Below are positions 1 through 64,000 of a stretch of DNA of 64,000 nucleotides, in pieces. The DNA is taken from NCBI RefSeq assembly GCF_018228765.1, contig NZ_CP073695.1:1612001-1676000 (forward strand). The letters are read 5' to 3'. Positions within the stretch are counted from its first letter, which is position 1. The number at the start of each line of letters is the position of its first letter. The translations under genes were made by a program, and so were the position numbers. The stretch is from Halorubrum ruber. Lineage in GTDB: Archaea; Halobacteriota; Halobacteria; Halobacteriales; Haloferacaceae. The notes under the pieces were generated by a model. It saw nothing but the letters and a program-made list of their open reading frames with translations. It made no database searches and had not been told where the DNA came from.

Positions 1-610
1 TCGCGTTCCCGTCGATCACCGCGTACTCGGTGTCCGTCGTGCGACACGGCGAGTGCCCGCTGGCGCCGGTACGGGTAAGCCGAGCGTCGAGGACGGCCGG
101 GAGCCGGAAGAGGAGTGCCAGCGCGACCCGCTCGTCGGCCTCGCACGACTCGTCGGGCGGGCGAAGCTCGCTACAGTACTCGTACTCGACGCGCCCGGGC
201 TGCCAGGACACCGACTCGATGTCGAGCCGCTCACACGACTCGACGCCGGCCGGCGAGACGTACACGGTCTCCGTCTCGTAGTCCGTCTCGTCGAGGAACG
301 ACCGGACCCGCTCGCGGTCCGCGTCGGAGACGCCCTCGGCGACCAACAGCTCGTCCGCTCGGTCCGCGCTCGTGACGAGCTCGCGACCGATCCGGGCTGG
401 CTTGTTCTCGTCGTTCGCTTCGCTCCCGTCGAGGAGGACGCTCTCGCCGGACGGGTTCCGCGGCTTCACGACTGTCGGGTCCATCTCCGTGCCTCTCGTC
501 TGCGGTCGGGCGGACTCCGCCTGCGGGTCGCTCGCGCCGGAACAGCCGGCGAGCGCGCCGACGACGCCGAGGGCGGCGCTCCCGAGGAGGGCTCGTCGCG
601 TGGGGGCCAT
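1..610 (-). CDS. putative haloarchaeal lipoprotein, C-terminus cut by window edge
   Basis: The reading frame starts at the ATG complementary to 608-610 and stays open to base 1, so only the first 203 codons are present. The N-terminus has an Arg-Arg pair at residues 5-6, a hydrophobic stretch, and a lipobox Leu-Ala-Gly-Cys at 20-23. This is the usual haloarchaeal layout for a Tat-exported lipoprotein anchored through Cys23. The mature part is hydrophilic and holds several further cysteines near residues 113, 132, 142 and 172, which could form disulfides outside the cell. I do not recognise the domain. It follows the aldo/keto reductase on the same strand, 115 bp away. The lipoprotein call is firm and the function is unknown. 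Confidence 0.75.
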   Translation of the reverse strand, partial: MAPTRRALLGSAALGVVGALAGCSGASDPQAESARPQTRGTEMDPTVVKPRNPSGESVLLDGSEANDENKPARIGRELVTSADRADELLVAEGVSDADRERVRSFLDETDYETETVYVSPAGVESCERLDIESVSWQPGRVEYEYCSELRPPDESCEADERVALALLFRLPAVLDARLTRTGASGHSPCRTTDTEYAVIDGNA

Positions 611-725
611 GGAACGGGCTTGGACCGGTTCCGACAAACGCTTTGTGGCGTCCGTCGCCGGTGCCGGATCCGCGGCGTCGTGGTCGACGGGGCCGACTCC
701 GCGGCGTCCCGTCCGTCGCCCGTGT

Positions 726-1838
726 TCACTCGAAGACGGCGTCGAACGCCGACGCCCCGAGCGGGTCGAAGGTGCCGGCCGCAACGTTCTCGCGGACGTG
801 GCCGGGGTCGGTCGTCCCCACGAGCGACGAGGTGACGCCCGGGGCGCTCCGGGCGAAGTTGAGCGCGCGCTGGGCCGGCGTCTCCCCCGCGAGCGTCGCG
901 TCGACGTCCGCGGGGATCCCGCCCTCGACGGCCAGATCCCCCTGCCCGATGCTCGCGCTCGTCACGACCGAGAGCCCGGCCTCGTGGGCGAATTCGAGGG
1001 CCGAGACTGGGCCGTCGGCGTCGGTGCCGGGCGGCGCGGGCTGGTTCCGCCGCGTGAACGCGTCTGCCATCGCGACGTTGAAGGGGAGCTGAATCGCCTC
1101 GAATCCGTGGTCGTCGTCGGGACCGACCGCCTCGCCGGCGGCCTCGGCACGGGCGAGCACTTCGGCGAGCGAGAGGTAGTCGTCGGCGTCCTCGGGGACA
1201 CGGAACGCGCTCCACGACGCGACGCCGTACGCGCCGACGTCGCCCGCGGCCCGCCGGCGTTCGAGGGCCTCGAAGGCGGCTTCGAGCGCATCGTACACGT
1301 CCGCTCGCGAGCGGGCGGCGAGCTGGGTCTCGGGGTTGTGGACGTAGAAGCAGTCGACGGAGTCGAGGTCGAGCCGGTCGAGCGAGCGGTCCAGCGACCA
1401 CTCCAAGTAGTCGGGCGTCATCGCGTGCGCCCCGTTCGCGAGGTCGTCGGGGTCGACGATCTCGGGCTCGACGAACCGCTCGCGGACGTACGCGCTCGGG
1501 TCGTCCGGGCGCTCCCCGTCGAACGGGAGGAAGCCGCCCTTCGTCGCGACGACCACCGACTCGCGGTCGACGGGGGCGTCACGGAGCGCCTCGCCGACGA
1601 CGCGCTCGGCGCGGCCGCACCGGTAGTTGGCCGCGGTGTCGACGTGGTTCACGCCCGACCGGAGCGCCAGTTCGATCGACTCGCGCGAGGCCGCGTCGAC
1701 TGCGGGCGTCGGCTCGCCGAGGTACGTCCCGATCCCGACGCTGGAGACGACGCCCGGTCCGAAGCGACGGAAGTAGGTGCGCCCGAAGGCGTCGCCGAAC
1801 CGGTTCCGGTACCCCCAGAGAGCCTCGCGAGTCGCCAT
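726..1838 (-). CDS. aldo/keto reductase family oxidoreductase
   Basis: This 370-residue protein has the aldo/keto reductase barrel pattern. An early strand ends in GIGTYLG, then HVDTAANYRCG near residues 85-95 carries the Asp and Tyr of the catalytic tetrad, ATKGG near 120 supplies the Lys, and VDCFYVHNPE near 170 the His. The C-terminal part (SSLVGTTDPGHVRENV) matches the NADP-phosphate binding end of the family. The family reduces carbonyls with NAD(P)H in the cytoplasm; the substrate cannot be told from sequence. It is longer than the usual 320 or so residues because of an insertion near residues 215-260. The ATG at 1838 is the natural start. Confidence 0.88.
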   Translation of the reverse strand: MATREALWGYRNRFGDAFGRTYFRRFGPGVVSSVGIGTYLGEPTPAVDAASRESIELALRSGVNHVDTAANYRCGRAERVVGEALRDAPVDRESVVVATKGGFLPFDGERPDDPSAYVRERFVEPEIVDPDDLANGAHAMTPDYLEWSLDRSLDRLDLDSVDCFYVHNPETQLAARSRADVYDALEAAFEALERRRAAGDVGAYGVASWSAFRVPEDADDYLSLAEVLARAEAAGEAVGPDDDHGFEAIQLPFNVAMADAFTRRNQPAPPGTDADGPVSALEFAHEAGLSVVTSASIGQGDLAVEGGIPADVDATLAGETPAQRALNFARSAPGVTSSLVGTTDPGHVRENVAAGTFDPLGASAFDAVFE

Positions 1839-1922
1839 GTGGTCGAGGTAGTCGGCTCGCGGGTAAAAGTCGCGCGGGAGATCGGGTCGCCGCGGTCCGT
1901 CCGCCTCTGTCGAGGGCGCCGG

Positions 1923-2552
1923 TCAGTCGGCCACGCGGAAGGTCCGCGTCGTGTCCCTGTCGCCGTGGACGACGTTGACCTCGACGAGGCCCAGCGAGGT
2001 GAATATCTCCCCCCAGTCGCGGTAGTACAGCGGCGTCTCGTCGTCGACGTAGTTCACGTCCGGGTCGGCCGACGCCGACCCGCGCGTCGGGTCCTCGATT
2101 TCGGCCGTGACGAGCACGTCGTCGGTGATCCGCGCGATCTCCGCGAAGGCCGACTCGACGTCCGGATGGAGGTGTTGGAGCGTCTCGACCGAGTACACCG
2201 CGTCGAACGCGCCGTCGTCGAACTCCTCCACGAGGTCCTCGATCGCGCCGCAGTAGAACGTGCCATGCGCGGCGAGTTCGGGGTAGGCGTCTCGCATCGT
2301 CTCGAACGCCTCGGCGTTGATGTCGATCCCCGAGAGGTCCTCGAACCCGTGGTCGGCGAGGTGTTCGAGGTGTCGGCCCGAGCCGCACCCCAGTTCGAGG
2401 ACGGCGGCGTCGCGGTCGAGGTGTGCGTCGAGCGCCTCGCGGATCAGCTCGCTCGTCTCGTTCGGCCCGTAGTGCGCGTAGTACGCCGGTGAGTATTCGC
2501 CCGCCCGGTTCGTCCACGACTCTCGGACGGAATCTGGTTCCACGTCTGTCAA
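1923..2552 (-). CDS. class I SAM-dependent methyltransferase
   Basis: The 209-residue protein has a Rossmann-type SAM-binding core. Motif I is VLELGCGSGRHLEHL near residues 50-64, the acidic ribose-binding loop is LSGIDINAEAF near 74-84, and a GAFDAVYSVETLQHLHPD segment near 113-130 is motif IV of the Methyltransf_11/25 type. There is no substrate-binding domain that would name the target. It is upstream of and codirectional with the aldo/keto reductase, but the gap of 84 bp leaves cotranscription open. The start is ATG at 2552. The family call is firm and the substrate unknown. Confidence 0.88.
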   Translation of the reverse strand: MTDVEPDSVRESWTNRAGEYSPAYYAHYGPNETSELIREALDAHLDRDAAVLELGCGSGRHLEHLADHGFEDLSGIDINAEAFETMRDAYPELAAHGTFYCGAIEDLVEEFDDGAFDAVYSVETLQHLHPDVESAFAEIARITDDVLVTAEIEDPTRGSASADPDVNYVDDETPLYYRDWGEIFTSLGLVEVNVVHGDRDTTRTFRVAD

Positions 2553-2760
2553 CGCGGGCAGAGAGGGAAAACGTCGTCGGACGGCGTTCCGCCGGCGGTG
2601 CGCGGCGGTTCGCGTGTCGTCTCGTGTTTCGGTAGCACGGCTCTGCTGAAATCCTCTTCTTCAGACATATTCTCGTCTGTAACGTCTGGTCGCTGAAGCG
2701 TGCTTCTTGATCTATCGCGGGAGTTGGTGTCGTACGTCGCTCAGTGTGATGGCGTGGGTA
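2553..2760. other. intergenic stretch without a recognised gene
   Basis: I see no convincing reading frame here. The stretch is less G+C rich than the genes around it and ends where the TATA-box pair of structured element A begins. A short piece near 2638-2675 faintly resembles the end of an insertion sequence, but there is no matching second end and no transposase remnant. Confidence 0.5.
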
Positions 2761-2802
2761 TTTATAAGCCAGATCGCGGTGTTGCTGTCGGCTATTTATA
2801 AG
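2761..2802 (+). promoter_or_regulatory. tandem TATA-box pair heading element A
   Basis: Two TTTATAAG boxes lie 34 bp apart (TTATAA cores at 2762 and 2796). The second is 35 bp before the CAAAG that opens the element's first stem at 2831, so a transcript would start about 5-10 nt before that stem by normal haloarchaeal spacing. Element E has the same 34-bp pair, with the shared motifs CGGTGTT and GTC-GCT between the boxes, so the pair was copied with the element. Promoter activity is inferred. Confidence 0.55.
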
Positions 2803-2823
2803 TGGTCGACGCTGCTGCGGTGA

Positions 2824-3101
2824 ACGTCTTCAAAGCCCCAGTCGCGAGGCGGCCGCACGCTCGCTGCGCTCCTCACTCAGTCGCTATCGCTCCCTCGTTG
2901 CGGTGCTTACGTCGCCTGCGGCCGCCTCGCGACTGCCCCTTTGAGTCCCGCCCCGCACAGCACCGCAACCGCACCTCACGCCTCCCCAGCCTCGCGGTTC
3001 GCTCGGGGCTCCCTCCGGTCGCCCACGTCGCTCACCGCGTCCCTCGCGGGCTGGCTCGCGGCCTCCGCTTCGCTCCGGCCGCTCGCAGGCGCGCCACCGC
3101 A
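2824..3101 (+). ncRNA. structured intergenic element A (candidate novel RNA)
   Basis: Copy 1 of 6. The first helix pairs TCAAAG (2830-2835) with CTTTGA (2939-2944). An internal loop of CCCC opposite GCCC follows, then 17 perfect pairs between AGTCGCGAGGCGGCCGC (2840-2856) and its complement (2918-2934). The helix apex holds the conserved GGTGCTTACGTCGCCT. Downstream come the unpaired CCTCCCCAGCCTCG motif, a second hairpin based on CGCGGT/ACCGCG, and a third hairpin ending in GGCGCGCCACCGC. Open frames inside it are by-products of its composition. It lies between the divergent methyltransferase and GMC oxidoreductase genes. Confidence 0.6.
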
Positions 3102-3308
3102 CCGGCTGCCATTTGTAAGCGTTCGTCGCCGTTGATCACGGCCATTTAAATACTGAATCGCGCCCGGCGATCTGCGATACTCACTCGCGCTATCGCTCGC
3201 CGCTACCCCTGTACTGAGCGATTAGGGTGCGAAAATATCAATTTCTGAGGATTTTAACAAAGCCGGTAGCACGGGTACACTTAATTGTCCGACCGTCCAC
3301 GACTTTCC

Positions 3309-4934
3309 ATGACAAGCACGGAATACGACTTCGTCGTGGTCGGCGCCGGGTCGGCGGGCTGCGTCCTCGCGAACCGACTCACCGCCGACCCGGAGACGAG
3401 CGTCCTGCTCTTGGAGGCGGGTACGCCCGACGACGACCGGAACATCTCGATTCCGGCGGCGTTCCCGGAGCTATTCAAGACCGACGCGGACTGGGAGTAC
3501 TACACCGAGCCGCAGGACGGCTGCGCCGGCCGGGAGCTCTACTGGCCGCGCGGCAAGACGCTCGGGGGGTGTTCCTCGACCAACGCGATGATCTACGTTC
3601 GGGGCCACCCCTCGGACTACGACGGCTGGGCCGAGCTGGGCAACGACGGGTGGGCGTACGACTCGATGCTGGAGTACTTCAAGCGCGCGGAGACGTTCGA
3701 GCCGGGGGACTCGTCCTACCACGGGGACGAGGGGCCGCTCAACGTCACCGACCAGTCGTCGCCGCGGCCCGCCTCCGAGGCGTTCGTCCGCGCCGCGGCG
3801 CAGGCCGGGTACGACCGCAACGACGACTTCAACGGGGCCGAGCAGGCCGGCGTCGGGCTCTACCACGTCACGCAGAAGGACGGAAAACGCCACAGCGCGG
3901 CCGACGCGTACCTCAAGCCCGCGCTCGATCGGCCGAACCTCACCGCCGAGACCGGCGCGCAGGTGACCGAGGTCACCATCGAAGACGGTCGAGCGACGGG
4001 GGTGGAGTACAGTCAGGACGGCGAGATCCGGTCCGTCGACGCGACCGAGGAAGTCGTCCTCAGCGCCGGCGCGGTCAACTCCCCGCAGCTGCTCATGCTC
4101 TCGGGGATCGGCGACCCCGACCACCTCGCGGACCACGGCATCGACGTGGAGGCGGCCTCGCCCGGTGTCGGTCGGAACCTCCAGGACCACCTGTTCGCGT
4201 TCACCGTCTACGAGACGGACGACGACGTGAGCACGCTGGACGACGCCGGGAGCCTCCGGGACCTGTTCAACTGGTTCGTCTTCAAGCGCGGGAAGCTCAC
4301 CTCCAACGTCGGCGAGGCCGGCGGCTTCGTTCGCACCGACGAGGGCGAGCCCCGGCCGGACCTCCAGTTCCACTTCGCGCCCTCCTACTTCATGGAACAC
4401 GGGCTCGAGAACCCCGAGGAGGGGCGAGGGCTGTCGATCGGCGCGACGCAGCTCCGACCGGAGAGCCGCGGCCGCGTCAGGCTCAGTTCGGACGACCCGT
4501 TCGAGGCGCCCGCCATCGACCCGAACTACCTCGACGAGCGCGCGGACCTCGAAACCCTCGTCGAGGGCGTCAAGCGTGCCCGCGAGATCGCCGACCAGGA
4601 CGCGCTTTCGGAGTATCTCGACCGCGAGCTGTGGCCCGGCGAGGACGTCGAGACCGACGAGGAGATCGCCCGACACGTCCGCGAGGAGTGTCACACCGTG
4701 TACCACCCCGTCGGGACGTGTAAGATGGGCGACGACGACGCGGCGGTCGTGGACGACGAGCTCCGCGTCCGCGGGGTCGAGGGGCTCCGCGTCGTCGACG
4801 CGAGCGTGATGCCCACGCTCGTCGGCGGGAACACGAACGCGCCGACGATAGCGATCGCCGAGCGGGCGGCGGACCTGATTCGAGAGGATCGGACGGCGGC
4901 CGCCGAGGGATCGGTCTCGGCCGCCGGCGACTGA
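3309..4934 (+). CDS. GMC-family FAD oxidoreductase (choline dehydrogenase-like)
   Basis: The 541-residue flavoprotein opens with the FAD-binding beta-alpha-beta motif VVVGAGSAGCVLANRL. GMC signature 1 is seen near residues 80-105 (GGCSSTNAMIYVRGHPSDYD) and signature 2 as GAVNSPQLLMLSGIG near 250-265. The C-terminus has the catalytic His in YHPVGTCKMG near 465 and the Asn-bearing VGGNTNAPTIAIAERAA. These enzymes oxidise alcohols; choline to betaine aldehyde is one option in a halophile, but the substrate is not determined by sequence. The ATG at 3309 is preferred to an upstream in-frame TTG at 3285. It stands alone, downstream of element A. Confidence 0.9.
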   Translation: MTSTEYDFVVVGAGSAGCVLANRLTADPETSVLLLEAGTPDDDRNISIPAAFPELFKTDADWEYYTEPQDGCAGRELYWPRGKTLGGCSSTNAMIYVRGHPSDYDGWAELGNDGWAYDSMLEYFKRAETFEPGDSSYHGDEGPLNVTDQSSPRPASEAFVRAAAQAGYDRNDDFNGAEQAGVGLYHVTQKDGKRHSAADAYLKPALDRPNLTAETGAQVTEVTIEDGRATGVEYSQDGEIRSVDATEEVVLSAGAVNSPQLLMLSGIGDPDHLADHGIDVEAASPGVGRNLQDHLFAFTVYETDDDVSTLDDAGSLRDLFNWFVFKRGKLTSNVGEAGGFVRTDEGEPRPDLQFHFAPSYFMEHGLENPEEGRGLSIGATQLRPESRGRVRLSSDDPFEAPAIDPNYLDERADLETLVEGVKRAREIADQDALSEYLDRELWPGEDVETDEEIARHVREECHTVYHPVGTCKMGDDDAAVVDDELRVRGVEGLRVVDASVMPTLVGGNTNAPTIAIAERAADLIREDRTAAAEGSVSAAGD

Positions 4935-5102
4935 GCCGGCTCGCTCCGTTTCGGTACTGATAGGCCGACCCAGCCGCTCTCCGTTCGGAACCGACGGACC
5001 TCGTCACGCACCCTCTAACGCGGGCCACGCGTCGATCCAGCCCGGGCGTCAGACGCCCGCACGACGCAACGACTATACGGACTCCGGGAGTCACGTGTGA
5101 TA

Positions 5103-5918
5103 ATGGCCTCGCTCACCGACCACCTGGCGGACCTCGTTGAGGACGTCGACGCCGCCCTGCTGTTCTCCCCGACGAGTTCCTTCTACGAGCGATTCGCGGA
5201 CGCCGACGCCGAGGTCGAGGTCGTCGTCGTCGCGCCCGACAACGACGTCGACGCGGAGACGTTCGTCGAGCTCCCCCTCCCGTTCGACAACGTCAAAGAC
5301 CGGATCCGGTTCGGTATCGAGGGCGCGATGGACGAGGGGCTCCTCGCCGAGGGCGACGAGGTCGCGTGCGTCGCCTCGGTGTTCGACGCCGGCTCGGACG
5401 CGGTGATCCGGGCGACCGTCGACGAGGGGGTCCACACCGGTATCTACGACCTGTTCACCAACTCGCGGGCGGAGCCGAGCGTGATCCGCGACGTGTTCGA
5501 GGTCGCGATCGAGCTCGGACAGAAGGGGCAGAAGGGGAAGCCGGTGGGCGCGCTGTTCGTCGTCGGCGACGCGGGGAAGGTGATGAACAAGTCGCGGCCG
5601 CTCAGCTACAACCCCTTCGAGAAGAGCCACGTCCACGTCGGCGACCCGATCGTGAACGTCATGCTCAAGGAGTTCTCGCGGCTGGACGGCGCCTTCGTCG
5701 TCTCCGACTCCGGGAAGATCGTCTCGGCGTACCGCTACCTCGAACCCGCCGCCGAGGGGGTCGACATCCCGAAGGGGCTCGGCGCGCGTCACATGTCCGG
5801 CGCGGCGATCACCCGCGACACGAACTCGACCGCCATCGTCCTCTCCGAGTCCGACGGGCTCGTCCGGGCGTTCAAGGCCGGGGAACTCGTCTTGGAGATC
5901 GATCCGGAGGAGTACTGA
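5103..5918 (+). CDS. dacZ: diadenylate cyclase DacZ (c-di-AMP synthase)
   Basis: This 271-residue protein ends in a DisA_N/DAC catalytic domain of the archaeal DacZ type. The ATP-binding DGA motif is Asp195-Gly196-Ala197 and the second motif is GARHMSGA with Arg229-His230. The N-terminal 130 residues form the archaeal pyruvate-kinase-like alpha/beta region. DacZ condenses two ATP into c-di-AMP, which in Haloferax volcanii must be kept within limits and affects osmotic behaviour (established for the family). The mechanosensitive channel gene starts 3 bp after the stop, so the two are surely cotranscribed. The ATG at 5103 was chosen over an in-frame upstream codon at 5097. Confidence 0.93.
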   Translation: MASLTDHLADLVEDVDAALLFSPTSSFYERFADADAEVEVVVVAPDNDVDAETFVELPLPFDNVKDRIRFGIEGAMDEGLLAEGDEVACVASVFDAGSDAVIRATVDEGVHTGIYDLFTNSRAEPSVIRDVFEVAIELGQKGQKGKPVGALFVVGDAGKVMNKSRPLSYNPFEKSHVHVGDPIVNVMLKEFSRLDGAFVVSDSGKIVSAYRYLEPAAEGVDIPKGLGARHMSGAAITRDTNSTAIVLSESDGLVRAFKAGELVLEIDPEEY

Positions 5919-5921
5919 CCC

Positions 5922-6710
5922 ATGTCCGCGGCTCAGATCTCCGTTCCCGAGTTCCTCCTGAACGTCCCGTATCGGATCTGGCTGGCGCTCGGCGTCCTCC
6001 TGTTGGGACTCGTGTTAGCGTACCTCACCGGCGTGATCAACCGCCGGCTGCTCCGGCGCGCCGGCGTCCCCGAGGTGATCGAGGGGACCGCCTTCGAGCG
6101 GACGGCCCGCGAGTTCGACACCTCCACGGTGCGAATCTTGGCCAAGCTGTCGAGCTACTTCATCCTCGCCGTCACCGTCATCGTCGCGCTCACCGTCGCG
6201 GACGTGAACTACCTCGAACAGTTCTGGTCGGGCGTCGCCGCCTTCCTCCCGCGGCTGTTCGTCGCCGTGGTCGTGTTCATCGTCGGAATCGTCGTCGGCG
6301 ACAAGGCCGAACTGCTCGTCGCCGAGCGCCTCCGGGGGATAAAGCTCCCCGAACTCGGCGTGCTCCCGACGCTCGTGAAGTACAGCGTCGTGTACGTCGC
6401 GACGCTCATCGCGCTCGGCCAGGTCGGCGTCCAGACGCTCGCGCTCATCGTGCTGCTCGCGGCGTACGCGTTCGCGCTCGTGCTGTTCGCCGCGCTCGCG
6501 ACGAAGGACTTGGTCGCCTCGGCCGCGGCCGGCGTCTTCCTCCTCCTCCGGCAGCCGTACGGCATCGGCGACGAGGTGCGGGTCGCCGGCGAGCGCGGCG
6601 TCGTTCAGGAGGTCGACCTGTTCGTCACCCACATCGAGACGGACGGCGAGGAACACGTCGTCCCGAACCACGCGGTGTTCCGCGAAGGGATCGTGCTGAT
6701 CCGGGATTAG
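5922..6710 (+). CDS. small MscS-like mechanosensitive ion channel
   Basis: The 262-residue membrane protein has four or five hydrophobic segments: residues about 20-38, 70-90, 105-126, 145-160 and 165-190. The last runs into a pore-lining helix (ALATKDLVASAAAGVFLLLRQ) and a beta domain of MscS type (GIGDEVRVAGERGVVQEVDLFVTHIET, then VVPNHAVF). MscS channels release solutes on hypo-osmotic shock. There is no long C-terminal cage domain, so the protein is shorter than classic MscS. It sits 3 bp behind dacZ. Because c-di-AMP acts on K+ and osmolyte transport in other organisms, a functional link between the two is likely but inferred. Confidence 0.88.
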   Translation: MSAAQISVPEFLLNVPYRIWLALGVLLLGLVLAYLTGVINRRLLRRAGVPEVIEGTAFERTAREFDTSTVRILAKLSSYFILAVTVIVALTVADVNYLEQFWSGVAAFLPRLFVAVVVFIVGIVVGDKAELLVAERLRGIKLPELGVLPTLVKYSVVYVATLIALGQVGVQTLALIVLLAAYAFALVLFAALATKDLVASAAAGVFLLLRQPYGIGDEVRVAGERGVVQEVDLFVTHIETDGEEHVVPNHAVFREGIVLIRD

Positions 6711-6814
6711 CCCCCGATCCGACCACGTTGCGGCAGACGCCGACTCCGTTACCGATTCTCACGCTGTGAAAGTCGTTGTCACCCTATAACACGACGCGGC
6801 GCCAACGTCGAGAC

Positions 6815-7480
6815 ATGACCCCCGATACCGCGAGCGTCGCCTGCGACGGCTGGGACGGCAGCGAGTGCGAGGGGACCCCCCACTGTCCGCCGCGCTGTCC
6901 GCGGTTCGTCGACAAGGAGGGCGCGCGCTGGACGATCCGGCCCGCGACCGACGCGGACGAGCCGTTCCTCGCAGAGATGTACGAGCGGTTCGACCGCGCA
7001 GACCGCGCGCAGGGGCTCCCGCCGGTGAGCCGGCGCCGGCGCGTCGACTGGATCCGATCCATGCTGTCGGAGGGGAACAACGTCGTCGCCGAGCGGAACG
7101 GCGAACTGTTCGGCCACGCGATGTACACCCCGACCGACGCCGACACCCCCGAACTCGCCGTCTTCGTCCACCCGGACGCGCAGGACCGCGGCGTCGGGAC
7201 GGAGCTGTGCCGTCACGTGATCGCCAACGCCGCCGCGGCCGGCCGCGAGGGGATCGAACTCCACGTCGAGACCGGGAACCGGCCCGCGCGGAGCGTCTAC
7301 CGGACGGTCGGCTTCGAAGTCGTCGAGCGGCGCGGCGACCTCCGGATGCGCCTCGACCTCGACGATCCGATCGCGACCGAGGTCCGCTGGCCGCCGCTCG
7401 CCCGCGAGGGCCCCGCGGAGCCGGCGGTCGACCTCTCGCCGGGCGACGGCGGGGCCTCGCGCTCGCCCGCGGACGACTGA
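6815..7480 (+). CDS. GNAT acetyltransferase with N-terminal cysteine cluster
   Basis: The 221-residue protein has a GNAT fold from about residue 38 to 175. It starts WTIRPATDADEPFLAEMY and contains the acetyl-CoA binding loop DRGVGTELCRHV (motif A) and an RSVYRTVGFEVVER end (motif B). Ahead of this lies a short stretch with five cysteines and a histidine, C-x6-C-x4-HC-x3-C, which looks like a metal-binding knuckle and is unusual for the family. The C-terminal 40 residues are low-complexity and acidic. ATG at 6815 is taken because it begins just before the Cys cluster. The substrate is unknown; either a protein N-terminus or a small amine is possible. Confidence 0.82.
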   Translation: MTPDTASVACDGWDGSECEGTPHCPPRCPRFVDKEGARWTIRPATDADEPFLAEMYERFDRADRAQGLPPVSRRRRVDWIRSMLSEGNNVVAERNGELFGHAMYTPTDADTPELAVFVHPDAQDRGVGTELCRHVIANAAAAGREGIELHVETGNRPARSVYRTVGFEVVERRGDLRMRLDLDDPIATEVRWPPLAREGPAEPAVDLSPGDGGASRSPADD

Positions 7481-7559
7481 GCGCCGTCGATCGGTCGCCC
7501 GCATTCGACTCCTCGCCACCGCAACCGTTAGGCCCCGCCGACCCCAGGGTCCCGTAACC

Positions 7560-9995
7560 GTGGACGACGCCATCGAGTGGCTGCGGGACCGCCCCTTCTA
7601 CGAGGGACAGATCGCCGACCACCGGCGGCTCCCGGCGCGCGAGCCCGAGTTCGCCGACGTCGACCTCGAATCGCGGCTCGCCGACGCGCTTGCGGAGCGC
7701 GGGATCGATCGGCTTTACCGCCATCAGGCCGACGCGATCGAGGCGGTCCGCGACGGCGACGACGCCGTGCTCGCGACCGAGACGGCGAGCGGCAAGTCCC
7801 TCGCGTACACCGTCCCGGCGTTCGAGGCCGCGATGGACCACGGCGGGCGCACCCTCTATATCGGCCCGCAGAACGCGCTGATCGCGGACCAGGAGGAGTC
7901 GCTGTCGGAGCTCGCCGCCGACCTCGGGTTCGGCAGCCGCGTCTCGGTCGACTCCTACACCGGGCGGCTCTCGCGGGCGGAGAAGCGCGACGTGCGCGAC
8001 CGCCGGCCGACCGTGCTCCTCTCGAACCCGGACATGCTCCACTACGCGCTGTTACCGTACGCCGAGCGCCTGTGGGACTGGTTCTTCTCCTCCTTAGAGT
8101 ACGTCGTGATCGACGAGGTCCACAGCTACCGCGGCGTGTTCGGCTCGCAGGTCGCCCTGACGCTTCGACGGCTCGCGCGGACCTGCGAGCGGTTCGACTC
8201 GTCGCCGCAGTTCGTCTGCTGTTCGGCGACGATCAACAACCCCGTCGACCACGTCGCGACCGTCACCGGCCGCGACCCGGACGGGATCGCGCTCGTCGAC
8301 GAGGACACGTCGGGCCGCGGGCCGCGCGACTGGGTGCTGTGGAACCCGCCGGAGTACGACGACGACTGGCAGGAGCGCGGCAGCGGCCGACGGAAGTCGA
8401 GCCACACGGAGTCGAAGCGGCTGTTCGTCGACCTCGTGACGGCGGGCCAGCAGACGCTGGCGTTCACGCGGGCGCGACAGACCGCCGAGCAGTACGCGAC
8501 CGACAGCGCGAGCGACCTCCGGGAGCGGGGCGAGCACGACCTCGCGGGCAAGGTCGGCGCGTACCAGGCCGCGCTCACCGACGACCGGCGCCGCGAGATC
8601 GAGGCCGACCTCCACGCCGGCGACCTCCGCGGCGTCTGGTCGACGAGCGCCCTCGAGCTGGGCGTCGACGTGGGCGGGCTCGACGCGGTGGTGCTGGACG
8701 GCTACCCAGGCACGCGGATGTCTGCCCACCAGCGCGCCGGCCGCGCCGGCCGCGGCGACGACCCGGCCTTGGTCGTGATGGTCGGCGGCGAGGACCAGCT
8801 CGACCAGTACCTGATGCGCAACCCGGGCGACTTCTTCGACGCGCCGCCCGAGGACGCGATCTGCGACCCGGAGAACGGTCAGCTCATGCCCGGCCACGTC
8901 GCCTGCGCGGCCGACGAGAACTGGCTCTCGCCCGAGGACGACCGCTTCTTCGGTGACTCCTTCCCGGGCGTGGTGGCCGACCTCACCGATGAGGGCGTGC
9001 TGAACCGGCGCGAGGCCGCGGCCGGCACGCGCTGGGTCCACGCTGGCCGGTCGAGCCCGCAGCAGTCGGTGAACCTCCGGACCGCCGAGGAGCGCGAGAT
9101 CTCGCTGATCGAGCGGTCGAGCGGCGAGACGGTCGCGACGCTCGGCTTCGCGGACGCGCTCCGCGACGCCCACCCCGGCGCCATCTACCACCAGCAGGGC
9201 CGCACCTACGAGGTGGTCGAGCTTGACCTCGACCGCGACGTCGCCGAGCTCCAGCAGTCGTGGGCGGACTACTACACGCAGGTGCGCTCCGACAAGGACA
9301 TCGTCGTGAACGAGGACCTCGACGAGCGCGCGCTCTCGGTGCGCCCGGACGTGCCGGTCCGCTTCGCGGACGTCACGGTCACGGAGCAGATCACGGGGTT
9401 CGTCCGCAAGGACGCCGCGACCGGGGAGTCGCTCGGCGAGTCGACGCTCGACCTCCCGGAGACGACGCTGCGCACGAAGTCGCTGTACTTCCCCGTCCCG
9501 GAGGACATCGAACGCGAGATGCGGCGGCTCGGCGACGCGCTCGACGGAGAGGGCGCGTCGGACGGCGCGGCGAGCGCGGAGACCGACGGCGGCGAAGCCC
9601 CCGACGGCGAACCGATCCCGGGCGGCGAGTACGCGTTCAACGGCGGCATCCACGCGGCCGAACACGGGATCATCTCGCTGTTCCCCTTCCACCTGCTGTG
9701 CGACCGCGCCGACGTCGGCGGCATCTCGACGCCGCACCACCCGCACACCGAGGGGCCGGCGGTGTTCGTCTACGACGGCTACCCCGGCGGCGTCGGGCTC
9801 ACCCGTCGCGGACACGGGCGGATCGAGGAGCTGATGACCCGGACGGCGCGGCTCATCGACAGCTGCGACTGCGAGGGCGGCTGCCCGGCCTGCGTCCAGT
9901 CGCCCCACTGCGGCAACGGGAACGACCCGCTGGCGAAGGCGCCCGCAGTCAGCCTGCTGGAGTCGCTGACGGGCGGGGGCGACGGGAAGCCCTGA
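7560..9995 (+). CDS. MrfA/YprA-type DEAD/DEAH helicase with C-terminal Cys4 zinc domain
   Basis: The 811-residue superfamily 2 helicase starts at GTG 7560. Walker A is TETASGKS at residues 73-80, the DEVH box lies near 184-187, motif III SAT near 221, and motif VI QRAGRAGR near 394-401. The C-terminal part is the DUF1998/MZB domain, with four cysteines clustered at about 768-783 (CDCEGGCPAC then C-G-N-G-N). In Bacillus subtilis the family member MrfA is a 3'-5' DNA helicase for mitomycin-type lesions; a similar DNA-repair role is inferred here. PsiE and a photolyase follow on the same strand. Confidence 0.9.
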   Translation: MDDAIEWLRDRPFYEGQIADHRRLPAREPEFADVDLESRLADALAERGIDRLYRHQADAIEAVRDGDDAVLATETASGKSLAYTVPAFEAAMDHGGRTLYIGPQNALIADQEESLSELAADLGFGSRVSVDSYTGRLSRAEKRDVRDRRPTVLLSNPDMLHYALLPYAERLWDWFFSSLEYVVIDEVHSYRGVFGSQVALTLRRLARTCERFDSSPQFVCCSATINNPVDHVATVTGRDPDGIALVDEDTSGRGPRDWVLWNPPEYDDDWQERGSGRRKSSHTESKRLFVDLVTAGQQTLAFTRARQTAEQYATDSASDLRERGEHDLAGKVGAYQAALTDDRRREIEADLHAGDLRGVWSTSALELGVDVGGLDAVVLDGYPGTRMSAHQRAGRAGRGDDPALVVMVGGEDQLDQYLMRNPGDFFDAPPEDAICDPENGQLMPGHVACAADENWLSPEDDRFFGDSFPGVVADLTDEGVLNRREAAAGTRWVHAGRSSPQQSVNLRTAEEREISLIERSSGETVATLGFADALRDAHPGAIYHQQGRTYEVVELDLDRDVAELQQSWADYYTQVRSDKDIVVNEDLDERALSVRPDVPVRFADVTVTEQITGFVRKDAATGESLGESTLDLPETTLRTKSLYFPVPEDIEREMRRLGDALDGEGASDGAASAETDGGEAPDGEPIPGGEYAFNGGIHAAEHGIISLFPFHLLCDRADVGGISTPHHPHTEGPAVFVYDGYPGGVGLTRRGHGRIEELMTRTARLIDSCDCEGGCPACVQSPHCGNGNDPLAKAPAVSLLESLTGGGDGKP

Positions 9996-10043
9996 CGGCG
10001 TTTACCCAAAACCACTTGCTGCCGGGCGCCGTCGGGTCCGTCG

Positions 10044-10490
10044 ATGGAGTTCGATCTCGACGACGCCGCGGATCCAGCCGCGCGAGCGATGGAGTGGCTC
10101 GTCCTCGGCGCGGCGTACTTCCTGCTCCTCCTCTTCCTCATCGGCGTCTTCGACCTGTTCGTCTCGCTGTACCGCCTCCTCGCCGCGGGCGACTTCACCG
10201 ACCCGGTCGAGGTCGTCGGGCTGCTCGACAGCGTCCTCCTGCTCCTGATCATCGTCGAGGTCCACCGGACGCTCGTGGCGTACGCGCGCGGCCAACCGGT
10301 CCTCCGGATCGTCGTGAGCGCGGCGATCATCGCCGTCTCTCGGCGGGTGATCAGCTTCCGGCTCGAGGACTACGGCGGCGGAAACGAGGCGCTGCTCGCG
10401 GCCGCCGCGCTCGGCGTCCTCGTTATCACGCTCACGGTCGGCTACTTCCTCCTCGACCGCGTGAGCGTCCCGGGGCGACTGGAGCTGTGA
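10044..10490 (+). CDS. PsiE-family membrane protein
   Basis: The 148-residue protein has four predicted membrane helices (residues about 17-42, 60-76, 92-105 and 115-137) and matches the phosphate-starvation-inducible PsiE family. The conserved central part reads LLIIVEVHRTLVAYARG, followed by RIVVSAAIIAVSRRVI. The biochemical function of PsiE is not known. The gene lies 49 bp after the MrfA-type helicase and 92 bp before the photolyase, all rightward. The start ATG at 10044 fits a short leader. Confidence 0.83.
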   Translation: MEFDLDDAADPAARAMEWLVLGAAYFLLLLFLIGVFDLFVSLYRLLAAGDFTDPVEVVGLLDSVLLLLIIVEVHRTLVAYARGQPVLRIVVSAAIIAVSRRVISFRLEDYGGGNEALLAAAALGVLVITLTVGYFLLDRVSVPGRLEL

Positions 10491-10581
10491 CCGCGGGGGC
10501 GCGGCGACTCTCGACCGGCGAGGTCGGCGCCTCCCTCGTCGGTCCCGGTGGTTTCACGGTGAACGCGCCCGTGTCGATCCC

Positions 10582-12138
10582 ATGGAGCTGTTCTGGCACC
10601 GACGGGACCTCAGAGCCGCCGACAACGTCGGCCTCGCGGCCGCGACCGGGGCCGACGACGACGCGGACCGGGGCCCCGCCGCGCCCGTCTTCGTCTTCGA
10701 TCCGGACATCCTCGAACACGCGAGCGACGTGCGCGTCCGCCGCCTGCTCGACGGGCTGGCCGCGCTCCGCGACGACTACCGCGAGCGCGGGAGCGACCTG
10801 CTCGTCGCGCGCGGCGACCCCGAGACGGTCCTCCCCCGGCTCGCGGACGCGCTCGACGCCGAGCGCGTCGTCTGGAACCGCGACTACTCGGGACTCGCCC
10901 GCGAGCGCGACGCGGGAGTACGGCGCGCGCTCGACGGGGTCGACGTGGCGCGCGAGGCGCACCACGACGCGGTCCTCCACGACCCCGACGCGATCCGGAC
11001 GAACGCCGGTGACCCCTACTCGGTGTACAGCTACTACTGGAAGAAGTGGACCGACCGCGCGACGGACGACCCGGCGCCGACGCCGACCGGCGAGGGGCTC
11101 GTCGACGCCGACCGGCTCGCGGACGCGGTCGACGCGGTCGACTGGGACGACGCGGCGGACGCGGTCGCGGACGGCGGGGACGCCGACGCCGGAAGCGTCA
11201 CCGCCGACGCTGGTCTGAACGGCCTCGCCGTCGGCGACCTTCCCGCTCCCGCCGACCTCGGCTTCGCGGAGCCCGACGCCGAGGTCGGCCCCGCGGGGAC
11301 CGCGGCCGCCCGCGAGCGCCTCGACGAGTTCCTCGACGAGGCGGTGTTCGCCTACGAGGCCGAGCGCGACTACCCGGCGAAGGGGGCGACCTCCCGGCTC
11401 TCGGCGTTCCTGAAGTACGGCGAGATCGGCGTCCGGGAGGCGTACGCCGCGACCGAGGAGGCGATGGCGGAGGCCGAGTCGGACGCGCGGCCCGACGACG
11501 CCCCCGAGCAGGTCGAGGAGTACCAACAGCAGCTGGCGTGGCGGGAGTTCTACGCGCAGGTGCTCTTCCACAATCCCGAGGTCGTGACGTCGAACTTCAA
11601 GGAGTACGAGGCGGGGATCGAGTGGCGCGACGACCCCGAGGAGATCGCGGCGTGGAAGCGCGGCGAGACGGGGTACCCCATCGTCGACGCGGGGATGCGC
11701 CAGCTGCGTCAGGAGGCGTTCATGCACAACCGCGTGCGGATGATCGTCGCCTCCTTCCTCACGAAGGACCTCCTCGCCGACTGGCGCCACGGCTACGACC
11801 ACTTCCGAGAGAAGTTGGCGGACCACGACACCGCCAACGACAACGGCGGGTGGCAGTGGGCGGCCTCGACCGGGACCGACGCGCAGCCGTACTTCCGCAT
11901 CTTCAACCCGATGACACAGGGCGAGCGGTACGACCCCGACGCGGAGTATATAAAAGAACACGTGCCGGAGCTGCGCGGACTCGACGCCGACCTCATCCAC
12001 GAGTGGCACGAGCTGTCGCCCACACAGCGCGCGAACGCCGCGCCGGAGTACCCTGCGCCGATCGTCGACCACTCGGAGCGGCGGGAGGCGGCGCTGGCGA
12101 TGTACAAGCGAGCGCGCGGCGAAGATCCGGAGGAATAA
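10582..12138 (+). CDS. phr: deoxyribodipyrimidine photolyase (CPD photolyase, class I)
   Basis: The 518-residue protein starts with the photolyase alpha/beta domain (MELFWHRRDLRAADN). The C-terminal FAD domain contains TSRLSAFLKYGEIG near residue 270, WREFYAQVLFHNPEV near 320, and the family signature TGYPIVDAGMRQLRQ followed by MHNRVRMIVASFL near 365-395. The tail NDNGGWQWAASTGTDAQPYFR contains the conserved DNA-lesion and flavin contacts. It uses light to split cyclobutane pyrimidine dimers. An acidic linker at residues 165-230 is rich in Asp-Ala and longer than in bacterial enzymes, as is common in haloarchaea. Confidence 0.93.
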   Translation: MELFWHRRDLRAADNVGLAAATGADDDADRGPAAPVFVFDPDILEHASDVRVRRLLDGLAALRDDYRERGSDLLVARGDPETVLPRLADALDAERVVWNRDYSGLARERDAGVRRALDGVDVAREAHHDAVLHDPDAIRTNAGDPYSVYSYYWKKWTDRATDDPAPTPTGEGLVDADRLADAVDAVDWDDAADAVADGGDADAGSVTADAGLNGLAVGDLPAPADLGFAEPDAEVGPAGTAAARERLDEFLDEAVFAYEAERDYPAKGATSRLSAFLKYGEIGVREAYAATEEAMAEAESDARPDDAPEQVEEYQQQLAWREFYAQVLFHNPEVVTSNFKEYEAGIEWRDDPEEIAAWKRGETGYPIVDAGMRQLRQEAFMHNRVRMIVASFLTKDLLADWRHGYDHFREKLADHDTANDNGGWQWAASTGTDAQPYFRIFNPMTQGERYDPDAEYIKEHVPELRGLDADLIHEWHELSPTQRANAAPEYPAPIVDHSERREAALAMYKRARGEDPEE

Positions 12139-12174
12139 GCGGGTGACGATGGATTCAGAGTCGCTGTGACGGCG

Positions 12175-12295
12175 ACCACCGCCAAAGCCCCAGCCGTTCG
12201 CTTATAAACAGTTGGTCCCGGATCGACGGAGAACACCATCAAAGCCCCAGCCGTTCGCTTATAAATAGTTGATCCCGAATCAACGGAGAACACCA
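12175..12295 (+). repeat. tandem TATA-bearing repeat units heading element B
   Basis: Two copies of a 57-bp unit precede element B. Each contains CAAAGCCCCAGCCGTTCGC, a TTATAA box (12202 and 12259), and an AGTTG-TCCCG then CGGAGAACACCATC tail. Each unit is therefore the promoter plus the opening of the stem, repeated without the rest of the element. The last box is 38 bp before the CAAAG at 12297. The few differences between units suggest recent duplication. Confidence 0.7.
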
Positions 12296-12600
12296 TCAAA
12301 GCCCCAGCCGTGAGGCGGCCGCACGCTCGCTGTCGCCCGAAAATCTCCGATTTTCGGGATGACGAGACGCCTCCGGCGTCTCGAACCACGCGCTTCAGTC
12401 GCTCGCTTCGCTCGCTCCCTCCAGTGCTTACGTCGCCTGCGGCCGCCTCACGGCTGCCCCTTTGAGTCCCACCCCGAACCGCACCGCAGCCTCAAGCCTC
12501 CCCAGCCTCGTTGACCGCCCTCCGCGTTGCTCCGGGCGGTCGACTCCCTCGCACGCGCTCCTCGCGGCCTATCGGCCGCTCGCAGGCGCGCGCCACCGCA
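12290..12600 (+). ncRNA. structured intergenic element B (candidate novel RNA)
   Basis: Copy 2 of 6. The first stem is AGCCGTGAGGCGGCCGC with its complement ending CCTCACGGCT. Relative to copy A it has swapped two base pairs on both sides, so the pairing is kept. CAAAG/CTTTG and the CCCC/GCCC internal loop are unchanged. The apical loop carries two extra hairpins, CCCGAAAATC/GATTTTCGGG and GAGACGCC/GGCGTCTC, each with a TCC loop. The second hairpin arms are GACCGCCC/GGGCGGTC. The third ends in GCGCGCGCCACCGC. Two AT-rich boxes follow, before the convergent decarboxylase gene. Confidence 0.6.
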
Positions 12601-12628
12601 CGGCGGTTCTTATTTAAAAAGGCGTTAT

Positions 12629-13627
12629 TTAAAACAGCGCCTCGCTCTCGTCAAGGACGCGCGCCGGGCCGCCGACCTCCCAGACGTCGGCGTCGATGCC
12701 GATCTCGGCGATCCGGCTCTCCACCTCGTCGACGTGGTCGGCGAGCGTGTTCACGTACACCGAGGCGCCTGTGTCCGTCGAGAAGTAGACGGGGACGCCC
12801 TCCTCCCGGAGCTCGCGGACCGCGTTGAACACCGCGATCGTCTCGGGCTGCCAGTACACCCACCCCGCGGGGCCGGTCATCGTCGTCGCCGTCAGGGAGA
12901 GGGAGTCGTGCTCGGCCGTCTCGAAGATCCGGTCGAACTCGCCCGCGCGGAGCGCGTCGGTCATCTCGACCAGCTGGTCCTGGACGTGCGCGGTCCGCGC
13001 CTGCATCATGTGGCTCGCGGCGGCCTCGCGGTGCGCCTCCTCGGTCTCTTTATAAGCGGGGACGTGGGCGGCGACGATCCGGAGGTCCTCCTCGGGGTCG
13101 AAGCCGTCCTCGCTCACGCCGGTGTCGAGGCGGTAGGAGCGGCAGTCCTCGTCGTTGAGGCCGGCGTCGAGCCGCGAGTACGCGCCCGTGACGGCGCGGG
13201 CCGCGGAGGAGGAGCCGCGGCGGGCGACGGTGGAGACCTCCGGGAGCGACATGTCGAGCCCCGCGGCCTCGACGAGGGCGAGCGCCGCGGCCGCGAACCC
13301 GGACGAGGAGGAGCCGAAGCCGATGTTCGACGGGAAGGAGTTCTCGCTCTCTAACCGCACCGCGGCGTCGACGCCCGCCAGCTCGCGGACGTGGTCGACG
13401 ACCATGTCGATGCGCTCGGCGGCACGCCCGTCGACCGCCTCGCCGCCGATGACGTAGGTGTCCTCGCTCGCGTCGGGCTGCCACTCGACGGTGGTCGTCG
13501 TCGCGGTCGGGGCGGTACAGAGGCTGATGCTGTCGTGGTACGGGAGCCGCAGTTCCTCGTCGCGCATCCCGTGGTACTTGACGAGCCCCTGGATCGGGTG
13601 GGCTCGCGCGGTGGCCTTGCCGGTCAT
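12629..13627 (-). CDS. phosphomevalonate decarboxylase (haloarchaeal mevalonate pathway)
   Basis: The 332-residue GHMP-fold protein opens with ARAHPIQGLVKYHGMRD and carries the glycine/serine-rich phosphate loop FPSNIGFGSSSSGFAAAAL near residues 97-115. The segment RRGSSSAARAVTGAYSRLD near 135-153 is typical of mevalonate diphosphate decarboxylase relatives. In Haloferax volcanii the homologue was shown to decarboxylate mevalonate 5-phosphate to isopentenyl phosphate, the branch used before isopentenyl phosphate kinase; I transfer that role here. Databases often name this gene mvaD. The product feeds archaeal ether-lipid isoprenoids. It converges on element B. Confidence 0.88.
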   Translation of the reverse strand: MTGKATARAHPIQGLVKYHGMRDEELRLPYHDSISLCTAPTATTTTVEWQPDASEDTYVIGGEAVDGRAAERIDMVVDHVRELAGVDAAVRLESENSFPSNIGFGSSSSGFAAAALALVEAAGLDMSLPEVSTVARRGSSSAARAVTGAYSRLDAGLNDEDCRSYRLDTGVSEDGFDPEEDLRIVAAHVPAYKETEEAHREAAASHMMQARTAHVQDQLVEMTDALRAGEFDRIFETAEHDSLSLTATTMTGPAGWVYWQPETIAVFNAVRELREEGVPVYFSTDTGASVYVNTLADHVDEVESRIAEIGIDADVWEVGGPARVLDESEALF

Positions 13628-13700
13628 ACCTCGGGAAGCGTCCGGCGGGGGATTAGTCGTTGCGATAGGTGGGAGGAAAACGAGGCCAGCTGGCCGGCGC

Positions 13701-14093
13701 TCAGTACGTCTCCACGTCGAGGCCGTCGATACGCTCGAAGTGGTCGCGGTTTCGAGTCACGACCGGTTCGTCGTTCAAAAGTGCCGTCGCCCCGATGATA
13801 CAGTCCTCTCTGTCTATCTCTCGCCCTTGGGCGCGAAGCGAGCCGGAAATCTTCCCGGCCTTTCTCATCACGGTCTCATCGGCGACGACCGCGTGGCGCG
13901 TGTCGAGTACGTCGAGAATCGCCTGTCGGCGGTCTTCAGGAGCGTTCAACTGTGGGACCGCCTCGTACAGTTCGAGTACCGTCATCGAGGAGATCTTCTC
14001 GGGCCGATTCTCGCGCTCGATGAGATCGAGGTATCGGATCGCGTCCTGATCGTCGTGTAGGACATCGATAATGAACGTCGTGTCCTCGATCAT
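13701..14093 (-). CDS. vapC: VapC-type PIN-domain toxin
   Basis: The 130-residue PIN protein has the four acidic residues of the nuclease site: Asp4 (IEDTTFIID), Glu41 (TVLELYEA), Asp97 (REDCIIGATAL) and Asp117 (TRNRDHF). VapC toxins are Mg-dependent RNases that cut tRNA or other RNAs. The start ATG at 14093 overlaps the stop of vapB as ATGA, which fixes the start; an in-frame extension upstream would only re-read the antitoxin gene. Base composition is lower in G+C than the flanking housekeeping genes, which hints at transfer. Confidence 0.92.
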   Translation of the reverse strand: MIEDTTFIIDVLHDDQDAIRYLDLIERENRPEKISSMTVLELYEAVPQLNAPEDRRQAILDVLDTRHAVVADETVMRKAGKISGSLRAQGREIDREDCIIGATALLNDEPVVTRNRDHFERIDGLDVETY

Positions 14094-14332
14094 TCGACGT
14101 CCTGTACATCTGCGTCGATCTGTTCGCGCCGGTCGCGAGAGCGAGACCGCCCCTCCTCGACGAGGGATTCGAGTTCCTCGCCCTCCTCTTCGGAGAGAAT
14201 TCCTGCGACTTCCGTCCACGATCGCTCACCAGCGATCCGTTTGACCACGTCGGAAAACGACTCACCCTCCCGCTTGTGCGATTTGAGCCGCTCGTAGGCC
14301 TCCTCGTCGAGCGAGATCGTTTTCGTCGACAT
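14090..14332 (-). CDS. vapB: VapB-type antitoxin (ribbon-helix-helix)
   Basis: The 80-residue protein begins MSTKTISLDEEAYERLKSHK, a short strand plus helix typical of the archaeal VapB/DUF217 antitoxins that pair with PIN toxins. The N-terminal half should bind DNA as a dimer, and the acidic C-terminal half (SEEEGEELESLVEEG) should wrap the toxin. The start could be the ATG at 14332 or the GTG one codon earlier at 14335. The gene overlaps vapC by four bases. An inverted repeat directly ahead of the start suggests autoregulation. Confidence 0.9.
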   Translation of the reverse strand: MSTKTISLDEEAYERLKSHKREGESFSDVVKRIAGERSWTEVAGILSEEEGEELESLVEEGRSRSRDRREQIDADVQDVE

Positions 14333-14337
14333 CACAG

Positions 14338-14366
14338 TACACAGTTACGTGTGTATATTTATAAAT
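14338..14366 (-). promoter_or_regulatory. vapBC promoter with inverted-repeat operator
   Basis: A perfect inverted repeat, TACACA (14338-14343) and TGTGTA (14350-14355) around a 6-bp centre, lies between a TATA box (TTTATAAATA read leftward, about 14358-14366) and the vapB start at 14332. Transcription would begin near 14335, so a dimer bound here would block polymerase. This is where an autorepressing VapB or VapBC complex is expected to bind. Binding itself is inferred. Confidence 0.65.
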
Positions 14367-14465
14367 CTCAGCGACGATTTCCGCTCGTTTCGTTCTCTTC
14401 CGTCCCCGCGACAACGACGCGATCGAGGGGAACCCTTTTTGACCGGTCGGCGGGTACTCGGCGCC

Positions 14466-14807
14466 ATGACCGAGTACACCGTCGAGTTCGTCGGCACCGG
14501 CGAGACGATCGAGGTGGCCGACACGGAGACGATCCTCAGCTCCTGCTTCGACGAGGGGATCGCCCAGGAGTACTCCTGCCGCGTCGGGATGTGTCTCGCC
14601 TGCTCCGCGGAGATCGTCGAGGGCGAGGTGACTCAGCCGGCGGCCCGCGGTCTCACCGACGAGGAAGCCGAGGAGTACGCGCTCACCTGTATGGCGCGCC
14701 CGCAGTCCGACCTGAAGCTCGACCGCGGGAAGTACCCGCCGAGCATCGAGGACGACGCGGCGACCGCCGCGGGCGAGGGCGACGGCGCGGCCGCGGACGA
14801 CGACTGA
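14466..14807 (+). CDS. [2Fe-2S] ferredoxin
   Basis: The 113-residue plant-type ferredoxin has the cluster ligands in YSCRVGMCLACSAEI (Cys at about 38, 43 and 46) and LTCMARPQSDLKL (Cys near 77). It lacks the long N-terminal halophilic insertion of the classic halobacterial ferredoxin and ends in an acidic Asp/Ala tail. It would carry electrons in the cytoplasm; the partner cannot be named. Start ATG at 14466 follows a T-rich box (CCCTTTTTGA) about 32 bp upstream, in the TATA position. Confidence 0.9.
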   Translation: MTEYTVEFVGTGETIEVADTETILSSCFDEGIAQEYSCRVGMCLACSAEIVEGEVTQPAARGLTDEEAEEYALTCMARPQSDLKLDRGKYPPSIEDDAATAAGEGDGAAADDD

Positions 14808-14871
14808 GTCGGCTCGCGTTCCCCGCTCGCGCGCCTCGTTCTCCCCGCTCCGCTATTCGTCGCTCAGTTCG

Positions 14872-15192
14872 CTATTCGTCGACCCGCTCGAAGCGGTGTC
14901 GGACCACGTCGGCGTCGTCGTCCCAGTCGAAGTTTCCGCCGTGCGCGCGGACCATTCGCTCCTTGTACGCCTCTAAGGAGGGCGACCCCTCGCGCTTCGC
15001 GTCCTCGTCGGTCATGTCGCCGAGCGTGCGCTCGGTGACCTCGGTCAGTTCGAAGGCGACGCCGTCGACCTCGAACGTGTCACCCTCCTCGCCGTAGCGG
15101 TTCCCGCGGTGGAGCTGCGTCACCTCGCCGTCGAGGGCGGCTTGCTTCACGCGGTCGTTCGGGAGCAGGTCGGCCGGGTCGTTGTCGGACAT
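14872..15192 (-). CDS. ASCH-domain protein
   Basis: The 106-residue acidic protein fits the ASCH fold. A basic first segment (RVKQAALDGEVTQLHRGNRYGEEGDTFEVDG) is followed by a beta strand with ELTEVTERTLGDMTDEDAKREG, then a helix with SLEAYKERMVRAH and a final strand VVRHRFERV. ASCH domains are small PUA-like domains thought to bind RNA or modified bases. It converges with the ferredoxin gene and is divergent from pyrB. Function is unknown beyond the fold. Confidence 0.78.
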   Translation of the reverse strand: MSDNDPADLLPNDRVKQAALDGEVTQLHRGNRYGEEGDTFEVDGVAFELTEVTERTLGDMTDEDAKREGSPSLEAYKERMVRAHGGNFDWDDDADVVRHRFERVDE

Positions 15193-15378
15193 AGTCGGAC
15201 CTTTGGCCCGGATCGGTTTATAAGCGCGGACGGGTGTCGGCGGCCACCGAGCGTGCGAACTATCACCGCGTTCTGCGAATCTCGAAACTGTCGGTCATAG
15301 GGATCCACACGGACGTGAACACCCGCGCTGCGCCCCGAGCCGAGGGATTCAAGATACTGCCGAATCCCATCTCAGACG

Positions 15379-16326
15379 ATGCGACAGGACCACCTCATCA
15401 CCGCGACCCAGCTCTCGCGGGATGACATCGAGGCCGTGCTCGACCGGGCCCGAGCGGTCGCCGACGACCCCGCCGCCTACGCGGACCGGCACGCCGGGCG
15501 CGTGCTCGCGCTGTGCTTCTTCGAGCCCAGCACGCGCACCCGGATGAGCTTCGACAGCGCGGCCAAGCGCCTCGGGATGAACACCATCGACATGGGCGAC
15601 GTCGACTCCTCGTCCGTCTCGAAGGGGGAGTCGCTGTCCGACACCGTCCGCGTCATCGAGGGGTACGCCGACGCCCTCGTCCTGCGCCACCCCAGCGAGG
15701 GCGCCGCGACGCTCGCCGGCGAGCGCGTCGACGTCCCGGTCGTCAACGCGGGCGACGGCGCCGGGCAACACCCCTCCCAGACGCTGCTCGACCTCCACAC
15801 GATCCGCGAGGACCATGGGCTCGACGACCTCACCATCGGGATCATGGGAGACCTGAAGTACGGGCGGACGGTCCACTCGCTGGCGGCCGCGCTGACGGAG
15901 TTCGACGCCAACCAGCACTTCATCAGCCCCGAGTCGCTGCGGCTCCCCCGCTCCGTGCGCTTCGACCTCCACGAGACGGGCGCGCAGATCCGCGAACACG
16001 AGGAGCTCGACCCGGTCCTCGACGAGCTCGACGTGCTGTACGTCACCCGGATCCAGAAGGAGCGGTTCCCCGACGAGAACGAGTACCACCGCGTCGCCGG
16101 CGAGTACCGGATCGACGCCGAGACGCTCGACGCCGCCGCCGACGACCTCACCGTGATGCACCCGCTCCCGCGCGTCGACGAAATCGCGCCCGACGTCGAC
16201 GAGACCGAGCACGCGCGCTACTTCGAGCAGGCGCACAACGGGATCCCGGTGCGGATGGCGCTGCTCGACACCCTCTTGGAGAACGCGAATCCGGACGGCG
16301 ACGAGGGGACGGAGGTGGACCGATGA
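15379..16326 (+). CDS. pyrB: aspartate carbamoyltransferase catalytic subunit
   Basis: The 315-residue enzyme shows the carbamoyl-phosphate loop Ser-Thr-Arg-Thr at residues 51-54 ([12 protein letters not shown]), the KGES loop near 76-79, HPSEGAA near 98, and [15 protein letters not shown] near 130. The HPLPRVDEI segment near 259 binds aspartate. It makes N-carbamoyl-aspartate, the first committed step of pyrimidine synthesis. The stop overlaps the ATG of pyrI, as in most archaea. The start at 15379 has a probable promoter box TTCAAGATA about 30 bp upstream. Confidence 0.97.
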
Positions 16327-16781
16327 GCGACCACGAGCTGCGCGTCTCGAAGATCCGCGACGGCACCGTCATCGACCACGTCGAGGCCGGGCAGGCGCTG
16401 AACGTCCTCGCAATCCTCGGCATCGACGGCTCCGAGGGGTTCGGCGTCTCAGTCGGGATGAACGTCCCCTCCGACCGGCTCGGCCGCAAGGACATCGTGA
16501 AGGTCGAAGACCGGGAGCTGTCGCAGTCGGAGGTCGACGTGCTCTCGCTCATCGCGCCCGAGGCGACGATCAACATCGTCCGCGACTTCGAGGTCGTCGA
16601 GAAGAACCGCGTCACCCGCCCCGACGGCGTAACGGGCGTGCTCTCCTGTCCGAACCGCAACTGTATCACCAACGCCGACGAGCCAATCGAGACCCGATTC
16701 GACGTCGTGGCCGACGGCGTCCGCTGCGACTACTGCTCGACGATCCTCCGGGCGGACATCGCCGACCACATCGACGTTTGA
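16323..16781 (+). CDS. pyrI: aspartate carbamoyltransferase regulatory subunit
   Basis: The 152-residue protein has the nucleotide-binding domain (residues 1-95, with [17 protein letters not shown] and [18 protein letters not shown]) and a zinc domain with Cys109 and Cys114 (CPNRNC) and Cys135 and Cys138 (CDYC). It binds CTP/ATP and joins catalytic trimers into the allosteric holoenzyme. The ATGA overlap with pyrB ensures coupled translation. Length and all four zinc ligands are normal. Confidence 0.97.
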
Positions 16782-16864
16782 AGCGTCGGCTCGCGTTCGG
16801 TGTGGGATACCCTCGCGAGTCTCCCTCCGGTAGATTTTAGCGCCCGCCGCCCGACGCGTCTAGT

Positions 16865-16960
16865 ATGAGCAAGAAAGCCAAGCTCGTCCTCGTGCTGTCG
16901 CTCGTCGCGCTCGCGTACTTCCTCTTCGCCGGCGACAAGCAGCCCGTCGAAGTCGAGTAA
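16865..16960 (+). CDS. 31-residue single-span membrane peptide
   Basis: A short frame after pyrI encodes a Lys-rich N-terminus (MSKKAK), one hydrophobic helix of about 16 residues (LVLVLSLVALAYFLFA) and a short acidic tail ending PVEVE. The arrangement predicts a membrane peptide with the N-terminus inside. The frame has strong haloarchaeal codon bias and sits in a gap that would otherwise be empty. A TTTTAG box at about 16834-16839 precedes it. I do not know a function. The call is moderate because the frame is short. Confidence 0.6.
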   Translation: MSKKAKLVLVLSLVALAYFLFAGDKQPVEVE

Positions 16961-17105
16961 CGCCGCGCAGCCGCGTTCGCGCCCTCCGCGAAGGGAATCG
17001 CGCGTCGAACCGAATCGCACGAGACCCGCATCGCGCGTCGACCGCGCCTGCGGCCGATCGCTGCGATACCGTCCGTTTTTACCGACCAGTCCCGTATCCG
17101 GCCCC

Positions 17106-17966
17106 ATGTACGGGGTCGTCACGCGCAACGCCGACGAGGTCGCGATGGAGCCGTTCGACCTCGGCTTCTACGAGGTGAAAGACGTCACGGGGCGGTCCGC
17201 CGAGCCGCTGCCGAACGCCGTGAACATGGTGTCGTGTTTCGGCGACAACGCGGCCGCGAGCGAGGACGACGACCTCGTTCCCGTCGACGAGCGCGGCGAG
17301 CCGGCGACTCGCGACCGCGAGTACTTCGACTGGGCGTACATCTGCCCGACGCACCCGGAGTACCGCGAGGGCTTACTGGAGATTATCGCGGACTGCGCGG
17401 CCGAGAACGACGACGTCCGCCTCGACGACGTCGGGTTCCCCCGTGAGGGGTTCTGTCACTGCGACCGCTGCGAGCGCCTGTTCGCCGAGAGCGACCGCGA
17501 CGACTTCGCCGACTGGCGCGCGGACATCATCACCGAGTTCGTGGCCGAGGCGGCCGAGCTTGTCCCCGGACGGCTCCTGCTCACGTTATACCCCGACCCG
17601 TATCCGGACCACCTCTACGAGCGCGCCGGGCTCGACATCGACCGGCTCGCCGAGCACGTCGACGAGTTCGTCGTCCCGCTGTACGACACGGAGTACAGCA
17701 CGACCTACTGGCTGGAGACCATCGCTCGCGGGTTCCGCTCGCGGCTCGGCGGCGACTACGACCTCCACGGTGCGCCGCCGGAGACGCCGTTCTCGCTGGA
17801 GCTGTACGCGGTCGACGTCGACGTCGACGACCTGATCCACGCGACCGAGGTGGCCGAGACGTACGCGAAGGACGTGTTCTTCGGCTACGACGCGAACAAC
17901 GCGGCCGCCGCGCTCCGCCGGAAGGACGCCGACTCGCGCGACGGCGAGGTCCACCGGCCGGACTGA
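17106..17966 (+). CDS. uncharacterised TIM-barrel protein resembling putative glycosyl hydrolases
   Basis: The 286-residue protein has a pattern seen in putative glycoside-hydrolase-like barrels. AYICPTHPEYREGLLEIIADC near 78-98 is followed by DVRLDDVGFPREGFCHCDRCERLFAE near 103-128, where an Asp-Asp at the strand end precedes a C-x-C-x2-C motif. Then come LLLTLYPDPYPDHLY and FVVPLYDTEYSTTYW, which look like further barrel strands. There is no signal peptide, so it acts in the cytoplasm. No substrate can be named. It is followed by a long intergenic region holding element C. Confidence 0.7.
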   Translation: MYGVVTRNADEVAMEPFDLGFYEVKDVTGRSAEPLPNAVNMVSCFGDNAAASEDDDLVPVDERGEPATRDREYFDWAYICPTHPEYREGLLEIIADCAAENDDVRLDDVGFPREGFCHCDRCERLFAESDRDDFADWRADIITEFVAEAAELVPGRLLLTLYPDPYPDHLYERAGLDIDRLAEHVDEFVVPLYDTEYSTTYWLETIARGFRSRLGGDYDLHGAPPETPFSLELYAVDVDVDDLIHATEVAETYAKDVFFGYDANNAAAALRRKDADSRDGEVHRPD

Positions 17967-18240
17967 CGGGACGCGTCGGCCGTTCGCTCGCGGTCTCGTG
18001 AACGAGGGTTTATCAGTGGCCGCGGTCGAGACACACGTGACCGGCCGCCGGCGTGCGACACAACCGGTCGTCTCGCGTTCGCGTGAGGCGGCCGCCTTTC
18101 AACGTCCGCGCCGTAGCGGCGGTCGCTCTACACTGCTGAGCCGCCGGCTCGTCGGTTTCTTCAAGCAGTCGGAATCAGTCCAGCGACAGCGATACGATAT
18201 TTAAAACGGAGTAAGTGGCGGAGACAGTTGCTTATAAATG
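17967..18240. other. intergenic stretch without a recognised gene
   Basis: This part of the gap before element C has no supported gene. It contains several CG-rich imperfect palindromes and, near 18200, a TATTTAAAA box that forms the outer AT-rich border of element C. A second box, TTATAAATG, is at the element's edge near 18232. Confidence 0.5.
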
Positions 18241-18490
18241 GGCGGTGGCGCGTGCCTCCGAACGCCCGCAGGGCGTGAGGAGCACGCGCGAGGGAGTCAG
18301 TCGCCGGAGCGAAGCGGAGGCGACTGACGAGGCTGGGGAGGCGTGAGGCGCGATGCCGTGCGGTGCGGGGCGGGACTCAAAGGGGCAGCCGTGAGGCCGC
18401 AGTAGGCGACGTAAGCACCGCAGCGAGCGGAGCGAGCGAGGAGCGCAACGAGCGTACTGCGGCCTCACGGCTGGGGCTTTGGAGGTGGTC
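18241..18490 (-). ncRNA. structured intergenic element C (candidate novel RNA, leftward)
   Basis: Copy 3 of 6, read leftward from about 18490. CAAAG (18481-18477) opens the first stem. AGCCGTGAGGCCGCAGTA then pairs perfectly with its complement, an 18-bp arm whose distal half differs from copies A and B on both strands. The internal loop and the apical GGTGCTTACGTCGCCT are conserved. The second hairpin has arms GTCAGTCGCC/GGCGACTGAC. The third ends in GGCACGCGCCACCGC. The copy lies between the convergent ThuA-like and TIM-barrel genes. Confidence 0.6.
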
Positions 18491-18580
18491 GCCGCCGATC
18501 CGTAGTGAGCTATTTATAAGTAAGCGGCTGGGGCTTTGGAGGTGGTCGCCGCCGATCTCCGGTCAATCATTTATAAACTG
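18477..18580 (-). repeat. tandem TATA-bearing repeat units heading element C
   Basis: Read leftward, two 57-bp units each hold a TTATAA box (at 18514-18519 and 18571-18576), a GATCGGCGGCGACCACC-like stretch, and CAAAGCCCCAGCCG. The inner unit runs into the full element; the outer one continues only as far as the next TATA box. The inner box is 38 bp from the CAAAG of the stem, the same distance as in copies B and F. Confidence 0.7.
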
Positions 18581-18648
18581 ATGTCAGGGGCGTCGGAGGG
18601 TTTCACCGGAATTCCGTGGTCAGATACCCCGCACACCGCTAACTCCAA

Positions 18649-19392
18649 TCAGTGAACCGTCCGGTCGTCGCTCGCGTCGATCTCCTCGATCGGGTCGGCG
18701 TTGCCGAATTCGGGTTCGGGCCCGTCGCCCGGCTCCGCCCAGTCGACCGCGTTCCGGAGGACCTGCCGCACGTCCTCGTCGTAGTAGATCGGGTACGTCT
18801 CGTGGCCCGGGCGGAAGTAGAACACCTTCCCGTTCCCGCGGCGGTAACAGCAGCCGGAGCGGAACGTCTCGCCGCCCTCGAACCAGGAGGTGAAGACGAG
18901 GGTGTCGGGCGCGGGGATGTCGAACCGCTCGCCGTACATCTCGGTCTCGTCCAGCTCGATCCGCTCGCCGATCCCGTCCGCGATCGGGTGGCTCGGCTCG
19001 ATCGTCCACAGGCGCTCGCGCTCGGCGGCCTCGCGCCACTTCAGCGAGCAGCTGGTTCCCATCAATCGCTTAAAAATCTTCGAGTAGTGCGCGGAGTGGA
19101 GGACGATGAGGCCGGTGCCGTCGAGGACGCGCTCGTGGACCCGGTCGACGACTTCGTCGCGGACCTCGTCGTGGGCGGCGTGGCCCCACCAGACGAGCAC
19201 GTCGGTGTCGTCGAGGACTTCCTCAGTGAGCCCGTGCTCCGGCCCCTCGTCGAGCGTCGCGGTGCGGACCTCGTGGCCGCCCTCCTCCAGCGCGTCGGCG
19301 ACGACGGCGTGGATCCCGTCGGGGTAGACGTCGGCGACGACGTCGCTCTCGCGCTCGTGTCGGTACTCGTTCCAGACCGTGACACGTGCCAT
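18649..19392 (-). CDS. ThuA-like glutamine-amidotransferase-fold protein
   Basis: The 247-residue protein belongs to the ThuA (trehalose utilisation) family. It shows [10 protein letters not shown] at the start, [14 protein letters not shown] near 65-78, [19 protein letters not shown] near 93-111 with the Ser-Ala-His pattern in place of a catalytic Cys, and [17 protein letters not shown] near 197-213. The fold is that of class I glutamine amidotransferases. ThuA proteins take part in sugar metabolism, but their chemistry is not settled. No sugar operon surrounds it here. Confidence 0.85.
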
Positions 19393-19491
19393 ACGTCGCG
19401 TGGACGCCGGACCGACTTGAGCGATCGGTCACGGCTCCGCCCGCGACGCGCGGACCCGAAGGCACTTGCCTCGCGCGGGAGACGGCCGCCC

Positions 19492-19707
19492 ATGGCAGGT
19501 CCCCGACAGCTGTACCGCCGGCTCGACGACTGGGCGCGCGGGCTCTCTCGGCTCAGATACGCCCTCCTCACCGGCGTGATAGTGACGGCGTCGGTCCTCG
19601 CGGTCGGCGTCCTCCTCGACACGACCACGACGGTTCAGGCGGTCACGATGGGCGTTACGATGACCGTACTCTACTACGCGTTCGACGTGAACGCGAGCGA
19701 CGACTGA
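19492..19707 (+). CDS. small two-span membrane protein
   Basis: The 71-residue protein has a basic N-terminal helix (RQLYRRLDDWARGLSRLRYA) and two membrane spans, residues about 24-41 and 48-64, ending DVNASDD. It resembles small haloarchaeal membrane proteins of unknown function. It is divergent from the ThuA-like gene and converges with the thioredoxin gene. The ATG at 19492 is 99 bp from the ThuA-like start. Confidence 0.7.
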   Translation: MAGPRQLYRRLDDWARGLSRLRYALLTGVIVTASVLAVGVLLDTTTTVQAVTMGVTMTVLYYAFDVNASDD

Positions 19708-19722
19708 GCGGCGGCAGTCGAT

Positions 19723-20109
19723 TCAGGCGGTCGCTTCGACGTCCGCGAGCTGATCGGCCAGGTACTCCGCGATGGAGACGGCTTCCTCCTCGACGAACCG
19801 CGCGAGCTCCTCGCCGTCCGCAGTCTCGACGACGACAGTCGGGATCAGTTCGATCCCGTACGCCTCGACTAATTCGCCCTCCTTCCCCTCCGGCCCCTTC
19901 GTCACCGGGTACGCCTCGATCCGGTCGTCCGGGACGCCGGCGGCCGCGAGCGCGGCGCCGAACTCGGGGAGCTGGCGCTGGCAGTCGCCGCACCAGTCGC
20001 CGCCCCACACTTTAAATACGTAGTCGTCGGCTCCGAGCGCCGCGAGGACCGAGTCGTCGAACGCGTCCGCGTCGACGTCGGCGGCGGGCGCGAGGGTTTC
20101 GAGCGTCAT
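19723..20109 (-). CDS. thioredoxin-family protein (CGDC active site)
   Basis: The 128-residue protein has a thioredoxin fold with the active-site pair Cys40-Gly-Asp-Cys43 in WGGDWCGDCQRQLPEF. The cis-Pro loop is ELIPTVVVE near 88-96. The CGDC site differs from the CGPC of general thioredoxins, so its redox potential and partners may differ. ATG at 20109 is used; the frame extends 58 codons further upstream, but that part lies in an AT-box region. It is divergent from element D. Confidence 0.87.
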   Translation of the reverse strand: MTLETLAPAADVDADAFDDSVLAALGADDYVFKVWGGDWCGDCQRQLPEFGAALAAAGVPDDRIEAYPVTKGPEGKEGELVEAYGIELIPTVVVETADGEELARFVEEEAVSIAEYLADQLADVEATA

Positions 20110-20226
20110 GGGGCTGCGTAGGTCGTCGAGGCACCTAAACGGCGCGTCGGTGGCAAGACGAGGTTCCGGTCGGTCGCGATAGGAACGCCCCCGAAGGCCC
20201 AGACGCTCGGCCGTACGGTGCTGGCG

Positions 20227-20514
20227 CTTATAAATAGCCGATCGAGACAAACACCACCGAAGCCCCAGCCGCGAGGCGAACACACGCTCGGGGCGGTCCT
20301 CGCTCGTTCGCTCCGCTCACTCGCTGCGGTCCTGCCTTCGCCTGCGTTCGCCTCGCGGCTGCCCCTTCGAGTCCCGCCCCGCACCGCACAGCACCACAGC
20401 CTCACACCTCCCCAGCCTCGTCAGCCGGCCTCCGCTTCGCTCCGGCCGGCTGACTCCCTCGCACGCGCTCCTCGTGGCCGCCGAGGGCGGCCACTCGGAG
20501 GCGCGCGCCACCGC
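20227..20514 (+). ncRNA. structured intergenic element D (candidate novel RNA) with its TATA box
   Basis: Copy 4 of 6. A single TTATAA box at 20228 lies 30 bp before the stem. Here the closing pairs are CGAAG/CTTCG instead of CAAAG/CTTTG, a change made on both strands. AGCCGCGAGGCGAAC pairs perfectly with GTTCGCCTCGCGGCT around the invariant CCCC/GCCC loop. The second hairpin arms are GTCAGCCGGCC/GGCCGGCTGAC. The third has GTGGCCGCC/GGCGGCCAC inside the outer arm and ends in GCGCGCGCCACCGC. Two AT boxes follow at 20540 and 20571. It lies between thioredoxin and cysK. Confidence 0.6.
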
Positions 20515-20654
20515 GTCTGCCTCGGATTTCACCCATTATTTATAAGCGAACTCGATCGCGAGGCGATATTTTATAAACGGATTCCGCCACAGCGGTCGAC
20601 ATCGATTGCCGGAGTCCGCGGGGCCTTTGAGTCGCGACCGCCTCCGTTCGGGTA

Positions 20655-21572
20655 ATGGACGACGACATCCTGTCGACGCTCGGCTCGCCGCTGGTGCGGG
20701 TCGACGCGCCCACGGGGACGACGGTGGCGGCGAAGGTTGAGTCGCGCAACCCGGGCGGCTCGGCGAAGGACCGCCCCGCGCTGTACATGGTCGAGGCCGC
20801 GGAGGAGGCGGGCGAGATCGAGCCGGGTGACCGCATCGTCGAGCCGACCTCCGGCAACACCGGGATCGGCCTCGCGATGGTCGGCGCGACGCGCGGCTAC
20901 GACGTCACGCTGGTCATCCCGGAGGGGAAGTCGATCGAGCGCCGCCGCCTGATGAAGGCGTACGGCGCGACCGTCGAGCTCGTCGACGGCGACATCTCGG
21001 ACGCGAAGGAGCGAGCGGACGAACTCGAAGAAGACCCGAACACCGTCCAGCTTCGCCAGTTCGAGAACCCCGCGAACCCGCGCGCCCACTACGAGACGAC
21101 GGGGCCCGAGATCCTCGATCAGGTCGGTGACCGCACCGTCGACGCCCTCGTGGCCGGCGTCGGCACCGGCGGCACGCTCTCCGGGATCGGCCGCAGCCTG
21201 CGCGAGGCGTTCCCGGACGTCCGGATCGACGCGGTCGAGCCCGCCGACAACGCCGTCCTCTCGGGCGGCGAGCCCAGCGTCGACGACTTCCAGGGGATGG
21301 GACCGGGGTTCGTCGCGCCGAACCTCGACGTCGACCTGATCGACGAGATCCACACCGTCGAGCTCGACGCCGCCGAGGCCGAGTGCCGCCGCCTCGCCCG
21401 CGAGGAGGGGATCTTAGTCGGTCAGTCGTCCGGCGCCTCGAACCTCGCCGCGAAGGACGTCGCGGCGGAACTCCGCGAGAGCGGCGAGTTCGCCGGCGAG
21501 GAACCGCTCGTTGTCACCGTCTTCTGGGACAGCGGCGAGCGCTACCTGACCGCGGGCACCTTCGACGAGTGA
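20655..21572 (+). CDS. cysK: cysteine synthase (O-acetylserine sulfhydrylase family)
   Basis: The 305-residue PLP enzyme has the cofactor lysine Lys38 in NPGGSAKDRPA, the substrate loop PTSGNTGIGLAM near 69-80, the phosphate-binding GVGTGGTLSGIG near 168-179 and the C-terminal Ser loop (VFWDSGERYL). It forms cysteine from O-acetylserine and sulfide; the archaeal members may also use O-phosphoserine. The next gene, a MOSC protein, starts on the overlapping GTGA, so the two are translated together. Confidence 0.92.
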   Translation: MDDDILSTLGSPLVRVDAPTGTTVAAKVESRNPGGSAKDRPALYMVEAAEEAGEIEPGDRIVEPTSGNTGIGLAMVGATRGYDVTLVIPEGKSIERRRLMKAYGATVELVDGDISDAKERADELEEDPNTVQLRQFENPANPRAHYETTGPEILDQVGDRTVDALVAGVGTGGTLSGIGRSLREAFPDVRIDAVEPADNAVLSGGEPSVDDFQGMGPGFVAPNLDVDLIDEIHTVELDAAEAECRRLAREEGILVGQSSGASNLAAKDVAAELRESGEFAGEEPLVVTVFWDSGERYLTAGTFDE

Positions 21573-22141
21573 CCGCGGAGTCGACCGGACCAAGCGGCGC
21601 GGTCGACGCGCTCGTCACGGCGCCCGAGAGCGGCGCCCCGCCCGTCCGCCGCGACGCGGTCGAGATCCGCCCCGACGGCGTCGAAGGCGACCGCTACCGC
21701 AGCGGCGACGGCCACTTCCAGCTCGACGCCTGCGCGGTCACCCTCGTCGCGGCGGAGGCGGTCGCCGCCGTCCGCGAGGAGACCGGCATCGACGTGCGCG
21801 ACGGCCGTCACCGCCGGAACGTCGTTGTCGATGGGTTCGGCGCCGAGATGGACGCGCTCCTCGACGCGACCGTCGCGGTCGGCGACGCCCTCCTGCGACC
21901 GACCCGGCGTCGGCCCCCCTGCGCGCACGTCGAGGAACTCGCCGGCGAGGACGGGCTCGCGTCGGCGCTCCGCAACCGCGGCGGCCTCTGCTGTGACGTG
22001 GTTGAGCCGGGCCGCGTCGCCGTCGGCGACCCGGTGACGGTGCGCGAGGCCGACCCGCGGACCGCCGGCGCGGCGATCGCGGAGCGGTTGTCGGAGCGGG
22101 AGCAAACCGCAGAGGCGGAGCGAACCGCGGACCGAAAGTGA
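21569..22141 (+). CDS. MOSC-domain protein
   Basis: The 190-residue protein starts at GTG 21569, overlapping the cysK stop. It has the MOSC beta-barrel pattern: GVEGDRYRSGDGHFQLD near 37-53, DVRDGRHRRNVVVDG near 75-89, and the conserved sulfur-carrying Cys118 in TRRRPPCAHVEEL, followed by RGGLCCDVVEPGRVAVGDPV. MOSC domains carry sulfur or bind the molybdenum cofactor. Coupling to a cysteine synthase suggests a sulfur-handling role rather than a molybdoenzyme subunit, but this is inference. Confidence 0.85.
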   Translation: MTAESTGPSGAVDALVTAPESGAPPVRRDAVEIRPDGVEGDRYRSGDGHFQLDACAVTLVAAEAVAAVREETGIDVRDGRHRRNVVVDGFGAEMDALLDATVAVGDALLRPTRRRPPCAHVEELAGEDGLASALRNRGGLCCDVVEPGRVAVGDPVTVREADPRTAGAAIAERLSEREQTAEAERTADRK

Positions 22142-22292
22142 ACACCCCGACCGATCGCCGCGAGAGGACGGTTTATACGGGTCGCACGAGAGGACCGAGA
22201 CGAGACGTGAACCGCGGAGTCGACGCCACGAGCGCTCGGAGCCCCTCAGCAGTGAATCGACCGGACCAGGCGGCGCGGGGGCGGCGGTCGGC

Positions 22293-23510
22293 GTGAACTG
22301 GCGCTACCGCCACACGGTGTTGACGCTGTGTATGCTCGCCTTCTTCGTGACGTACTTCGCCCGGCTGGCGATCAGCCCGGTGGTCCCCCTGATCATCGAC
22401 GACTTCGAGGTCTCGAACACGGCGGTCGGCGTCGCGCTCTCCGGGATGTGGTTCGCCTACGGGCTCTCGCAGTTCCCGAGCGGAATCTTAGCGGACCGGT
22501 TCGGCGAGCGCCGCGTCATCCTTGTCGCGGTCGGCGGGACCACTGCGATGAGCCTCCTGCTCGCCGTCGTGCCCGTGTTCCCCGCGTTCGTGCTGGCGGC
22601 GGTGCTTCTCGGGCTCGCGGCGGGGCTCCACTACGCGGTGGCGACCACGCTGCTCTCGCGGACGTTCGACGACCTCGGCACCGCCGTCGGGATCCACTCG
22701 CTCGGCGGTCCGCTGGCGGGTCTCGTCGCGCCGGTCGCCGCGACCTGGGTCGGCGTCCGCTACGGCTGGCGCCCGGGCGTCGCGCTGGCCGCGCTCGTCG
22801 GCGTCCCCATCTTCGTCTTGTTCGCGCGGCGAGTCCGGCCGACCGAGCCGCGGCGCCCGGACCAGTCGATGGCGGAGCGGCTCCGGCTCGCGCCGCTGCT
22901 CGAACTGATCGGGCGGCGCGAAGTCCTCGTCCCGCTCGCGGTCGCGACGCTCGGGACGTACGTCGCGCAGGGCGTCATCTCCTTCCTGCCGACGTTCCTC
23001 GTCGAGCTCCGCGGGTACTCGCCCGCGTTCGCCGGCGGCGTCTTCTCCGCGTTCTTCGTCGTCCGCGCCGGCGCGCAGGTCGGGCTCGGCCGGCTCTCCG
23101 ACCGGCTGGGCCGCGACGCGAGCATCGCCGTCGCCCTTCTCGGCGGCGCGCTCGGCCTCGGAGGGTTGGTCGCGCTCCCCGACCTCGTCGAACTCCCGGC
23201 CGCGGTCGGGCTGCCGGCGCTCCCGACGCTCGCCGGCCTCGGGGTCGCCGTGTTCCTCGCCGGCCTCGGCTCCTCGTTCTTTTCGGCGATCGACCCGCGC
23301 TTCATGGACGCGCTCGGCGACGCGGAGCGCGGCGCAGGCTTCGGGCTGATCCGGACCGTCTACACGGTCATCGGCTCCGCGGGCTCGGTCGGCGTCGGCC
23401 TCGTCGCGGACCTGTTCGGCTGGGCCGCGTCCTTCGCCGTCATCGCCGGCATGTCCGGGCTCGCGTTCCTCGTCATCTCGGTGAACGCGCTCGTCGGCGA
23501 GGGGCGGTGA
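22293..23510 (+). CDS. major facilitator superfamily transporter
   Basis: The 405-residue protein has about twelve membrane helices in two halves of six. The loop after helix 2 carries the MFS motif ILADRFGERRVIL near residues 68-80, and the equivalent loop in the second half is LGRLSDRLGRDASIAVA near 268-284. No signature names the substrate. The GTG start at 22293 places the first helix right after NWRYRH. It lies 151 bp after the MOSC gene, so it could be part of the same unit or separate. Confidence 0.9.
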   Translation: MNWRYRHTVLTLCMLAFFVTYFARLAISPVVPLIIDDFEVSNTAVGVALSGMWFAYGLSQFPSGILADRFGERRVILVAVGGTTAMSLLLAVVPVFPAFVLAAVLLGLAAGLHYAVATTLLSRTFDDLGTAVGIHSLGGPLAGLVAPVAATWVGVRYGWRPGVALAALVGVPIFVLFARRVRPTEPRRPDQSMAERLRLAPLLELIGRREVLVPLAVATLGTYVAQGVISFLPTFLVELRGYSPAFAGGVFSAFFVVRAGAQVGLGRLSDRLGRDASIAVALLGGALGLGGLVALPDLVELPAAVGLPALPTLAGLGVAVFLAGLGSSFFSAIDPRFMDALGDAERGAGFGLIRTVYTVIGSAGSVGVGLVADLFGWAASFAVIAGMSGLAFLVISVNALVGEGR

Positions 23511-23520
23511 GTCCCTCCGG

Positions 23521-25614
23521 TCAGCCGACGTACCGTCGCCGCGTCGTCCGCTCGCCGCCGGGGCCGTACACGGTGACGACCTCCCCCTCGTCGTCGAGAG
23601 CCGGCGCACCGCGGCCGAGGTAGTGGTCGGTCGCGGTGTCCGTGCCCGATCCGACGTGAACGGTGAGGGTCTCGTCCGGGCCGAGCGTCGCGCCGGGGAG
23701 CTCGTCGCGCTGGCCGTCGAGATCGATGACGTAGCCGGTCAGGTCGATCGGGTCGTCCGCGGCGTTGCGCAGCGTCACCGACTCGTCAAGTGGGCCGCCC
23801 GACCCGTCGCCGACGCCGCTCCCCGGCCCGGCGTCGACGGCGTGGATCACGAGGCCGTCGGGGTTCGCCTCCGCCGCGAACTCGGTGATATCGGCGAGCG
23901 TGTACCTCTCGGTCGGGGTTGGCTGCGGGAGGCTCGGCTCCCAGTCGTCGGGCGCGGCGTTCGGGTACGCCGTCTCGTCGGCCTCGATCAGGCCGATCAG
24001 CGTCTCAGCGACGATCCGGCTGCCGACCGCGCCGAGGCGCTCGCCGTCCTGCTGGTGCTCGGCCTCCGCGAGCACGTAGTACCACAGCGGCGAGTCGGGG
24101 TCGGCGCCGCGGTCGTGCGCTCGCAGCGTCTTCATGATCGGCGAGTCCTCGCCGAACGCCTCGTTGCGGATCGGGTCGTACCCCATCCGCGCGGCGACGT
24201 CCTGGCCGGAGGGGATCCCGAGCGCCTTCGCGCGACGGAGGTTCCGGACGGCGAGCGAGGAGTCGCCGGAGATGGGCAGGTCGAACAGCGTCGGCGCGAG
24301 GAGCGGCTCCGTCTTCCGCGCCGGCTGGTAGTCGCCGTCGCCGGTGTCCAGCAGGCGTGACCAGTCGACGACGAGGTCGCTCGGGACGGGACGGCCGCCG
24401 CGGAGGTTCCGGCCGTCCCCGGCCCCGGTCGGAAACAGCGGCACCTCGCCGACCTCGTCGTTGACGTCGAACGCGTGCCGGATCATGCTGTGGCCGAAGC
24501 GGTAGGCGGCGCCACCGAACTCGACGGGAATCGCCGGCGTTCGCCCCGGCGGGACGAAGTGCTGTCGGCCGCGCTCCTCGATGTCGTCGAGGACGTATCG
24601 GTCGCAGATCCGCGGCAGGAAGTCGTGTCGCACGACCCACTGGTAGTGCCACCTGACGAGCCGCTGGGCCGCTTCGAGGACGGACTCGCCCCCTTCGACA
24701 AGGTCGGAGCCCGGGCCGCGCAGGTGGTCGACGACGCGGTTGTGGAAGTTGACGAACGCGAGCTGAAGCTGCGAGACGACGACGTTCTCGTCGTTGCGCG
24801 GGTCACCGATCAGCGCCACCCCCTGCTCGTTCCGCTGGAGGTCGGTCCCCGGGAGCCCCGAGAGGCCGCCGCCGTCCTCGGCGTCGGGCGCGGCCGCCTC
24901 GCCGGTGAGCAGCTTGCGCTCGTTCGTCTCGTGGTCGTAGAGGAACGGCGCCGCCTCGGCGTTCGTCCGGTACAGGGAGTCGAGGTCGAGCGCCGGCGTC
25001 CGGAAGTTCCGCAACGCGGCCGGGTCGTTCCGTCGGTCGATGTCCGAGGTCGGGTCGAACGTGACGTCGTGGTCGACGAACTGGCCGAAGATGCCGTAGC
25101 CGGCGGGCGTCTCGGCGTCGCCGACCGGGTCGTCCGGGGACTCCATCATCGGCGCGTCCGCCTCGCCGTCGGCGCCGCCGAGCGTCCGGAGCAGGTCCTC
25201 GTCGCGCTCGTACGGATCGAGCCCCGGGAACTGCGTGTGGAACCGGTGGCTCCTGACCGGCCCGGCGGCGGTACACGCCGCGTCGTTCATCCCCCGGTGT
25301 TCGGTCCCGCCGTGGATCGCGACGTTGTGCGCGTTCACCGTCAGGCGAAGCGCCGCCTCGTCTCCGTCCGGCCGGTCTCGCCGTCGGACCGACTCCTCGT
25401 CGCCCCCGCCGGCGGGGTTCCGAACCGTGAACGAGACGTCGTCCACGTCGACGCCGCCGTCCGCATCGAGGACGAACCCCCCGTCGTCGCCGGTCGTCCA
25501 GTAGCCGATCCGGTCCCCGTCGCCGCCCCGCCGCTCGCCGACCACGACCCGACCCGCCAGCGGCCGGTCGTCGCCGTCCACGACGCGACAGCGTATCTTG
25601 CCAGTAGTACCCAT
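23521..25614 (-). CDS. animal-type haem peroxidase with C-terminal lamin-tail domain
   Basis: The 697-residue protein has three parts. Residues 5-95 look like a beta-sandwich adhesion-like domain. Residues about 120-570 are an animal haem peroxidase domain: the distal His182 lies in FGQFVDHDVTF, the proximal His375 in YRFGHSMIRHAF, and NRVVDHL and AEHQQDG are also family-typical. Residues about 605-690 form a lamin-tail (LTD) domain, with SVTLRNAADDPIDLTGYVI. No signal peptide is seen. Such peroxidases are rare in archaea and may be acquired. The ATG at 25614 is preferred over a TTG five codons upstream. Confidence 0.85.
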   Translation of the reverse strand: MGTTGKIRCRVVDGDDRPLAGRVVVGERRGGDGDRIGYWTTGDDGGFVLDADGGVDVDDVSFTVRNPAGGGDEESVRRRDRPDGDEAALRLTVNAHNVAIHGGTEHRGMNDAACTAAGPVRSHRFHTQFPGLDPYERDEDLLRTLGGADGEADAPMMESPDDPVGDAETPAGYGIFGQFVDHDVTFDPTSDIDRRNDPAALRNFRTPALDLDSLYRTNAEAAPFLYDHETNERKLLTGEAAAPDAEDGGGLSGLPGTDLQRNEQGVALIGDPRNDENVVVSQLQLAFVNFHNRVVDHLRGPGSDLVEGGESVLEAAQRLVRWHYQWVVRHDFLPRICDRYVLDDIEERGRQHFVPPGRTPAIPVEFGGAAYRFGHSMIRHAFDVNDEVGEVPLFPTGAGDGRNLRGGRPVPSDLVVDWSRLLDTGDGDYQPARKTEPLLAPTLFDLPISGDSSLAVRNLRRAKALGIPSGQDVAARMGYDPIRNEAFGEDSPIMKTLRAHDRGADPDSPLWYYVLAEAEHQQDGERLGAVGSRIVAETLIGLIEADETAYPNAAPDDWEPSLPQPTPTERYTLADITEFAAEANPDGLVIHAVDAGPGSGVGDGSGGPLDESVTLRNAADDPIDLTGYVIDLDGQRDELPGATLGPDETLTVHVGSGTDTATDHYLGRGAPALDDEGEVVTVYGPGGERTTRRRYVG

Positions 25615-25803
25615 GGTATGATAAACCAATCATCAGCGAGAAAAAATTTTCTAAATGAACTTTCAACGAGTTTCGCGGATCATGTTGCTGGTTCGATCGC
25701 GGCGTGCCGGGGGTTCGATCGCGGCGTGGCGGGACTGGGTCTCGCGTGCGAACGCGTTCCGTGCGACCCGAACCTTCGAGTCGGACCGTGACGAACGGCC
25801 ACC

Positions 25804-26589
25804 GTGTACGACTACCACGCCCACACGAACTACTCGGACGGGGCGTTCCTGCGCTGGATGGTCGACGCGGCCGCGGACGCCGGGCTCGACGGGATCGGGT
25901 TCGCCGACCACTGTAACGTGTCGCCGGAGCCGAGCGCGCGGCGCTACAAGCGCGCGCTGGGGTTCAACCTCGACATGACGTACGAGCGGCGCCGCGAGGC
26001 CATCGAGGCGGTCCGCGAGGACGCAGCGATCGACGTGTTCGACGCCGTCGAGATGGACTACGACCCCGCTCACGAAGCTGCGATCGCCGAGTTCCTCGAT
26101 GATGCCGGCTTCGACTACGCGGTTGGGAGCGTCCACGACCTCGACGGCGCGAACGTCCACACGCGCTCGCACTTCGCCGACAAGTCGGAGGCGGAGCGGC
26201 GTGAACTGGTCGACCGCTACTTCGAGAAGCTGGTCGCCCTCGTCGAGTCGGAGCAGTTCGCGATCGCCGCGCACCCGGACCTGATCGAGCGCAACCCGCA
26301 CCTCCGCGGCTTCGCGACCGAGGACCACTACGCCGCGGTCGCCAACGCGTTTCGAAGTTCGCGGACGGTCCCGGAGATCAACGCCGGACGCCTGCTCGAC
26401 GACTACGGGGAGTTCCACCCGGCGCCCGCGTTCCTCGACCGCCTCGTCGACGCCGGCGTCGAGGTGACCGTCGGAACCGACAGCCACGAACCGGACGAGA
26501 TCGCGCCCAGAACCCGGGAGATCGAAGCGGAGCTCGACCGGCGGGGGCTAGGAGCGGTTCGGCTCGATCAAGTGGCGAAGAAAGCCTGA
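25804..26589 (+). CDS. PHP-domain phosphatase (histidinol-phosphatase-like)
   Basis: The 261-residue protein starts at GTG 25804 with the metal site His5-Ala-His7 (DYHAHTNYSDG). Further metal ligands are in GFADHCN near 36, VGSVHDLDG near 112, AIAAHPDLIERN near 156 and VTVGTDSHEPDEI near 222. These match the PHP family, whose HisK-type members remove phosphate from histidinol phosphate; other phosphoesters are possible. No other his genes are nearby, so the histidine role is tentative. Confidence 0.85.
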   Translation: MYDYHAHTNYSDGAFLRWMVDAAADAGLDGIGFADHCNVSPEPSARRYKRALGFNLDMTYERRREAIEAVREDAAIDVFDAVEMDYDPAHEAAIAEFLDDAGFDYAVGSVHDLDGANVHTRSHFADKSEAERRELVDRYFEKLVALVESEQFAIAAHPDLIERNPHLRGFATEDHYAAVANAFRSSRTVPEINAGRLLDDYGEFHPAPAFLDRLVDAGVEVTVGTDSHEPDEIAPRTREIEAELDRRGLGAVRLDQVAKKA

Positions 26590-26607
26590 CGCGGACGATT
26601 GGTACTC

Positions 26608-26805
26608 ATGCCCTCAGAAATTATCGATCATTCGGCTCGAACACTCGCAGTCCAAATTGGCTTCTGGATGTTCGTCGTTGCTGTGGCTGCGAGCGCTTTC
26701 GGATACGGAAACTCCGTCACGTTAGCCGGTCTTGCCTTCGGAGGTGCGATCTTGGCTAGCGCGGTCGTCTTGGAACTCACCGAAACCTATCGAGCGACAG
26801 ACTAA
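26608..26805 (+). CDS. small two-span membrane protein
   Basis: The 65-residue protein has an N-terminal polar stretch, then two membrane helices at about residues 14-32 and 36-54, ending ELTETYRATD. It begins at ATG 26608, 18 bp after the PHP gene, so it is probably cotranscribed. Its base composition is clearly lower in G+C than its neighbours. I do not recognise the family. Confidence 0.65.
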   Translation: MPSEIIDHSARTLAVQIGFWMFVVAVAASAFGYGNSVTLAGLAFGGAILASAVVLELTETYRATD

Positions 26806-26857
26806 CCGCGCGAATTGATGGGTGTCTCTCCTGGCTGATCGATCACTCGTGAGGCCG

Positions 26858-26900
26858 TTTATAAGTGGAATCTCGGTGTTTCCGTCAGCTGTTTATAAAC
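26858..26900 (+). promoter_or_regulatory. tandem TATA-box pair heading element E
   Basis: TTATAA cores at 26859 and 26893 are 34 bp apart, exactly as ahead of element A, with similar sequence between (CTCGGTGTTTCCGTCAGCTG). The second box is 35 bp before the CAAAG at 26928. Elements A and E therefore share both head and body and form a subtype distinct from B, C and F, whose head units are 57 bp. Confidence 0.55.
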
Positions 26901-26919
26901 GGTTGAGGCTGCGGGGATG

Positions 26920-27175
26920 ACGACCGCCAAAGCCCCAGTCGCGAGGCGGGCGCACGCTCGCTGCGCTCCTCGGTCGTTCGCTTCGCTCACTCCCTCCGGT
27001 GCTTACGTCGCCTGCGCCCGCCTCGCGACTGCCCCTTTGAGTCCCGCCCCGCACCGCGCCGCCCAGCACCTCAGGCCTCCCCAGCCTCGCGGTTCGCGCT
27101 CTGCGAGCGCTCACCGCGTCCCTCGCGGACTGGCTCGCGGCCGCCGGTGGCGGCCGCTCACAGGCGCGCCACCGC
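26920..27175 (+). ncRNA. structured intergenic element E (candidate novel RNA)
   Basis: Copy 5 of 6. CAAAG opens the stem at 26928. AGTCGCGAGGCGGGCGCA pairs perfectly with TGCGCCCGCCTCGCGACT; compared with copy A, one distal pair is flipped (C-G to G-C) on both sides. The loop and apex motifs are conserved. The second hairpin is CGCGGT/ACCGCG, like copy A, with an inner stem GAGCGC/GCGCTC-like arrangement. The third has GCGGCCGCC/GGCGGCCGC inside and ends GGCGCGCCACCGC. AT boxes follow at about 27181 and 27213. The next gene is convergent. Confidence 0.6.
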
Positions 27176-27251
27176 CTGTATTTTATAAGCTCTCGTCGAA
27201 GTCACTCACGGTTATTTTAATAAATCAGAGATTTCCGCGCTTGACTTCGCC

Positions 27252-28490
27252 TTACGCCTCGTCGAACAACGTCTCGCCCTCGACCATGTGCTCCTCGACG
27301 GCGTCCATGTCGAGGGTGAGGCCGAGGCCCGGCTCCTCCGGCACCTCGATGTAGCCGTCCTCGATGACGTCCTCCTCGACGAGGTCCTCCCACCAGCCGA
27401 GCTCGTAGGAGTGGTACTCGATCGCGAGCGAGTTCGGGATCGAGGTGCCGACGTGGGCCGCCGCCATCGTCGCGATCGGCGAGGCGACGTTGTGCATCGC
27501 GACCGGGACGTAGTACTGGTTCGCCACGTCCGCGATCTTGCGGGTCTCGCGCATGCCGCCGACCTTCGGCAGGTCGGGCGCGACGATGTCGACCGCCTGG
27601 TTCTCGATGAGGCGGCGCAGCTCGGTGACGCGGTAGCGGTTCTCACCGACCGTGATCGGCGTGGTCGTGTTCTTCGTGACCTCTTCCTGGACTTCGAGGT
27701 TCTCCGGCGGGACGGGGTCTTCGAGCCACCACACGTCGTACTCCTCGATGGCGTCCGCGAGGCGCTTCGCGGAGCCGCCCGAGAACGTCCAGTGGCAGTC
27801 GAAGGAGACGTCGGCCTTGTCCTTCACGCGCTCGGTGACCTTCTCGACGATCTCCGCCTTGTGGCGGATCTCGCCGGGGCGGAGATGGCGGTTCGCGCGG
27901 TCCTTCTCGAACCCGCTCGGCACGTCGAGGTCGAACTTCAGGGCGTCGTAGCCCAGCTCATCGACGACGCGCTCGGCCTCATCGGCGCAGGCCTCTGGGT
28001 CCGCCTCGTCCTCGGTGTGGCAGTCGCAGTAGACGCGCATCTTGTCCCGGTACTTCCCGCCGAGCAGCTGGTAGGCGGGCACGTCGAGGATCTTCCCGGC
28101 GAGGTCGTGGAGCGCGACCTCGATGCCGGAGATGGCCGTGACGGTGACGCCCTCGACGGAGCCCTCGCCGGACATCTTCTGGATCAGGTGCTCGTAGAGG
28201 CGGTCGATGTCGAGCGGGTTCTCGCCGACGACGAACGGCTTCATCCGCTCGATGAGTTCGGGCACGCCGGCGCCCCAGTACGCCTCGCCGGTGCCGACGA
28301 CGCCCGCGTCGGTGTACACGCGGACGAGCGTCCACGGGAAGTTCCCGTCGACCATCGTCGTCTGCACGTCCGTGATCTCGACGTCGCGGCCGCCGCCGCG
28401 CGTCCCCGTGGTCCCCATCGTCTCGGCGGAGAGCTCTCGCATCGTGTACTCCGCATTCGGGTCGTGGAGTGACTCGTAGTTTCGGCTCAT
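27252..28490 (-). CDS. enolase-superfamily sugar-acid dehydratase (gluconate/xylonate type)
   Basis: The 412-residue protein has the mandelate-racemase/muconate-lactonising capping domain (residues 36-160) and barrel. Barrel metal ligands are in SFDCHWTFSGG near 228, WWLEDPVPPEN near 256 and ITVGENRYRVTE near 282. The catalytic His lies in VAMHNVASPIATMAAAHVG near 338. Haloarchaeal homologues dehydrate D-gluconate (semiphosphorylative Entner-Doudoroff) or D-xylonate; I cannot separate these by eye. No other sugar-pathway genes are adjacent. It has a palindromic promoter region. Confidence 0.87.
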   Translation of the reverse strand: MSRNYESLHDPNAEYTMRELSAETMGTTGTRGGGRDVEITDVQTTMVDGNFPWTLVRVYTDAGVVGTGEAYWGAGVPELIERMKPFVVGENPLDIDRLYEHLIQKMSGEGSVEGVTVTAISGIEVALHDLAGKILDVPAYQLLGGKYRDKMRVYCDCHTEDEADPEACADEAERVVDELGYDALKFDLDVPSGFEKDRANRHLRPGEIRHKAEIVEKVTERVKDKADVSFDCHWTFSGGSAKRLADAIEEYDVWWLEDPVPPENLEVQEEVTKNTTTPITVGENRYRVTELRRLIENQAVDIVAPDLPKVGGMRETRKIADVANQYYVPVAMHNVASPIATMAAAHVGTSIPNSLAIEYHSYELGWWEDLVEEDVIEDGYIEVPEEPGLGLTLDMDAVEEHMVEGETLFDEA

Positions 28491-28513
28491 GCGCGGTGAT
28501 TCCTTCGGGAGAG

Positions 28514-28527
28514 GGTAAATGTTTACC
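28514..28527 (-). promoter_or_regulatory. palindrome at the dehydratase promoter
   Basis: GGTAAA and TTTACC face each other around a 2-bp centre, 24-37 bp ahead of the dehydratase start at 28490. This is exactly where the TATA box of a leaderless haloarchaeal gene should be, so a protein bound to the palindrome would compete with TBP. A sugar-responsive regulator is possible but not shown. Confidence 0.5.
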
Positions 28528-28586
28528 TTCGCACGCCGGGCGCCCGAACAGGTGGCTTTTCATCCCCGTGCGCGAAAGGAACGGGC

Positions 28587-29072
28587 ATGGTCGAAATCAC
28601 TGATTCTCTCGCGTGTCTGTACACGGGGCGGGTGGAGTCCCGCGGCGACGACTACGTCGTCACCGTTCCCGCCTCGGAGATCGAACACGGAAGCGTCGAC
28701 GTCGGAGAGACGTATCGGATCGCCGTCTTAGACCGTGCCGAATCGGGTGACGAGGAGTCGGCGTCGAGCGCCGGAGACGACGCCGCGTCCGTTCCGGACG
28801 CGAGCGGTAGCTCGGGCGAGACCGCGTCCGACGACGGCCAGCGACCCACCTCCCGGGGTGCCGCCGGCGCCGTCCAGCCCGACCCGCCCGTCTCGGAGGG
28901 GGAGGTCCGCGACGTGACGATCGAGACGCTCGGCGACAAGGGCGACGGGATCGCGAAGATCGAGCGCGGCTACGTCGTCATCGTCCCGGACGCCGAACCC
29001 GGCGAGGAGCCGACCGTCGAGATCACGAGCGTCCGCGAGAACGTCTCGTTCGCGAACGTCGTCGAGGAGTAG
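28587..29072 (+). CDS. TRAM-domain protein
   Basis: The 161-residue protein begins with a short beta segment (EITDSLACLYTGRVESRGDDYVVTVPASEIE), then a disordered acidic/Ser-rich linker from about 50 to 100. It ends in a TRAM domain: VRDVTIETLGDKGDGIAKIERGYVVIVPDAEPGEEPTVEITSV. TRAM domains bind RNA, often tRNA or structured RNA, and stand-alone archaeal TRAM proteins have been proposed as RNA chaperones. It is divergent from the dehydratase gene. Confidence 0.88.
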   Translation: MVEITDSLACLYTGRVESRGDDYVVTVPASEIEHGSVDVGETYRIAVLDRAESGDEESASSAGDDAASVPDASGSSGETASDDGQRPTSRGAAGAVQPDPPVSEGEVRDVTIETLGDKGDGIAKIERGYVVIVPDAEPGEEPTVEITSVRENVSFANVVEE

Positions 29073-29097
29073 CGACCGACCGGGGTCGCAGCGTTCC

Positions 29098-30216
29098 TCA
29101 GTCGCCGCGACTTTTCTGTTCCGGAGGGGCCCCCCGCGAGAACAGCGCCCGCAGGTTCGACGGCGAGAAGAACGAGGACGGCTCGTCCATGTGGACGCCG
29201 ATCTCGCCCGACAGCGCCCGCAGTCCGACCCGCTGGACCGGTTCCGGGAGCGAGTAGCACCGCCGGATCGCCTTCCCGAGCCGGATCTCCGTGGCGAGCT
29301 CGTCGCGCCACCCGGACTCGTAGTCGGCGAGCGTCGCCGGGTCGCGCGGGTCGATCGCCGCCGCGGCAACGTCGGCCGCGCGCATCCCGTAGAGGATGCC
29401 GCCGCCGGTGAACGGCTTGGTCTGCGCGGCGGCGTCGCCGATCAGGAAGCCGCGGTCGCTCGTCGTCCGCGCCGGCGGGCCGACCGGAATCGCGCCCGAG
29501 CAGCGCCGGTCCGTCGTCGCGCCGTACGCGTCCGTGAGCCGGTCGAACATCCCCGACACGTCCTCGCTCGGCGGCGCCGCTAACCCGTACTCGACGCCCG
29601 CGTCGCCGCGGGGGATCCGCCACGCGAAGAACGTCGGCGCGGTGAGGTGGACGTCGACGTAGTCGCCCGCGTCCGGCTCCGGGTCGAACCCGAGGACCCC
29701 GTGGAGCAGCTCGTCCGGCTCCGGGAGGTCGAGCGCGCGGCGCACCCGCGAGGTCGGCCCGTCGCAGCCGGCGACCATCCGTGCCTCGACCCGCTCCACG
29801 TCGCCCGCGGGCGTCTTGACGTCGACGACGACCCGGTCGGATCGCTCCTCGACGCCGACGACGGTGTGGTCCTCTCGGACGTCGGCGCCGGCATCGCGCG
29901 CGCAGTCCGCGAGTGTCCGGTCGAGCCCGACGCGGTCGATCACGTTCGACACCGGCTCTCGCTTGTAGAACGGGTACGCCCGCGAGCCCGGACCCCCGAC
30001 GTGGAAGCGAGCGCCGTACACGAGGTTCTGGAGGAGTTCGTCGCGGGCGCCGTCGGGGACGTACTCCCACACGTCGTCGGAGACGTGCCCGGAGCAGGCG
30101 AGCGGCTCGCCGACCGACCCCTTCTCGAAGGCGACGACGTCGTGCCCGGCCTCGGCCGCGCGCCGCGCGAACCGGGAGCCCGGCGGCCCCGCGCCCACGA
30201 CGACGAAATCGTACAT
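29098..30216 (-). CDS. geranylgeranyl-reductase-family flavoprotein
   Basis: The 372-residue protein starts with an FAD-binding MYDFVVVGAGPPGSRFARRAAEAGHDVVAFEK. It contains the family markers ACSGHVSDD near 40-48, AGCDGPTSRVRRAL near 150-163, and the second FAD motif GFLIGDAAAQTKPFTGGGILYGM near 253-275. The family saturates isoprenoid double bonds, for instance in archaeal lipid chains, or reduces geranylgeranyl groups of quinones and carotenoids. The exact substrate is open. It is convergent with the TRAM gene. Confidence 0.87.
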   Translation of the reverse strand: MYDFVVVGAGPPGSRFARRAAEAGHDVVAFEKGSVGEPLACSGHVSDDVWEYVPDGARDELLQNLVYGARFHVGGPGSRAYPFYKREPVSNVIDRVGLDRTLADCARDAGADVREDHTVVGVEERSDRVVVDVKTPAGDVERVEARMVAGCDGPTSRVRRALDLPEPDELLHGVLGFDPEPDAGDYVDVHLTAPTFFAWRIPRGDAGVEYGLAAPPSEDVSGMFDRLTDAYGATTDRRCSGAIPVGPPARTTSDRGFLIGDAAAQTKPFTGGGILYGMRAADVAAAAIDPRDPATLADYESGWRDELATEIRLGKAIRRCYSLPEPVQRVGLRALSGEIGVHMDEPSSFFSPSNLRALFSRGAPPEQKSRGD

Positions 30217-30312
30217 GGAGGGTGGGAGGTGACGGGGATATATAATTACGGCGTGGCTAACCCGTCGCCCCCGGTGGACCTCGGGATGTTCCGATCCGAG
30301 GCGCCGCCGTCG

Positions 30313-32562
30313 CTACGTCGACGACTCCCGCGTCTCCAGCCACTCCAGCGCCGCGTCGAGGTCGGTCCGCGGCGGCGAGCAGGTGAACCCCTCGCAGACG
30401 TACGCGGTCGGCTCGCCGTCGGTCGCGCCGCGGTCCGCCCAGATCGGCGGGGCCTCGGTCATCCCGAGGTCGTCGAGCCACTCGTCGAGCCCGGCTTCCG
30501 TGGCCGGGCGCGGGGCGACCAGCGCGCCCGGCAGGTACCGCTCGCCGAGCGTGTCCCGCCACTCGTCCGGTACCTCGTCGGCCGCGATCGTCACCTCGAT
30601 GCCGCCGGTCTCGACGACGTCCGCGGCCCGCACGAGCGAGGCGTGTTCCAGCGGGCTCCCGCGGACCCGGTCGGCGTGCGTGCGAACGACGCGCCGGGCG
30701 ATCTCGCGCAACTCCCCGTCTGTCCGGAAGCCGTCGAGGAGCGCGAGCGTCTCGGCCGCGACCCCGAGGCTCGACGGGGTCGACCGGTCGGTGAACTCCT
30801 GCGGTCGCGCGATGAGGGGGCCGGTGTCGGCGCCCCCGGCGCTCTCGCCGCCTTCCGCGGCCCCCTCGCTGTCGAGGTCGCGGGTGAAGTAGATCGTCCC
30901 GTCGTCGACGTCGTGGAACTCGTCGACGAGGTCCTCGGCCAGGTCGAGAGCGAACCCGAGCGGCTCCGGATCTCCTGTCGCGGCGTAGACATCGAGTGCG
31001 CCGCGCGCGAGGAACGCGTAGTCGTCGAGGTACCCCGGCCCGCGCACGTCGCCGTCGAGCCAGCGACGAGCAAGTGCGCCGGTCTCCGCGTCGGCGTCGT
31101 AGAGCCGCTCGCGGCAGAAGTCGAGCGCCTCGCGGGCGATGTCGGCGTACTCTTCGCCGAGGGCGTCTCCCGCCCGCGCGAACGCGGAGATGGCTCGCCC
31201 GTTCCACGAGGCCAGCACCTTCTCGTCGCGGGCGGGCCGGGGCCGCGTCTCCCGGGCGTCGAACAGCGCAGTTCGGGCCTCGGTCAGGATCTCTCGGACT
31301 TCCTCGGGCGACAGGTCGCGGTCCGCGGCCAGTTCCTCGACCGACGCGGCTATCGTCGGCACGGTCGTGCCGCGCTCGAAGTTGCCGCCGGACCGGATCC
31401 CGTACCGCTCCTTCGCGAGCGACGCCGCCGGCTCGTCGAGGACGGCGTCGACCTCCTCGGGGGTCCAGACGTAGAAGGCGCCCTCGACGTCCTCGTCGTC
31501 GTCGGCGTCGCCCTTATCGTCGCCTCGCCGGCTCTCGGGCGGCCGGCTCCGCGCGTCGAGGGTGCTGAAGAACGCGCCGTCGTCGTGGCGCAGTTCGCGG
31601 TCGAGGAACGCGAGCGACTCGCTTGCGACCCGGGCGTAGGCGGGGTCGCCCGCGAGCCGGTAGCCGTCAAGGTAGGCCATCGGTAGCTCGGCGTTGTCGT
31701 ACAGCATCTTCTCGAAGTGGGGGACCGTCCACTCGCGGTCGACCGCATAGCGGTGGAACCCGCCGCCGATCTGGTCGTACATCCCGCCGTTAGCCATTCC
31801 GTCCAGCGTCCCCGTCGCGGCCGACAGGAGCGCGTCGCGGCCGCGACCGGCGTACGCACGCATGAGGAGGTCGATCCGGCCGGGCATCGGGAACTTCGCG
31901 CCGCCGCTCCCGAAGCCGCCGTACTCCTCGTCGTAGCCGCGGAGCGCGGCCGCGGCGGCCGTGTCGAGCAGGTCCTCGCTGGACGGTGAGTCGGTCCCCT
32001 CTCCATCTAAGTCCTCCGCGTCCGGCGTCGGCACCGACTCCAGTTCGTCGCGCGCGCTCTCGGCCCACTGGTCGGCGCGCCGCTTCATCTCCTCGCGCTG
32101 CTCGGGGTCGCTCCAGGAGTCGGCGATTCGCTCGCAGAGCCCGCGGAATCCGGGGTGGTTCTGCTGCGGCTCGGGCGGGAAGTAGGTCCCGACGTAGAAC
32201 GGCTTCCCCTCGGGCGTACACCACGCCGAGAGCGGCCACCCGCCGCCGCCGGTGACCAGCTGGCAGACGGTCATGAACGTGCTGTCGACGTCCGGGCGCT
32301 CCTCGCGGTCGACCTTGATCGGGACGAACGACTCGTTCACGACGCTCGCGACCGACTCGTCCTCGAAGCTCTCCTCAGCCATGACGTGACACCAGTGACA
32401 CGAGGAGTAGCCGATGGAGACGAACACCGGCACGTCGTGTTCGCGCGCTCGCTCGAACGCCTCGTCGCCCCACGGCTGCCAGTTGACGGGGTTGTCCGCG
32501 TGCTGTTGGAGGTAGGGACTCGCCTCCCCGTCGAGGCGGTTCCGCTCGGTCGGCTGTGACAT
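30313..32562 (-). CDS. DUF255 thioredoxin-domain protein (YyaL/SSP411-like)
   Basis: The 749-residue protein opens with LDGEASPYLQQHADNPVNWQPWG and a thioredoxin-like domain with the SSCHWCHVMAEESFED site near 53-68. The rest is an (alpha/alpha)6 barrel like N-acylglucosamine epimerases, with GGFGSGGAKFPMPG near 200 and KVLASWNGRAISAFARAG near 445. Two acidic loops (residues about 170-190 and 340-356) are haloarchaeal insertions. Its function is not settled. The start is ATG 32562; the frame continues upstream into the purD promoter without a better start. Confidence 0.9.
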   Translation of the reverse strand: MSQPTERNRLDGEASPYLQQHADNPVNWQPWGDEAFERAREHDVPVFVSIGYSSCHWCHVMAEESFEDESVASVVNESFVPIKVDREERPDVDSTFMTVCQLVTGGGGWPLSAWCTPEGKPFYVGTYFPPEPQQNHPGFRGLCERIADSWSDPEQREEMKRRADQWAESARDELESVPTPDAEDLDGEGTDSPSSEDLLDTAAAAALRGYDEEYGGFGSGGAKFPMPGRIDLLMRAYAGRGRDALLSAATGTLDGMANGGMYDQIGGGFHRYAVDREWTVPHFEKMLYDNAELPMAYLDGYRLAGDPAYARVASESLAFLDRELRHDDGAFFSTLDARSRPPESRRGDDKGDADDDEDVEGAFYVWTPEEVDAVLDEPAASLAKERYGIRSGGNFERGTTVPTIAASVEELAADRDLSPEEVREILTEARTALFDARETRPRPARDEKVLASWNGRAISAFARAGDALGEEYADIAREALDFCRERLYDADAETGALARRWLDGDVRGPGYLDDYAFLARGALDVYAATGDPEPLGFALDLAEDLVDEFHDVDDGTIYFTRDLDSEGAAEGGESAGGADTGPLIARPQEFTDRSTPSSLGVAAETLALLDGFRTDGELREIARRVVRTHADRVRGSPLEHASLVRAADVVETGGIEVTIAADEVPDEWRDTLGERYLPGALVAPRPATEAGLDEWLDDLGMTEAPPIWADRGATDGEPTAYVCEGFTCSPPRTDLDAALEWLETRESST

Positions 32563-32704
32563 ACGCCCGATTCGGCCCGGCGGGGCAAAAGGCGTCCGGG
32601 CCGGGACGAGCGCCGGCGCTCGATCCCGAATATAGCCACGATTATGTACATCTCGGACCGAACAGAGGGTAAGGTTTACACTACCGTGCGGGAATCCGTC
32701 GGAC

Positions 32705-33988
32705 ATGACGGAGACCGTACTCTTAGTGGGGGGCGGCGGGCGCGAACACGCGATCGCCCGCGCCGTGGCGGACGACTGCGCGCTGTACGCCTGCGCGAGC
32801 GTCCGGAACCCGGGGATCCGACGACTCGCCGAGGGGTTCGAGGAGATCGACGAGACCGACGCCGAGGCCGTGGCCGACTACGCGACCGACGTGGGCGCCG
32901 ACCTCGCGGTCATCGGCCCCGAATCGGCGCTGGAGGCCGGGGTCGCGGACGCGCTCGACGACGCCGGCGTCTACGCGTTCGGCCCGCGGGCCGAGGAGGC
33001 GCGCTTGGAGACGGACAAGGCGTACCAGCGCGAGTTCATGGAGGAGCACGCGATTCCGGGCTGTCCCGACTACGCGGTGTTCGACGACATGGCGGCGGCC
33101 TGCGAGTACATCGACGAGTACGACGGCGACCTCGCGGTCAAGCCCGCCGGCCTCACCGGCGGCAAGGGCGTGAAGGTGATCGGCGATCAGGTGACCGCGG
33201 AAGAGGCGAAGGCGTACCTCCGCGACTCCGACTACGACCGCGTCGTCCTCGAAGAGCGGCTCGTCGGCGAGGAGTTCACGATCCAGGCGTTCGTCGCGAA
33301 CGGCGACGTGCGGACGACGCCCGCGGTCCAGGACCACAAGCGCGCCTACGAGGGCGACGAGGGGCCGAACACCGGCGGGATGGGGTCGTACTCCGACACG
33401 GGCCGCTCGCTGCCGTTCATGCGCGAGGGCGACTACGAGGCCGCCGTCGACGTGCTGGAGGCGGTCGTCGACGCGCTCCCCGACTACAAGGGCGTCCTCT
33501 ACGGCCAGTTCATGCTCACCGACGAGGGGCCGAAGGTCGTCGAGTTCAACGCGCGATTCGGCGACCCGGAGGCGATGAACACGCTGCCCGTTCTCGACAC
33601 GCCGTTCGTCGACGTGCTCGCCGCGGCCCGCGACGGCGAGCCGCTCCCCGAGCTCTCCTTCTCGGGCGAGGCGACCGTCTGTAAGTACACGGTGCCGGAC
33701 GGCTACCCGACCGACCCGGACGCGGGCGCCGAGATCGCGGTCGACGAGGAGAGCGCGGGCGACGCGCTCCTCTACTACGCGAGCGTCGACGAGCGCGACG
33801 GCCGCCTGTACACGACCACGTCGCGCGCGTTCGCCGTCGTCGGCCGCGGCGACTCCATCGCGGCGGCCGAGGAACAGGCCGAGGACGCGCTGGCGGCCGC
33901 GGGCGACCGCGTCCGCATCCGCCACGACATCGGGAAGGCGGACCTCGTTCAGCGCCGGATCGATCACATGGACGAACTCCGGAGCTGA
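32705..33988 (+). CDS. purD: phosphoribosylamine-glycine ligase
   Basis: The 427-residue ATP-grasp enzyme starts METVLLVGGGGREHAIARA-like (VLLVGGGGREHAIA at 5-18). It has the ATP-grasp core VKPAGLTGGKGVKVI near 147-161, EEFTIQAFV near 196, TGGMGSYSDTG near 222, and VEFNARFGDPEAMNTLP near 279, which hold metal and substrate. It joins glycine to phosphoribosylamine in purine synthesis. It is divergent from the DUF255 gene; a TTTACAC box at about 32674 serves as its promoter. Confidence 0.96.
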   Translation: MTETVLLVGGGGREHAIARAVADDCALYACASVRNPGIRRLAEGFEEIDETDAEAVADYATDVGADLAVIGPESALEAGVADALDDAGVYAFGPRAEEARLETDKAYQREFMEEHAIPGCPDYAVFDDMAAACEYIDEYDGDLAVKPAGLTGGKGVKVIGDQVTAEEAKAYLRDSDYDRVVLEERLVGEEFTIQAFVANGDVRTTPAVQDHKRAYEGDEGPNTGGMGSYSDTGRSLPFMREGDYEAAVDVLEAVVDALPDYKGVLYGQFMLTDEGPKVVEFNARFGDPEAMNTLPVLDTPFVDVLAAARDGEPLPELSFSGEATVCKYTVPDGYPTDPDAGAEIAVDEESAGDALLYYASVDERDGRLYTTTSRAFAVVGRGDSIAAAEEQAEDALAAAGDRVRIRHDIGKADLVQRRIDHMDELRS

Positions 33989-34064
33989 GGCCGCGGGTCC
34001 CCCGGGCCGCGGCCGCCCCGAGCCGTCGCCGTTGCGTCCCGAACCGTCGCGGCCGGGAGCGACC

Positions 34065-34072
34065 CTTTTATT
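34065..34072 (+). promoter_or_regulatory. TATA box of the acyltransferase gene
   Basis: CCTTTTATTC lies about 25-30 bp before the GTG at 34095. This spacing places the start of transcription on or next to the start codon, so the message should be leaderless. It supports the GTG as start over the more upstream in-frame codon at 34032. Confidence 0.5.
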
Positions 34073-34094
34073 CTCGCCGTCCGAACGGCGTGAC

Positions 34095-34676
34095 GTGAGA
34101 GACGACGACGCGGCCGGAACGCGTGACGAAGCCGATTCGGACCCGACGCGCGACGACGCGGACCCCGCCCGCAGCGACCGCCTCGATCGATTCCCGACGC
34201 CGGGCGTGCGCAACTCGCTGTGGTCGTGGCCCGACGCGAAGTCGCCGCTCGCGGTCGTCCGCAACTACGTCGTGATCGTCCTCGCGCGGATCTGTCCGAG
34301 CCTCCGGCTGAAGAACTGGCTGCTGCGTCGGATCGGCGTCACGGTCGGAGCCGGCGTCGCGTGGGGACTGGAGTCGACGCCGGACGTGTTCTGGCCGGAG
34401 CGGATCACCGTCGAGGACGACGCGATAATCGGGTACGACGCAACGTTGCTCTGCCACGAGTTCCTCCGCGAGGAGTACCGCCTCGGCGACGTGGTCGTCG
34501 AGGAGGGAGCGATGATCGGCGCGGGGGCGGTCGTCCTCCCCGGCGTCACGATCGGCGAGGGGGCACGCGTCGCCGCGAACTCGCTCGTCGCGGAGGACGT
34601 GCCGCCGGGCGCGACCGTCGCCGGCGTGCCGGCCGAGGTCGTCTCACAGGCCGAGTCGGCCCCGAGCGACGATTAA
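34095..34676 (+). CDS. left-handed beta-helix acyltransferase (hexapeptide repeat)
   Basis: The 193-residue protein has an acidic N-terminal 45 residues, then a hydrophobic helix (VVRNYVVIVLARICPSLRLKNWLL) and hexapeptide-repeat coils: ITVEDDAIIGYDATLLCHEF and VVEEGAMIGAGAVVLPGVTIGEGARVAANSLV. It ends GATVAGVPAEVV, typical of LbH O-acetyltransferases. The target is unknown; surface glycans are a common one. The GTG start at 34095 is chosen from its TATA spacing. Its stop codon overlaps the stop of the next, convergent gene. Confidence 0.83.
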   Translation: MRDDDAAGTRDEADSDPTRDDADPARSDRLDRFPTPGVRNSLWSWPDAKSPLAVVRNYVVIVLARICPSLRLKNWLLRRIGVTVGAGVAWGLESTPDVFWPERITVEDDAIIGYDATLLCHEFLREEYRLGDVVVEEGAMIGAGAVVLPGVTIGEGARVAANSLVAEDVPPGATVAGVPAEVVSQAESAPSDD

Positions 34677-35032
34677 GCGGCGTCCTCGTCGCTCGCGTCG
34701 GGGTCCGCGCTCGCGGCCGAATCGTCGTCCGCGTCGGCGGCGGCGTCCGAATCGCCCTCGGCGCCCTCGGCGGCCGCCGATTCCTCGGCGTCCGTGATGT
34801 GCGCCTCGGTGCTCACGCGCTCTAAGTCGACGCCGACCTCTTCGGCGACCGCGTCGAGGACGGCCCGCTGTTCGGCCATCTCGTTTTCGAGCGTCTTCAC
34901 GCGCTCGGAGGTGTCTATCACCGTCTCCTGCGTCTCGTCGACCTCGTCGCGCAGCTCGCTGATCTTCTTGTAGGTGCGCTCCGCGCGGTCGGCGAGCGTC
35001 TGGATCTTCTTGGCGGTGTCCCCGAATCCCAT
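34673..35032 (-). CDS. haloarchaeal coiled-coil protein (DUF5798-like)
   Basis: The 119-residue protein starts MGFGDTAKKIQTLADRAERTYKKISELRDE and continues as a coiled coil to about residue 70 (heptads through VDETQETVIDTSERVKTLENEMAEQRA). It ends in a low-complexity Asp/Ala/Ser tail of about 40 residues. The N-terminal region resembles the haloarchaeal DUF5798 proteins as I remember them. Function unknown. Its TAA stop overlaps the TAA of the acyltransferase on the opposite strand. Confidence 0.72.
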   Translation of the reverse strand: MGFGDTAKKIQTLADRAERTYKKISELRDEVDETQETVIDTSERVKTLENEMAEQRAVLDAVAEEVGVDLERVSTEAHITDAEESAAAEGAEGDSDAAADADDDSAASADPDASDEDAA

Positions 35033-35180
35033 ACCGACGCGTCGGCCCGGCGATACGTGTGCTTTTCCGTTCGGTTCGGCGTCGACGGCCGCCTCGGTGC
35101 GGGCGCGTCTCCGGCCGCTTCGGTGCCGTCGGGCCGCCGACCGACGGTGGACTTTTGGCCGACTCGCCCGTGATACGGGT

Positions 35181-35975
35181 ATGAGCGCCGACCGGATCCT
35201 GTTGACCAACGACGACGGCGTCGACGCCGCGGGGCTCCGCGCGCTGTACGAGGCGCTCGCCGACGAGTACGCGGTGACCGTCGTCGCGCCGGCCGACGAC
35301 CAGTCCTCGGTCGGCCGCCGCCTCTCCGAGGACGTCGCGGTCGACGACCACGAGCTGGGGTACGTAGTAGACGGCACTCCCGTGGACTGCGTCGTCGCGG
35401 GGCTCGACGAACTCGTCACGGACGCCGACGCGGTCATCGCCGGCTGCAACGAGGGGGCGAACCTCGGCGCCTACACGCTCGGCCGGTCGGGGACCGTCTC
35501 CGCGGCGGTCGAGGCGGCGTTCTTCGGCGTGCCCGCGGTGGCGACCTCGATGTACGTGCCCGGCGGCGACGACTGGTGGAAACGGGAGTTCGAGCCCAAA
35601 GACTTCGCGCACGCGGTCCGCGCGACGCGGTTCCTCCTCGACGAGGCGGCCGACGCCGGCGTGTTCGACCGCGCGGACTACCTCAACGTCAACGCGCCCA
35701 TCGCGGACGCGGACCGCGCGCCGCTCCGGGTCACGACGCCCTCGACGTGGTACGGGATGCGCGCGGAACAGAACGGCGACGGTCGCGTGGGCTTTTCGGA
35801 CCCGATCTGGGGCCGCATGAACGAGGGCAACGTGCCCGATCCCGTGGGGACCGACCGCCGCGCCGTCGTCGACGGCGAGGTGTCGGTCTCGCCGCTGTCT
35901 GTGCCGCACGCCGCCGAACCGAACGCGGGGCTCGACGAGCTGGTAGACGCCTACGAGGCGGCGATTCGGTCGTGA
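35181..35975 (+). CDS. surE: 5'/3'-nucleotidase SurE
   Basis: The 264-residue protein has the SurE metal site in ILLTNDDG (Asp11 and Asp12), VAPADDQSSVGRRLS near 38-52, and GCNEGANLGAYTLGRSGTVSAAVEAAFFG near 92-120, matching the family's Asn-Gly-Asn and Ser-Gly-Thr-Val motifs. SurE removes phosphate from nucleoside monophosphates and short polyphosphate. The start ATG at 35181 follows a CTTTTGG box by about 27 bp. Neighbouring genes share no pathway. Confidence 0.92.
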   Translation: MSADRILLTNDDGVDAAGLRALYEALADEYAVTVVAPADDQSSVGRRLSEDVAVDDHELGYVVDGTPVDCVVAGLDELVTDADAVIAGCNEGANLGAYTLGRSGTVSAAVEAAFFGVPAVATSMYVPGGDDWWKREFEPKDFAHAVRATRFLLDEAADAGVFDRADYLNVNAPIADADRAPLRVTTPSTWYGMRAEQNGDGRVGFSDPIWGRMNEGNVPDPVGTDRRAVVDGEVSVSPLSVPHAAEPNAGLDELVDAYEAAIRS

Positions 35976-36014
35976 ACGGGACCCGCGCCGATCGGTCTCG
36001 GGAGAGCCGTCGCG

Positions 36015-36722
36015 CTACTCCCCGCCGCCGGTGCTGACGGTCACCTTCGCCTCGCTCAGCACGCGGTCGCCCATCTCGTAGCCGGGCTCGTACACCTCGT
36101 GGATCGTCCCCTCCGGGCGGTCGCTGTCGACGCGGAGCATCACCTGGTGGCGCGCGGGGTCGACCTCCTCGCCCGGCTCGGGGTCGATCGCTTCGACGCC
36201 CTCCTCGGCGAGCACGTCGTCGAACTTCTCTAACGTCGACTCGACGCCGGGCCGAAGGTCGCTCCCCTCGTCCTGGTCGAGCGCGCGTAAGAGGTCGTTT
36301 CGGACAGGGGTGAGCCGCTCGACGAGCGCCTCGGAGGCGCGCTCGCGGATGTCCTCCTGCTTCCGCTTCGCGCGCTCCTTGTAGTTGCTGAAGTCCGCCT
36401 TCACGCGGGCGAGCTTGCTCGTCAGCTCCTCGACCTCCTCGTCGCGCTCGCGGAGCGCCTCGCGGGTCTCGGCGAGGTCCGCCTCCAGCGCCGCGACCTC
36501 CCGCGCGAGCGCCTCGTCGTGTTCGGCGACGGCCGCGGCGATCGCCTCGCCGTCGCGGCGGGCGTCGGAGGCGTCTCTGCTCGGCTCCCCGTCGGCCGAT
36601 TCGTTGCCGGCCGACTCGCCCGCCGCTCCCTCGGCGGCCGCCTCCGCCGTGCCGTTCGCTCTCGCCGCGTCGCCCTCGGCGTCGTCGGGGGACTCGACAT
36701 CGACGGCGTCGTCGTCGCTCAT
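36015..36722 (-). CDS. grpE: nucleotide exchange factor GrpE
   Basis: The 235-residue protein has a long disordered acidic N-terminus (residues 1-75), a coiled coil (about 75-130: EALAREVAALEADLAETREALRERDEEVEEL) and the GrpE core. The core has KADFSNYKERAKRKQEDI near 110, LLRALDQDEGS near 150, and the beta-domain HQVMLRVDSDRPEGTIHEVYEPGY near 193. GrpE releases ADP from DnaK. No dnaK or dnaJ is in this window, so the cluster lies elsewhere or is split. Confidence 0.93.
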   Translation of the reverse strand: MSDDDAVDVESPDDAEGDAARANGTAEAAAEGAAGESAGNESADGEPSRDASDARRDGEAIAAAVAEHDEALAREVAALEADLAETREALRERDEEVEELTSKLARVKADFSNYKERAKRKQEDIRERASEALVERLTPVRNDLLRALDQDEGSDLRPGVESTLEKFDDVLAEEGVEAIDPEPGEEVDPARHQVMLRVDSDRPEGTIHEVYEPGYEMGDRVLSEAKVTVSTGGGE

Positions 36723-36892
36723 ACCCGATCGAAGTCGGTCGTCGGGGATAAGCGTTCAGAACCGCGCCGCGGCGACCCCGACTGCGACGCGGCGATCGGC
36801 CGGCGTCCCGCCGGCGGCGCCGTGGTCTCGACTGACTCCCCTTCGTCCGGTTGCCGCGAGACGGGCGGATTTAAGCTCGCGGCGCCCACGAC

Positions 36893-37840
36893 ATGTCCCG
36901 CATGCCACCTCGACCCTCGACGTTCTCGATCGCCGCGCGCGACCCGGAGACGGGCGCGGTCGGCGTCGCCGTCCAGTCGAAGTTCGTCGCCGTCGGCGCC
37001 GTGGTCCCGTTCGTGAGCGCCGACGCGGGCGCGGTGGCCACGCAGAGCTTCGCGAACGTCGCCTACGGCCCCGACGGCCTCGATCTGCTCCGCGAGGGCC
37101 ATGCGCCCGCCGAGGCGATCGATCGGCTCACGGCCGCCGACGAGGAGGCGCCCTCGCGTCAAGTCGGCGTCGTTGACGTCGACACCGACGAGGAGCCCGC
37201 GGCGTTCACCGGCGACGAGTGCCACGACCACGCCGGCGACAGGCAGGGGGATCACTACACGGTCCAGGGCAACATCTTGGAGAACGCCGACACCCTCGAC
37301 ACGATGGCGGAGGCCTTCGAGGAGACGGACGGCGGCCTCCCGGAGCGGCTGATCGCGGCGCTCCACGCGGGCAACGAGGCGGGCGGCGACAAGCGCGGCG
37401 AGCAGTCCGCGGCGCTGTACGTCGCCAAGCCCGAGGGGGGCTACGACGGCAAGAACGACCGCTGGGTCGACGTGCGCGTCGACGACCACGAGCGGCCGAT
37501 CGACGAGCTGGAGCGCGTGTTCAAGATCTACGACGTGACCCTCCTCGAACGCGAGGCGCCCGACGAGACCCGAGAGCTGACCGGCGAGAGCGCGGTCGGC
37601 GTCCAGTCCGCGCTCGTCGACCTCGGCTTCTACGACGGCGAGCCGACCGCCGAGTTCGGCGACGATGCCCGCGACGCCCTCGAGTCGTTCCGCGGCATGA
37701 ACAACTTCGAGAACCACTCGCTCGCGGTGCTGGAAGACGCCATCGCGCGAGGGTGGGACGAGACCGCCTCCGACGACGACCCCGAGTCGCGGCTGGTCGA
37801 CGCGATCTGGCACGGGCTCTCTCGACTCGACCGGGCGTAA
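36893..37840 (+). CDS. DUF1028 Ntn-hydrolase-like protein with peptidoglycan-binding-like tail
   Basis: The 315-residue protein has DUF1028 at residues about 9-220: STFSIAARDPETGAVGVAVQS, then GAVATQSFANVAYGPDGLDLL and DHYTVQGNIL near 122. This fold resembles Ntn hydrolases with Thr9/Ser near the start. The C-terminal 75 residues (GVQSALVDLGFYDGEPTAEFGDDARDALESF) look like a peptidoglycan-binding-type helical domain, odd for a cell without peptidoglycan. An in-frame ATG three codons later (36902) is an alternative start. Confidence 0.82.
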   Translation: MSRMPPRPSTFSIAARDPETGAVGVAVQSKFVAVGAVVPFVSADAGAVATQSFANVAYGPDGLDLLREGHAPAEAIDRLTAADEEAPSRQVGVVDVDTDEEPAAFTGDECHDHAGDRQGDHYTVQGNILENADTLDTMAEAFEETDGGLPERLIAALHAGNEAGGDKRGEQSAALYVAKPEGGYDGKNDRWVDVRVDDHERPIDELERVFKIYDVTLLEREAPDETRELTGESAVGVQSALVDLGFYDGEPTAEFGDDARDALESFRGMNNFENHSLAVLEDAIARGWDETASDDDPESRLVDAIWHGLSRLDRA

Positions 37841-37910
37841 CGCCCGCGCTCTCGTCGCGGTCCCGGTCCGAGCCGCGCCCGCGCTCTCGCCGCGGTCCCG
37901 GTCCGAACCG
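37841..37910. repeat. two-copy 35-bp tandem repeat
   Basis: Two nearly identical 35-bp units (37841-37875 and 37876-37910), each with CGCCCGCGCTCTCG and CGCGGTCCCGGTCCG, differ at two positions. They fill the gap between the DUF1028 gene and bolA. A short CG-rich tandem repeat like this usually arises by slippage; no function is evident. Confidence 0.8.
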
Positions 37911-37969
37911 CGCCGATCCGGACCGCCCCGGGCCGGTCGACTTTTGCCCCTCCGCGACCGAGCGGGCCC

Positions 37970-38293
37970 ATGACAATCGCACCCGACGAGGTCGCAGACC
38001 TCATCGAGGAGAACCTCCCCGACGCGGTCGCCCGCGTGACCGCGCCCCGGATCCACGACGACGAGGACGAGGACGCTCACTTCGCGGCCGTCGTCGTCTC
38101 GCCCGCCTTCGAGGGCGAGTCGCTCGTCGACCAGCACCAGTTAGTGTACGACGCGGTCGGCGACCACATGACGCGCTCGGTCCACGCCTTAGAGATCAAG
38201 ACGTACACTCCCGAGGCGTACGCGGAACACGGTGACGGGAGCCTCGACGCAGACCTCCGCGAGGCGGGACTGCTCCCGGTCGACGAGGCCTGA
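37970..38293 (+). CDS. BolA-family protein
   Basis: The 107-residue protein has the BolA fold: VADLIEENLPDAVARVTAPRI, then HFAAVVVSPAFEGESLVDQHQLVYDAV near 43-68, with the conserved helix residues and His in QHQLVYDAVGDHM. It ends VHALEIKTYTPEAYAEH. BolA proteins work with monothiol glutaredoxins in iron-sulfur handling in other domains of life. No glutaredoxin is adjacent. The start ATG at 37970 is preceded by a TTTTGCC box about 29 bp upstream. Confidence 0.88.
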   Translation: MTIAPDEVADLIEENLPDAVARVTAPRIHDDEDEDAHFAAVVVSPAFEGESLVDQHQLVYDAVGDHMTRSVHALEIKTYTPEAYAEHGDGSLDADLREAGLLPVDEA

Positions 38294-38350
38294 CCGCTCG
38301 ACCGGTCGCACCCTCCGCGGACCCCCACCAACACTCCACCCTCCACACCG

Positions 38351-38878
38351 ATGCGATCCGAACTCGTCCGCGCCGCGCGCGGGGTCCTCGCCGCGGTCTC
38401 GCTGCTGGCGTTCGTCGCGCTCTTTCTCGCCATCGAAGCGCGTGTCACGTCCCCGGCCGTCCTCGGCGGGCTCGCCGCGCTCGGGACCGCGACGCTGTTG
38501 GCTTCGGCGGGCCGCTCCGGAGCCCGTCAGTTGCTCGGGCGTGACGAGCCGCCCCTCGCGAACGACGAAGAGACGACCACCGAAAGCGACGCGTGGCTCG
38601 GCGAGGCGGCCGACGAGACTCCGTGGACCGACCGCTCCGACCGCGCCCGCGGTGACTCCGAACCCGACTGGCCGCTCGCGCGGCTCGAACCCGCGCTCGA
38701 CGACGCGTGGAACCGGTGGTCGGACGCCGCGCTGACGGTCGGGCTAGCCGCGCTGGGGTTCGGCGCGCTCGTCGTCCTCGCCACCTACCCGGGCGACGAT
38801 CCCCCGCTCGGACTGCTGATGCTGGTCGCGTTCGGGCTCAACGGGGCGCTCGTAACGCTCCCGTTCGTTTTTAAATAA
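38351..38878 (+). CDS. four-span membrane protein of unknown family
   Basis: The 175-residue protein has two N-terminal membrane spans (residues about 9-26 and 33-50), a long polar acidic loop from 55 to 125, and two C-terminal spans (about 130-147 and 155-172). It ends FVFK at a TTTAAATAA stop. The loop probably lies in the cytoplasm. I do not recognise the family. The gene is 57 bp after bolA. Confidence 0.65.
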   Translation: MRSELVRAARGVLAAVSLLAFVALFLAIEARVTSPAVLGGLAALGTATLLASAGRSGARQLLGRDEPPLANDEETTTESDAWLGEAADETPWTDRSDRARGDSEPDWPLARLEPALDDAWNRWSDAALTVGLAALGFGALVVLATYPGDDPPLGLLMLVAFGLNGALVTLPFVFK

Positions 38879-38902
38879 GGCGCCGCAGAATCGGAATTCC
38901 GA

Positions 38903-39616
38903 TCAGCCGTCCTCGTCCCTCTCGGCCGCGATCGTCTCGTCGGAGTCGTCCCCGCCGTCGTCGCCGGCGCCGTCGTTGTCTGCGGCGCCGTCGTCGCCGG
39001 CGCCGTCGTCATTTGCGGCGTCGTCGTCGCCGGCACCGTCGTTGTCTGCGGCGCCGTCGTCGCCGGCGCCGTCGCCATTTGCGGCGCCGTCGTCGCCCGC
39101 GACGCGGTCGGCGACCAGTTCGGCGAGCGGGTCGACCGTGACGGTCAGGCGGGCGACGAGGAACACGACGGGGACGAGCGCGACGAACAGGAAGGCGGCG
39201 TCGTACGCCCACGCGGCGCCGTTCAACACGGGTACCGCGAGGCCGGCGAGCCCGCGGTACGCGACGAGGACGGCGCCGAAGACGACGAGCCAGTGGACCA
39301 CGCCGCCCGCGTTCTCGACGATCCGGTCCGGGCGAGCGTCCCCGTCAGCGTCGCCCCCGCCGAGCGCCAGCCGCGTCAACAGCGCGAACTTCGGGGCGGC
39401 GTACAGGAGGATGCCCGCCACCGCGAGCGCGACGACGGCCGTCGCGACCGCGGCGAACGTCACCGGGGCGAAGGGGACGAGCCGGTCGATCCCCGGTAGC
39501 AGCGTGACGACCGCGAGGACGCCCACCACCGCCAGCGCGCCGATCAGGAGTTTGCTCGTCGACCGGACCGTGTCGCGGTCGAGCGCAGTTCCGATCGCGG
39601 AGTCGTTCGAGCTCAT
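38903..39616 (-). CDS. membrane protein with acidic 11-residue repeats at the C-terminus
   Basis: The 237-residue protein has about five membrane spans (residues about 20-40, 46-76, 108-130, 134-155) followed by an Asp/Ala/Gly tail from about residue 180. The tail consists of four repeats of the form GDDGAA(N/D)(N/G/D)DGA. A TTATATATC box at about 39645-39655 read leftward is the likely promoter. It converges with the preceding membrane protein gene. The membrane part has no family I recognise. Confidence 0.65.
   Translation of the reverse strand: MSSNDSAIGTALDRDTVRSTSKLLIGALAVVGVLAVVTLLPGIDRLVPFAPVTFAAVATAVVALAVAGILLYAAPKFALLTRLALGGGDADGDARPDRIVENAGGVVHWLVVFGAVLVAYRGLAGLAVPVLNGAAWAYDAAFLFVALVPVVFLVARLTVTVDPLAELVADRVAGDDGAANGDGAGDDGAADNDGAGDDDAANDDGAGDDGAADNDGAGDDGGDDSDETIAAERDEDG
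38951..39091 (-). repeat. 33-bp coding tandem repeat in the acidic tail
   Basis: Four 33-bp units encode GDD-x-AA-x-x-DGA blocks in the C-terminus of the membrane protein. The units keep frame, so copy number can change without breaking the protein. Variation between strains is likely at this site. Confidence 0.8.
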
Positions 39617-39810
39617 GTGCGCCCGGCCGTTGCCGACGGAGCGATATATAAGGGCGAAGCGTTTGCGCCGATTTTCGGCCGTTTTGTCTCGATTTATCGC
39701 GTCGTCCCGTCACTGTCGCATGCTACCAATTGATGCGGTACCAGATCGCATATTCCCGCGCGCTGGCGCCTTCCAGTACCTTTTACAGCGTCTCGCGGGA
39801 AGGTCGGCGC

Positions 39811-41220
39811 ATGGGTGACGACTACCGCACGGAGGAGGACAGCCTCGGCGAGATGCAGGTGCCGGCGGACGCCTACTGGGGCGCACAGACCCAGCGCGCC
39901 GTCGAGAACTTCCCCGTCTCGGGGATCCCGATGAGCCGGCGGTTCATCCGCGCGCTCGGCGTCGTGAAGAAGGCCGCCGCGCAGGCGAACCGCGATCTGG
40001 ACCTCGTCGACGAGGACACCGCCGACGCCATCGTCGCCGCCGCCGACGAGGTGATCGCGGGCGAGCACGACGACCAGTTCCCGGTCGACGTGTTCCAGAC
40101 CGGCTCCGGCACCTCCTCGAACATGAACGCCAACGAGGTGATCGCCAACCGCGCCGCCGAGATCGCGGGCGCGGAGATCGGCGACCGCGTCGTCCACCCG
40201 AACGACCACGTCAACTACGGCCAGTCGTCGAACGATGTGATCCCGACGGCGATGCACGTCGCCGCGCTGGAGGCGGTCGAGAAGGATCTCGTGCCGGCCT
40301 TAGAGACACTCCACGCCGAGCTCGAGGCCAAGGAGACCGAGTTCGACGGCGTCGTCAAGACCGGCCGGACGCACCTCCAAGACGCCACCCCGATCCGACT
40401 CGGCCAGGAGTTCAGCGGGTACCGCACGCAGGTCGCGAAGGGGATCGAGCGCGCCGAGGGCGTCCAGTCGAACCTCCGCGAGCTCGCCCTCGGCGGCACC
40501 GCGGTCGGGACCGGGCTCAACACCCATCCCGAGTTCCCGGAGCTCGCCGCGGAGTACATCTCCGACGAGACCGGCACCGAGTTCCGCGAGGCGGAGAACC
40601 ACTTCGAGGCGCAGGCCGCCCACGACGCGATGGCGGAGGGCCACGGCGCGCTCAAGACGATCGCCGGCAGCCTCAACAAGATAGCCAACGACCTGCGGCT
40701 GCTCGCCTCCGGTCCCCGGAACGGCCTCGGCGAGGTCGAACAGCCGGAGAACCAGCCCGGCTCCTCGATCATGCCCGGAAAGATCAACCCGGTCGTCGCC
40801 GAGTCGGTCAACCAGGTCCACAAGCAGGTCGTCGGCAACGACGCCGCCGTCTCGGCGGGCGCCGCCCGCGGCGAGATCGACCTGAACCTTTATAAGCCAG
40901 TCATCGCGCACAACTTCCTTGAGTCCGCCCAGCTGCTCTCGAACGTCGCCGCGACGTTCGGCGAGCGCTTCGTCGGGAAGTTAGAGGCCAACGAGGAGCA
41001 CTGCGAGACGCGCGTCGAGCAGTCGATGGCGCTCGCGACCGCGCTGAACCCCGCGATCGGCTACGACAAGGCGAGCAAGGTCGCGAAGACGGCCCTGAAG
41101 GAGGACAAGAGTGTCCGCGAGGCCGCCGTCGAGGCCGGCTACCTCACCGAGGAGGAGGCCGACGAGGTGCTCGACCCCGAGGCGATGACCCACCGCGTCA
41201 TCCTGGGCGACGAGGACTGA
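39811..41220 (+). CDS. fumC: class II fumarate hydratase
   Basis: The 469-residue enzyme has DSLGEMQVPADAYWGAQTQRA at its start, TGSGTSSNMNANEV near 97-110, the substrate site HPNDHVNYGQSSNDVIPT near 128-145, TGRTHLQDATPIRLGQE near 185 and the fumarase/aspartase signature GSSIMPGKINPV near 317-328. It interconverts fumarate and malate in the citrate cycle. The start ATG at 39811 follows a CCTTTTACA box by about 32 bp. sucCD lie 0.8 kb downstream. Confidence 0.96.
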   Translation: MGDDYRTEEDSLGEMQVPADAYWGAQTQRAVENFPVSGIPMSRRFIRALGVVKKAAAQANRDLDLVDEDTADAIVAAADEVIAGEHDDQFPVDVFQTGSGTSSNMNANEVIANRAAEIAGAEIGDRVVHPNDHVNYGQSSNDVIPTAMHVAALEAVEKDLVPALETLHAELEAKETEFDGVVKTGRTHLQDATPIRLGQEFSGYRTQVAKGIERAEGVQSNLRELALGGTAVGTGLNTHPEFPELAAEYISDETGTEFREAENHFEAQAAHDAMAEGHGALKTIAGSLNKIANDLRLLASGPRNGLGEVEQPENQPGSSIMPGKINPVVAESVNQVHKQVVGNDAAVSAGAARGEIDLNLYKPVIAHNFLESAQLLSNVAATFGERFVGKLEANEEHCETRVEQSMALATALNPAIGYDKASKVAKTALKEDKSVREAAVEAGYLTEEEADEVLDPEAMTHRVILGDED

Positions 41221-41328
41221 GACGACGCGGGCGAGGCGCCCGGGACTGACGCCCTCGGGACCGACGCGCGCTCGACCGTCGACCGAAGCCAGCAGAACGT
41301 TTTTTGCGAGAGCGTGTGAGTGCCGGAC

Positions 41329-41835
41329 ATGGCTGAGAGTGACTTACAGGCCGAGCAGGAGCCGCTGAAAAAGGAGTACGAGGAGAACCCCGAGGCGGCG
41401 CAGATCACGCTGTCCGCGACCGGCGAGGAGCAGGGCGACGCCCGGTCGTGTAGCGTCGACATCGGCCGGGCGATCTACGAGGCCGAGCTCCACGAGGGTG
41501 CCGGCGGCCCCGGCGGGGGCGCCTGCTCGGGCGACCTCCTCCTCGGCGCGCTGGCCGCCTGCTCCCAGCTGACCGCGCAGGCCGTCGCCGAGAGCTTCGG
41601 CGTCGACGCCGACATCGAGGTCGAGGCCAGCGGCGACCTCGATCTCCGCGGGACGATGGGCGTCGACGACGAGGCGTCGGTCGGGTTCGAGGACCTCCGG
41701 CTCGACGTCAGCGTCGACGGCGACGTCGACGAGGACACCCGCGCGGCGCTTCAAAAGTACACCGAGAAGTACTGCGTCGTCTACCAGACGCTGGCGGACC
41801 CACCGGACGTCGAGACGAGCTGGACGTTCGACTGA
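41329..41835 (+). CDS. OsmC-family protein
   Basis: The 168-residue protein has the OsmC pattern: GGACSGDLLLGALAACSQLTAQAVAESFGV near residues 61-90, with Cys near 64 and 75, and a C-terminal EKYCVVYQTLADPPDVETSW with Cys near 150. OsmC proteins reduce organic hydroperoxides through two cysteines. The N-terminal 35 residues are polar and variable. A T-run box (CGTTTTTTGC) about 27 bp ahead of ATG 41329 is the likely promoter. Confidence 0.87.
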   Translation: MAESDLQAEQEPLKKEYEENPEAAQITLSATGEEQGDARSCSVDIGRAIYEAELHEGAGGPGGGACSGDLLLGALAACSQLTAQAVAESFGVDADIEVEASGDLDLRGTMGVDDEASVGFEDLRLDVSVDGDVDEDTRAALQKYTEKYCVVYQTLADPPDVETSWTFD

Positions 41836-41877
41836 CGGCGGCGACGCGTTCGGCGTCGCGGGCGGGTCAGCGCGCTT

Positions 41878-41960
41878 GGCGTCGGGCGGACAGGCCGCAG
41901 CGCTCGGTGTCGGACGGACAGGCCGCAGCGCTCCGCGTCGCGGACGGACCGCAGCGATCG
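41878..41960. repeat. three-copy degenerate 28-bp tandem repeat
   Basis: Units of about 28 bp starting at 41879, 41906 and 41934 share GTCGG-CGGACAGGCCGCAGCGCTC. The last copy has lost two bases. The repeat fills the gap between osmC and sucC. A slippage product is the simplest reading. Confidence 0.75.
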
Positions 41961-42008
41961 TCGCCACGATGATCCCGCGGCCGCGGCGTTCGCGCCGAAT
42001 CGGAACCA

Positions 42009-42014
42009 TTTAAG
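42009..42014 (+). promoter_or_regulatory. TATA box of the sucCD operon
   Basis: CATTTAAGCC starts 32 bp before the sucC ATG, giving a transcript with at most a few bases of leader. It supports a leaderless sucCD message. Confidence 0.5.
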
Positions 42015-42040
42015 CCGACGTCGGTACCGATCCCACACGG

Positions 42041-43186
42041 ATGAAACTTCACGAATATCAAGCGAAGTCTCTCTTCGCGGACGCCGGGATCCCGGTTCCG
42101 GACTCCCGGCTCGCGACGAGCGTCGACGAGGCCCTCGACGCCGTCGACGAGATCGGCTACCCGGCCGCGATCAAGGCGCAGGTCCACGTGGGCGGCCGCG
42201 GCAAGGCCGGCGGGATCAAGATCGCGACCGACCGCGAGGAGGCCGAGGGGTACGCCGAGGAGATCCTCGGGATGGACCTGAAGGGGTACACCGTCGACCA
42301 GGTCCTCGTCGAGGCGGGCGTCGACTTCGTCGACGAGCTGTACGTCGGCGTCACGATGGACCGCGGCGAGGGGAAGCCGGTCCTGATGGTGTCGACCGAG
42401 GGCGGCGTGAACATCGAGGAGGTCGCCGAGGAGAACCCCGACGCGATCGCGCGCGAGCACGTCGACCCCGCGTTCGGGCTCCACCCGTACCAGGCCCGCA
42501 AGGTCGTCTACGAGGCCGGTGTCGACGCCGACGTCGCGCTCGACGTGGCCTCGATCCTCTCGACGCTGTACGACCTCTACGAGGAGAACGACGCCTCCGA
42601 GATCGAGGTCAACCCCGTCATGATCACGGGCGACCGCGACGTGGTCGCCGCGGACGCCGTGATGAACATCGACGAGGACGCGCTGTTCCGCCAGCCCGAC
42701 CTCGCCGAGATGGCCCAGGAGTCCTACGAGGACGACCTCGAACGCAAGGCCGGCGAGTACGGCTTCGACTACGTCCGCCTCTCCGGGAACGTCGGCATCA
42801 TCGGCAACGGCGCCGGCCTCGTGATGACGACGCTGGACTTGGTCGACTACTACGGCGGCGCGCCCGCCAACTTCCTCGACATCGGCGGCGGCGCGAAGGC
42901 CGAGCGCGTCACGCAGGCGCTCGACATGGTGTTCTCCGACGACAACGTCGACGCCGTCGTGTTCAACATCTTCGGCGGGATCACCCGCGGCGACGAGGTC
43001 GCCAAGGGGATCAACGAGGCCTTAGAGGGGTTCGACGAGATTCCCAAGAAGGTCGTCGTCCGGCTCGCTGGCACGAACGCCGAGGAGGGGATGGAGATTC
43101 TGAACACCGACCTCGTGGAGGTCGAGAAGACGCTGGAGGACGCGGTCCAGCGCGCGGTGAAGAACGCGGATGAGGTGACCCAATGA
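42041..43186 (+). CDS. sucC: succinyl-CoA synthetase beta subunit
   Basis: The 381-residue ATP-grasp subunit begins [20 protein letters not shown]. It shows [16 protein letters not shown] near 45-60, EVNPVMIT near 188, and [19 protein letters not shown] near 252 with [16 protein letters not shown] near 309, the CoA-ligase half. With SucD it makes ATP or GTP from succinyl-CoA in the citrate cycle. Its stop overlaps the sucD start (ATGA). Confidence 0.96.
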
Positions 43187-44052
43187 GCATTTTCGTCGAC
43201 GACGACACCAGAGTGGTGGTCCAGGGGATCACCGGCGGGGAGGGGAAGTTCCACGCCGGCCAGATGATCGAGTACGGCACCAACGTCGTCGCCGGCGCGG
43301 TGCCCGGCAAGGGCGGCCAAGAGGTCCACGGCGTCCCCGTCTACGACACCGTCGACGAGGCCGTCGAGGCGGAGGACGCGGACGCCTCCGTCATCTTCGT
43401 GCCGCCGGCGTTCGCCGCCGACGCGATCTTCGAGTCGCTCGACACGGACCTCGACCTCGCGGTCGCGATCACCGAGGGGATCCCGACGCAGGACATGGCG
43501 AAGGTGAACAAGCGGCTGAGCGAGACCGACACCCGCCTCATCGGTCCGAACTGTCCCGGGATCATCACCCCCGGCGAGGCGAAGCTCGGCATCCTCCCCG
43601 GTAACATCTTCTCCGAGGGGAACGTCGGGCTCGTCTCCCGCTCCGGCACGCTCACCTACCAGGTCGTCGACAACCTCACCGAGCGCGGGCTCGGCCAGTC
43701 GACCGCCATCGGCATCGGTGGCGACCCGATCATCGGTACCTCCTTCGTCGACGCCTTAGAGGCCTTCGAGGCCGACACCGACACCGACGCCGTCGTGATG
43801 TGCGGCGAGATCGGCGGGGAGGACGAAGAGCAGGCCGCGAAGTTCATCGGCGAGCACATGGACACGCCGGTCGCCGGCTTCATCGCCGGCCGCACGGCGC
43901 CGCCGGGAAAGCGCATGGGCCACGCGGGCGCCATCGTCTCCGGCTCCGGCACGGGCACGGCGCAGTCGAAGATCGACGCGCTCAACGACGCGGGCGTCCC
44001 CGTCGGCGACACCCCCGAGGAGGTCGCCGACCACGTCGAAGACTTCTTGTAG
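43183..44052 (+). CDS. sucD: succinyl-CoA synthetase alpha subunit
   Basis: The 289-residue subunit has the CoA-binding [31 protein letters not shown] near 13-45, [12 protein letters not shown] near 69, [17 protein letters not shown] near 120 and the C-terminal [23 protein letters not shown] near 232-255, where the phosphohistidine is His in RMGHAGA. The subunit order C-D with a four-base overlap is the normal arrangement. Confidence 0.96.
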
Positions 44053-44150
44053 GCGCTCGCACATCGCCGTTCTCCGGCGGCGAGCCCGATTTTCAGTCCC
44101 GGTATCCGAAGCGAAAACTAAAATTACTGGTAGGGAAACACACACACAGC

Positions 44151-46727
44151 ATGAGTCCCGCCCCCGACGACCCGCCGCCCGACCCCGGTGCGGATGCGAA
44201 CGACTCGTCGGGACCGCCCGGCGACGGCGGCGCGAGCCGCGTCCTGTTCGTCGACGACGAGCCCGGGGCGGCCGACCTCGCCGCGACTCACGTCGAGCGG
44301 CTCGTGGACGGGATCGAGACGGTGACGCGGCTGTCGCCGGACGAGGCGCTGGACGTAGTCCGCGAGGGGCGCGTCGACTGCGTCGTCAGCGACTTCGACA
44401 TGCCGGGGGCGGACGGGCTCGAACTGCTGGAGTCGATCCGCGACATCGACCCGGGGCTCCCCTTCGTGCTGTTCACGGGGAAGGGGAGCGAGGAAATCGC
44501 GAGCGACGCGATCTCCGCGGGCGTCACCGACTACCTCCAGAAGGGGGCGGGCCGGGACCGCTACGAGATGCTCGCCAACAGCGTCGCGAACGCGCTCGGC
44601 CGCCGCCGGGCCGAGCGCGACCTCCGCGAGGTGAACGCGAAGGTCACGGCGATCCACGAGTTTGCGACGGCGCTGGCGTCCGTGACCGAGGTTTCGACGG
44701 TGTTCGAGCGCACGGTCGACGCGGCCGAGGAGATCCTTGAGTTCGACCGCTGCGTCACCGCCCGCCGGCACGGCGACCGGGTCGTCCCCGCCGTACTCTC
44801 CGAGAGCGTCACCGATGACGAGGTCCGGACGTTCGAGGTCGGCGAGGGCGTCGTCGGGACCACGGTCGCGGAGGAGGAGACGATGGTGGTCGACAACCTC
44901 AGCGTCGACCCCGCGGACCCGGACGAGTTAGAGGACCCCTCCTCCCCGGGTCGGCCGACCGCCGGGGCCGACCGGCGGGAGGGGTCCGAGGTGGCGGACC
45001 CGGTCGCCGACGACATCCGGTCGGCGATCAGCGTTCCGATCGGCTCGCACGGCGTGTTGCAGGCCGTCTCCAACGGCTACGCCGCGTTCGACGAGCGCGA
45101 CGTGGAGTTCGCTGAACTGATCGCCTCGCACGCCGCGAACGCGATCGAGCGGATCGAGACGGAGGCCGAGCTCCGGCGGGAGCGCGACCGGCTGACGGCG
45201 CTGTTCCACGACCTCCCGCTCCCGGCGGTGCGTACCGTCGCGCTCGGGGAGAGCGAGCGCCGCCTCGACGCCGCGAACGACGCGTTCGAGCGGACGTTCG
45301 GCTACGGCGCAGACAGCGGGTACGAGGAGGTCCGCGAGGCGATTATCCCGGACGACGCCAACCGACTCGACCCGGAGTCGGTACTCGAACGCGACGAGCC
45401 CTCCCGGCTCGAAGTGCGTCGTCGGACCACGGACGGGTTGCGAGACTTCATCCTCCACGTGATCCCGGTCATGGAGCCTGACGAGACCGTCATCTACAGC
45501 GTCTACGCGGACATCGGCGAACAGAAGCGCGTCGAGCGCACGCTCCGGCGGCTCCACGCGACGACCCGCGAGATGTTCGGCGGCGAGGACCGCGAGGGGG
45601 TCGCGGCGGTGGCCGCCCGGGCGGCGATCGACATCCTCGAGTTCCCAAGCAGCGGCGTCAGGCTGTACGATCCCGAGGCGAACGTCCTCCGCCCGACGGC
45701 GATAAGCGCGGAGGCGACCGAGGCGCTCGGCGAACGACCGGCGTTCGGCCCCGGCGACGGGCGCATCTGGGACGCGTTCGACGACGGCGAGCCGATCGTG
45801 GTCGACGACCTCGACGCTGTCGACAGCCCGGTCGGGTACGGCGACCACCGGAGCCTCCTCGTTGTTCCCCTCGGCGAGCACGGCGTGATGCCGCTCGGGT
45901 CGCGCGAGCCGGGCTTCTTCGACGACACGGACCTCCAGCTGGCCCGCGTCCTCGCCGCCAACGTCACGGTCGCGCTTGACCACGCCGAGCGGACCGAGCA
46001 GCTCCGCGACCGCGACGCCGCGCTCCAGCGGGAGATCGACCGGCTGGAGAAGTTCGCGGGGTTCGTCTCCCACGACCTCCGAAACCCGCTCAACGTCGCC
46101 GCCGGGCGGACCGACCTGGCCCGGTCGCTGACGGACGACGCCGCCGTCATCGAAGAGCTCGACCGGGTCGAGGACGCGCACGACCGGATGACGCAGCTGA
46201 TCGACGACCTCCTCGCGCTGGCGCGGCAGGGGCGGACCGTCGACGAGATCGAGTCCGTCCCGCTGGACGAGGCCGCCGAGCGCGCGTGGCGCACCGTCGA
46301 CACCGACGACGCGACGCTCGACGTCTCCGAGGCGACGGCCGCGATCGAGGCGGACCCAGAGCGGCTCCGCACGTTGTTCGAGAACCTGTTCACAAATAGT
46401 GTGGAACACGGTTCCACGAACGGTCGGTCGGACCCTGACGGCAGCGTCGAGCACAGCTCGGACACCGACGCCGAACGCGACACCGACGCCGCAGACCTCA
46501 CCGTCTCCGTCGGGTCGCTCCCGGACGGGTTCTACGTCGCCGACGACGGGGTCGGCTTCGACATCGACCCGGAGGAGGCGACGGAGTACGGCCGTTCGAG
46601 CGCGCCGAACGGGACGGGGTTCGGCCTCGCGATCGTGCGCGAGATCGCGGCCGCGCACGGCTGGGAGCTGTCGATCGACGGCGACGACGGCGCTCGGTTC
46701 GAGTTCCGAGACCAAACAACTATATAA
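44151..46727 (+). CDS. receiver-GAF-PAS-GAF hybrid sensor histidine kinase
   Basis: The 858-residue soluble protein has a receiver domain (residues 28-150; acidic Asp35-Asp36, phosphoacceptor Asp81, Lys near 109). A GAF domain (about 165-310), a PAS domain (about 335-450) and a second GAF (about 460-610) follow. The HisKA domain has phosphoacceptor His641 in VSHDLRNPLN, and the HATPase has the N box LFENLFTNSVEHG near 748 and DDGVGFD and GTGFGLAIVREIAAAHGW near 803-845. It has no membrane span, so it senses cytoplasmic signals and may take phosphate at its own N-terminus. The signal is unknown. Confidence 0.9.
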   Translation: MSPAPDDPPPDPGADANDSSGPPGDGGASRVLFVDDEPGAADLAATHVERLVDGIETVTRLSPDEALDVVREGRVDCVVSDFDMPGADGLELLESIRDIDPGLPFVLFTGKGSEEIASDAISAGVTDYLQKGAGRDRYEMLANSVANALGRRRAERDLREVNAKVTAIHEFATALASVTEVSTVFERTVDAAEEILEFDRCVTARRHGDRVVPAVLSESVTDDEVRTFEVGEGVVGTTVAEEETMVVDNLSVDPADPDELEDPSSPGRPTAGADRREGSEVADPVADDIRSAISVPIGSHGVLQAVSNGYAAFDERDVEFAELIASHAANAIERIETEAELRRERDRLTALFHDLPLPAVRTVALGESERRLDAANDAFERTFGYGADSGYEEVREAIIPDDANRLDPESVLERDEPSRLEVRRRTTDGLRDFILHVIPVMEPDETVIYSVYADIGEQKRVERTLRRLHATTREMFGGEDREGVAAVAARAAIDILEFPSSGVRLYDPEANVLRPTAISAEATEALGERPAFGPGDGRIWDAFDDGEPIVVDDLDAVDSPVGYGDHRSLLVVPLGEHGVMPLGSREPGFFDDTDLQLARVLAANVTVALDHAERTEQLRDRDAALQREIDRLEKFAGFVSHDLRNPLNVAAGRTDLARSLTDDAAVIEELDRVEDAHDRMTQLIDDLLALARQGRTVDEIESVPLDEAAERAWRTVDTDDATLDVSEATAAIEADPERLRTLFENLFTNSVEHGSTNGRSDPDGSVEHSSDTDAERDTDAADLTVSVGSLPDGFYVADDGVGFDIDPEEATEYGRSSAPNGTGFGLAIVREIAAAHGWELSIDGDDGARFEFRDQTTI

Positions 46728-46800
46728 AAACCCGGTTGGCGTGCGCACCGGGCGCACAGGCGGGCCACGGTTATGCGCGATTCGCCCCTGTACGTTACGT

Positions 46801-47121
46801 ATGGACGAAGGCACCCGCGAGCTGCTCGAACCGCTCCCGCCGAGCGCCAAGCTGGTCTACTACGTGCTTGACGCCGAGGGCCGGTTCGACCAGACCGGCC
46901 TCGCCGAGGAGACCCGCCTCTCGACGCGCACCGTCCGGTTCGCGGTCGAGAAGCTCACTGAGGTCGGACTCGTCGAGGAGGGGCTCTGCCCCCGCGACGC
47001 TCGCCGGTCCGTCTATCAGGCGGTCCCGCCTGCGGAGCGCGACGCGGTCGACGAGCCGGAGGCGGCCGCCGAGTCCGCCTCCGAGGCCGACGCGCCGGCC
47101 GCCGCGGTCGCCGAGGACTGA
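46801..47121 (+). CDS. small winged-helix transcription regulator
   Basis: The 106-residue protein has a winged-helix domain in residues 1-80: PPSAKLVYYVLDAEGRFDQTGLAEETRLSTRTVRFAVEKLTEVGLVEEG, of the MarR/TrmB-like type. It ends in an Ala/Glu-rich tail. It is 73 bp after the sensor kinase on the same strand. The target is unknown; a role in the kinase's pathway is only suggested by proximity. Confidence 0.83.
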   Translation: MDEGTRELLEPLPPSAKLVYYVLDAEGRFDQTGLAEETRLSTRTVRFAVEKLTEVGLVEEGLCPRDARRSVYQAVPPAERDAVDEPEAAAESASEADAPAAAVAED

Positions 47122-47214
47122 GCCCCGCAGCCCGCCGAACTGACGCCCCGCCGACGAACCGACGCCCCGATCCGTCGCGCTTTTGCCCCCGGGACCGATA
47201 GCGTACTCACTCCG

Positions 47215-48525
47215 ATGGCGACGTACCACATCGAAACCTACGGCTGCAGCTCGAACCGGGGAGAGAGCCGGGAGATCGAGCGCGCCCTCCGCGACGGGGG
47301 GCACCGCCCGGCCGACGGCCCCGAAGACGCGGACGTCGCCATCCTCAACACCTGTACCGTCGTCGAGAAGACCGAGCGGAACATGCTCCGCCGCGCCGAG
47401 GAGCTGTCGGATATGACGGCGGAGCTCGTCGTCACCGGCTGTATGGCACTCGCGCAGGGCGAGATGTTCGCCGAGGCCGACGTCGACGCCGAGATCCTCC
47501 ACTGGGACGAGGTCCCCTCCTACGTCCTCAACGGCGAGTGTCCCACAGTCACGTCGGACGCCGAGCCGGTCCTCGACGGCGTCGTCGGGATCCTCCCCAT
47601 CGCGCGCGGCTGTATGAGCAACTGCTCGTACTGTATCACCAAGTTCGCCACCGGCCGCGTCGACTCCCCGTCCGTCGAGGAGAACGTCGAGAAGGCCCGG
47701 GCCTTGGTCCACGCCGGCGCGAAGGAGATCCGCGTCACCGGCCAGGACACGGGCGTCTACGGCTGGGATAACGGCGAGCGCAAGCTGCCCGAGCTGCTCG
47801 ACCGCATCTGCGACATCGACGGCGAGTTCCGGGTCCGCTTAGGGATGGCGAACCCCGGCGGGATCCACGGCATTCACGAGGAGCTGGCCGAGGTGTTCGC
47901 GGCGAACGAGGAGCTGTACGACTTCATCCACGCCCCGGTCCAGTCCGGCTCCGACGACGTGCTCGCCGACATGCGACGCCAGCACCGCGTCGAGAAGTTC
48001 CGCGAGGTCGTCGCGACGTTCGACGACCGGCTCGACCACTGGACGCTCTCGACCGACTTCATCGTCGGCTTCCCCACCGAGGACGACGCCGACCACGAGC
48101 TGTCGATGGACCTGCTCGCCGAGGTGCGCCCGGAGAAGATCAACGTCACCCGCTTCTCGAAGCGCCCCGGCACCGACGCCGCCGACATGAAGGGGCTCGG
48201 CGGGACCGTCAAGAAGGAGCGCTCGAAGGCGATGTCCGAGCTGAAGATGGAGGTCGTCGGCGAGGCGTACGAGTCGATGGTCGGCGAGACCCACGACGTG
48301 CTCGTCGTCGAGGAGGGGACCGGCGACTCCGTGAAGTGCCGCGACGGCGCCTACCGACAGATCATCGTCCAGAACGCGACCGACCGCGGCGTCGAGGTCG
48401 GCGACTTCCTCACGGTCGAGGTGACCGGGCACAACACGGTGTACGCGTTCGGCGAGCCGGCCGACGAGACGCCGTCCGACGCCGCCGGCGTCGACGACGC
48501 CGGTCGCGTTCCGGGCGACGACTGA
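47215..48525 (+). CDS. tRNA threonylcarbamoyladenosine methylthiotransferase
   Basis: The 436-residue radical-SAM enzyme has the three methylthiotransferase domains. UPF0004 has Cys11 (ETYGCSSN), Cys near 46 (NTCTVVEKTE) and Cys near 75 (TGCMAL). The radical-SAM cluster is Cys133-x3-Cys137-x2-Cys140. A TRAM domain starts near 355. The archaeal members (e-MtaB/CDKAL1 group) add a methylthio group to t6A37 of tRNAs reading ANN codons. Length and cluster cysteines are complete. The acidic last 20 residues are an extension. Confidence 0.93.
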   Translation: MATYHIETYGCSSNRGESREIERALRDGGHRPADGPEDADVAILNTCTVVEKTERNMLRRAEELSDMTAELVVTGCMALAQGEMFAEADVDAEILHWDEVPSYVLNGECPTVTSDAEPVLDGVVGILPIARGCMSNCSYCITKFATGRVDSPSVEENVEKARALVHAGAKEIRVTGQDTGVYGWDNGERKLPELLDRICDIDGEFRVRLGMANPGGIHGIHEELAEVFAANEELYDFIHAPVQSGSDDVLADMRRQHRVEKFREVVATFDDRLDHWTLSTDFIVGFPTEDDADHELSMDLLAEVRPEKINVTRFSKRPGTDAADMKGLGGTVKKERSKAMSELKMEVVGEAYESMVGETHDVLVVEEGTGDSVKCRDGAYRQIIVQNATDRGVEVGDFLTVEVTGHNTVYAFGEPADETPSDAAGVDDAGRVPGDD

Positions 48526-48578
48526 CCGGTCGGGTCAGGCGACGGCCGACCGGTCACGTTGAACTTCGACCGGTCAGG

Positions 48579-50714
48579 TCACTCCTCGTAGATCATCTCG
48601 ACCTCGTCGGCGAATCGGTCCAAGATGTTCCGCCGCTTCTTCTTCATCGTCGGCGTGAGCAGGTCGTTGTCCTCGGTGAACTCCTCCTCGACGAGTCGGA
48701 ACTGCTTGATCTTCTCGTACGACTCGAACTCCTCGTTCACGCGGTCGACCTCCTCCTGAATCCGCTCGCGAACGCGGTCGTCGCGGCAGACCTCGGCGCG
48801 CTCTTCGGGCAGGTCGATCCCCTCGGCGTCGGCCCACGCCGCGACCTTCTCGAAGTTCGGGACGATGATCGCGGAGACGAACTTCCGCCCGTCGCCGAGG
48901 ACGACGCACTGCTCGACGAACTCGTTGGCGGCGAAGCGGTCCTCGATCGGCCCGGGCGCGACGTTCTTCCCGGTCGAGAGCACGAGCAGCTGCTTGGCGC
49001 GCTCGCGGAAGGCGATGTACCCGTCCGGCCGGAGCTGGACGATGTCGCCGGTGCGGAACCACGGCTGCGCGGCGGCCGCCGCCGCGTCGGCTTCTCGGGC
49101 AGTCTCGCCGTCGCCGCCGTCGTCGAGGCCGTCCCCACCGACGCCGACACGCTCGTCGGGCGGGGTCCCGGCGGTGACGACGTCGTCGGGGAGGTCGTCC
49201 GCGTCGACGAACGCCTCCGCGGTCGCGTCCGGGCGGTTCCAGTAGCCGTCTGTCACCTGCGGGCCGCGGACGAGCAGCTCGCCCACGTCGCCGTCCAGGT
49301 CCGCGACCTCCTGCCCGACGACGGAGCCGTCGATCGCGATCTCGGTGTTCACGACCGGCGGGCCGATCGTCCCGACCTTCGGCGCCTCCGGCGGGTTGAC
49401 GCTGATGACGGGGGAGGTCTCCGTGAGGCCGTATCCCTCTAAGATCGGGAGGTCCATCGCGTGGTACAGCGCGCACAGCTCGGCCGACAGCGACCCGCCG
49501 CCCGAGATGAAGAAGTCGACCTCGCCGCCGATCGCGTCCCGGACCGACGAGAAGACGAGCCGGTCGGCGACCGCGCGCTTGGCGTCGAGCAGGGCGCCGG
49601 GGTCGTCAGCCTCGTGGTGGGCGCGGCCGACGTCGACCGCCCACTCGAAGATGCGCTCCTTCACCGGCGACTCGCTCGCCTGCTCGCGGATCGCGTCGTA
49701 CAGCTTCTCGTAGACGCGCGGGACGCTGGTCGTCGTCGTCGTCGGGCGCACGAGCCCGAAGTCCTCCCGGAGCGTATCGGGGCTCTCCGCGTACGCGACG
49801 GTCGCGCCCGCGGCGAACATCATGTAGTGACCCGCCATCCGCTCGAAGACGTGCGCGAGCGGGAGGAAGGAGAGGGTGGTCGTCTCCGCGGAGATGCCCG
49901 GCACGTCCGGGTCGCGGTCGGGGCGGTCCGCGAACCGGCGGTAACACTGCGAGACGTTGTCCCGGAAGTTGGCGTGTGTGAGCCGGACGCCCTTCGGCTT
50001 CCCGGTGGTGCCGGAGGTGTAGATGAGGCTGGCGAGGTCGCCGACGTCGGCCGCGTCGATCCACCCCTCGTAGGTCGCCTCGTCGAACGCGGCGGCGCCG
50101 CGCTCGTGGACCTCGCCGAGGGTGTACACGTCGTCGAGGGCGCCGTCGTCGAGCGCGTCGGCGTCGACACCGACGTCCGCGGCCGACATCTCGTCGGCGT
50201 CCACGTCGTCGACGGTGACGATCGCGTCGAGATCGTGTTCGAGGTCGCCGCGCACCGCGAGCACGTCCTCGAGCATCTCGCGGCCCTCGGCGACGACGAC
50301 GGTCGCCTCGGGGTCCTCCAGCAGGTAGCGCAACTGCCTCGGCGACGACGAGGCGTAGACAGTCGTCACGACGGCGCCCGCGGCCAGCGCCGCGAAGTCG
50401 GTCTGGGCCCACTCCATGCGCGTCTGCGAGTACATCGCCACTCGCGTGTCGTCGTCGACGCCGAGTTCGCGGAAGCCCGCGGCGAGGTTCCGGACGATCC
50501 CGCGCATCTCGGTATACGTCAGGTCGGCGTACTCGCCCGCGGGCGCCTCCGGAACGACCCCGGCGGCGACGAGCGACCGGTCGTGGATTCCCCCCTTGTA
50601 CCGCTGCGCGATCCGGTCCGCGTGTCGCTCCGCGGTGCGTTCGAACATCTCGGGGAGCGCCTCCCGGGCGACCGCGTCGTCCGTGAACGCTCGTTCCGCC
50701 GCTTGCCAACTCAT
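48579..50714 (-). CDS. long-chain acyl-CoA synthetase (AMP-forming)
   Basis: The 711-residue adenylating enzyme has the phosphate loop YTSGTTGKPKGV near 232-243, LPLAHVFER near 286, the A5 motif GYGLTETSPVI near 424, and WFRTGDIVQLRPDGYIAF near 577 with the C-terminal acyl-adenylate motif LSTGKNVAPGPIEDRF near 604. Long-chain type domain order is preserved. An Asp/Gly-rich insertion at about 530-565 is extra. It activates fatty acids with CoA, for uptake or breakdown. It converges with the methylthiotransferase gene. Confidence 0.93.
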   Translation of the reverse strand: MSWQAAERAFTDDAVAREALPEMFERTAERHADRIAQRYKGGIHDRSLVAAGVVPEAPAGEYADLTYTEMRGIVRNLAAGFRELGVDDDTRVAMYSQTRMEWAQTDFAALAAGAVVTTVYASSSPRQLRYLLEDPEATVVVAEGREMLEDVLAVRGDLEHDLDAIVTVDDVDADEMSAADVGVDADALDDGALDDVYTLGEVHERGAAAFDEATYEGWIDAADVGDLASLIYTSGTTGKPKGVRLTHANFRDNVSQCYRRFADRPDRDPDVPGISAETTTLSFLPLAHVFERMAGHYMMFAAGATVAYAESPDTLREDFGLVRPTTTTTSVPRVYEKLYDAIREQASESPVKERIFEWAVDVGRAHHEADDPGALLDAKRAVADRLVFSSVRDAIGGEVDFFISGGGSLSAELCALYHAMDLPILEGYGLTETSPVISVNPPEAPKVGTIGPPVVNTEIAIDGSVVGQEVADLDGDVGELLVRGPQVTDGYWNRPDATAEAFVDADDLPDDVVTAGTPPDERVGVGGDGLDDGGDGETAREADAAAAAAQPWFRTGDIVQLRPDGYIAFRERAKQLLVLSTGKNVAPGPIEDRFAANEFVEQCVVLGDGRKFVSAIIVPNFEKVAAWADAEGIDLPEERAEVCRDDRVRERIQEEVDRVNEEFESYEKIKQFRLVEEEFTEDNDLLTPTMKKKRRNILDRFADEVEMIYEE

Positions 50715-50792
50715 ACACGCTCAGTCCCGCCCTACCTTCATAAACAATCCGGTAGTTTTGAGTTTCTCTCCGCTCGGCGCGGCCGTTGGGCA

Positions 50793-50836
50793 GTCAGTAG
50801 GCGCCCAGCGGACGGTCAGTAGGCGCCCAGCGGACG
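50793..50836. repeat. perfect two-copy 22-bp tandem repeat
   Basis: GTCAGTAGGCGCCCAGCGGACG occurs twice in direct succession (50793-50814, 50815-50836) and is identical in both. It lies just ahead of the acyl-CoA synthetase gene and after the stop of the gene upstream. It contains TAGGCGCC, a near-palindrome. Slippage is likely. Confidence 0.75.
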
Positions 50837-50855
50837 AACCGCGACTACCAGGCGG

Positions 50856-51842
50856 TCAGCGGCCGCCGGCGATCCGCGTGCCGACACGGTCTCTGTCCGC
50901 GCGGATCCCGTCGGCGACCTCCGCGATCTGCGCGAGGACCGGGTAGCGCGGCCCGTCGGTGCAGCCGTAGAGGTAGTCGTAGAACGGGCGCTCGTGGTCG
51001 CCGTCGAGCGCCGTTTCGGGGGTCAGCGGCGGGTCGTCGAGCGAGCGCTGCCGATCGGCGGCGAGGTCGTCGCACTCCTCTTCGAGTTCCGCTAACCGGT
51101 TCCAGACGTCGATCGCCGCGTCGGCCTCCCGGCCGGAACGGATCCCCTCCAAGTGACCGATCAGCCGGCGGCGGCGGCGGTCGATCGACGACAGCGTCGT
51201 CTCTCGGTCGCCCAGCTCGCCGATCTCTTCGTCTATCGCGTCGGCGAGTTGATCGCGCGCCTCGGCTGCGCGGCAACTCCGGTCGACGAGCGCCGACCGG
51301 GCGCCGCTCGACAGCCCGCCGTCGGACGCCAGCGCGGTCGCGGTGTCCGGGCCGAGCTCCGCGGCCAGGCTCTCCGCGGCCGACTCGTCGTACTCGGCCC
51401 GGTAGTGGGGCAGCGACAACACGGTGTCGTGGTACGCGGCCATCACCCGCCTCAGCGTCGCGTTGTCGCTCGCTGGCCCGTTTCCGGGGGATCGGCCGCC
51501 GCCGGGGCCGTCGAGTCCGCGGAGCGCGCCGGCGGGCACGCCCGAGGGCGTCGCGTCCGTCGCGACGGAGACGGTGTCGATCCCCGCGACCCGATCGGCG
51601 AACGACTCGAACGCGTCCCGCTCGTCGAGGACGCGGCGGCGCTCGCGGCGGCAGGCCGCCTCGGCGTCGCGGACGTACGCGAACGCCAACAGCGCGAGTA
51701 CGCCGGCGAGCGCGACCGCCGTGATCACTCCCGGCTCGGTCGCGACCGCCCACAGCTCGCACCAGCCGCTCGCGCAGTTCGCACCCGTCACCCCCTGATC
51801 TGGAATCTGAAAAACCGCCGTCGAACCCGGATGAACGCTCAT
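50856..51842 (-). CDS. haloarchaeal membrane-anchored protein of unknown function (DUF7260-like)
   Basis: The 328-residue protein has one membrane span (residues about 39-60), preceded by a segment with two Cys (GANCASGWCELW). After the span it is helical and rich in Arg and Glu, starting YVRDAEAACRRERRRVLDERDAFESFADRVAGID. This heptad-like body looks like the haloarchaeal DUF7260 proteins as I remember them. The start is ATG 51842; a longer frame to 51857 adds no better start. Confidence 0.65.
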   Translation of the reverse strand: MSVHPGSTAVFQIPDQGVTGANCASGWCELWAVATEPGVITAVALAGVLALLAFAYVRDAEAACRRERRRVLDERDAFESFADRVAGIDTVSVATDATPSGVPAGALRGLDGPGGGRSPGNGPASDNATLRRVMAAYHDTVLSLPHYRAEYDESAAESLAAELGPDTATALASDGGLSSGARSALVDRSCRAAEARDQLADAIDEEIGELGDRETTLSSIDRRRRRLIGHLEGIRSGREADAAIDVWNRLAELEEECDDLAADRQRSLDDPPLTPETALDGDHERPFYDYLYGCTDGPRYPVLAQIAEVADGIRADRDRVGTRIAGGR

Positions 51843-51987
51843 TGTACCCGTTAACACGGTACACGCACAAAGCGTTTTGGGCTACACGGAGCCGTTCGGC
51901 CGGCTACGCGGCGTTCGGGCGGGTGCGACGGCGCTCGAGAAGTACGACGATAATCGGTGCGGCACGCGCGACTTGCCCGTGCGCCGC

Positions 51988-52830
51988 TCAGTTCCAGACG
52001 CCGTCGTCGGTGATCACGGTGTCGATCATCCCGATCGGCGTGGCGTCGTAGCTGGGGTTCTCGATCTCGACGTCCTCGACCGGCTCGCGCATCACCTCGA
52101 CGGCGTCGCGGAACTCGTTCTCGAAGCGGAACTCCTCGATTGTCTTCGCGCCCGAGCCGACCGCCGTGACGGGGACACCGAGTTCGCGGGCGGTGACCAC
52201 CAGCGGGAAGGTGCCGATCCGGTTGTAGTAGGTCCCGCCGGTGATGCAGGTGATCCCGAGCAGGACGCGGTCGCAGTCGCGGAGCGCGTACCCCATCGCG
52301 CTGTCGACGACCATCCGCGTCTCGACGCGGGACATCCCAGCGAGGACGCGCGCGGTCTTGCGGCCCAGCGTCCGCGGGCGCGCCTCGGTGACGTAGACGG
52401 TGAGGTGCGCGCCGTCGCGCGCGGCGTTCTCGATCGCCTCCAACACCGTCGTCGAGTAGTCGTGGACGAGCAGCGTGTCGCCGTCCTCGATGCGCTCGGC
52501 GGCGTTGGCGGCCGCCTCACCCTTCGCCGTCTCGATGTCCTCGGTGACGCGGGCGATCACGTCCTCCAACAGCTGCTTCGCGCCCTCGACGCTCGTCGCC
52601 TCGCCGACGATGGAGCGTTCCACGTCGCGCATCGCGTTGTGGAGCGCGGCGTGGGAGGGGTTCGACCGGCGCAACACGCCCGCGTTGTGTTCGAGGTCGC
52701 GCTCGAACTCGTCGACGGTCACGTACTCGCGGTCAAGCAGGTCCGCGAGCGACCGCGTCGCCTTTACGGCCACCGCCGACGTGCTGTGGGTCCGCATCGC
52801 CCGGATCTCGGCGACGGTCTCGTCGATCAT
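51988..52830 (-). CDS. eIF2B-alpha-like / ribose-1,5-bisphosphate isomerase family protein
   Basis: The 280-residue protein matches the eIF2B alpha/beta/delta fold. It has an N-terminal helical half with RTHSTSAVAVKATRSLADLL near 13-32. The Rossmann-like half has VYVTEARPRTLGRKTARVLA near 142, MVVDSAMGYALRDCDRVLLGITCITGGTYYNRIGTFPLVVTA near 167-209 and ENPSYDATPIGMIDTVITD near 255. Archaeal members are either ribose-1,5-bisphosphate isomerases of nucleotide recycling or proteins of unknown role. No AMP phosphorylase or RuBisCO is nearby. Confidence 0.83.
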   Translation of the reverse strand: MIDETVAEIRAMRTHSTSAVAVKATRSLADLLDREYVTVDEFERDLEHNAGVLRRSNPSHAALHNAMRDVERSIVGEATSVEGAKQLLEDVIARVTEDIETAKGEAAANAAERIEDGDTLLVHDYSTTVLEAIENAARDGAHLTVYVTEARPRTLGRKTARVLAGMSRVETRMVVDSAMGYALRDCDRVLLGITCITGGTYYNRIGTFPLVVTARELGVPVTAVGSGAKTIEEFRFENEFRDAVEVMREPVEDVEIENPSYDATPIGMIDTVITDDGVWN

Positions 52831-52926
52831 GCCCGAACGGTCGACCGCGCCGGTAAAAGGGGTTCCGGGGGCGAGCCGGCGGTGGGACGCTCCGAGGCGC
52901 TCGGAGCGATTCGCCGCGCCGGCGGG

Positions 52927-53943
52927 CTACTCGAATCCGAGTCGGCCGACCGCGCGCGGCAGGCACCCCTCCTCCGGCTCGACGTACGAGTAGTGGTCCG
53001 CGACCAGGTCGGTGACGTCGACGTCCGCGTAGTTCTCGGGGGCGATCGCGGAGTCCGGGAGCCCGCCGTGCCCGACCGCGCGCGTCCGGTCCGACGCGCG
53101 GTACACCCAGCCGAGGACGCGGTCGTTCCGGCTGTGGAAGTTGTAGACCGGCGCGTCGAGCGCCGCGATCGCGGGCCCGTATCGGCCGTCGACGGCCGCG
53201 CTGTCGTGCGGGACCGCCCCGCCGAACAGCGAGACCGAGGCGAGGGCGTCGGGCCGCTCTCGGGCCGCGAGTTCGCGGAGCGTCGCCCCCGTCACCCGGG
53301 CGCCCAGCGAGTGGGCGAACAGGTGGACCGGGCGCCCATCTTCGTCCGCCCACGCCGTCAGCCAGTCGGCGAGCGGGACGGCGTTGGCGTCGGCGGTCTC
53401 CTTCGCTGGCCCCCAGTCGACGTTCGACGCCCACGAGTAGCCGATCACGGGGCGGTCGCTGGCCTCTCCGCCGGTTTCAATCGCCGCGTCGAGGCCGAGC
53501 CGAGCGGTGTACGCGAGGTCGCGGGCCGACTCGGCGTCCGCGCCCAGACCGTGGACGAACAGGACCACGGAGTCGGCCCCGTCGAACGCCCACGACCCCG
53601 ACCGCTCCGTCGAATCGTCGGTGTCGAGGCGGTCGCGCGTCGACACCATCGGCTGCGTTTCGGGTGCCTCGTACCCGCCGGCATCACCGTCGAGTTCGTT
53701 CGCGACGTAGAGGCCGCCGCCGCCGAGGAGGCCGACCCCGGCCGCGACGCCGTAGAGGAGCCGTCGTCGGGTGACGAGTCCGGAGGTGTCGTCCGATGCG
53801 TCCGAGCCGTCAGCGGGGGTATCGGATGAGATGTCGGATTGTCGGCCCGAGCGATCAAATACCTGACGCGACGGCGACGGCTGTTTATAAATGGCTCTCG
53901 TATGTCCGGTATGAGCTACCCGGTCACGTACTACTGTCCGCAC
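52927..53943 (-). CDS. membrane-anchored alpha/beta hydrolase with unclear start
   Basis: The protein has an N-terminal anchor (VTRRRLLYGVAAGVGLLGGGGLYVANEL) and an alpha/beta hydrolase fold. Strand VVLFVHGLGADAESARDL is followed by the nucleophile elbow HLFAHSLGARVTG with the catalytic Ser, and VYNFHSRNDRVLGWVY near the acid/His end. Between the anchor and the TTTATAAA box at 53884 there is no in-frame ATG, GTG or TTG. The first usable codon upstream is GTG at 53943, inside the divergent gene; the first downstream is ATG 53649, which would lose the anchor. A start-region error or a rare start codon is possible. Confidence 0.75.
   Translation of the reverse strand: MRTVVRDRVAHTGHTRAIYKQPSPSRQVFDRSGRQSDISSDTPADGSDASDDTSGLVTRRRLLYGVAAGVGLLGGGGLYVANELDGDAGGYEAPETQPMVSTRDRLDTDDSTERSGSWAFDGADSVVLFVHGLGADAESARDLAYTARLGLDAAIETGGEASDRPVIGYSWASNVDWGPAKETADANAVPLADWLTAWADEDGRPVHLFAHSLGARVTGATLRELAARERPDALASVSLFGGAVPHDSAAVDGRYGPAIAALDAPVYNFHSRNDRVLGWVYRASDRTRAVGHGGLPDSAIAPENYADVDVTDLVADHYSYVEPEEGCLPRAVGRLGFE
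53884..53891. promoter_or_regulatory. palindromic TATA box between divergent genes
   Basis: TTTATAAA reads the same on both strands and lies 20-27 bp before the rightward ATG at 53911. It also lies upstream of the leftward hydrolase. A single box may serve both directions, with flanking BRE sequence deciding the strength of each. Confidence 0.55.
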
Positions 53944-54408
53944 TGCGGGACGCTCGTCGCGCTCGAACGCGAGGGGTACCTCGCGGACAAGTCGGTGACG
54001 CCGTATCCGCTGGAAGGGTGGACCTACGTCGCGCCGACCGAGCCGTTCGACGCGGAAGAGGGCGGTGGGGGTGCGGACAGCGGCGAGGACGGCGACGAGG
54101 TCGACGCAGACGGCGTCCGGTTCGTCTGCGGCGAGAGCGACGGCGTCGACTGGGACCCGCACGACGGGGTTCGGGGGACCGACGTCGGCGGCGACGAACC
54201 GTACCGGGAACCCGACAGCGAGGGCGTCGGCTGCGGCGAGCCGTTCTACCTCTCGTTCGTCCGCTACGAGGAGGGCCGCGAGATCGATCCGCGAGCGGAG
54301 TCGGAACCCGTTGAGATCAACCCTGACCCGCGGCCGAGCGGTCCCCGCGGTCCGCCCGGCCCCGGCGAGGCAGGCGGGCCGGACGACTCCGACGGCGGCT
54401 TCTGGTGA
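53911..54408 (+). CDS. uncharacterised zinc-ribbon-like protein
   Basis: The 165-residue protein starts MSYPVTYYCPHCGTLVALER, a CPHC knuckle. Two more cysteines (FVCGESDG near 71 and GVGCGEPFYL near 108) could complete a four-Cys zinc site across an acidic loop. The C-terminal 45 residues are Pro/Gly/Asp-rich. The TATA box at 53884 indicates a leaderless ATG at 53911; ATG 53902 is a second choice. Function unknown. Confidence 0.72.
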   Translation: MSYPVTYYCPHCGTLVALEREGYLADKSVTPYPLEGWTYVAPTEPFDAEEGGGGADSGEDGDEVDADGVRFVCGESDGVDWDPHDGVRGTDVGGDEPYREPDSEGVGCGEPFYLSFVRYEEGREIDPRAESEPVEINPDPRPSGPRGPPGPGEAGGPDDSDGGFW

Positions 54409-54488
54409 GCGGTCGGGTCGACCCCCGTTCGGACGGCAGCATCCGTTACGCCGGAAAATACTTCAGTTGAAGGCCGGAATCGCCGCGT

Positions 54489-54701
54489 ATGCCCGGCAGC
54501 CGATCGAACTCCCCGCTCGGGAGGGCCGTCGGCGTGGCCGTCGCCCTCCTCGCGGTCGCCCTCCTCGCGTTGGACCGGTGGACCGATCTGTCCGTCCCAT
54601 ACGGCTACGACTCCGGCAGCACCGCGCTGTTTCTCGTCGGCGCGGCGGCTGCCGTCCTCGCCGTTGCGCTCGGCGGCTACCGGTACTTCATCAGCGAGTG
54701 A
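54489..54701 (+). CDS. small two-span membrane protein
   Basis: The 70-residue protein has a basic N-terminus, then membrane helices at about 12-30 and 44-62, and ends YRYFISE. The gene is 80 bp after the zinc-ribbon-like gene. I do not recognise the family; small two-span proteins like this are common in haloarchaea. Confidence 0.65.
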   Translation: MPGSRSNSPLGRAVGVAVALLAVALLALDRWTDLSVPYGYDSGSTALFLVGAAAAVLAVALGGYRYFISE

Positions 54702-54760
54702 CGGTCGTCGGGACTGTCGGCGCGGTTCGGCAGTCCGGCGTCGGCTTCGGTGACTTCGCA

Positions 54761-55080
54761 TTTATAAACAGTTGCCGCTGAGCTGAGAGCGACGCTCTTC
54801 GCATCGCGAGGTTATTTATAAATGAGCGGCCGCGGACCACCGGTATCCCGCCGAAGTTTCAGTCGCCTGTTTATAAACCGACGCTCGCAGATCGACAGAG
54901 ATCACCGCCAAGGCCCTACTCGCCCGTTTATAAATAATCGCAGTGAATCGGCGGCGAACACCGGCAAAGCCCCAGCCGCTCGCTTATAAATTTCCGTCAA
55001 CGGATCGGCGACGAACTCCTCCAAAGCCCCAGCCGCTCGCTTATAAATTTCCGTCAACGGATCGGCGACGAACTCCTCCA
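54761..55080 (+). repeat. six-unit TATA-bearing tandem array heading element F
   Basis: TTATAA boxes occur at 54762, 54816, 54871, 54928, 54984 and 55041, spaced 54-57 bp. The last two units are almost identical (CAAAGCCCCAGCCGCTCGC, TTATAAATTTCCGTC, GATCGGCGACGAACTCCTC) and the earlier ones are increasingly divergent. At the third, CAAGGCCCTACTCG is a decayed form of the CAAAGCCCC motif. This looks like repeated duplication of the promoter and stem opening, with decay outward. Confidence 0.75.
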
Positions 55081-55337
55081 AAGCCCCAGCCGCGAGGACT
55101 CGCGCGGCTCGCTGCGCGCTTCGGTCGCTCACTCCGTTCGCTCCCTCCAGTGCTTGCGTCGCCGTGCTTCGTCCTCGCGACTGCCCCTTTGAGCCCCGCC
55201 CCGCACAGCGACCGCACCTCACACCTCCCCAGCCTCGTCAGTCGCCTCCGCTTCGCTCCGGCGACTGACTCCCTCGCGCGGTGCCGTTCGCGGCCGCCGT
55301 GGGCGGCCGCTCACGGGCACGCGCCAACAGCACCGCT
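55072..55337 (+). ncRNA. structured intergenic element F (candidate novel RNA)
   Basis: Copy 6 of 6. CAAAG opens the stem at 55079. AGCCGCGAGGAC pairs with GTCCTCGCGACT with one C-A mismatch, and the distal arm continues as GCGCGGC with GCCGTGC (one G-U). So pairing is kept although the distal sequence differs from every other copy. The second hairpin is GTCAGTCGCC/GGCGACTGAC. The third has GCGGCCGCC/GGCGGCCGC inside and ends GGCACGCGCCA. AT boxes at 55341 and 55373 follow. Mch lies downstream. Confidence 0.6.
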
Positions 55338-55447
55338 GGCTTATAAATGACCGATCGCTAGGTGCGTTCGTTTTTAAATTAGCACGTCGTCACGGCCCGC
55401 GAGTCGAACAGCCAAACCCCTTAAACGGGGAGCGAGTACCGTTTCGT

Positions 55448-56386
55448 ATGGAAAGCATCAATCGGACCGCGATCGAGCTGGTCGACGAGGCGCTCGACTT
55501 CGCCGGCGAGCTGGACGTCGTCGGCTACGAGCTGGACAACGGCGCCACCGTCGTCGACTTCGGAATCGACGCGGCCGGCGGCGTCGAGGCGGGACTGCTG
55601 CTCGCGGAGATCCAGACCGCCGGGCTCGCGAACCTCCAGACCCGGATGGGCGAGCTCGCGGGCGCGCCGCGCCAGTACGTCGAGCTGTCGACGGACCACC
55701 CCGCCGTGGCGCTGCTCTGCTCGCAGAAGGCCGGCTGGGAGCTCACGACCGAGGGCGGCTTCGAGGGGCTCGGCTCCGGGCCGGCCCGCGCCCTCGTCGG
55801 CCGCGAGACCGAGTTCGAGCGCGTCGGCTACTACGACTCCTCGGAGTTCGCCACGCTCGCGATCGAGTCGACGACGCTCCCCGACGAGGAGGTCGCCGAG
55901 CAGGTCGCCGACATGGCAGAGGTCGACGCCGACGGCGTGTTCCTCCCGACGTTCGCCACCGGCTCGACCGCCGGCTCCGTCACCACCGCCGCGCGCGCCG
56001 CCGAGCTCGCCGTCTTCCGCCTGCTGGAGGTCGGCTACGAGCCCACGGACGTGCTCCACGCCTCCGGCTCGGCGCCGCTCGCGCCCCCGACCCGGGACGA
56101 GACCGAGGCGATGGGTCGCACCAACGACGCCTTGGCGTACGGCGGGCAGGTCCACCTCCAGGTGGCGCGCGACGACGACCGCTTCGACCAGATCGTCTCG
56201 ACCGCCAGCGAGGAGTACGGAACCCCCTTTGTCGACGTGTTCGAGGACGCCGACTGGGACTTCTACGACGTGCCGGAGAGCGTGTTCGCCCCCGCGCAGG
56301 TCACCGTCGACGTCGTCGACGGCCCCGTCTACACCGTCGGCGAGACCGACGAGGAGCTGCTCGCGGAGTCGTTCGGCTACCGCTGA
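55448..56386 (+). CDS. mch: methenyltetrahydromethanopterin cyclohydrolase
   Basis: The 312-residue enzyme shows the Mch pattern: LASE-like GAGLLLAEIQTAGLANLQTRMGEL near 55-78, HPAVALLCSQKAGWEL near 88, SGPARALVGRETEFERVGYYD near 114, and TDVLHASGSAPLAPPTRDETEAMGRTNDALAYGG near 200-234. It hydrolyses methenyl-C1 pterin to the formyl form. Haloarchaea make no methane, so it must serve their one-carbon metabolism. A CCTTAAACG box about 28 bp ahead of ATG 55448 suggests a leaderless message. Confidence 0.93.
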   Translation: MESINRTAIELVDEALDFAGELDVVGYELDNGATVVDFGIDAAGGVEAGLLLAEIQTAGLANLQTRMGELAGAPRQYVELSTDHPAVALLCSQKAGWELTTEGGFEGLGSGPARALVGRETEFERVGYYDSSEFATLAIESTTLPDEEVAEQVADMAEVDADGVFLPTFATGSTAGSVTTAARAAELAVFRLLEVGYEPTDVLHASGSAPLAPPTRDETEAMGRTNDALAYGGQVHLQVARDDDRFDQIVSTASEEYGTPFVDVFEDADWDFYDVPESVFAPAQVTVDVVDGPVYTVGETDEELLAESFGYR

Positions 56387-56413
56387 CCGCCGCGTAACCC
56401 TTCTCACGCTCCC

Positions 56414-56941
56414 GTGCGACTCAAACCCGTCCCCGAACCCCCGGCCGATCTCGACGCGCTCAGCGAGTACCAGCGCGCCGTCCCGCTCGTCCCCGGCGAC
56501 ACGGACGACTGCTGCGCCCGACTCCGGCGGCGCCGCGACCTCCCCGACCGGCAGACCGCGAACGACTGGCTCGCGTTCCTGCGCGCGCTCGGCCTCGCCG
56601 AAGAGACCTCGCGCGGGTTCGTCCGCGCCGACGCCGAACCGACCCCCGAGCGCGTCCGGGAAGGGCTCCGCGACGGCGTCCTCCTCGTCCCGGAGGCGCT
56701 CGCGGCGCTGCGGGAGGCCTCGCCCGACGATCCGCTGACTGCCGCCGACCTCTTCGCGGCCACCCGCGACCGGGTCCCGCGTCACGACCGCGCCCGGAAC
56801 CCCGACTGGGAGGCCGCGTGGCGCGACCGCGCGGCGCGGCTGCTCGGCTGGCTCGCGCTCGTCGACCTCGCGGCTCCGGTCGACGGCGATCCGAGACCGC
56901 CCGAGGAGGGGCCGGGATACGTCGCCGGCGACGCGCTCTGA
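56414..56941 (+). CDS. uncharacterised haloarchaeal protein
   Basis: The 175-residue protein starts at GTG 56414, 27 bp after mch, and is probably cotranscribed. It has two mainly helical parts: LPDRQTANDWLAFLRALGLAEETSRGFVRAD (winged-helix-like) and a C-terminal WEAAWRDRAARLLGWLALVDLA. The N-terminus reads MRLKPVPEPPADLDALSEYQRAVPLV. It looks like a conserved haloarchaeal protein I cannot assign. Confidence 0.65.
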   Translation: MRLKPVPEPPADLDALSEYQRAVPLVPGDTDDCCARLRRRRDLPDRQTANDWLAFLRALGLAEETSRGFVRADAEPTPERVREGLRDGVLLVPEALAALREASPDDPLTAADLFAATRDRVPRHDRARNPDWEAAWRDRAARLLGWLALVDLAAPVDGDPRPPEEGPGYVAGDAL

Positions 56942-57018
56942 CCCGGCCGTCACCCTCGCCGCGACCGTCTCACCGCCCCCGCAACAAGCCTTTTACTCGG
57001 TGCCGGTGAGGGAGTCGC

Positions 57019-58212
57019 ATGGGACGCTTCGACGAGCGCACGGTCCGCTACGAGCCGACGAGCGTCAAGGACCTGCTCGTCGAGATGAAAGACACCGCGG
57101 AGCTGCTTATCGACCTGTCGTACTCGGCGGTCCTCCACGGGAGCCCGACGGTCGCGCACGAGGTCGTCGAACTGGAACACCGGATGGACGTGCTCCAGCT
57201 TCGCGCCCGGATGAGCCTGATGCTCGCGGCGCGGAATCCGAACGAGGCGGAGACGCTCGCCCCCGTCCTCGGCGTCGTCGGCGCCGCGGAGAAGATCGCG
57301 GACGCGGCCGGCGACATCGCCCAGATCGTCACCGAGGAGATCGGGCTCCCCGACGCGATGCGCGGCGCGCTGTCGGCGGGCGTCGAGACGCTCGTTCGCG
57401 GGACCGTGGCCGCCGACTCCGCGTACGCCGGACGGACGCTGAAGGCGATCGACCTCGAATCGGTGACCGGCGTCCGCGTGATCGCCGTCCGGCGCGACGA
57501 GGACTGGATCCTCAACCCCGGGCCGACAACTCGGCTGGAGGCCGGCGACGTGACGCTGCTGCGCGGCCCCGAGGGGGGCATCGCCGACGTCTACCCCGAG
57601 CTGAGCGGCGAGCCGTTCGAGCCCGACCCGCCCGCGGAGCCCGCGATCGACGACCTCGAACGCGCGGTCGACTCGATCGTGTTGATGAAGAACCTCTCGG
57701 AGCTCGCCGTCGACCTCGCGTACGGCTCCGTCCTCTTCGACAACGAGGAACTGGCCGAGGAGGTGAGCAACTTAGAGATCGAGGTCGACGCCCTACAGTC
57801 GCGGTTCGAGGCGTGGACGCTCCGGGCCGCGGCCGAGGCGGACGACCCGGTGTCGCTGCGCGGGCTCATCCACCTCGGCGTCGCGACCGAGGAGATCTCC
57901 GACGCCGCGCTCGCGATCACCGAGGGCGTCCGCCGCGACCTCGACGTTCACCCGGTCGTGGAGATGGCGGTCCAGGAGTCCGACGAGATCATCACCCGGA
58001 CCGAGGTCGCCGCGGGGAGCGACCTCGACGGGACCGCGGTTGTCGACGGCGTGCCCGCGACCGACATCTCGACGAGCGTCCTCGCGATCCGGCGCGCGGA
58101 CGACGAGTGGCTGGTCGGGCCCGACATCGACACCACGCTGCGCGGCGGCGACGTGATCATCTCGAAGGGAACCCGGACCTCGGCCGAGGAGTTCGATGCC
58201 CTCGCGGCGTGA
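57019..58212 (+). CDS. duplicated PhoU/RCK_C (TrkA-C) regulatory protein
   Basis: The 397-residue soluble protein is an internal duplication. Each half has a PhoU-like helical domain (residues about 12-110 and 212-310) and an RCK_C domain (about 112-195 and 312-395). The RCK_C halves share GRTLKAIDLESVTGVRVIAVRR and GTAVVDGVPATDISTSVLAIRR, with LEAGDVTLLRG and LRGGDVIISKG. RCK_C domains bind ligands, c-di-AMP among them in several bacteria, and control K+ channels. No channel gene is adjacent. Role inferred. Confidence 0.87.
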   Translation: MGRFDERTVRYEPTSVKDLLVEMKDTAELLIDLSYSAVLHGSPTVAHEVVELEHRMDVLQLRARMSLMLAARNPNEAETLAPVLGVVGAAEKIADAAGDIAQIVTEEIGLPDAMRGALSAGVETLVRGTVAADSAYAGRTLKAIDLESVTGVRVIAVRRDEDWILNPGPTTRLEAGDVTLLRGPEGGIADVYPELSGEPFEPDPPAEPAIDDLERAVDSIVLMKNLSELAVDLAYGSVLFDNEELAEEVSNLEIEVDALQSRFEAWTLRAAAEADDPVSLRGLIHLGVATEEISDAALAITEGVRRDLDVHPVVEMAVQESDEIITRTEVAAGSDLDGTAVVDGVPATDISTSVLAIRRADDEWLVGPDIDTTLRGGDVIISKGTRTSAEEFDALAA

Positions 58213-58588
58213 GGGCGGGGAGGGGGAAGCGGCGCCGGCCGCGGACCCGGACCCCGCCGCGCTCGCTCGGGCCTACTACGACGCGCTCGACGCCGGCGAG
58301 TACGACCGGCTGGCGTCGCTGCTCGCTCCCGACTTCGTCCAGCGGCGCCCCGATCGAACCTTCGAGGGACGCGACCGCTTCGTGGCGTTCATGCGCGACG
58401 AGCGGCCGAACACGGACACGACCCACGCGGTCGAGCGCGTGTACCCCGCCGGCCCCGGCGTGGCCGTCCGCGGTCGACTGCTGGACAACGACGGGGAGGA
58501 GCTGTTCGCGTTCGTCGACGTGTTCTCCGTCGACGACGGGCGGTTGACCGCGCTGGAGACGTACGCGGCAGAGTCGTCTGCCGACTGA
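58196..58588 (+). CDS. SnoaL-like (NTF2-fold) protein
   Basis: The 130-residue protein has an Ala/Asp-rich N-terminal 20 residues, then an NTF2-like fold: ALARAYYDALDAGEYDRLASLLAPDFVQRRPDRTFEGRDRFVAFMRD and later FAFVDVFSVDDGRLTALETY. Such domains bind small hydrophobic ligands or act as isomerases. It overlaps the PhoU/RCK_C gene by 17 bp, so translation is coupled. Function not known. Confidence 0.82.
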   Translation: MPSRREGGEGEAAPAADPDPAALARAYYDALDAGEYDRLASLLAPDFVQRRPDRTFEGRDRFVAFMRDERPNTDTTHAVERVYPAGPGVAVRGRLLDNDGEELFAFVDVFSVDDGRLTALETYAAESSAD

Positions 58589-58601
58589 AGCGCCGCCGCG
58601 C

Positions 58602-59813
58602 CTACCACGCGGCGCGCAGCACGCCTAAGATTCCTTCCGCGGTCGCGTCGAGGTCGGCCGGCGCGCGCTCCATCGGAGGGTCCTCGGCGACGAACTCGGC
58701 GATCGCCGGCAGGTCGTCCTCGTCGGTCTCGGGGAGGTCTCGGAGGCGGCTCGGAACGTCGAGCGCGTCGCGGACCTCGGCGACCGCCTCGACGACGTCC
58801 TCCGCGATCGCGTCGTCGTCGCGGCCGTCGGTCCGGACGCCGAGGCCGGCCGCGAGCGCCCGGCGGCTCGCGTCGACCTCGTCGAAGAGGTACGCCAGCG
58901 CGTGGGGCGCCACGACCGCGTGGATCGCGCCCTGCTGGACGTCGTAGCGGCGCGCGAACCCGTGGCCGAACGCGTGGATCACGCTGATCTTCCGGTCGAG
59001 CTGGACGAGCAGCGCCCCGACGACCGCTCGGTCGGTCGCCTCCTCGCCGCCGGGCCGGTCGCCGGCCACGCGCGGGAGGGCGTCCGAGAGGAGGCGGAGC
59101 CCGTGGACCGCGGCCGCGTCGCTCACGGGCGAGGCGTCGCGGGCGTACGGCGTCTCGATCCCCTTGTCGAAGCCGTTCATCGCGGACCCGGCCAGCACCG
59201 ACTGCGGGGTCGTCTCGAACAGCGCCGGGTCGGCGACGTCTGCGATCGGCCACGCGTCGCTCCCGCTGACGTTCACCGGCTGGCCGGTCGGCGACTCGTC
59301 GGCCGCGAAGACCTCCAAGGACCCGCCGGTCGAGACGTCCGCGCCCGCGAACGTCGTCGGCACGACGACGGACGGGAATGTGGGATCGCTCGCCGGCGCG
59401 AGGTCGCCGAGTGCGTCCGGCCCGGCCTCCGCGTCGGCGCGGATCTCGCCGAGGTCGCGGCCGTCGGCGGCGAGCAGCGTCGCCTGTCTGGCGATATCGA
59501 GGCTGGCGCCGCCGCCGACCGCGACGAGGACGTCCGCGCCGACCTCGGCCCGCGCGTCGAGCAGGTCGTAGGCGGTCTCTACTCGCTTGTCGGGAGTCGT
59601 CCCGTCGAAGACGCCGGCGAGCCGGTCGCCGAGCCCCTCTCGGACCGGGTCCATCAGCGCGTCGTTCGCGCCGGTGTTCGAGCCGCAGACGACGAGCGCG
59701 TCGTCGAGGCCCCGCTCGCCGAGCCAGTCGCCGAGGTCGTCGATTCGGCCCCGTCCGTACCGGATCTCGCAGCCCCGGTGAACGTGTTCGAAGGAGTCCG
59801 CGATCGGTAGCAT
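58602..59813 (-). CDS. iron-containing alcohol dehydrogenase family protein
   Basis: The 403-residue protein has the Fe-ADH fold: VVCGSNTGANDALMDPVREGL near 41-61, VAVGGGASLDIARQATLLA near 98-116 (the nucleotide-binding loop), and VVVPTTFAGADVSTGGSL near 149. Metal ligands lie in DKGIETPYARDASPVSDAAAVHG near 216-238 and HAFGHGFARRYDVQQGAIHAVVAPHAL near 277-303. The family oxidises alcohols with NAD(P). It converges with the SnoaL-like gene. The start ATG is 59813. Confidence 0.88.
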   Translation of the reverse strand: MLPIADSFEHVHRGCEIRYGRGRIDDLGDWLGERGLDDALVVCGSNTGANDALMDPVREGLGDRLAGVFDGTTPDKRVETAYDLLDARAEVGADVLVAVGGGASLDIARQATLLAADGRDLGEIRADAEAGPDALGDLAPASDPTFPSVVVPTTFAGADVSTGGSLEVFAADESPTGQPVNVSGSDAWPIADVADPALFETTPQSVLAGSAMNGFDKGIETPYARDASPVSDAAAVHGLRLLSDALPRVAGDRPGGEEATDRAVVGALLVQLDRKISVIHAFGHGFARRYDVQQGAIHAVVAPHALAYLFDEVDASRRALAAGLGVRTDGRDDDAIAEDVVEAVAEVRDALDVPSRLRDLPETDEDDLPAIAEFVAEDPPMERAPADLDATAEGILGVLRAAW

Positions 59814-59942
59814 CGGCGATCGGTACGCGAGGGCGCGGCTTGTAGCTGTGGGAAAAATCCGCATACGCGAGGCCGGACTGCGCGCTGCCTGGCCGAGGCC
59901 GTCCGCCCGCCTCGACTCACACGCCCGCGCGCGTGCGCCGGC

Positions 59943-59949
59943 TTTATAA
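59943..59949 (+). promoter_or_regulatory. TATA box of gyrBA
   Basis: GGCTTTATAACCC lies 37 bp before the gyrB ATG, so the message has a leader of about 10 nt. No other promoter is seen between gyrB and gyrA, which overlap. Confidence 0.55.
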
Positions 59950-59973
59950 CCCGACGGCGATTAGCGACGGTAA

Positions 59974-64000
<4,027 letters not shown>

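Follow-up and report, generated by a model that had tools for sequence, protein, structure and literature searches.

A dispersed hairpin repeat of haloarchaea conserves pairing on one strand while its stem sequences vary

Six hairpin repeats in the Halorubrum ruber window

The window, the 64-kb stretch of Halorubrum ruber DNA analysed here, carries six copies (A to F) of a non-coding repeat; the element lies on the plus strand in five, on the minus strand in copy C. In 143 copies extracted from 120 fetched genomic stretches, the variable H1 stem is accompanied by a linker rich in C, by two further hairpins, H2 and H3, and by the end motif GCGCCACCGC; the left end of the element features a 57-bp partial unit repeated in tandem (1 to 7 units in total). 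H1 measures ~104–113 bp, has long arms and is the core of the element, bordered on its two sides by the short motifs GAACACCTCSAAAGCCCC and GCCCCTTTSAGTCCC; whole elements are multi-hairpin structures of 113–350 nt. H1 is joined to two further hairpins in Halorubrum, as in several other genera. Copy A resides in a MITE featuring terminal inverted repeats and an 8-bp target-site duplication, which we take to be of the IS6 type from the duplication and general knowledge, rather than from a transposase match. The features are listed below by window position; for repeat modules, the strand given is the one on which the fold is read.

2631–2638, left target-site duplication GGTAGCAC, 8 bp
2639–3264, IS6-type MITE carrying copy A, 626 bp, with terminal inverted repeats
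2639–2655, left end of the MITE, GGCTCTGCTGAAATCCT
2831–2943, minus, copy A H1 (CAAAG-CCC-CAG...CTG-CCC-CTTTG on the plus strand), from folding and inverted repeat
2933–2952, minus, copy A motif M2 (CTGCCCCTTTGAGTCCCGCC on the plus strand), at which the C-rich linker begins
2980–2994, minus, copy A linker motif GCCTCCCCAGCCTCG
2980–3100, minus, copy A linker motif, H2 and H3, through the end motif
3091–3100, minus, copy A end motif GCGCCACCGC
3248–3264, right end of the MITE, AGGATTTTAACAAAGCC
3265–3272, right target-site duplication GGTAGCAC, 8 bp
12183–12296, minus, copy B, two additional 57-bp tandem units (TTATAA box and CAAAGCCCCAG)
12297–12464, minus, copy B H1, apical loop holding a two-hairpin micro-insert
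12465–12599, minus, copy B linker, H2 and H3, as far as GCGCCACCGC
18242–18377, plus, copy C linker, H2 and H3
18378–18481, plus, copy C H1 (element on the minus strand)
18482–18538, plus, copy C, one additional 57-bp unit
20258–20369, minus, copy D H1, CGAAG/CTTCG variant
20370–20514, minus, copy D linker, H2 and H3
26928–27039, minus, copy E H1
27040–27175, minus, copy E linker, H2 and H3
54965–55078, minus, copy F, two additional 57-bp units
55079–55191, minus, copy F H1, in which the C.A mismatch becomes G.U on the minus strand
55192–55331, minus, copy F linker, H2 and H3

Two-hairpin micro-inserts of ~53 bp (e.g. ...TGGCAGCCGGCGGC..GCCGCCGGCGACT) are found within elements, at sites differing from one species to another. 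They reside in the loop of copy B (window 12332–12390 region) and in the stretches L288, L290, L145 and L150, and resemble one small mobile repeat attacking another. In stretch L107 the apical part of H1 is inverted, and the arms at either side are intact.

TTATAA boxes are located at fixed positions at both ends of Halorubrum copies. A start on the top strand would fit the left box; from the right box, transcription would begin within H3. No TTATAA box was seen beside copies read from other genera, and the boxes were for this reason dropped as proof of transcription.

Pairing and strand of H1

The initial annotation described H1 arms which change together with their partners. Re-reading of the sequence recovered arms and partners of copies A, B, D, E and F as reported, and RNA folding indicates that the stem of copy C, on the minus strand, pairs as well. 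The change of CAAAG/CTTTG to CGAAG/CTTCG is present on both arms of copy D, and copy F has the single C.A mismatch described. The distal parts were each said to find their own complement. Outside the loop, pairing is perfect at 23 positions in A, B and E; D has one C.A in the distal stem, and in F the distal part beyond the C.A is out of register and forms an internal loop. The unpaired loop is as constant as claimed, but is a 3x3 CCC/CCC loop, in the context CAAAG-CCC-CAG/CTG-CCC-CTTTG, and not CCCC/GCCC. H1 pairing is not due to chance: against shuffled sequence, the functional strand folded as RNA gives z-scores of -7.0 (A), -6.3 (C), -6.2 (E), -3.6 (D) and -3.2 (F), and copy A also emerged as an inverted repeat.

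Pairing was scored at stem positions 8–19 in 168 distinct in-register arm pairs from the same genome and other Halorubrum. In all, 1926 Watson-Crick pairs (~96%) were counted against 90 others (54 C.A, 10 G.T, 26 of other types), and the CCC/CCC loop deviates at 2 of 504 position pairs. In 35 diverse sequences, two-sided changes were found at 22 of 37 pairs. Two-sided cells, which like the other counts are not independent because copies share ancestry, number 152 against 40.6 +/- 6.2 in shuffled sets, none of 500 shuffles reaching the observed value, and only 6–28 in slid-structure controls; sliding the partner by 1–3 columns lowers pairing from 96% to 32–43%.

The pattern extends beyond the genus. 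A covariance model was built on the 35 Halorubrum H1 sequences and then run on genomes of the family. In 94 distinct non-Halorubrum copies, none of which was used in building the model, pairing occurs in 95.4% of cells (37–48% in slid controls) and two-sided changes at 29 of 37 pairs, in an alignment which is fitted to the model and hence biased in its favour. Two-sided cells are 665, compared with 193 +/- 13 after shuffling and no more than 104 after sliding. The loop G residues of the bottom strand are kept in 91–94 of the 94 copies, and the CCC/CCC mismatch is almost invariant also in 15 non-Halorubrum genera. Outer pairs differ by genus, being CAAAG/CTTTG in Halorubrum and GAAAG/CTTTC in others. 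Covariation of the hairpin lies above controls, as for structured RNAs, and maintenance of a structure of varying sequence around an invariant unpaired motif, proposed in the initial annotation, is strongly supported by the 168 arm pairs, the shuffled and slid controls, and the other genera. Covariation between upstream spacer and linker is weak (best mutual information 0.06 bits) and is not claimed.

At locus B, an orthologous paired change (GGC/GCC to AGC/GCT; in full, GAGGCGGCCGC/GCGGCCGCCTC to GAGGCAGCCGC/GCGGCTGCCTC) distinguishes the genome analysed from a near relative. More distant same-locus copies are usually as similar to other copies as to the ortholog, suggesting that conversion or re-insertion contributes; same-locus comparisons cannot separate these processes from in-place selection.

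The annotation had interpreted the stems as selected for structure around a recognition loop. Structure and loop stand, but the conserved fold sits on the complement of the strand which had been read. Mismatch asymmetry, G.A columns and fold stability identify the functional single strand as minus for A, B, D, E and F, plus for C. C.A outnumber G.T mismatches on the H1 top strand in Halorubrum (54:10, with 25 of the 54 C.A cells at one position), and C.A read from the complement is G.U; the bottom-strand H1 ratio of G.T to A.C in the other genera is 65:20. In H2, 113 of 116 non-wobble mismatches are C.T/T.C on the top strand, i.e. tandem G.A on the bottom one. In the apical helix, 2-bp steps alternate with GA/GA to form a ladder whose GA/GA columns keep their G and A, and on the same strand the internal loop reads GGG/GGG. 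The bottom fold is more stable in 35 of 35 sequences. G>A changes are slightly in excess in the left spacer (0.136 vs 0.084), and the mutational strand bias in this unpaired region is too small to account for the mismatch asymmetry.

Distribution, context and mobility

Each of two independent motifs marks 192 places in the whole Halorubrum genome (3.02 Mb), and the family occupies roughly 2% of the chromosome. Only 23 pairs of copies from this genome reach 88% identity over 200 bp. Exact motif matches among named genomes are nearly all from Halorubrum; the repeat is present in 30 of 30 genomes of the genus sampled, in 8 to ~190 copies by motif. Covariance-model matches extend to 89 of 119 genomes of the family, and to 21 of 28 genera. 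The motif has 3 matches in 2.9 million viral contigs, so the repeat is not a viral feature. A 20-kb stretch of one genome (G015, contig C2, 2714–2734 kb) groups several copies, every one of them on the same strand.

All copies with context (141 of 141) are intergenic, mostly at gene 3' ends, and neighbouring genes are convergent, same-strand or divergent in 53, 69 and 19 cases, respectively. Orientation shows no preference between same-strand genes (39 vs 30), nor does it follow any pattern over the length of the chromosome (runs z +1.2; chi2 20.4 over 21 bins). The inconsistent orientation relative to the upstream gene speaks against a transcription terminator. Occupancy varies: one species may have a copy at a locus where another has none, and some sites filled here are vacant or contain a small gene elsewhere, which resembles the deletion-coupled insertions described in Haloquadratum (PMC3119063). 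The element is not a gene-linked regulator, as denoted by the lack of orientation bias, the variable occupancy and the location of copy A in a MITE; instead of a small set of regulatory stems, there are ~192 copies, at least partly carried by mobile elements. At the site of copy B (window 12140–12630), flanked by photolyase and diphosphomevalonate decarboxylase genes, other Halorubrum have a small gene-like stretch instead (L292, L293, L294, L299).

Several other copies also reside in IS6-type MITEs with near-identical ends. The same ends enclose unrelated cargo in L379, L385 and L388, at 427 kb, 2334 kb and 1085 kb of the same genome, where GGCTCTGTTGAAATCC ends delimit MITEs of varied cargo; no full transposon was found among four GGCTCTGTTGAAATCC-ended elements read out. 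L379 apparently interrupts a transposase-like gene, and is flanked by the 8-bp duplication TTGCGATC. The family as a whole has no uniform MITE ends. Terminal repeats or duplications are found in only some of the 143 copies, and are not recognisable in most Halorubrum ones. Mobility is directly seen only for MITE-borne Halorubrum copies. Back-to-back inverted pairs, with 25 to 370 bp between partners, account for about half of the copies examined from other genera; some pairs feature terminal repeats, one a 9-bp duplication. In the copies examined, neither a transposase nor a reverse transcriptase nor any further partner was found linked to the element.

Among 15 plasmids examined from outside Halorubrum, 13 (stretches L368–L372, L451–L454, L456–L458, L460) have the hairpin ~400–550 bp upstream of a gene for an RPA-like OB-fold 'DNA-binding protein', and its functional strand is antisense to this gene. 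The noncoding stretch between hairpin and gene is conserved in the two plasmids compared. In the Halorubrum genome analysed here, the protein is represented solely by a distant relative encoded on the chromosome.

Explanations and relation to known repeats

The family is fairly probably an old, non-autonomous dispersed element, the folded strand being the recognition structure of a putative trans-acting factor, with RNA favoured over single-stranded DNA. Spread throughout haloarchaea, the element would have the ~113-nt H1 hairpin as its core. The complement strand would act as a folded single strand featuring the long stem, the GGG/GGG loop and an apical ladder built from 2-bp steps and tandem G.A pairs; a putative protein would recognise it through loop, ladder and base motifs, and copies would spread, or persist, only while folding. 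The plasmid OB-fold gene offers a lead to such a factor. The folded molecule is somewhat more likely to be RNA than single-stranded DNA; covariation does not identify it as RNA, since single-stranded DNA would leave the same signature. A haloarchaea-wide mobile structured RNA, with several hairpins and up to ~190 copies, spreading and kept via its fold, and with a GGG/GGG internal loop that might fold into a quadruplex or make copies pair with each other in a potassium-rich cytoplasm, is rather unlikely. With the quadruplex option of ViennaRNA, minimum-energy folds of five bottom-strand sequences lack a quadruplex, so this part of the idea remains speculative.

There is some, limited likelihood that the hairpin works as single-stranded DNA, recognised in a strand-specific manner during replication by an HUH-type enzyme such as an IS200/IS605 TnpA or a RAYT, in the manner of PATEs and REPs. 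The fold is specific to one strand, G.T and tandem G.A pairs are stable in DNA too, and plasmid hairpins adjoin the RPA-like OB-fold gene. Haloarchaeal PATEs, in addition, feature near-terminal palindromes like IS605-type elements (PMC3119063). Lagging-strand insertion, however, should result in the chromosomal orientation bias which is missing here; inverted pairs place one hairpin on each strand, and no linked TnpA was found. Paired changes might also arise by hairpin-templated correction, i.e. template switching in the palindrome, with no selection on a folded molecule. Entire arms are replaced and yet match, and micro-insert hairpins and the inverted apical loop in L107 indicate that palindromes recombine; but correction should erase the CCC/CCC mismatch, nearly invariant in Halorubrum and 15 other genera, and be strand-neutral, whereas observed mismatches are strongly biased to one strand. 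It is thus disfavoured, and very unlikely.

A cis-acting element kept for the benefit of the host, as a terminator, a 3' end stabiliser or a REP-like chromosomal site, would explain why repeats reside only between genes, convergent neighbours exceed divergent ones, and the same loci are filled in many species. This is decidedly unlikely, given the lack of orientation preference among same-strand genes, the range of copy number among species of one genus, loci which are empty or gene-holding in relatives, and hairpins with no T-run following. That terminal repeats alone matter and internal hairpins are passengers, as in an ordinary MITE family, fits copy A and the several others found inside IS6-type MITEs of near-identical ends, but is quite improbable: the same ends carry unrelated cargo, most copies lack them, and passenger hairpins would decay, whereas pairing and loop are kept across genera.

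Rfam has no match in the window, nor was any found among 4227 Rfam families; at E 0.1, five loci gave nothing except a sub-threshold miRNA match outside the element. No description of the hairpin family was found in the literature searched. HEARO/omega-RNA, GOLLD and ROOL have a conserved fold and widespread covariation, and some are linked to mobile elements. The hairpin family differs from them in reaching ~190 copies per genome. Bacterial REPs and BIMEs are likewise dispersed, intergenic, palindromic and enriched downstream of genes, but REPs are single hairpins of 20–40 nt, whereas elements here measure 113–350 nt and have multiple hairpins with conserved non-canonical internal loops; with an H1 of ~113 nt joined to H2 and H3, the family was not assigned to REP/BIME. 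Though copy A is inside an IS6-type MITE, the hairpin core is independent of MITE ends and far more widespread.

The closest descriptions concern Haloquadratum. PATEs are palindrome-associated transposable elements with near-terminal palindromes like IS605 ends (PMC3119063). As the hairpin family, they are non-coding, high-copy, palindromic and without transposase, and are related to single-strand-DNA transposons. In contrast to PATEs, no IS605-type partner was found near the copies read, the ends of most copies being undefined, and arm sequences are hypervariable while pairing is kept. SMR-A elements (HqIRS42/43/55) measure ~110 bp, feature prominent inverted repeats and no target duplication, and occur in tens of copies; the origin of their mobility is obscure, and SMR copies of one type are commonly >95% identical (PMC3119063). 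Compared by description only, SMR-A resembles H1 in size and inverted repeats, but not in identity among copies, H1 arms being hypervariable; no duplication was found around H1 itself. We rate the family as a kind of transposase-free dispersed palindromic repeat, unusual in conserving structure over sequence.

The movement of archaeal transposase-free repeats has been called enigmatic (PMC3119063), and the family bears on how such repeats (PATEs, SMRs, MITEs) move. It recurs in most haloarchaeal genera examined, yet is absent from Rfam, and gives a testable structure, in terms of strand, stems, G.A ladder and GGG/GGG loop, for seeking the recognising protein. Covariation so deep within one genome is unusual, and the ~190 dispersed copies make a natural mutagenesis experiment on a single fold, in which, as in most related genera, the shape of one strand is preserved while the stem sequences change.

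What the first reader, a model, noticed from the sequence alone, without database searches (positions are those of the whole stretch)
23521..25614. Animal-type haem peroxidase with lamin-tail domain in an archaeon
Distal His182 and proximal His375 motifs are intact, and the protein adds an N-terminal beta domain and a C-terminal LTD. Peroxidases of this family are mostly bacterial and animal. The fusion to a lamin-tail domain, often found in exported or surface proteins, is odd because no signal peptide is seen.
Basis: partly seen in the sequence, partly recalled or inferred. Interest (0 to 1): 0.5.

Follow-up and report, generated by a model that had tools for sequence, protein, structure and literature searches.

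The report
Lamin-tail-fused haem peroxidase in Halorubrum
A salt-loving archaeon carries an intact relative of lactoperoxidase and myeloperoxidase, fused to two extra beta domains and apparently kept inside the cell; it looks like an old, often-lost gene rather than a recent import, and its activity is untested.

Summary
On the minus strand, 25614-23521, an intact 697-aa ORF encodes a peroxidase-cyclooxygenase superfamily (PF03098) enzyme with a C-terminal lamin-tail domain and a poorly resolved N-terminal beta domain. The superfamily's signature residues are present (Q178, D181, H182, R273, E276, H375, N458) and identical in all 94 aligned homologues. D181 and E276 predict doubly ester-linked haem; N277, where myeloperoxidase has Met243, argues against myeloperoxidase-type chlorination. 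No signal peptide fits in frame. Recent transfer into Halorubrum is unlikely: 11 of 52 Halorubrum genomes have the gene, all within about 2 kb of the same enolase-like gene; its tree largely matches the flanking genes, and one genome keeps a deleted remnant. In the class, 22 of 391 genomes match PF03098. The haloarchaeal sequences group together (91/76) within a bacterial family, compatible with one old acquisition. The lamin-tail fusion seems to have arisen once, in the larger haloarchaeal subclade; none of 71 bacterial homologues shows it. Best reading: a cytosolic haem peroxidase of unknown substrate, perhaps Br-/I-/SCN- or small phenols, distinct from the near-universal KatG family. New architectural variant of a known superfamily.

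The parts
23521..25614 (-). whole gene: haem peroxidase with N-terminal beta domain and C-terminal lamin-tail domain, 697 aa
25321..25614 (-). N-terminal beta domain, residues 1-98 (transthyretin/CarboxypepD_reg-like, weak)
   Evidence: predicted all-beta; Foldseek best E 4.1e-3; CarboxypepD_reg below cut-off in 3 of 9 related haloarchaeal proteins scanned
23869..25320 (-). peroxidase domain, residues 99-582
   Evidence: PF03098 59.3 bits; Z 27.0 to Cyanobacterium TDX16 peroxidase 8s6c over model residues 116-595; median dN/dS 0.17
25066..25086 (-). distal motif GQFVDHD, residues 177-183: Q178 (halide site), D181 (haem ester), H182 (distal His), D183 (Ca2+)
   Evidence: roles from PMC4420034 section 7
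24787..24798 (-). R273-N-D-E276: catalytic Arg and second haem-ester Glu
   Evidence: roles
24490..24492 (-). proximal haem ligand His375
24241..24243 (-). Asn458, expected partner of the proximal His
23530..23865 (-). lamin-tail domain, residues 584-695
25647..25655 (-). AT-rich TATA-like element TTTAGAAAA upstream of the start (promoter role inferred)
   Evidence: same in G048, G010 and G008, one- or two-base variants in G046 and in the G028 remnant; other genomes not looked at
22293..23510 (+). flanking gene, MFS transporter by my reading of the translation
   Evidence: no family scan was run
25804..26589 (+). flanking gene, PHP-type phosphoesterase by my reading of the translation
   Evidence: no family scan was run
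27252..28490 (-). enolase-superfamily-like gene by my reading; within about 2 kb of the peroxidase in all 11 peroxidase-bearing Halorubrum genomes (next to it in G030, G037 and G003; the PHP gene lies between in the other 8)
   Evidence: no family scan was run

Best explanation
It is a functional, stand-alone, cytosolic haem peroxidase of the peroxidase-cyclooxygenase superfamily, closest to short bacterial peroxidases. Proximal His375 (expected to bond to Asn458) holds the haem iron, and H2O2 is split by distal His182 and Arg273 to give compound I. The haem is expected to be attached by two ester bonds (Asp181, Glu276), with Ca2+ probably bound next to the distal His. Compound I then oxidises a small substrate: most likely an easily oxidised halide or pseudohalide (Br-, I-, SCN-) bound near Gln178, or a small phenol, because the third (sulfonium) link that gives myeloperoxidase its chlorinating power is not encoded (Asn277). 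The N-terminal and lamin-tail beta domains are appended modules, probably for interaction or stability in high salt. Shown here: motifs, intact reading frame, purifying selection, predicted fold, absence of an export signal, gene history. Inferred: haem linkage, calcium, substrate, role of the extra domains.
For: PF03098 above cut-off; seven signature residues identical in 94 of 94 aligned homologues, 23 haloarchaeal and 71 bacterial; the predicted structure matches solved superfamily members with Z about 22-27 over 370-424 residues. The peroxidase part is under the strongest constraint (median dN/dS 0.17, maximum 0.25, 28 pairs of 8 Halorubrum orthologues; LTD 0.27; N-domain 0.43). Acidic protein, pI 4.5, without a hydrophobic N-terminus. 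Position 277 is N in 93 of 94 rows and T in one. Genes of the KatG family (PF00141) are in 50 of 52 Halorubrum genomes, so bulk H2O2 removal should not depend on this gene.
Against: I found no biochemical data for these archaeal proteins. 41 of 52 Halorubrum genomes lack a full-length copy, so its benefit is conditional, and the substrate cannot be read from context: no identified neighbour recurs across genera. Absence of a Sec/Tat-like N-terminus does not exclude another export route. The structure model is only moderately confident (mean pLDDT 76.9, pTM 0.67). The homologues were picked by similarity, so invariance is partly built in. Of the calcium site only D183 (Glu in 3 of 23 haloarchaeal rows) and the conserved D210 and D212 were looked at.
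Confidence: 0.62

Rival explanations
1. A recently acquired bacterial gene in this one lineage.
For: Bacterial homologues are many and diverse, and presence in haloarchaea is patchy.
Against: Same chromosomal neighbourhood in all 11 positive Halorubrum genomes; peroxidase and flank trees agree apart from G024 and G046; remnant in G028. By score the nearest sequences outside Halorubrum are four haloarchaea (469-521 bits), the best bacterium reaching 350; identities overlap (38-50% in haloarchaea, 47% or less in bacteria).
Confidence: 0.04
2. A general antioxidant peroxidase/catalase that removes H2O2 using cellular reductants, with no halide role.
For: Haem peroxidase fold and intact residues; a related bacterial enzyme also has catalase activity (RbMPO, passages read).
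Against: KatG-family genes are already in 50 of 52 genomes; the Gln implicated in halide binding is invariant in 94 of 94 rows.
Confidence: 0.25
3. An exported or surface-attached enzyme, with the lamin-tail domain as the anchoring module.
For: Some lamin-tail domains of other Halorubrum proteins sit on proteins with lipoprotein-like starts (L094, L101, L104).
Against: No in-frame room for a signal peptide and no hydrophobic N-terminus in any of the 16 LTD-bearing haloarchaeal rows (maximum 0.90; L127 was trimmed by hand).
Confidence: 0.08

Closest known systems
Cyanobacterium TDX16 peroxidase (PDB 8s6c) and other short bacterial peroxidases of the peroxidase-cyclooxygenase superfamily
   Same: Same peroxidase fold in the model (Z 27.0, 401 residues aligned, 19% identity) and best sequence match in the PDB.
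   Different: Archaeal, with an added N-terminal beta domain and a lamin-tail domain; none of 71 bacterial homologues scanned here shows a lamin-tail match at E 0.01.
Lactoperoxidase / myeloperoxidase
   Same: Gln-x-x-Asp-His-Asp, Arg-x-x-Glu, proximal His with Asn; same fold in the model.
   Different: About 17-18% identity in the structural alignment; no Met after the ester Glu, so no myeloperoxidase-type sulfonium link; no signal peptide.
RbMPO of Rhodopirellula baltica
   Same: Bacterial member of the superfamily with the conserved ester Asp and Glu; oxidises SCN- > Br- > Cl- (passages read, PMC10204396).
   Different: Not compared by sequence here; bacterial.
Other haloarchaeal PF03098 proteins
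   Same: Same group in the tree (91/76 support).
   Different: Of 11 found outside Halorubrum, seven lack the lamin-tail domain and four have it but lack the N-terminal domain as far as the translations show; of the homologues found here only the Halorubrum ones combine all three parts.

Membership tests
Peroxidase-cyclooxygenase superfamily (PF03098) | PF03098 above gathering score | tested here: met
   59.3 bits against 25
Peroxidase-cyclooxygenase superfamily (PF03098) | X-G-Q-X-X-D-H-D-X distal signature | tested here: met
   GQFVDHD at 177-183; signature from PMC4420034 section 7
Peroxidase-cyclooxygenase superfamily (PF03098) | R-X-X-E with catalytic Arg and ester Glu | tested here: met
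   R273-N-D-E276
Peroxidase-cyclooxygenase superfamily (PF03098) | proximal His paired with Asn | tested here: met
   H375 and N458 are identical in 94 of 94 rows; their contact in a haem-bound structure was not tested
Peroxidase-cyclooxygenase superfamily (PF03098) | overall fold | tested here: met
   predicted model only: Foldseek E 2.4e-15 and Z 27.0 to 8s6c; myeloperoxidase, lactoperoxidase and cyclooxygenase at Z about 22-24
Peroxidase-cyclooxygenase superfamily (PF03098) | haem bound through two ester bonds | not testable with these tools
   residues present; chemistry needs purified protein
Myeloperoxidase-type chlorinating peroxidase | Met at the third (sulfonium) haem link, after the ester Glu | tested here: not met
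   Asn277; N in 93 and T in 1 of 94 rows; role of Met243
Short bacterial peroxicin (family 5) | placement in that clade of the published tree | not tested
   the published family 5 sequences were not used here; only similarity to short bacterial peroxidases was shown
Lamin-tail domain (PF00932) | profile match above gathering score | tested here: inconclusive
   31.5 bits as protein and 34.9 bits in the six-frame search, cut-off 34.3; 52.9 bits in the Halorubrum orthologue L092

The most novel reading that the evidence does not exclude
An intracellular haloperoxidase in a salt-in archaeon: because the haloarchaeal cytosol is molar in chloride (recalled knowledge), even an enzyme with poor chloride kinetics would make hypohalous acid inside the cell on demand, for example to halogenate metabolites or as a suicidal or antiviral response, with the lamin-tail domain directing it to a target. 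Rough arithmetic: the 5.46 per M per s reported for RbMPO with chloride would be about 20 turnovers per second at 4 M.
Probability: 0.12. Interest if true: 0.7.

Novelty: new variant of a known kind. Interest (0 to 1): 0.32.

Why it matters
Archaeal members of the lactoperoxidase/myeloperoxidase superfamily seem scarcely described: the review read here says members occur in all domains of life, but the part of its section that I read (1 of 2) names no archaeal enzyme, and the complete listings for haloarchaea + heme peroxidase (3 papers), Halorubrum with superfamily names (8 papers) and peroxicin + archaea (1 paper) show no study of these proteins. If active, this would be a covalent-haem peroxidase working in a molar-chloride cytosol, which would make the link between haem modification and halide choice testable under unusual natural conditions.

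Tried and rejected
Recurrent operon partner: ORF clustering of 15 loci (4 of the 11 Halorubrum ones and the 11 others), within 7.5 kb, listed only clusters in 3 or more loci. Clusters away from the gene were three limited to G161, G206 and G357 (one genus) and one that also held G131; none was identified. The rest were the peroxidase or frames overlapping it. Mobile element or virus: no match in 50,697 phage records. Of 37 plasmid records with a match, 34 are bacterial and three are haloarchaeal with a lamin-tail match only. Compensation for missing KatG: rejected, PF00141 is in 50 of 52 genomes; the two without a match, G029 and G043, also lack the peroxidase. Origin of the lamin-tail domain from other lamin-tail proteins of the same genus: not supported, since the 13 peroxidase LTDs used form one side of a branch (100/99) against 16 others; only Halorubrum proteins were sampled for the 16. 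Close link with Salinibacter, a hyperhalophilic bacterium: its plasmid peroxidase falls just outside the haloarchaea but on a long branch joined to another long branch, so no conclusion. N-terminal domain identity: no Foldseek match below E 0.001. NCBIfam found nothing at E 1. A composite haem peroxidase gene reported in haloarchaea (PMC5992828, one passage read) is described there as heme peroxidase or chlorite dismutase joined to a monooxygenase-type domain, so not this one.

Rows dropped before counts: the search for related loci kept the best 80 of 91 relatives. Of its 73 bacterial loci, L075 and L080 were left out as short or cut (71 used). L002-L007 were left out of the trees because their contig lengths show them to be the contigs of G020, G008, G010, G046, G003 and G011. 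L127 was trimmed to its last 656 residues. Flank tree: 19 of 21 genomes; G037 and G003 had too few flanking genes. The first residue table was misnumbered by five and was replaced, which counts from the ATG. No formal test of tree congruence was run.

Full report
What is there. The 64-kb window lies on a single-contig 3.02-Mb chromosome, by protein identity of a Halorubrum: the best named matches are Halorubrum sp. Atlit-26R and H. distributum JCM 10118, at 93-94%. The gene is on the minus strand, ATG at 25614, stop ending at 23521, 697 residues. The longest frame starts only five codons earlier. G+C of the two 2-kb blocks that hold it (0.733 and 0.707) is within the window's range of 0.655-0.734, although the first block has the strongest AT skew (-0.252) of the table.

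Domains. Pfam finds An_peroxidase (PF03098, 59.3 bits, cut-off 25) and a lamin-tail domain (PF00932, residues 584-695, 31.5 bits, cut-off 34.3). I accept the lamin-tail domain because it passes the cut-off in the six-frame search of this genome (34.9 bits) and clearly in the orthologue L092 (52.9 bits). It is the only lamin-tail match found in this genome. The N-terminal 98 residues are predicted to be a small all-beta domain at modest confidence; the best structural neighbours include intradiol dioxygenases, transthyretin and pilin domains, none below E 0.001, and 3 of 9 related haloarchaeal proteins scanned show CarboxypepD_reg below its cut-off.

Catalytic anatomy. The superfamily review (PMC4420034; passages, section 7 part 1 of 2) lists G-Q-X-X-D-H-D, R-X-X-E and a proximal His bonded to Asn as signatures, with the Asp and Glu forming ester bonds to haem, the second Asp binding calcium and the Gln implicated in halide binding. 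All are present: Q178, D181, H182, D183, R273, E276, H375, N458. In an alignment of 23 haloarchaeal and 71 bacterial proteins, Q178, D181, H182, R273, E276, H375 and N458 are identical in 94 of 94 rows; D183 is Glu in 3 haloarchaeal rows. The homologues were chosen by similarity, so invariance is partly by selection. The residue after the ester Glu is Asn in 93 of 94 rows and Thr in one, where myeloperoxidase has Met243, the third haem link tied to chlorination (PMC10204396, passages). The predicted structure (mean pLDDT 76.9, pTM 0.67) matches solved superfamily peroxidases over residues of about 116-584, best the Cyanobacterium TDX16 peroxidase 8s6c (Z 27.0, 4.0 A over 401 residues), then Dictyostelium peroxidase, dual oxidase, myeloperoxidase, lactoperoxidase and cyclooxygenase.

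Selection and location. Across eight close Halorubrum orthologues (28 pairs) median dN/dS is 0.17 in the peroxidase part, 0.27 in the lamin-tail part and 0.43 in the N-terminal part (own Nei-Gojobori script), so the protein is maintained and the catalytic part most of all. None of the 16 haloarchaeal rows that carry the lamin-tail domain has a hydrophobic N-terminus (best 13-residue mean 0.90 at most); the seven without it reach up to 1.75, inside the N-terminal domain. Of five other lamin-tail proteins as a control, three reach 3.1-3.4 and two do not. Four of 71 bacterial homologues reach 1.6 or more (all). The protein is acidic (pI 4.5).

Distribution. Full-length homologues are in 11 of 52 Halorubrum genomes. 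PF03098 is matched in 22 of 391 haloarchaeal genomes sampled from the class, in 8 of 86 genera. In a sample of 392 genomes of the phylum, 6 match, all of them also in the class sample. Of the 11 matches outside Halorubrum, seven have the peroxidase without a lamin-tail domain and four have peroxidase plus lamin-tail without the N-terminal domain (L114, L118 and L119 were judged from translation, alignment and tree, not by a Pfam scan). Among the homologues found here only the Halorubrum proteins carry all three parts. None of 71 bacterial homologues has a lamin-tail match at E 0.01; one has a beta/gamma crystallin domain.

History. In the more careful tree (95 rows) the 23 haloarchaeal rows are one side of a branch with support 91/76, in 92% of 200 bootstrap trees; in the quick tree (94 rows) they needed two changes, with one long-branched bacterial row (L053) unresolved among them. 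One old acquisition from bacteria is therefore likely but not proven; several bacterial rows next to the clade are long branches. The lamin-tail domains of the 13 peroxidases used form one side of a branch (100/99) against 16 lamin-tail domains of other Halorubrum proteins, which suits a single fusion in the ancestor of the larger haloarchaeal subclade (16 of the 23 rows).

Inside Halorubrum the gene lies within about 2 kb of the same enolase-like gene in all 11 positive genomes: directly next to it in G030, G037 and G003, and with the PHP gene in between in the other eight, where the peroxidase sits between the MFS and PHP genes. By my count from the coordinates, of the 41 genomes without a full-length copy 22 have the MFS and PHP genes adjacent with gaps of about 67-135 bases, seven have larger gaps (about 0.4 kb in G013, about 1.2 kb in G001, G005, G007, G012 and G022, 10.8 kb in G033), G028 has the remnant, and in the other 11 the pair was not found. 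The positive genome G030 also has the two genes adjacent (91 bases), its peroxidase lying on the other side of PHP. The peroxidase tree agrees with the tree of flanking genes except for G024 and G046: the flank tree joins G046 with the G011 group (91/98) where the peroxidase tree does not (52/21), and the peroxidase tree joins G024 with the window's group (93/99) where the flank tree does not (68/76). None of these four branches is starred, and no formal congruence test was run. Mapped on the flank tree (19 genomes, 9 positive) the gene needs at least four changes. G028 keeps, between the same neighbours, a stretch at 90% identity that covers the upstream region and roughly the first 275 bases of the gene, joined to its last bases, with about 1.8 kb in the middle deleted. 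Loss is thus shown in one genome and is the simplest account of the others; exchange of the region with other strains by recombination is not excluded.

How it probably works. See Best explanation. The step from compound I to a substrate is inference. The absence of the myeloperoxidase-type Met argues for a lactoperoxidase-like range (SCN-, I-, Br-), but the cytosol of these archaea holds molar chloride (recalled knowledge), so chloride oxidation cannot be excluded. RbMPO oxidises chloride with 5.46 per M per s (passage read). PF00141 (KatG-family) genes are in 50 of 52 Halorubrum genomes, so this enzyme is unlikely to be the main defence against H2O2.

Literature. Complete listings were seen for haloarchaea + heme peroxidase (3 papers), Halorubrum with animal heme peroxidase and related names (8 papers) and peroxicin + archaea (1 paper). 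Only the top of the list was seen for haem peroxidase with archaea or the superfamily name (15 of 38), lamin tail domain with archaea or prokaryote (20 of 36,705), lamin tail domain with haloarchaeal terms (12 of 1,164), bacterial peroxidase/LspiPOX terms (12 of 69) and haloarchaea with hypobromous acid and related terms (10 of 653). No listed paper appeared to study these proteins. Passages were read in PMC5992828, PMC3396595 and PMC10204396, and passages plus part of a section in PMC4420034; the others were seen as listings only. PMC4420034 states that members occur in all domains of life, so archaeal membership as such is not new.

Verdict. An intact, conserved, patchily kept member of a known superfamily with a domain arrangement not seen in the bacterial homologues sampled. 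Interesting for its setting, not for a new principle.

Noticed in passing
L171:9248-9716 (genome G028): Remnant of the peroxidase gene: upstream region and about the first 275 bases at 90% identity joined to the last bases of the gene, with the middle deleted, between the same two neighbours.
   Followed up: yes
L181:9967-10084 (genome G042): A 118-base stretch 80% identical to part of the lamin-tail end of the peroxidase gene lies elsewhere on the chromosome; G042 has no full-length peroxidase.
   Followed up: partly
L182:10175-13723 (genome G030): Gene order differs: peroxidase between the PHP and enolase-like genes, whereas in the window the PHP gene lies between the peroxidase and the enolase-like gene.
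   Followed up: partly
L008: The most similar bacterial sequence (47%) is on a record titled Bifidobacterium breve MAG; the locus is 66% G+C and groups with a Solirubrobacteraceae row in the tree, so the title is probably wrong.
   Followed up: no
L196:5013-6458: A plasmid of the hyperhalophilic bacterium Salinibacter ruber carries a 481-aa peroxidase that falls near the haloarchaeal clade on a long branch.
   Followed up: partly
L180:4069-5141 (genome G032): The MFS gene next to the site matches as two separate pieces in this genome and may be broken.
   Followed up: no
window 22001-24000: This 2-kb block has the strongest AT skew of the window (-0.252).
   Followed up: no
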